Below, piece after piece: positions 1 through 23,447 of a stretch of DNA of 23,447 nucleotides (the stretch's first letter is position 1; every line of letters starts with the position of its first letter). The stretch is from Cochliopodium minus. Its lineage: Eukaryota > Discosea > Himatismenida > Cochliopodiidae. Below the pieces are notes generated by a model. The model was not told where the DNA came from and made no database searches. It saw only the letters and a program-made list of their open reading frames with translations. The DNA lies in the NCBI GenBank assembly GCA_024220525.1, contig JAMYWO010000028.1, positions 109,522 through 132,968 on the forward strand. Reading direction: 5' to 3'. Made by a program: the position numbers and the translations under genes.

Positions 1-233
1 ATTTTCATATTTTTCTCTTATTTCAATAAATTTATTGATATTTATTTAATTATTTTTTATTTTTATTTTTATTTTTATTTTTATTTTTTTTTTTTGTTTT
101 GTGTTTTTTGTTTTTTTATTTTTATTTTTTATTTTTTTAAATTTTTTTTTTAATTTTTTTTTTTTTATTTTTTCATTTTTTTTTTTATAATTTTTTTCTT
201 TTTTATTTTTTTTATTTTTTAAATTTTGAATAG
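1..233. repeat. T-rich low-complexity tract, probably intron
   Basis: Almost pure T with scattered A, including several TTTTTA units. It ends in a TAG acceptor directly before the copy A exon at 234. I see no coding potential. It is best read as the 3' part of an intron whose upstream exon lies outside the window. Confidence 0.7.
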
Positions 234-501
234 ATTCTCACTTGGTAACAAAATTGGTGAAAATGTGCTCGAACCAGAAGAATCTAAAAACCTGAGTAGC
301 ATTGGGTTTGGATCTTTCGTAGGTAATCCAACCAAGAATAATTTCAAGTGGAATTTGTCTGATCATCACTCCTTCCCTCCTAATTTCAAGAGAGGAGTTT
401 TCGACATGATTTGTTCTTTCAAGTATGGACTAAAAATAAAATTACCAAAGTTTTTGTTGTTTGAAATTTTGAAAAACACAAATTATTTTTGGATAAAATA
501 A
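234..501 (+). CDS. RCC1-like propeller protein, copy A, last exon only (5' partial)
   Basis: The exon follows a T-rich intron ending in TAG and starts in the same phase as exon 8 of copy B (2366). It encodes the start of an RCC1 blade (RFSLGNKIGEN), then a conserved segment containing GFGSFVGNPTKNNFKWNLS and FDMICSFKYGLKIKLPK. About 50 residues after the blade start it becomes nearly identical to copy B. Here the frame simply runs to a TAA at 499-501, and the ATG of copy B follows 68 nt later. If the same donor as proposed for copy B (AA|GTTTTTG) were used, downstream exons would be needed, but there is no room for them. Copy A therefore either ends at this stop, without the coiled-coil and Q-rich tail of copy B, or is truncated. 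RCC1-type propellers serve as scaffolds or exchange factors; the partner here is unknown. Confidence 0.65.
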
Positions 502-569
502 AATATAAATAAAAATAAAAAAATAATAAAAAAAATAATAAAAAAAAATTTTTGAATATCTTTGGGCAA

Positions 570-3500
570 ATGTCGATTTTATATTCTTCTCTTTCGAATA
601 TGAGTGGATTGATAGATGATGAAGGGAATTTGTATTTTTGGGGAGACAATACCAGCAAAACTTTTGAAAATGAACCCAAATATATAGAAACTCCAAAGAT
701 ATTCCACAAGAATATAAAATCTGTTGTGATGGGAAGAAATTGTTATTTTGCAACACAAAATGGTTTCAAAAATAAAAATTTATAATATATCACTTGTATA
801 TTTAAATATCAAAACTAGAAATCAATAATATTAAAATGATCTCTTAAACTAAATCTAAATTTACAATCTAGTCTATAATCAAAAATATTAAAATAATCTG
901 TTTTGTTAAAAAATTATTAAAGATGGAAGAATAATTAGTGGAGGGGAATATTCAAATGAAAAAAACTATACTTTGCCAAACTTTAATATTGCTCAGTATG
1001 ATGTCAAACTCATCACTGCCAGTTATGACTTTGTGATTCTTTTGACACACCAAAATAAATTGTTCAAATCGGGAGTGTTGACTTTTTCCAAAAAAAAAAC
1101 TTTAATTATCTCTTTGTTTCAATCTTTTTTTTAAAAAACATTTTTTTTTATATTTCGATAATGTTTAATTAATTTTTATTAATAATAATGTGTAATTTTT
1201 TGAATTCAAATATTAGATTAGATATATTGTTTTTTTTTTTTTATAAATTCTCAAAATTTTAATTAAAGGATTTTGGGACAAAATCTTGGCGATGATTTTG
1301 TTGAAATAAAAAATGTTCCAAAAAATATTGTGAATATCTGTTCAGGTTATGACTTTTTCGCAATGCACACTCTAGACAAAAAATTGTTTTTACATTCCTC
1401 AAGGATTGATCATGGTTACATTGAAAAAACTATGTATGAAGTAACTGACATAAAAGAAGATGTCGAAATTATTTCATGTTCCTATGATTCTGTACTTTTT
1501 ATAACGTAATTTAGTTTTTATTTTCAATTTATTTTTATTAAATTAATCTGAAAAAAAACTGTTGATTGATTTTTTTTTGATATCAATTTTTTTTCAAAGA
1601 TTTTATTTTTAATTTTAATAAAAAATCTTAAAATTGAAATTTCTTACGTTCAATATTCTCAAAAGATCAAGTGGTTCAGCAGGAGTGATTGGAAGTGCAT
1701 ATAAGAGTTATTTACATAAATGGAAGAATTCAGAATATATTCTTCAAATAGAAAATTCTCGTAAATATATCAACTGTGTCGGAGGTTTTTTTTTTTTTTG
1801 AAAACCATTTTAATTTTTTTTTAAAATTTGAAAAGGAGGGTTTTATGGATTGTTTATGAGTGAAGATTCAGAACTTTTTTTTCTTGGAAAAAATCATCGT
1901 AAAAAATTAATCAAAACTAATTTTAACTTTATCAATTTTTAAATCATTATTAGATGGACAAGCAGGAAATAAGAGTAAAAAACTTATTTAAATTTATAAT
2001 TTTATTATTTTGATTAATTTTTTATTTATTATTTAAATTCTAATAGTTTTTTGATGAAAAGATGTAGGTTTGCAATCTCATGGATTTAACAAAGTGAATC
2101 TACCTGGGAAACTCCTTTCATTGTCAACTTGTTTTGCAGGAGCCATCGCAAGAGTCTACTTAGAAGACCAAAAAAGACAAGCTATTTTTGCGTGGGGATA
2201 TGGAAATGAGTATTCTTTTTTTTTGTTTTTAATTTTTATTTATTTATTTTTTTTCATTTTTTATTTTTTATTTTTATTGAATTAATTTTTTATTATTTTT
2301 TATTTTTTTATCTTTATTCAATCCAATTATGTTTTTTTATCCTGGTATGAATTAATTCATTTTAGATACTCGTTTGGAAATGGGAAGGCAGAATCATTCA
2401 AAGAACCAAAAGAAATCGAGAATCTAAACAAAATAAAATTTGGTTCTTTTGTAGGAAACCCCTCCAAGAATAATTTCAACTGGAATTTGTCAGGTCATCA
2501 TTCCTTCCCTCCAAATTTCAAGAAAGGAGTTTTCGACATGATTTGTTCTTTCAAGTATGGACTAAAAATAAAATTACCAAAGTTTTTGTTGTTTGAAATT
2601 TNTTTTATTTTTTATTTTTTATTTTTTATTTTTTATTTTTATTTTTATTTTTTATTTTTTATTTTTTATTTTTTATTTTTTTTTTAAAAGAAATAAAACC
2701 TACAAACAATAGTCCAAATATTAGTACTTCGAAAATGTTAGAGAATTTGGAAAATCCAGAGAAAAAAAGAAAATCCACTTCCACCAATGATTCTGTCTCC
2801 AAAAAAAGAGAAACTGAAACTAACAAGAATGGTACAAATTTAAATTAATTTAATTATTTTTTTAATATATTTTTTTTTTCGACCCATTTTGATTTATTAT
2901 TATTTTTAAATTTGGAAAAAAGAAAAAATTGAGATTTTGGAAAAAGAGAATAAGATAGCGGAAGAAAAGATATTAAAGTTAGAAAACGAAAAGAAAGAGT
3001 TGCTCCTCCAACTTTCTGAGAAAGAAGACACCAAAAAATACAATCACTTACTGGAAAAGTACAAAGAAATTAAAAAAGAAAACAAAAGAATGTTCAAAGT
3101 TTTGTTGAGCAAAATGGAAATCAAAGAAGAAGGAAATAATAGAAAGTAAAAAAAAAAAATTTTTTTTATTTATTATTTTTTTTTAATAAATTTTTTTTTT
3201 ATTTATTATTTTTTTTTTAATAAATTTTTTTTATTATTTATTATTTTTTTTTTTAATAATTTTTTTTTAGCACTAACCAAAATCAATTTGTCCCACAACA
3301 AACTCCATTTTTCTTTTTGAACCAACAACCACAGCCAAACGTCTTCCCCTACGCCCAAAACTTTTCTTACGCACAAAACATTCCCATACAAACTCCTGTG
3401 CAAAACGTTCCACTACAAAATCAAAACATTCCAATCCAAAACCCTTTCATTGAACTCAGCAACAATGATCCCAAACCCCAAATAAACATACAAAGCGTCC

Positions 3501-3934
3501 CCTTACAAAATTTGCCTAATCAAATTGTTCCTAGTGTCACTGTTCAGAACAATCAACAACCTTCTCCTCAAAGTCCTTTGCAGAATCAAATCCCCTTGCA
3601 AAATGTGATTCCCAATCAAAACCCCAACGTTTCCCTCCAACCTTTTCCCATGCAAAACCCTTCTATGCCCAACCACATTCAAAACTTTCATCAAATGCAA
3701 AATTTGATGCATCAAAACCCTCAAATCCAACTTCAAATGCAAAACCCTCACTTTCAAAACCTTCAAGACTTGAACCTTTCTTCCATTCAACAGCAACCCA
3801 ATCCTATGCATCAACAACCTCAACCTCCCAGTTTCCTCAATTTACCTCCCTTCAATTTAGTAAACATGCCACCTCCTCCCACTTTTACTTCTTCAGGAGT
3901 ACCCAAAGTTATTGTTAAAGAAGAACCAAAATAA
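570..3934 (+). CDS. RCC1-like beta-propeller protein with coiled coil and Q/N/P-rich tail, copy B
   Basis: Eleven-exon model: 570-762, 923-1076, 1269-1505, 1666-1784, 1836-1898, 1954-1974, 2062-2209, 2366-2581, 2713-2831, 2923-3145, 3271-3934. All phases agree and give about 718 residues. The ATG at 570 matches the start of copy C. Seven degenerate RCC1-type blades are visible, for example DEGNLYFWGDN, SELFFLGKNHHGQAGN and AIFAWGYGNEYSFGNG. After the propeller come a K/S/T-rich linker, a charged coiled coil (exon 10, rich in E and K: EKENKIAEEKILKLENEKKE) and a tail of about 220 residues rich in Q, N and P with recurring LQNQ and MQNP motifs. The exon 8 to 9 junction is the weak point: the intron holds an N at 2602, and the acceptor at 2712 was chosen because it keeps frame. 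Function is unknown; the propeller probably binds a protein partner, and the tail resembles prion-like low-complexity regions. Confidence 0.75.
2582..2712 (+). other. Intron 8 of copy B with an N (2602) and a (TTTTTA)n tract
   Basis: A single N is followed by roughly 80 nt of TTTTTA-type repeats. The N most likely stands for unresolved sequence or a collapsed repeat. The real intron may be longer, and an exon could be missing here. Confidence 0.6.
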
Positions 3935-3949
3935 TTAAAAAATTTTTAT
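3935..3949. other. 15-nt gap between two convergent stop codons
   Basis: The stop of copy B (3932-3934) and the stop of the minus-strand I/LWEQ gene (3950-3952) are separated by only 15 A/T bases. The two transcripts must overlap in their 3' untranslated regions. Confidence 0.75.
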
Positions 3950-6900
3950 TTAGTTTTTTTTTTCGTTTAAATTATGCAAGTTTTTTCTTGCTTGATCCAA
4001 CTGGTTTTGTATGTTCGACATTTTTTCATTACTTTCTAATTGTTCTTTAAAAAGGGACATTTTGTTGTTAGAACTGTTTGCAAGAATTTCTTCAGTTTGA
4101 TATTTCTTTACAACATCAGCTAATTGTTTTGTATCCTTCAAAACATTATTTGAGATATCTTTTTTTTTTACAAATAAATGAAAAATAAAGAATTAAAAAA
4201 ATAATCCATACCATTTAATGACTCTTGTAATTGTTTGTCTTTTAATTTCACATTCACAGATATTACCATTCTACTTATTGAAGAGTGGAGTGTCTTTTTT
4301 GTTGAAAAAAAAAAATTGAAAAATGAAAAAAGGTTAAAAATTTTTTGAAAAAGTGAATTTTTTTTTTTACTCTTGAAATTGCTATGATGACTTCTTCTTC
4401 TATTTCTTTTTTGAGGGTCAAACTAAAAGCTTCAGTCAACTCTTTTGCAATCAAATAAACATTCATAGCCATTTCTTTAAAGTTAATTTTTCTTTGAAAA
4501 AAAAAAATATTTAAAATAAAAATGAAAGAATAAATATTAAATAAAATAAGTTATGTGAAAAATTAAAAATTAAAAAAATGAAAAATAAATAAAATAAAAT
4601 AAGTTATATGAAAATTAAATTAAAAATTAAAAATCAAAAATTAAGAATTAAAAAAATGTTAAATATCAAAATTAAATGAAAAAAATAAAAAAAATTTTTA
4701 CGATTCTACTTGTGATTGAGCAATATGAGACTTGTTTAATAGGTTACGTGTATTATTTAACAAAGAAACAACAATTTTTAAGGCGTTCTGGTCAAAGTTG
4801 AACTGGTTGTTGTCAAAAGACTCTGATTTGTCGAACATGTTCTCTAGTTTTTTGGTTGCTTCTTCTATTTGTTTGACGAAATCCAAAACTTGTTGAGATG
4901 AGTCTTGTAAAAGGGAACTTTCTTCCTCTATAAATTATTAATGAAAAAATATATTTAAAATTAAAAATTAAAAATTAAAAATTAAAAATTAATAAGAATA
5001 AAATAAAATAAAAAATAAAAATAAATAGTAAAAAATTAATAATTTAAAATTAATAATATAAAATAAAAAATATAAAAAATAAATAATAAAATAAAATTAA
5101 AAATAAAATAAAAAATAAAAACAAAATTAATAAAATAAAAATAAATAGTAAAAAATAAAAAACAAAAATTTTAAAATTAAAATTAATAATTAAAAATTGA
5201 TAACACAACTAAAAAAATTAAAAAAATTAAATTTTTTTACCTAATACAAAATTATCACAGTTTGGAAAACTTCTTAAAATATTCAAAAACTGAGTGCAGC
5301 TGTTTGTTAATTTTTCCAACAAATTTGAAGATTGCTCCACCACAGAGTCATCCTCTTTCTTTAATTCAAGAGCAATCTTAAGATTTTCCAAAACAACCAA
5401 AGAAAAGTTTTTAAGAAAAAAGTTTTGCAAAGAAATTTTGGTTTTTGAATTTTCTAAATTTTTGAGAGAATCGAAAATTTCCAAGAAATTTTTTTCCACT
5501 TTAAAAAAAAAATTATAAAAAAAATTAATTAAAAAAAATTTAAAAAAATATTAAAAAAAATAAAAAATTAAATTGATTATTTTTTAATTTCAAAAACATT
5601 TTTTAAAAAATATGGTTTAAAAAATTAAAAAAAATAAATATAAAAATTCAAAATATTTTTTACAATTATTCAATAAAAGAGAAAAATCTTTGAGAATGAC
5701 AGATTTTACATTGGAAAGCTTTTGGAAAGAGGAGTGGAAGGTTTGGAGAGGCTGGAGAACATTTTTTGGTAGAGAAGTTTTTATGGGATCTTTTTCGGAG
5801 AAATTTTTGATTTTTTTGATTTTTTCAGCGAAAAGCTCGATTTTCTTTTGTACCAAAACTTTTTCTTTGTGATTTGTTAATATTTGGGTAACTTTCTTTG
5901 CTTCTTCGTCCCATGGCTTGTTCTCTGAGTGTTTTTGGATGAGCGATTTGTATGCTTGGAGCAAAAGAATAGAATCCTTTTTGCTATCCAATTTAGAAGC
6001 TACTCCCAAACATATTTCTACTCCACTAACCAAATTATCTGCAAAACTAAAAAAACATAATTTTTATAGGTTAAATTTTTTTTTTTTTGATTATTCTTTA
6101 TTTTATTTTAAAATATTTTATTTTTTATTTTAATATTTTAATTTTAAAGTTCTTTATTTTTAATCTTATACAATTTAATTTAAAATATTTTATTTAAAAC
6201 AGTTTTTATGTTTTTAATTTTTTAATTTGAAAGTCCATTATTTATAAAATTAAATAAAATACTTTATTTAAAAATACTTTATTTTAAACAGTTTTATGTT
6301 TTTAATTTTTTTTTATGTTTTAATTTTCTTGAAGAATAAAAGTTTTTTTTTTATTTTTTATAATACCTTTCATTTTTATTGTTTGATGTTTCTCTAAGTT
6401 TTTTGAGGTTGGCCACCAACAAAAGATAATACTCCGAAAAAATCTTCTCTCCACTATCCACCAACAAAATCTTCCCCTCCTTTAATATCACCATGTTCTC
6501 TTCTATTCTCTTCTGCATCTTCAAGAAATTAGATTTGTTAAGATTATTAGTATTACTGTTAAGACTTAGAATGAATTGTTTTATTTTTTCTTTTAATGTT
6601 TCTTTCTCTTTTTCTGTTTCTTCTTTGGGTTGTTTTGTTTTGTAGCACTCTATCACCATCTTTGTGAATTTGAGAATTTTTTCGTAGAGCTCCTTTTTTT
6701 GTTGGTTGTCCTTTGAATATGACGTCATTGATATCTGAACGAAAAATGTCAATGGAAGGTTTTTTTATTTAAATTAAATCACATTTATTTTTTAATCAAT
6801 GATGGAAATGAATTTTATACAATGGATAATCCAATATTTCATTGATTATGTTGAATAATTAATAAATAAATTATATTTTAAACTTCATTTTATTATATTG

Positions 6901-7243
6901 GAAATATAAGTTTATATTTTTTCATAATATGCTACATCTAAACCATATCAAAATTATAATCACAATATTTTCATTTATATTCTTTTCTTACAATCGAATT
7001 TGAAAATTTTTTTCCATTTGTCAAAATTTGTTCATCATCAATCATATATGATAGGGATAATGATTCGCAATTCTGGAATAATGATGGCAATAATAGCTGA
7101 ACTTTCTTAATATCCAGAGGAGTACTGGAAGTTTCGAATAATTTGGATTTGATGTTAAAGATTTCTTTTTTCAATTCTTCTGCAACATCTGGAGAATTAT
7201 CATTGGATAATAATTTTTGGAATTCTTGATCAATATCGTCCAT
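3950..7243 (-). CDS. I/LWEQ (THATCH) actin-binding domain protein, talin/HIP1R-like, without head domain
   Basis: Eight exons on the minus strand: 7243-6992, 6734-6367, 6046-5664, 5498-5241, 4927-4702, 4491-4371, 4293-4212, 4159-3950; about 633 residues. The protein is almost entirely alpha-helical and resembles talin-rod bundles. Its last 130 or so residues fit the I/LWEQ module from talin and HIP1R: EEVIIAISRTLHSSISRM corresponds to the helix with the SAKQVAASTAQ motif in talin, and the final helix NQLDQARKNLHNLNEKKN matches the LEEARKKL..IR ending. That module binds F-actin and dimerises. No FERM or ANTH head is present. The start (ATG 7243) opens an acidic helix, MDDIDQEFQKLL. One defect was seen: exon 7 ends in phase 1 but exon 8 is open only in phase 0, and one fewer base in the homopolymer at 4140-4144 would cure it. 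Membership in the I/LWEQ family is inferred from pattern, not from a search. Confidence 0.7.
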
Positions 7244-7424
7244 TAAAAAAGTACCTTTTTTTTTTTTTTTTTTTTTTGAACAATTTTTTTTATTTTATAA
7301 TTTTTATAATTTTTAAAAAAATTTCAATTTTATTCATTACATTCAAAATTTTAAAGAAGATAACTTTCTTATTACAAAAAAAAAAAAGTTATCAAAAAAA
7401 TAAAGGGCAAAAAAAAAGAAAAGA

Positions 7425-10400
7425 TCAAATCAAAGACCAAGCAATTATAGATCTGACCTGATCAAAACTAGAAGTGAAAATGACAGAGTCATCAACAGAC
7501 CAAGCAGTACTAGAAATAAAACTCTTATGACCGCCCTTACTATAAGTTTGCAAATGACCAAACCTCTCTCCTTCAAAGTTACAAACCTTGGTCTTTCTAT
7601 CGTCCATAGGAATGGCCAACTTCTTTGTGTGATTTGATAAAGAAAATTTGTTGACGGCGGACTTATTTTTGATTTGGTGGATGGGAGATTTGATGTTGCG
7701 GCAGTCCCACAGCTTGACGTGTTTGCAATCTCCGCCTGTGAGGAAGTGTTCTCCGTTTTTCGTCCACATTGCGTGTCTTAGACTCAAATTTTCTTCTGAG
7801 CTCGCGAGCCAACAAAAAGTGGGAGAATCATCTGAACTTCTCGAATCCTTGAAATAAAAAAAATTTTAAAATTTTAAAAACAAACATGAAAATAATTCTT
7901 AAAAAATCAAAAACGATCTTTAAATGAAATATTAATCAACATACATAAATTATCATTTGGATCTCATTGATCGGTTATATAGTTTGTTGAGATAAAAAAA
8001 TTGATCCAAAAAATAAGGCACAGAATAAATTCTCTCAAAAAATTAAAATTTAAAAATTTTTTACAAAATAAATAAAATAATATAAAATAAAAATAAAAAT
8101 ATTATTAGGAGAATGTTTTACCCATATTCTTATGTAACCATCTGTTGAAGGAACTGCAAATTGATGTGCGACGTGATGTGAAACAATATTGGTGGCAGTG
8201 TGTACACTTACAGTAGATTTGTTCGTGATGTCTTTGAAAAGGCAATCCAGTGACTGAATTTCATATCCACTATCTGCGTCCCATAATTTGATTGTTTTGT
8301 CCCAAGAAACAGTTACTATTTTGTTTGAATTCAACCATTCTGCTCCCACAACAGTGTCTGTTCAAAAAAAAAATTCAACAATAATAAAAAATAAAATAAA
8401 CAAAATAAAAAATTAAAAATTAAAAATAAATAAAAATTAAAAATTAAAATTAATAAAAAATTAATTAAAAAATTAAAATTAAAATTAATTAAAAAATTAA
8501 AATTAAAATTAAAATTAAAATTAAAATTAAAATTAAAATTAAAATTAAAATTAAAATTAAAAAATTAAAAATAAATAAAATTAAATCACTACATTCCGGA
8601 AATTAATAATTCTAATTCTAAATAAATGAATAAAAATAAACAAAATTGAATAATAAAAATTAAAAATAAAACAATTCAAAAATAAAAATAAATAATTCAA
8701 TAAAAATTAAAAATAATAGTTAAAAAATTAAAAACATAAAAAAATACCTGTGTGTCCTTCGAGAATAACTGAAGAAGACTTTGAAATGTTTATTTCATTA
8801 GTCTGTGATGTGGGGAGTGACTTTTGTGGAGTGGACATCGCCTCTTTCTTCTTTTTGTCTGTCTGATTGTTATTTACACCATCCGAAAGTATAGGACTCC
8901 AAAATTCGTCCACGCTTTCTCTATATTTGAAATCATCTTTCTCACTGTTAATAAAAAAATTGGAAGTAATGAAAATAAAAAAATGAAAAAAAATAAGAAT
9001 TTTAAAAAAAAATTTAAAAATAAAAATAAAAATTTGACAAATGAAAATCTATTTTTTAAAATAATATTGGAAATAATTAAAAATAATTCTAAAAATTAAT
9101 TTAAATAAAAATAATTAAAATTAATTCTAAAAAATTAATTTAAATAAAATAATTAAAAAAAAAAATTTAAAAATAAAAATAAAAATTGACAAATGAAAAT
9201 CTATTTTTTAAAATAATATTGGAAATAATTAAAAATAATTTTAAAAAAAGTAGTAAATAGAAATAATTAAAAATAATTCTAAAAATTAATTTAAATAAAA
9301 TAATTCTAAAAAAAAATTTTTTACTCATCTTCTTCTTCTATTAATTCGTCATTTGGACTATTATATACTTGCTGTCCTGTTTGATTTTGTTGTGTGAGTT
9401 TATTGTAGGAAGGAATCTTCCATATATGTGTTTGATTGTCCCCTGAAGCGGTGCAGGCTATTCTCTCTTTGGGGTGGAATCGTATTGTGTTCACGGATCC
9501 TTTATGTCCTATGTATACGATGTCACAGTGTGATCCATCAATGCAAAATATTTTGGCAGTTCTATCTGATGATGCTGATCCTAGAAAGTTGTGATCTACC
9601 TTTTGAAATGAGATGTATTTTGAATAGTTCAATTATAAAAGATAAAAAAAATTTTTTTTTGTGAGAATTCTTTATATTCTCCATATAATTTGTATCTGTC
9701 TTTATATCCAACAAAAGATACTATTTTATTTTGATCAATGAGATCCAAATAATAATATTTTCAATTAAAGGTTGATTAAAATTGATCGATCAAATAAATT
9801 TCTTTTTGGGAAGAAAATTATATTAAATTTTAAATATTCTTCATATTTGTTTCATCATTTCCATAATAATTGAATATATGTTTATAATAAGCATAATATA
9901 TTTATTTTATATGAAGATTTTTTTTAAAAAGGGTATTAAATTGTTATATTTCAAATACTTCTTTTCTTTTCTATTCCTTATATAAGCAAAATATAAATGT
10001 TTTGTTTAATTTTATATTTTATATTCCCTCTGAGAGGTTCATATCTGATACAAAATGGAATATTTACCTCAGAAGTGGATAATTCCCAAACTCCATCCCT
10101 ATGTCCTTGAAATGTCCTCAATATCTTCCAATTTCTCTTTGAGTCTTTTTTGATCTCTTTCTTCTCCTTCTTTAAATGACTCGTATTAACATTATAGGGT
10201 ATCTCAATGGTCTGTTGTGAATTATTCGGGATATTTTCGTCATCTTTATCCCTCTTCTTTTTCATTAATGAATTGACCTTCTTGGATATACTAAATTTAT
10301 CTTTCCTCTTATTCTCCCTATCTTTCTCTTCATCTATCTTTGTTTCTTTTTCAATCCTTTCAAGCTTTTTTCTTACTGATTTATAAATTAAAAATAGATA

Positions 10401-10622
10401 ATGGATATATAAAGGTGAAATTTTGGTTGATAATAATTTGAAGTGAGTCTATAATATTGGTTTACTGAGAGGAAGATATATTAAAAAATTTTATATATTT
10501 TTTTTGATGATGTAAATATTTTTCATATATTTTTTATTACATTGATCATTCTCTCCTATTAATACTTCAAATTCTTTTTTCAATTGAGAAAATAAATCTA
10601 ATATCTTTTCCTTATTTGACAT
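7425..10622 (-). CDS. WDR37: WD repeat protein 37 orthologue
   Basis: Six exons: 10622-10541, 10375-10068, 9599-9325, 8944-8748, 8357-8122, 7847-7425, giving 506 residues (vertebrate WDR37 is about 495). All phases agree. The N-terminus (DLFSQLKKEFEVLIGENDQL) matches the short coiled-coil start of WDR37. WD repeats are visible at FQGHRDGVWELS, YIGHKGSVNTIRFHP with TASGDNQTHIWK, LEGHT with VSWDKTIKLWD, STDGYIRIW, and KHVKLWDCRNIKSPI followed by the family-typical KKLAIPMDDRKTKV segment and GGHKSFISSTAWS. An acidic, serine-rich linker (about residues 190-280) separates the second and third repeats, as in the animal protein. WDR37 acts with PACS proteins in animals in calcium homeostasis and trafficking; that role here is inferred. 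The gene starts 70 nt downstream of the EF-hand/WD40 gene stop, on the same strand. Confidence 0.88.
8485..8565. repeat. (AAAATT)n microsatellite in WDR37 intron
   Basis: Roughly a dozen uninterrupted AAAATT units lie in the intron between the fourth and fifth WDR37 exons (8358-8747). The rest of that 390-nt intron is A/T-rich filler with no other structure I can see. Confidence 0.85.
9001..9305. repeat. Imperfect tandem duplication, period about 152 bp, in WDR37 intron
   Basis: The segment beginning GACAAATGAAAATC at 9036 recurs at 9188 and stays nearly identical for more than 60 nt (through ATATTGGAAATAATT). The flanking AATTAATTTAAATAAAA stretches are also repeated. The whole block sits in the intron 8945-9324 and has no coding effect. 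Confidence 0.75.
9600..10067 (-). other. Longest WDR37 intron (468 nt)
   Basis: GT-AG intron between exons 2 and 3 of WDR37. Neither strand carries a convincing reading frame, and I see no repeat or RNA gene. Confidence 0.7.
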
Positions 10623-10692
10623 CAAGTCCTTTCTGGTTTTTTTTTTTTTATTAAATTCAAAAAAAATTCAATTTTTTTAATTCAATTCAAAT

Positions 10693-12218
10693 TCATTTAT
10701 TGATATTCCAAACGATTATAGATTTATCATCACTCGCACTTGCAATCTCATATTCTTCTAGAAAATTATATAGACAACATCTCACCCAAGCATCATGTCC
10801 TTCAAGTTTTCTCTTGGGTTCTCCTTTCTGCACATCCCAAATGATTATGGAATGATCCTTACCAGAACTAATAATTTCGTTTTCATTTTTTGGATTGTAA
10901 GATACAAAAGAGACAATGTCAGAATGTCCCAACAATTTTTTTTTTATTTTGGCATAGCCCACATTCCAAATTATAACAAATTTATCTGAACCAGCCGTCA
11001 CCAATTCGTTTCCGTGTTTAGGATTCCAGGAAATGGACCAGACAATTCCTTCATGACCTTGTAATTTGTTTTTGATGGTTCCTTTTTCGACATCCCAAAT
11101 GATTATTGTTTTGTCGAAGCTTCCACTTGCTATTTCGTTTTTATCAAAAGGATTAAATGCAACAGACCTTGTAATGAGAATTAAATTAAAATAATAAATT
11201 AATTGATAAAATAAAAAATAAATTTGATGATTTTGTTTACCATACTCCGCTGTCATGTCCTAAAAATAATTTGTGTAATTTTTCGTTTTGAACATCCCAC
11301 AATGTGACTGTCTTGTCATGGTTTCCTGTCAAAATTTGATTCTCATTGTGAGGATTGTAAACCATTGCATTTATAGGTTTTCCATATAAAATAAGCTTTT
11401 CATTTTTCCCACTCTTGATATCCCAAATAATTATAGATCCATCGTAGCTTCCACTAAATTTTTTAATAAGTTTTTAAAAATGAATAAAATTATTTGAAAG
11501 ATAAAATACCTAGCTAATTCATGCAACTTATTAGGATTATAAGCAATTGTTTGAACAGGTTTGTCATGACCTAACATTATAATTTTTTTGTGAAAAAAAT
11601 TGAAATTTAAACCTTTTTATTCACCTTTTAATATTAATTTTTGTGTTCCTTTTTCAATGTCCCAAATTATTATTGTCAAATCATCACTCGATGAAGCCAA
11701 TTCGTGTCTATTATTAGGATTGAATGCTACGCAAGTTATTGATTCTGTATGTCCATTCAAGATGTTCTTAATTTTGCAAAATCTTTTAAATTCTTGATAT
11801 GTAATTCTATCATCTTTATTAGAATCACATGCTCTGAACATTTTTTCAATAAATCTGATATATTTTGTTAAATTAATGATTCAAATTGAAATTTCAATTT
11901 GAATCATTAATTTTAATTTCTTCATCTCCTTTATCATTGATATCAATCTCTCCATTATTTTTGGAAATTTGAAACAATTCCTTTTTAAAATTTATTTCTC
12001 CATTATTTTTGGAAATTATTCAACAAAGCTTTACCTTTCCAAATTTAATCCACTCCTTTCTATCAAGATATCCAGACTTATCTTTATCAAATCTTGTAAT
12101 ATTTTCTTTGATTTTTAAAGAAAGAATAAATTATACTAAAAAATTACTTTTTGAAGACTTTCTTTATTTTCTTTGTTTTATTTGGATCTTCAATTATTTT
12201 CTCCAATGAATTTCCCAT
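10693..12218 (-). CDS. EF-hand and WD40 repeat protein, frame broken by a palindromic insertion
   Basis: Exons: 12218-12148, 12092-12035, 11980-11625, 11570-11510, 11453-11241, 11167-10693. With 34 nt (11872-11905) left out of exon 3, every junction is in phase and the protein is 399 residues. EF-hand 1 has a canonical loop, DKDKSGYLDRKE (residues 26-37). EF-hand 2 has the loop DSNKDDRITYQE (84-95). Seven WD40 repeats follow, each with a GH-type start (one is GK) and an IIIWD, VTLWD or IIVWN end. The protein probably links a calcium signal to a propeller scaffold. As sequenced, translation would hit a TGA inside the palindrome after about 71 residues. No GT donor exists between 11941 and 11862, so a conventional intron cannot remove the insertion. 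The repeats are very alike, which suggests recent internal duplication. The partner and pathway are unknown. Confidence 0.72.
11871..11912. repeat. Perfect 42-bp inverted repeat (28-bp core flanked by ATTAAT)
   Basis: Arms of 21 nt meet with no loop. The core (11878-11905) consists of GATTCAAATTGAAA followed by its exact reverse complement. It is flanked on both sides by ATTAAT (11872-11877 and 11906-11911). It lies inside coding exon 3 of the EF-hand/WD40 gene. Confidence 0.95.
11949..12017. repeat. 21-bp direct repeat, one copy in exon and one in intron
   Basis: An identical 21-nt sequence beginning TCTCCATTATTTTTGGAAA occurs at 11949-11969 (coding, within exon 3 of the EF-hand/WD40 gene) and 11997-12017 (in the preceding intron). 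The offset is 48 nt. Confidence 0.9.
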
Positions 12219-12643
12219 CAAATTATAATTTTTGCTTTTTTTTTTTATTATATTTAAAAAAAAAAAAAATAATAAATTTTATCATTCCCTTATTTTGGTA
12301 CTTTAGTCTAATACCCAACATTTTTTATTTTCAAATTGAGTTAATGTAAAAAAGGGAAGGATTTTTAAGAATTTGAATGATTATCAAACTTTAAGTGAGT
12401 CTTCGTTTCTTTATTTTAATGGAAGGAGAAAGTTTAATTTTGTGAGAAAATCATTGATTGAAAGACTACGAAGAAACTCTGGGAGAAAGGAGCTCTGATT
12501 TACAGATAAATTTGTTAATTAGTCGAAAAAAATGATTGTGAATCTAAATTTGTTCTTCTCTTAATTCCAAAGTTGAAAGATTGTGAATACAAATCAAGTT
12601 AACAATAAAAAAAAAATTGAAATATTGTAATTTTTGAATTTAA
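12219..12643. promoter_or_regulatory. Divergent intergenic region
   Basis: This 425-nt region separates the start of the minus-strand EF-hand/WD40 gene from the start of RCC1-like copy C, so both promoters must lie here. It contains poly-T and poly-A runs but no open frame or motif I can name. Part of it (12340-12590) is less A/T-rich than the introns. Confidence 0.5.
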
Positions 12644-14038
12644 ATGTCGATTTTATATTCTTCTCTTTCGAATATGAGTGGATTGATAGATGATGAAGGG
12701 AATTTATATTTTTGGGGAGACAATTCCAGCAAAACTTTTGAAAATGAACCCAAATATATAGAAACTCCAAAGATATTCCACAAGAACATAAAATCTGTTG
12801 TGATGGGAAGAAGCTGTTATTTTGCAACACAAAATGGTTTCAAAAATAAAAATTTATAATTAATTTCTCACTAGTATAATTAAATATCAAAACTTGAAAA
12901 TCAATAATATTAAAAATGAGATCTCATTCTCCTAAATTTATCATAATCATGAAAATTAATTTTTTTTAAAAGATGGGAAAATGATATTTGGTGGGAAATT
13001 TTTTTACATCAATACACCACTTTCAAAATTTGATATTAGTCTGAACAAACTGAAAATAAAAAGTATGGTGGCAAGTTACGATTTTGCAATCTTCCAAACA
13101 GAAGAAGGACAAATCTACAAAGTGGGAACGATAAACAAAAATACAGGAGAAAAATTAAGTTTAATAGAAGGTTTGCCCATGGATATCATCAACATGTGTG
13201 TTACTTATCAATGTGCTTGTTTCCTCACTTCTTCTAAAAAACTCTTTGTTCATGGAAGTATTGACGCAATTGATTTGGGAGGAGGAACATTTGAGATAAC
13301 TGATGTCGATGAACCTTTTGAGATCATTTCTTGTTCTTATGATTCTATTTTCTTTGTAACGTAAAAAAAAAAAAAATTTGATTGACTAAAAAAATTTGTT
13401 AACATATTATTATTTTTCATTAATTTTTTTTTTATTAATTTTTGTTTCATTATTTTTCAAAACTCAATCTTTGATCCATTTTCTTTTAAAAAAGTTCAAA
13501 TGGAAATGCAGGCATCATTGGTTCCTTTTACAGCAAATTATTAAATAACAAATGGAAAACATCTTCCCAATTTGTAATTTCAAGATATACAGATGAAAAT
13601 AACAAAAAATTTGTAAATTGTGTTGCTGGTAATATTTGTTCAAAAAAAACCAATCTTTTTAAAAAGTATAAAATTTTTTAATTAGGAGGATATTTTGGAT
13701 TGTTTTTAACTAAAGACTCTGAAATTCATTTTTGTGGGACCAATCACTGTAAACATTCTTTTTTCTTCAAAATTTAAAAATTGAGTTTAATATTATAATG
13801 ATTTTTATTTTAGTTGGACAAGCAGGAAACAAGAGTATATTTAAACTTTATTTTTATTTATTTTTTAAAAATTTTAAAAAATTTTTACAGACTTGGACAT
13901 TGGAAAAAATTGTCTGAATAAAATTTTTCTTCCTGGAAAACTTGTTTCTTTGTCTACTTGTTTTGCTTGTATAGTTGCGAGAATTTACCTCGAAAACGAA
14001 AAGAGAGAAGCTATCTATGTATGGGGATACGGAAAAGA
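12644..14038 (+). CDS. RCC1-like beta-propeller protein, copy C (3' end missing at assembly gap)
   Basis: Exons: 12644-12836, 12973-13360, 13495-13628, 13686-13748, 13814-13834, 13891-14038; all phases agree. The start, MSILYSSLSNMSGLIDDEGN, is almost identical to copy B. Blades include LYFWGDNSS, KLFVHGSIDA, EIHFCGTNH and AIYVWGYGKE. Exon 2 covers two exons of copy B, so copy C lacks the intron at 1077-1268. The last exon ends at a GT donor (14039), after which an intron-like (TTTTTA)n tract leads to the N at 14218. The matching final blade, coiled coil or tail, if present, is lost there. Function as for copy B: a probable protein-binding propeller, partner unknown. Confidence 0.75.
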
Positions 14039-14218
14039 GTGAAATTTTATAATTATTTTTATTTTTTATTTTTTATTTTATTTTTTATTTTTTATTTTCA
14101 AAATTTTAAGAATGTGCAATCATTTCATTATTTTTATTTTTATTTTTTTATTTTATTTTTATTTTTATTTTTATTTTTATTTTTATTTTTATTTTTATTT
14201 TTATTTTTATTTTTATTN
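14039..14218 (+). other. Low-complexity tract ending in an N (assembly gap)
   Basis: A GT-initiated, T-rich stretch with about 100 nt of TTTTTA repeats ends at the N at 14218. The first bases after it are already ATPase codons. This is where the 3' end of RCC1-like copy C and the 5' part of the ATPase gene are missing. Confidence 0.8.
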
Positions 14219-17200
14219 CCTCCAAATTCAAATTCTACAGGGATTCCATGAGGTTCGTTGGTGTTTTGGCCTTGGTAGGTGTGTTGGGAATTATTTATTC
14301 TTCATACCACCAATTATCTTCAAATGCAAGCATTTTAATAGTTATTATGACTGCCTTGTAATAAATTAAATTTCTTTAATTATTTTTTAAAATTTTAAAT
14401 TATTTTTTAAAATTTTAAATTAATTATTTTTTAAAAAATCATTTTAAAATTATTTTTTTTTATTTGTAGATTAATTTTTACTACAATTATTCCTTCCATC
14501 CCAATAGCATTGTCGATCGGAACTACCACAGCTCTTTCGAGGCTCAAGAAAAAAGAAATTTTCTGTATTGAACCACCGAGGTGAAAATAAAAATAAATTA
14601 AAAATTAAAAAATAAATAAAAATAAAATAAAAATAAAATAAAAGATCAAAATGAAAATGAAAATGAAAAAATAATATTAAAAACAAAAGAAAAAATATTA
14701 AAAATAAAATAATAAATTAAAAACAAAATAAAAAATATTTAAAATAAAATTAAAATAATGAAAATAATAAAAAACTAAATAAAAAACTAATAAAACAAAA
14801 AATTTTTAGATTAAATTCTTGTGGAAGAATAGACATAATGTGCTTTGATAAAACAGGAACTTTAACAGAAGACAGCTTGGATGTGTTAGGAATAAGATAT
14901 GTCCAAAATTCTGTATTTGATGATGAATGCACTGTTGTCTCCGAATGTCCTAATGAAATGCTCAACTTATTAGCAAGTTGTCATTCTCTCGTTAATCTAA
15001 ATGGAAAATTGGTTGGTGATCCTTTAGGTAAATAAATGATTAAATAAATAATTAAAAAAAAAATAATAAATAAAATGATTTAACAATAAATAATAAAAAA
15101 AAATTTGAAAACTTTTGTGATTAGATATCAAGATGTTCGAATACACAAATTACAAATTCAGATTTGATGATTCGCAAAACGAAAGTGATCCCAAAAAATC
15201 AAAAAAACACACCAAAACAATTTTGTTGAGCGAAAAAACAAACGAAAAAATCGAGATTATTAAGAGATACGAATTTTTTTCGAGTTTACAAAGAATGAGC
15301 ACCATAGTAAAAACAAAAGATTCCTCCTTCAAAGTTTTTTGTAAGGGATCTCCCGAAAAAATCAAAGAATTGTGCCTTAAGAAAACTATTCCTGATAATT
15401 TTGAAAAAATCTTCTCAAAGTATACTGCCCAGGGGTTTAGGGTGATAGGTTGTGCTTCCAAGAACGTTTTTTTGAATGATTTTGGTGATTTGAGTGTTTT
15501 GAAGAGGGGTGATGTTGAGATTGACTTGGTTTTTGTTGGTTTTTTAATTTTGGAGAACAAATTAAAGTCTGTCACTAAACAAACTCTAAGTAATTTGACT
15601 TTTGCCAAAATAAGATCAATCATGGTCACTGGAGACAATACAAGGTAAAAAATCTCAAAATCGAAAAAATTTTTTTTTAAAAAAAAACTAAAATGTTTAA
15701 TCCAAAAATAATTTTTATTAAAAAAATCTTATTTAAAAATCTCATTTAATAAAAATCTTATTTAAAAAAAAAATTGATAAAATAAAAACCTTTTTATAGG
15801 ACTGCTTTGAGTGTTGCTAGAGAGTGTGAATTGATAGATCCTAAACTTTCTGCAGTTTTGTGTGATTATGACAATGAAAAAGAAGAAATAACAATGGATG
15901 TCGTCAGTCCATTTAAACAACATCATTCAAACAAAGACATGTTTATTTCCTTTGAAGATGAATTAAATCTCAAACAAAATAAATTTTCGAATTTCCTCAA
16001 AAAAAGCTACAATAATTTGGTAGGAAGTGTAAATAAAAAAAATTCTTTTGAGATCATTGTGTCTGATGAAAAGACAAACAAAATGAAAGAAAAAAAAAAT
16101 TTTGAAAAGAGAAAACTCAGACGTGTTAATGACGAAAAACTTTCAATAGAAGAATCTCTGAACCAAAAAAACACTTTGTTGGTTGTTTCTGGGCCTGCTT
16201 TTAATTATTTTAAAGAAAATGATTTGGATTTGTTGAAAAAAATTGTTTTGAAATGTAACATCTTTGGTAGAATGAAACCTAACCAAAAAACTTTTCTCAT
16301 CGATCTTCTAAAACTAAATAACTTTACTGTTGGAATGTGTGGTGATGGAGCAAATGATTGGTATTTAAAAAAAAAAAATTAAAAAAAATTTAAAATTTCA
16401 TTTTTTATTGTAAAAAATAAGTGGTGCATTAAAATCAGCAGATGTTGGGGTGAAATTTTTTAATAAAAAAATCTTGTAAATTTATTTTAATAAAAAAGTT
16501 GAGTTTGGCAGATGGAGAGGCTTCTGGTAATAATTTTTTAAAATTTAATTAATGATAATATATTTACTTTATAAAATTAGTTGCTGCTCCTTTTACTAGC
16601 AAAATAAGGGATATAAGTTCTGTTGAAATTTTATTACGAGAAGGAAGGTGTGCTTTAATTACTTCTTTTCAAATTTTCAAATACATGGCTTATTATGGAA
16701 CGTAAAAAAAAAATTTCTTATTTCTCATTCAAAAAATTTAATTTTTTTTTTTTTGATAAATAGTACCCAATTTTTTACTGCTACTCTTTTAAGTTCATAT
16801 GGATGTGTGTTGAGTAAAAATATTTTTAGTTTTATTTATTTTGTGTTTTATTAATGGCTTTGTTTCAGGTGATTACCATTTTCTTTTGGTAGATTTCTTT
16901 ACAATATTTCCTACCGTCCTTACAAGTAAAAAATTTTTTTTGAATTAAAACAAATTTATTTAAAAAAAAAAAAAAAAAAGTGGCCAGAACAGAACCTAAC
17001 GAAGAATTAGAAGAAGAAAAACCAAGCAAATCACTTTTGTCTCCTTCCATTCTCATTTCTCTTCTTGGACATTTTTTAATTATGTGTGCTTTTCAAATTT
17101 GCATCTTTCTCAATGTTTTCTTTGAAAATTTTTTTGTTCCATTGAGGGCACCTGCTGATAATGTCACTTCAAATGCCATGTTAGTCACCATTATGTTTTT

Positions 17201-17619
17201 GTTTTCAAATTTTCAGTAACACAAAATATTTTTAAAAAAACAATTTTTTAAATTAATTAATTCAAAAAAAATAATAGATATCCTATTGTAATTTTTGGAT
17301 TTACTATTGGTTATCCTTTTAGAAAGCCTATTTATTCAAACGGTAAATATTATTTTTTCCATTATTTCGTTTTTTATTTTTTCTTTCTTTTTTATTTTTG
17401 GTAGTTTTATTAGTTTTGGCTTTGCTAGTGTTGTATTTTATTTATTTGATTGTCCTCTTCAAACCTCCAACAATAGCCATCTACTACTTTGAACTCTTCG
17501 ATATTCCCCTCTACTTCAAACTAAAAATGTTGGCACTAGTAATTCTGAATGGAATAATTTCATATTTGTTTGAAAAGTATTTTATTGTTGGGATTCTTCA
17601 AAAATATGATTCTTTTTAA
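14219..17619 (+). CDS. P5B-type (ATP13A-like) P-type ATPase, C-terminal two thirds
   Basis: Thirteen exons: 14219-14357, 14470-14580, 14810-15027, 15125-15644, 15800-16360, 16422-16449, 16499-16526, 16581-16701, 16764-16813, 16869-16925, 16981-17215, 17278-17342, 17405-17619; 781 residues to a TAA. In order: FYRDSMRF before M3, the M4 region [26 protein letters not shown], the phosphorylation site [41 protein letters not shown], the hinge [36 protein letters not shown] and C-terminal membrane helices. The order and the [12 protein letters not shown] and [10 protein letters not shown] forms are those of P5B ATPases, which in animals export polyamines from endolysosomes (ATP13A2). That substrate is inferred. 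The M4 signature is IPSIP, where the family normally has PPALP. A lysine-rich insert of about 70 residues lies in the N/P-domain region. The actuator domain and M1-M2 are missing at the N at 14218. Two consecutive exons are only 28 nt. Confidence 0.88.
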
Positions 17620-17692
17620 ATATAAAAAAAGTAAAAAAATAAAAAAGAAAAATGATTTTTTTTTTTAATAAATAAATTTTATTTTTTCTCTT

Positions 17693-18917
17693 TCATTCTA
17701 CAAATCTGGCTTTGTTTTTGTTGAGAGCCTTTTTGAAGAAAGAGGTGAACAAATAGATGGAAATGAAAGAAAAAAACAAAAAAATGAACTTGGACCATCC
17801 CGCTGTGCTCTCTCCAGAAAAAATACTTTTGATGTCCCCCAAAATATATCCCATATAAACATTATTTCTTTCAAAATAAAAAATCAACATAAAAAAAATA
17901 TCAAAAAAAACTATTACATAATAAATGGCAAAGAACCTATCATTGTTGATAAACCAAACTAAATTTTTACAATGAATAAAATAAATAAATAAATAAATAA
18001 AATAAATAAAAATTATTTAAAAATAATCGTTTTTCACCTCAAAAAATCCAATTTCGGTCATGGCAAGACTGTATGTACAAAGCCACGAAGGAATGGGACT
18101 CAGACGCAACATGAGAGCTGCCTTTAGAGAATTCTCCTTTATTTCGGAGAAAATTTCTTTTGTGAAATTTCCTCCTCTGTTATCAATGAGTCCCTTAACT
18201 TGATTTTTCAAAAAAGTTTTTGCAACAAAAAATCCTATCATCGCTCCACCTTTGGAAAAAAAAAAAAATGAAAAAAATACATATAAACACTAATTTTGAA
18301 AATATCTTATAATTACATATTGAATATAAATCTTTCTTTTCATTCATTTTTAAAAACAAAAAAGATAAGAGAAAATTTGATTATATTTTTTCTGATCGAA
18401 ATTTTTTTTATATTTTATCTTTTTTCACTGAAAAGATTTTTTCAAATTTCTATTAATTATTTTCACTGATGAAATAAACGTTATAATCAAAGAACTGATC
18501 ATATGTGATCTAATCATATATAAGTATATAATTCATATAATTTTTCATCAAATGACAGTCATTTGATTTGTAGTAAATAATAGAATTAATTTCTTACCCA
18601 CTTTCGTCGATAAGATCAATATAGATCCCATTATCAATCCATAGATCGATCCTGCAAATAATTCGAACAATATCGTTCCTGGAAAACAAAATGAGATGCA
18701 TAACAAATTCGTCAACCAAAATATCATCATCCCCTTGTAATAATCAATAGATTCTATCCATTCCAAAAACTATTTAAATGTTTTTATTAATTGAGTGACG
18801 TGAATCAATTAATTTTGAATGATTTACATCGATGAATGAATCTTTCGAAGGAGATAAATATAAAATGAGAACTAATATGATGATTATAATAGAGATTACT
18901 ATCAATTGATTCCTCAT
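17693..18917 (-). CDS. TVP38/TMEM64 family (VTT domain) membrane protein
   Basis: Five exons: 18917-18828, 18769-18598, 18249-18038, 17958-17918, 17867-17693; 229 residues, all phases agree. The ATG at 18917 starts an N-terminal membrane helix (LIVISIIIIILVLILYL). The VTT core is clear: FPGTILFELFAGSIYG, then STKVGGAMIGFFVAKTF, MLRLSPIPSWLCTYSLAMTE (the family's RLxPxP signature), STMIGSLPF and NNVYMGYILGDIKSI. A final hydrophobic helix (SKFIFLFFSFISIYLF) ends in a lysine-rich cytosolic tail. VTT proteins act in the Golgi, ER or endosomal membranes, and relatives such as TMEM41B and VMP1 scramble phospholipids. The gene converges on the ATPase, with 73 nt between stop codons. The 41-nt exon 4 and the 50-nt intron after it are small but required for frame. 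Confidence 0.85.
18250..18597 (-). other. 348-nt intron of the TVP38 gene with a 21-nt palindrome
   Basis: GT-AG intron. At 18547-18567 ten-base arms (ATCAAATGAC and its reverse complement) flank one A. No other structure or open frame of note. Confidence 0.7.
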
Positions 18918-19454
18918 TTTTTTTTTATTTTATTTCAGTTTTTGATCTTTACGTGTATTAATTTAGATCTTTTTTTGATCATAAAAGAGTTGAGATTGTA
19001 TGATAGTGGATTCAATTGAACGTGATGAAATTTATTCCAAATGAAAAATATGATCAAAGAGAACATGGAAAAGAGGATTCTTGTTGATCATTAAGTAATC
19101 CTACACTATTACAACTCTAAGAAAAGACCAAGTTTATTTGAAGATGCATTTAATGCTTTTTCAAAAAATAAGGATATTCATTCTATTTGCAAGAATACAA
19201 GTTATTTCATTGAAGAAACTAAAATGGTTTTTCAATATTCCAAAATATCTTCCAACATTTTTCAAATCCTTTCTCATGATGATCTTTCATATAAATTTTA
19301 TTCTCTTTTTGTTTTGTTGTTGTTTTGCAATTTTGATTAATATAAATCAAAATAATTTTCCATTGAAATTTTTTTATTATTTATTTTTATTCAAATAAAA
19401 CATTTAATAATAAAAAAAAAAAATCACCATATTTATAGAGGCAATCGTAACAAA
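18918..19454. promoter_or_regulatory. Divergent region between TVP38 and V-ATPase H starts
   Basis: This 537-nt region must hold the promoters of both genes. Most of it is unremarkable A/T-rich DNA. A coding-like open stretch lies at 19095-19340 and is listed separately. Confidence 0.45.
19095..19340 (+). CDS. Unrecognised open frame, possibly an exon
   Basis: The frame is open from just after a TAA (19092-19094) to a TAA at 19338-19340, 81 codons. The middle reads like an amphipathic helical protein (RPSLFEDAFNAFSKNKD, then IEETKMVFQYSKISSN) and ends in a short hydrophobic run. The first ATG is well inside, so a start would need an upstream exon. A possible one near 19000 cannot be joined by a convincing GT-AG pair. 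I do not recognise the family, and it may be a chance frame or part of the V-ATPase H leader. Confidence 0.2.
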   Translation, partial: VILHYYNSKKRPSLFEDAFNAFSKNKDIHSICKNTSYFIEETKMVFQYSKISSNIFQILSHDDLSYKFYSLFVLLLFCNFD

Positions 19455-21473
19455 ATGAAGGTAATATAACAAAAACAAAAAGAAGAGTTTTTTTTTGGAG
19501 AAAAATATTGAAAATATGAGACCTTTTCAAAAAATATCTCTTTCAAAAAAAAAATAATAGGACGACGAATATGAGGTAAATGAAAAATAGAATAATAAAC
19601 AGATTTGATGGAAGAAACAATAAATTTTTTTATAAATCAAAAATATTTTTATAAATTAAAATTTTTATTATATTTTATTATTTTGCAGAAAGGATATAGT
19701 AAAGTAAATAATGATGAAGATACAAGATTTACAAGATCTTCAACTTCATCAAATCCATTAGAACAAGATATTGATAGTTTAGTTCTTGATAATTTTTATG
19801 CACAACACGATCAACAAAGAGACAAAGTAAAATCCATCAATGTTAAATGGGATGCATTTGCAGAAACTTATTTGAATAAACAAACCTTGAAACTTGTTAC
19901 GACCTATGATAATAGTGATGAAGAATCTAGATTAATACAATTACAAAAGGTATATTTTAATTCATTGAAATCAAAAAAAAAAAATCAAGTTACACTTACT
20001 AAATATATATAAAATTCACAATAGAAATAAATATTATATTTCAAAATATCATCCTATATCTTATTAATCATATTTTATACATTATGCTTTTAAAAAAATA
20101 GGGAGGACCAGAATATACTGCATTATTTGTTTCCTTGTTATCCAATGTCAAAGATGAAAGCTACATTCAATATATTCTCACTATCGTAGATGAAATTATT
20201 TTTGGTAAGAAAACATTTTTAATATTTTCAAATATACTTAATATAAACAGTACAATCTCTTATATAAATCATTTATATTCTTTATCTAATGTTTAATTAA
20301 TAAACAAACCAAATTAGAAAAAACACATCCAAATAGAATTCAAAATTTTCTCGATTTGAAAAAAATTAATTCTGAATATCCTTTCAAAATATTTATGAGA
20401 TTTCTCGAACAACCTGATACCTACATTTCTTATTTGGGAAGTAAGATTTTGGCAACATTGATGGTAAAAAAAAAAAAAATTCTTTATTAAATAAAATCGT
20501 TCATAATTTTTCTAATCCAACAACAATATAGGTTCATAGCAAAGAATTGGATGAGAGAGATGTATATCTTACCTTTAAATGGGTAGCTTCCCAATTATTG
20601 GAGAATAATAGCAACAGAAAAAAAATAGCCGTGTTGGCATTGAAGATATTCCTCAAAACACAACCATTGAGACAATATTTCGTCACCCATGAAGGATTCT
20701 CCCAACTTGCTCCTCTTGTAAAACAACAATTGGTCGCAGTATTGAACTGCAAAGAAACAAAAGAGAAGAATCCAGAGAGAGATTTGCAATTCATTTATGA
20801 TATCCTCTATTGCTTCTGGTTGCTCTCTTTTGATGAAGAAATTGGTAATAAATATTTCACTGAACAAAGTGGGGTAATCAAGAATATCGTCAGATTGATT
20901 GCTGAATGTGAGGTCGAGAAGATCAGAAGAATCGGATTTGCTTGCCTCAAAAATTTGAAGGGTCGTGGAACATCTGCTGCTCAGATGATCAATGCAAAGC
21001 TCCATGTCACCTTGAGAATTTTCACCAACAAAATCTTTGGTGATAAAGATATCACCGATGATATCAACACTTTGATCGACATCTGCGACAAGCAATTGAT
21101 CGAGATGACCAGTTGGGACAAGTATAAACAAGAGGTTCTTTCATCTGATTTGGAATGGAGTCCTGTCCACACCTCCGACAAGTTCTGGAGAGAGAATGTC
21201 AACAGATTCGGTGATGATGACTTTAGAATCGTTGGTGTTTTGACCGAGCTTTTGAATTCTAAGAAACCTCTCGTTCAATCTATCGCTTGTCACGATTTGG
21301 GTGAGTTTTCTCGTTATCATCCTCGTGGTAAGCGTTTCATTCAGGAGAAGGCCATCCATGCCAAAATTATGATCCTTCTCGAGAGTTCCCATGATGAAGA
21401 TGTCAAACACAGTGCACTTCTTTGCCTCCAAAAAATTATGATTGCTAATTGGGAGTACGTTTCAAAAAATTGA
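19455..21473 (+). CDS. V-type proton ATPase subunit H (Vma13 type)
   Basis: Six exons: 19455-19460, 19561-19575, 19689-19949, 20102-20204, 20318-20463, 20532-21473; 490 residues, close to the usual length. The subunit sits on the V1 sector, joins V1 to V0, activates ATP hydrolysis in the intact pump and silences free V1. Recognisable segments are VKWDAFAETYL, SLLSNVKDESYIQYILTIVDEII, the ARM/HEAT-like central domain (KWVASQLLENNSNRKK), ERDLQFIYDILYCFWLLSFD, EVEKIRRIGFACLKNL, and the C-terminal part WSPVHTSDKFWRENVNRF with IACHDLGEFSRYHPRGKRF, the most conserved region of subunit H. The start was chosen because the 6-nt exon (ATGAAG) and 15-nt exon splice in phase to give MKDDEYEKGYSK; those two microexons are the least certain part. 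Codons become strongly C-ending toward the 3' end. Confidence 0.92.
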
Positions 21474-21657
21474 TGATTTTTACCTCTTTTGAAATTTGTT
21501 CAATTTCCATTTTTTTAATTTATCTATTGAAATAAAAAATCAAAAAAAAAAACCTTCCCTATCTTTCCTTCATTCTTTATCTTCTTCATTCCATCTTTTT
21601 CCATTTTTGATATTCAAATTTTTTTTTCAGTTAATTTTAATTAATAAATAAAAAAAA

Positions 21658-23447
21658 ATGAAGAGGATCTATGTGAAGGATTTGTTGATTGGGAACACTT
21701 TTGATGTAGATACCCACATTGATGAAACGATATGGAATATCAAGCAGAAATTATTTGAAATTACTAATTTATTGCCCCAAAGAATTATTATTTATGATTC
21801 TGTTGAAGAGAATAGAAAGGAATTAAAGGTATATTCAAATAAATATCAATCAAAAAAAACCCAAAATAATTTCAACGATTAAAAAAAAAAAAAATTTGAC
21901 AAAAAATGCTGATACAAATAAATTATAGCATAATGAATGAAGATAATGGATCATATTTATTCTTTGTATCTTCTTTATAGAGGATGAAATTTTTAATTAT
22001 AACTAAATACTCAAATATATATCCATGAAAGAATGATAGAAAGGTCAAAAAATTGATAAAAGACAATGAAGAAACCTTATTGTTCTTTGGGATACTGGAT
22101 AAATCAAAGACGATATCGATAGGAGAGAAAGATATCAACCTGAAAGACAAAAAAGTGATGAAGAAGATTCTAGAGAACACATTTGCGTTCGGAGATGGAC
22201 TAACACAAGCGTTGTGTGGGATACCATCAAGTTTTAACGTGTTATTTGCATTTCCGACAGGAGAACAATTGTCACCAAAAATATTCAAAAAAAACAATTA
22301 TTTAACTGTCACCATGGAGCCCATATTCATTGAGGTACAAGTCGATATAGACAAGAAGACGGACACTATTGTGGTTAATTTTACTTTGCCAAAGTTGAGA
22401 GCGGGGAGATATTTGATCAGTGTCACCTTGTTTGGAGAAATGATAAAGGGAAGTCCTTTTACTCTTATTGCAAGGAATGGTAAACAAATTTCTTTTATTT
22501 CTTTTTTTTTTTGTTTTTTTATTTTTAAAAATATTTTTAATTTGACTAAAAATTAACAAAAAATTAATTTTTGTTTGATAAATTTAAATCTTTAGAATTT
22601 AACTGACATATATTTTTAATTTTCTTTTTTTTTATTATAAAGTTGGAGAAAATGTGGTGGAAACATTTAGAGGGTTTTGTATGAAAGAAGAAGACTGGAT
22701 TTACACCACACTATTGGCAATAAAATACTACACACAACAAGAAGATCATGATCTGATCTTCAACTTGGGAATAGATTTGTTTCTGGATCTTGCCAAAATC
22801 GACTCGCCTTTCATTAAAAGGGAGCTGGCCTACATCTTTTTCTTTTTGATCACACAGGACAAAAACATCAATCAGCTGATGGGACCCAATGCTTTGAAGT
22901 TTGCCGCGACATTGATAAACACAGACGTTTGGAACCATCTAAGAAAACTCCACGAACACATATGTAAGTTCATCATCAATGTGATGACGAGACAACCATC
23001 ATTGAGTATTGACTTTCTAGGTTACATAGAAGATCCTGCTCTTCTCGTCTCCATACCCCAAACGAAGAATCAGGCATGGATTGAACTTATGGCCAAGATG
23101 CTCTCTTTCTTGTCTCAATGTGACACGAAAGACAAGAAAAAGTTGATCGAAATTTTGTACTCCATGATCAAAATGTTGGACAAGACCAACAGCGAGCAGA
23201 TCAAAGCTTCGATCGTACGTTTTTTGAGCAACTGGGACCCCTCTAATTCTTTTGGGATCATCGCCATTCCTGACAACGCCGCCATCAAGATCATTTTCAA
23301 TGCTTGTAGATCTCACGATCACATCTCCAAGTACCATGGTCTTGTTTGCATCGCCAACCTCGCCCAGAGCAAGGAGTGGATCAATGAGCTCAACAAGAAG
23401 GGTTTCAATGTCTACGAGCTCATCATTTCTCTCATCAATTTGAGTGA
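21658..23447 (+). CDS. Ubiquitin-like, filamin-repeat and ARM/HEAT-helix protein (3' partial)
   Basis: Exons: 21658-21828, 22044-22479, 22643 to beyond the window edge; in phase. The ATG at 21658 follows an AT-rich leader. Residues 2-85 look like a ubiquitin-like fold (KRIYVKDLLIGNTFDVD, ETIWNIKQKL, QRIIIYD, split by the first intron). Residues about 105-202 match a filamin-type immunoglobulin repeat: FGDGLTQALCGIPSSFNV, an LTVTMEP strand, AGRYLISVTLFGEMIKGSPF. From about residue 205 onward the chain is helical with ARM/HEAT character (YTTLLAIKYYTQQEDHDLI, FIKRELAYIFFFLITQDKN, SKYHGLVCIANLAQSKEW). The combination suggests an adaptor linked to the cytoskeleton or a small GTPase. ELMO-type or formin-type proteins also pair a ubiquitin-like N-terminus with ARM helices, but nothing decisive is in view. 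It follows V-ATPase H on the same strand, 184 nt after its stop. Confidence 0.75.

Follow-up and report, generated by a model that had tools for sequence, protein, structure and literature searches.

How does a gene that reads as sound in every other part come to hold a perfect palindrome, stop codon included, in the middle of a coding exon? The question is raised by an EF-hand/WD40 gene in a 23,447-nt stretch of Cochliopodium minus DNA (contig JAMYWO010000028.1, assembly GCA_024220525.1), hereafter the window, which is AT-rich eukaryotic DNA with a GC fraction of 0.17-0.38 in 1-kb windows. The gene runs from 12218 to 10693 on the minus strand and comprises six exons and five GT-AG introns (Table 1). 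Pfam profiles recognize domains on both sides of the interruption, with an EF-hand_1 match above cut-off upstream of the palindrome (E = 9e-08), WD40 (1e-10) and EF-hand_1 (1.6e-6) in exon 3 downstream of it, and 8.2e-30 for the four WD40 stretches of exon 6; the scan covered these three parts.

Table 1 Features of the interrupted gene, in order of transcription (window coordinates).
Feature	Position	Strand	Remarks
Exon 1	12148..12218	-	Starts MGNSLEKII; aligns with the starts of relatives in contigs C524, C53 and C152
Intron 1	12093..12147	-	55 nt, GTAATT...ACAAG
Exon 2	12035..12092	-	First EF-hand loop
Intron 2	11981..12034	-	54 nt, GTAAAG...AAAAG
Exon 3	11625..11980	-	Linker, palindrome, second EF-hand, first WD40 repeat
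In-frame GT-AG pair able to remove the palindrome	11855..11975	-	121 nt; judged unlikely
Perfect palindrome	11870..11913	.	44 bp, no spacer; inside exon 3 of the minus-strand EF-hand/WD40 gene
In-frame TGA	11894..11896	-	First palindrome arm; codon 72 after splicing
ATG close downstream of the palindrome	11839..11841	-	Possible re-start (inferred use) for the second EF-hand loop and WD40 part
Intron 3	11571..11624	-	54 nt
Exon 4	11510..11570	-	
Intron 4	11454..11509	-	56 nt
Exon 5	11241..11453	-	WD40-like by eye
Intron 5	11168..11240	-	73 nt
Exon 6	10693..11167	-	Four WD40 stretches, TGA end

Intron 2 has a peculiarity of its own. Together with the start of exon 3 (12034-11937, minus strand) it holds two copies, 48 nt apart, of a 33-nt stretch at 85% identity (family D6), including 21 consecutive identical bases; the local score of this repeat is 56, and the best of 300 mononucleotide shuffles scored 50. 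Since the relatives on contig C524 have no intron at this position, intron 2 may have originated by tandem duplication of exon sequence.

The palindrome consists of two 22-nt arms that meet without a spacer. An earlier note, made from the letters of the window, had placed a perfect palindrome inside exon 3 of this gene and the end of the reading frame at a TGA within it; both points hold in the assembly, while the 28-bp palindrome with separate 6-bp flanks described there is in fact a single palindrome of 44 bp. The runner-up among spacer-free palindromes in the window measures 18 bp, and the longest in simulated windows reached 26 bp under a first-order model and 34 bp under a third-order model (n = 100 each). 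With the first arm taken as given, Markov models of order 0 to 5 predict the second only 0.0007 to 0.005 times per 44.65 Mb, odds that are to be weighed with the fact that the locus was chosen for its striking look. The palindrome thus lies beyond both the simulations and the Markov estimates, which rules out a chance origin. As RNA it is predicted to fold into a 20-bp stem with a 4-nt loop, and the 106 nt around it have a minimum free energy of -25.9 kcal/mol (z = -5.54 against 200 shuffles). Scanning the window against Rfam at the gathering score gave no match, and a tRNA scan found none.

Relatives in the same genome were used to examine the sequence on either side. A protein search of the species' own assembly returned 14 matches at E values up to 1, four of them within the gene itself; the best of the others lie on contig C524 at 41 and 38% identity, and these copies show no interruption across the region equivalent to the palindrome. 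Upstream of it, FGKELFQIS in the window gene corresponds to FGKDVFEID in the C524 relatives, and downstream FIEKMF corresponds to FVEDMF. Both flanks look like coding exon, and the relatives support an exon on either side. The spacing of the EF-hand loops is 52 residues in each of the C524 copies, while three further relatives (L046, L047 and L048) have spacings of 33, 32 and 37; in the window gene the distance is 31 plus 15, or 46 residues when the parts on the two sides are summed. The exact size of the insertion is left unfixed by this comparison of relatives.

Past the palindrome, coding resumes in a different frame. No stop interrupts it before the final TGA, the later introns fit its phase, and no further lesion was found in any of the six exons or five GT-AG introns. 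Because the introns have kept their GT-AG ends and phase and the exons are otherwise open, the break is either young or absent from the cell's DNA. We favor the former and assign a probability of about 0.58 to the palindrome being a one-off nuclear insertion, of the template-switch or break-repair type, that has made a truncating allele. A polymerase would briefly have switched to the opposite strand, or a broken end would have been repaired, and the resulting palindromic insert would have landed in the variable linker between two EF-hands of a gene that is otherwise intact. With a TGA added and the frame shifted, this copy of the gene should yield just a short N-terminal piece, perhaps joined by a re-started WD40 product. 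We infer the mutational origin of the insert, its recency and the correctness of the assembled sequence alike.

Two features that had seemed to define the insert more closely do not do so. The hexamer ATTAAT, described in the earlier note as a pair of direct repeats that might stem from a target-site duplication, is its own reverse complement and belongs to the palindrome, at both ends of which it is present; being self-complementary, it offers no independent evidence of a duplication. Among random 22-mers from sampled DNA of the same genome, 6.3% contain such a hexamer with its start within the first three bases, and the share is 16.8% when the first nine are allowed. Removal of 34 nt had likewise been said to restore the frame exactly. 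It does bring the later introns into phase, but 34 nt is not special, for 215 of the 657 start and end combinations of suitable length around the palindrome reopen the frame, and with so many cuts doing so an exact restoration is weak evidence.

The same cuts bear on how the insertion could have arisen. A perfect reverse-complement copy adjoins its source, as a template switch would leave it. Read in the frame of its adjoining flank, however, each whole arm contains a TGA, and no whole arm survives any of the 215 cuts that reopen the frame. Hence no single snap-back copied from an intact exon can produce the palindrome, and the event needs two steps, a distant template, end repair, an ancestor that was already broken, a later change, or an assembly that is wrong. 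A donor for the 14-nt half core did not turn up in the window, where the best other match has two mismatches.

The last of these routes is a reading in its own right. The palindrome may have been produced during assembly, gap closing, polishing or library construction and be absent from the DNA of the cell, which we consider doubtful but regard as a serious contender. An assembly error would likewise fit the sequence. Spacer-free palindromes are difficult for assemblers, and we counted this toward an artefact. A gene with no lesion apart from the palindrome is also what would be expected if the break were unreal, and the assembly does contain isolated single Ns, two of them in the window (2602 and 14218). 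Both Ns, however, lie far from the palindrome and inside simple repeats of the TTTTTA type, and the two flanks of the palindrome join into one coherent gene. Of the origins listed in the earlier note, an artefact of the library or assembly and a template-switch mutation stay live; the foldback insertion proposed there, with its target-site duplication, has lost its support.

How often this genome makes hairpins was gauged in a sample of 48 loci with 199,335 non-N bases. Searches supplied 38 of the loci (two on C524 overlap), and the other ten, with 85,320 non-N bases, were 10-kb stretches chosen arbitrarily. Hairpins with arms of at least 16 and loops of up to 10 numbered two in this sample, against simulated means of 0.1 at order 3 and 0.25 at order 5 (20 runs each), with two in the highest order-5 run. 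No other spacer-free palindrome longer than 22 bp occurs in these 199,335 bases of the 44.65 Mb. One locus (L060, 257-299) holds a 43-nt near-palindrome with 20-bp arms and a 3-nt loop inside what is probably an intron of a GTPase-like gene, a label resting on weak Pfam matches below cut-off; it is a candidate for another hairpin-making event. At another (L014, 346-380) a hairpin lies in AT-rich DNA that looks non-coding. The two AT-rich cases hint that mutations producing hairpins occur at a low background rate in the genome.

If instead the hairpin were removed from the RNA by a nonconventional, non-GT-AG route, or skipped by the ribosome, the full EF-hand/WD40 protein would be made. The strong predicted hairpin, the matched AAT codons at both ends of the 34-nt step and the apparent maintenance of the remainder of the gene would all suit this reading. 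Such matched ends are inherent in the palindrome, however, and the frame fit is shared by the many other cuts counted above. This is also one case only, with no further palindrome of its kind in the sampled bases. The mitochondrial inserts of Magnusiomyces capitatus go by the name of byp. In the parts of the reports available for comparison the known systems are abundant, with 81 byp inserts in one mitochondrial genome and euglenid introns in many genes. Excision at the RNA level, an option raised in the earlier note, has gained no positive support, and we hold either form of the reading to be improbable.

An ordinary intron would also leave the gene unbroken. Although the earlier note had seen no GT donor, GTTTCA at 11975 pairs in frame with an AG ending at 11855, and the 121-nt intron so defined would hold the palindrome. 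Its phases match, the frame remains open, and the same donor is apparently used by two RCC1-like genes in the window (at 12837 and 763). Splicing here would nevertheless require, next to intron 2, a microexon of 5 nt (11980-11976), would remove FQIS, the counterpart of FEID in the relatives, and would put the EF-hand loops 17 residues apart, whereas the five relatives show distances of 32, 33, 37, 52 and 52. An in-frame GT-AG pair is thus present, but it keeps neither conserved flanks nor normal exon sizes, and such an intron is very improbable.

The two genes with this donor lie at 570-790 and 12644-13364, have near-identical first exons, and both appear to use GTTTCA. Splicing from 12837 gives ...CYFATQN-DGKMIFGG with one candidate acceptor, and splicing from 763 gives ...CYFATQN-DGRIISGG with the first of three candidate acceptors. 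The RCC1-like label comes from weak Pfam matches below cut-off, tested on the 12644 copy.

Further copies were sought in the species' own assembly (44,654,751 bases in 598 contigs), in searches that pass over very common words. A 661-base query around the palindrome hit nothing beyond its own locus, on either strand. For the 17-nt half arm, no second exact copy was found in the assembly among the matches listed; with up to two mismatches it occurs at 202 and 199 places by strand, and its reversed control at 15 and 15. Composition predicts 174 to 220 places per strand (Markov orders 2 to 5), the order-5 estimate being 202 with 17 for the control. As the count equals this estimate, the near-matches reflect composition, and we rejected them as a repeat family. 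None of the one-mismatch places among the matches listed (L010-L034) contains a spacer-free palindrome longer than 22 bp, and the outer ends with a spacer of 4-34 bases were found nowhere else in the assembly. The 22-nt core TCAAATTGAAATTTCAATTTGA, allowing up to three mismatches, has 36 places including the palindrome itself (control, 1), where 16 to 27 are expected at Markov orders 2 to 5 and 44 at order 1 (control, about 1 to 2). No other place in the assembly has fewer than two mismatches to the core, the best others having two, and these places, a mild excess over orders 2 to 5, are probably ordinary AT-rich near-palindromes. The core, singled out in the earlier note for a genome search, therefore yielded no second copy, and neither did the palindrome or its ends. 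A small mobile element of foldback or MITE-like type that duplicated its target site is scarcely tenable, since its palindromic shape and the mild excess of core-like places (36 against 16 to 27) are offset by the failure of the DNA, half-arm, end-pair and core searches of the assembly to find dispersed copies, and by an apparent duplication that is inherent in the palindrome and not independent of the element.

A one-off insertion thus remains our preferred reading. If it is a real allele, the locus would be a clear case of a palindromic insertion without a spacer disabling an otherwise intact gene; as it stands, it is a new example of an already known type of mutation or of an artefact. Were the palindrome lacking from the RNA, the locus would instead reveal a novel means by which nuclear genes can put up with a hairpin insertion. 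Two cautions also follow for similar loci: the self-complementary ends of palindromes mimic target-site duplications, and a cut that reopens the frame is weak evidence wherever many cuts do so. Among the papers listed on palindromic coding inserts with template switching, none appeared to describe the same case, and we do not claim that none has been published.

Several known systems resemble this locus. In Nematomorpha, 110 inverted repeats of at least 15 bp are described in four mitochondrial genomes, with both arms coding (PMC6649704, in the part available). Like the palindrome here, these are perfect inverted repeats within protein-coding sequence, but ours is single, nuclear and carries a stop. 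The mitochondria of Magnusiomyces capitatus contain 81 palindromic inserts that are skipped in translation (PMC5009743, PMC6649704, available passages). There too a short palindromic insert disrupts the frame of a gene, although those 81 are mitochondrial and were compared with protein (PMC5009743), whereas the present case is one nuclear insert known from DNA. Euglenid nonconventional introns, as the accessible text describes them (PMC4770533), occur in many genes and were compared with mature transcripts. They share with this locus non-canonical ends, a structure joining the ends and, often, short direct repeats at the junctions, while ours is a single case known from DNA alone. The likeness to all three systems appears to be one of shape, and we claim membership in none. 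The closest known process is probably template switching, which has been proposed to generate perfect hairpins in a single event, with support from ancestral reconstruction (PMC8794818, in the sections at hand). The present palindrome is known, however, only in its present form, and each of its whole arms has an in-frame TGA. As in the mutations described there, it is a new reverse-complement repeat that pairs perfectly over tens of bases, is local and occurs in single copy.
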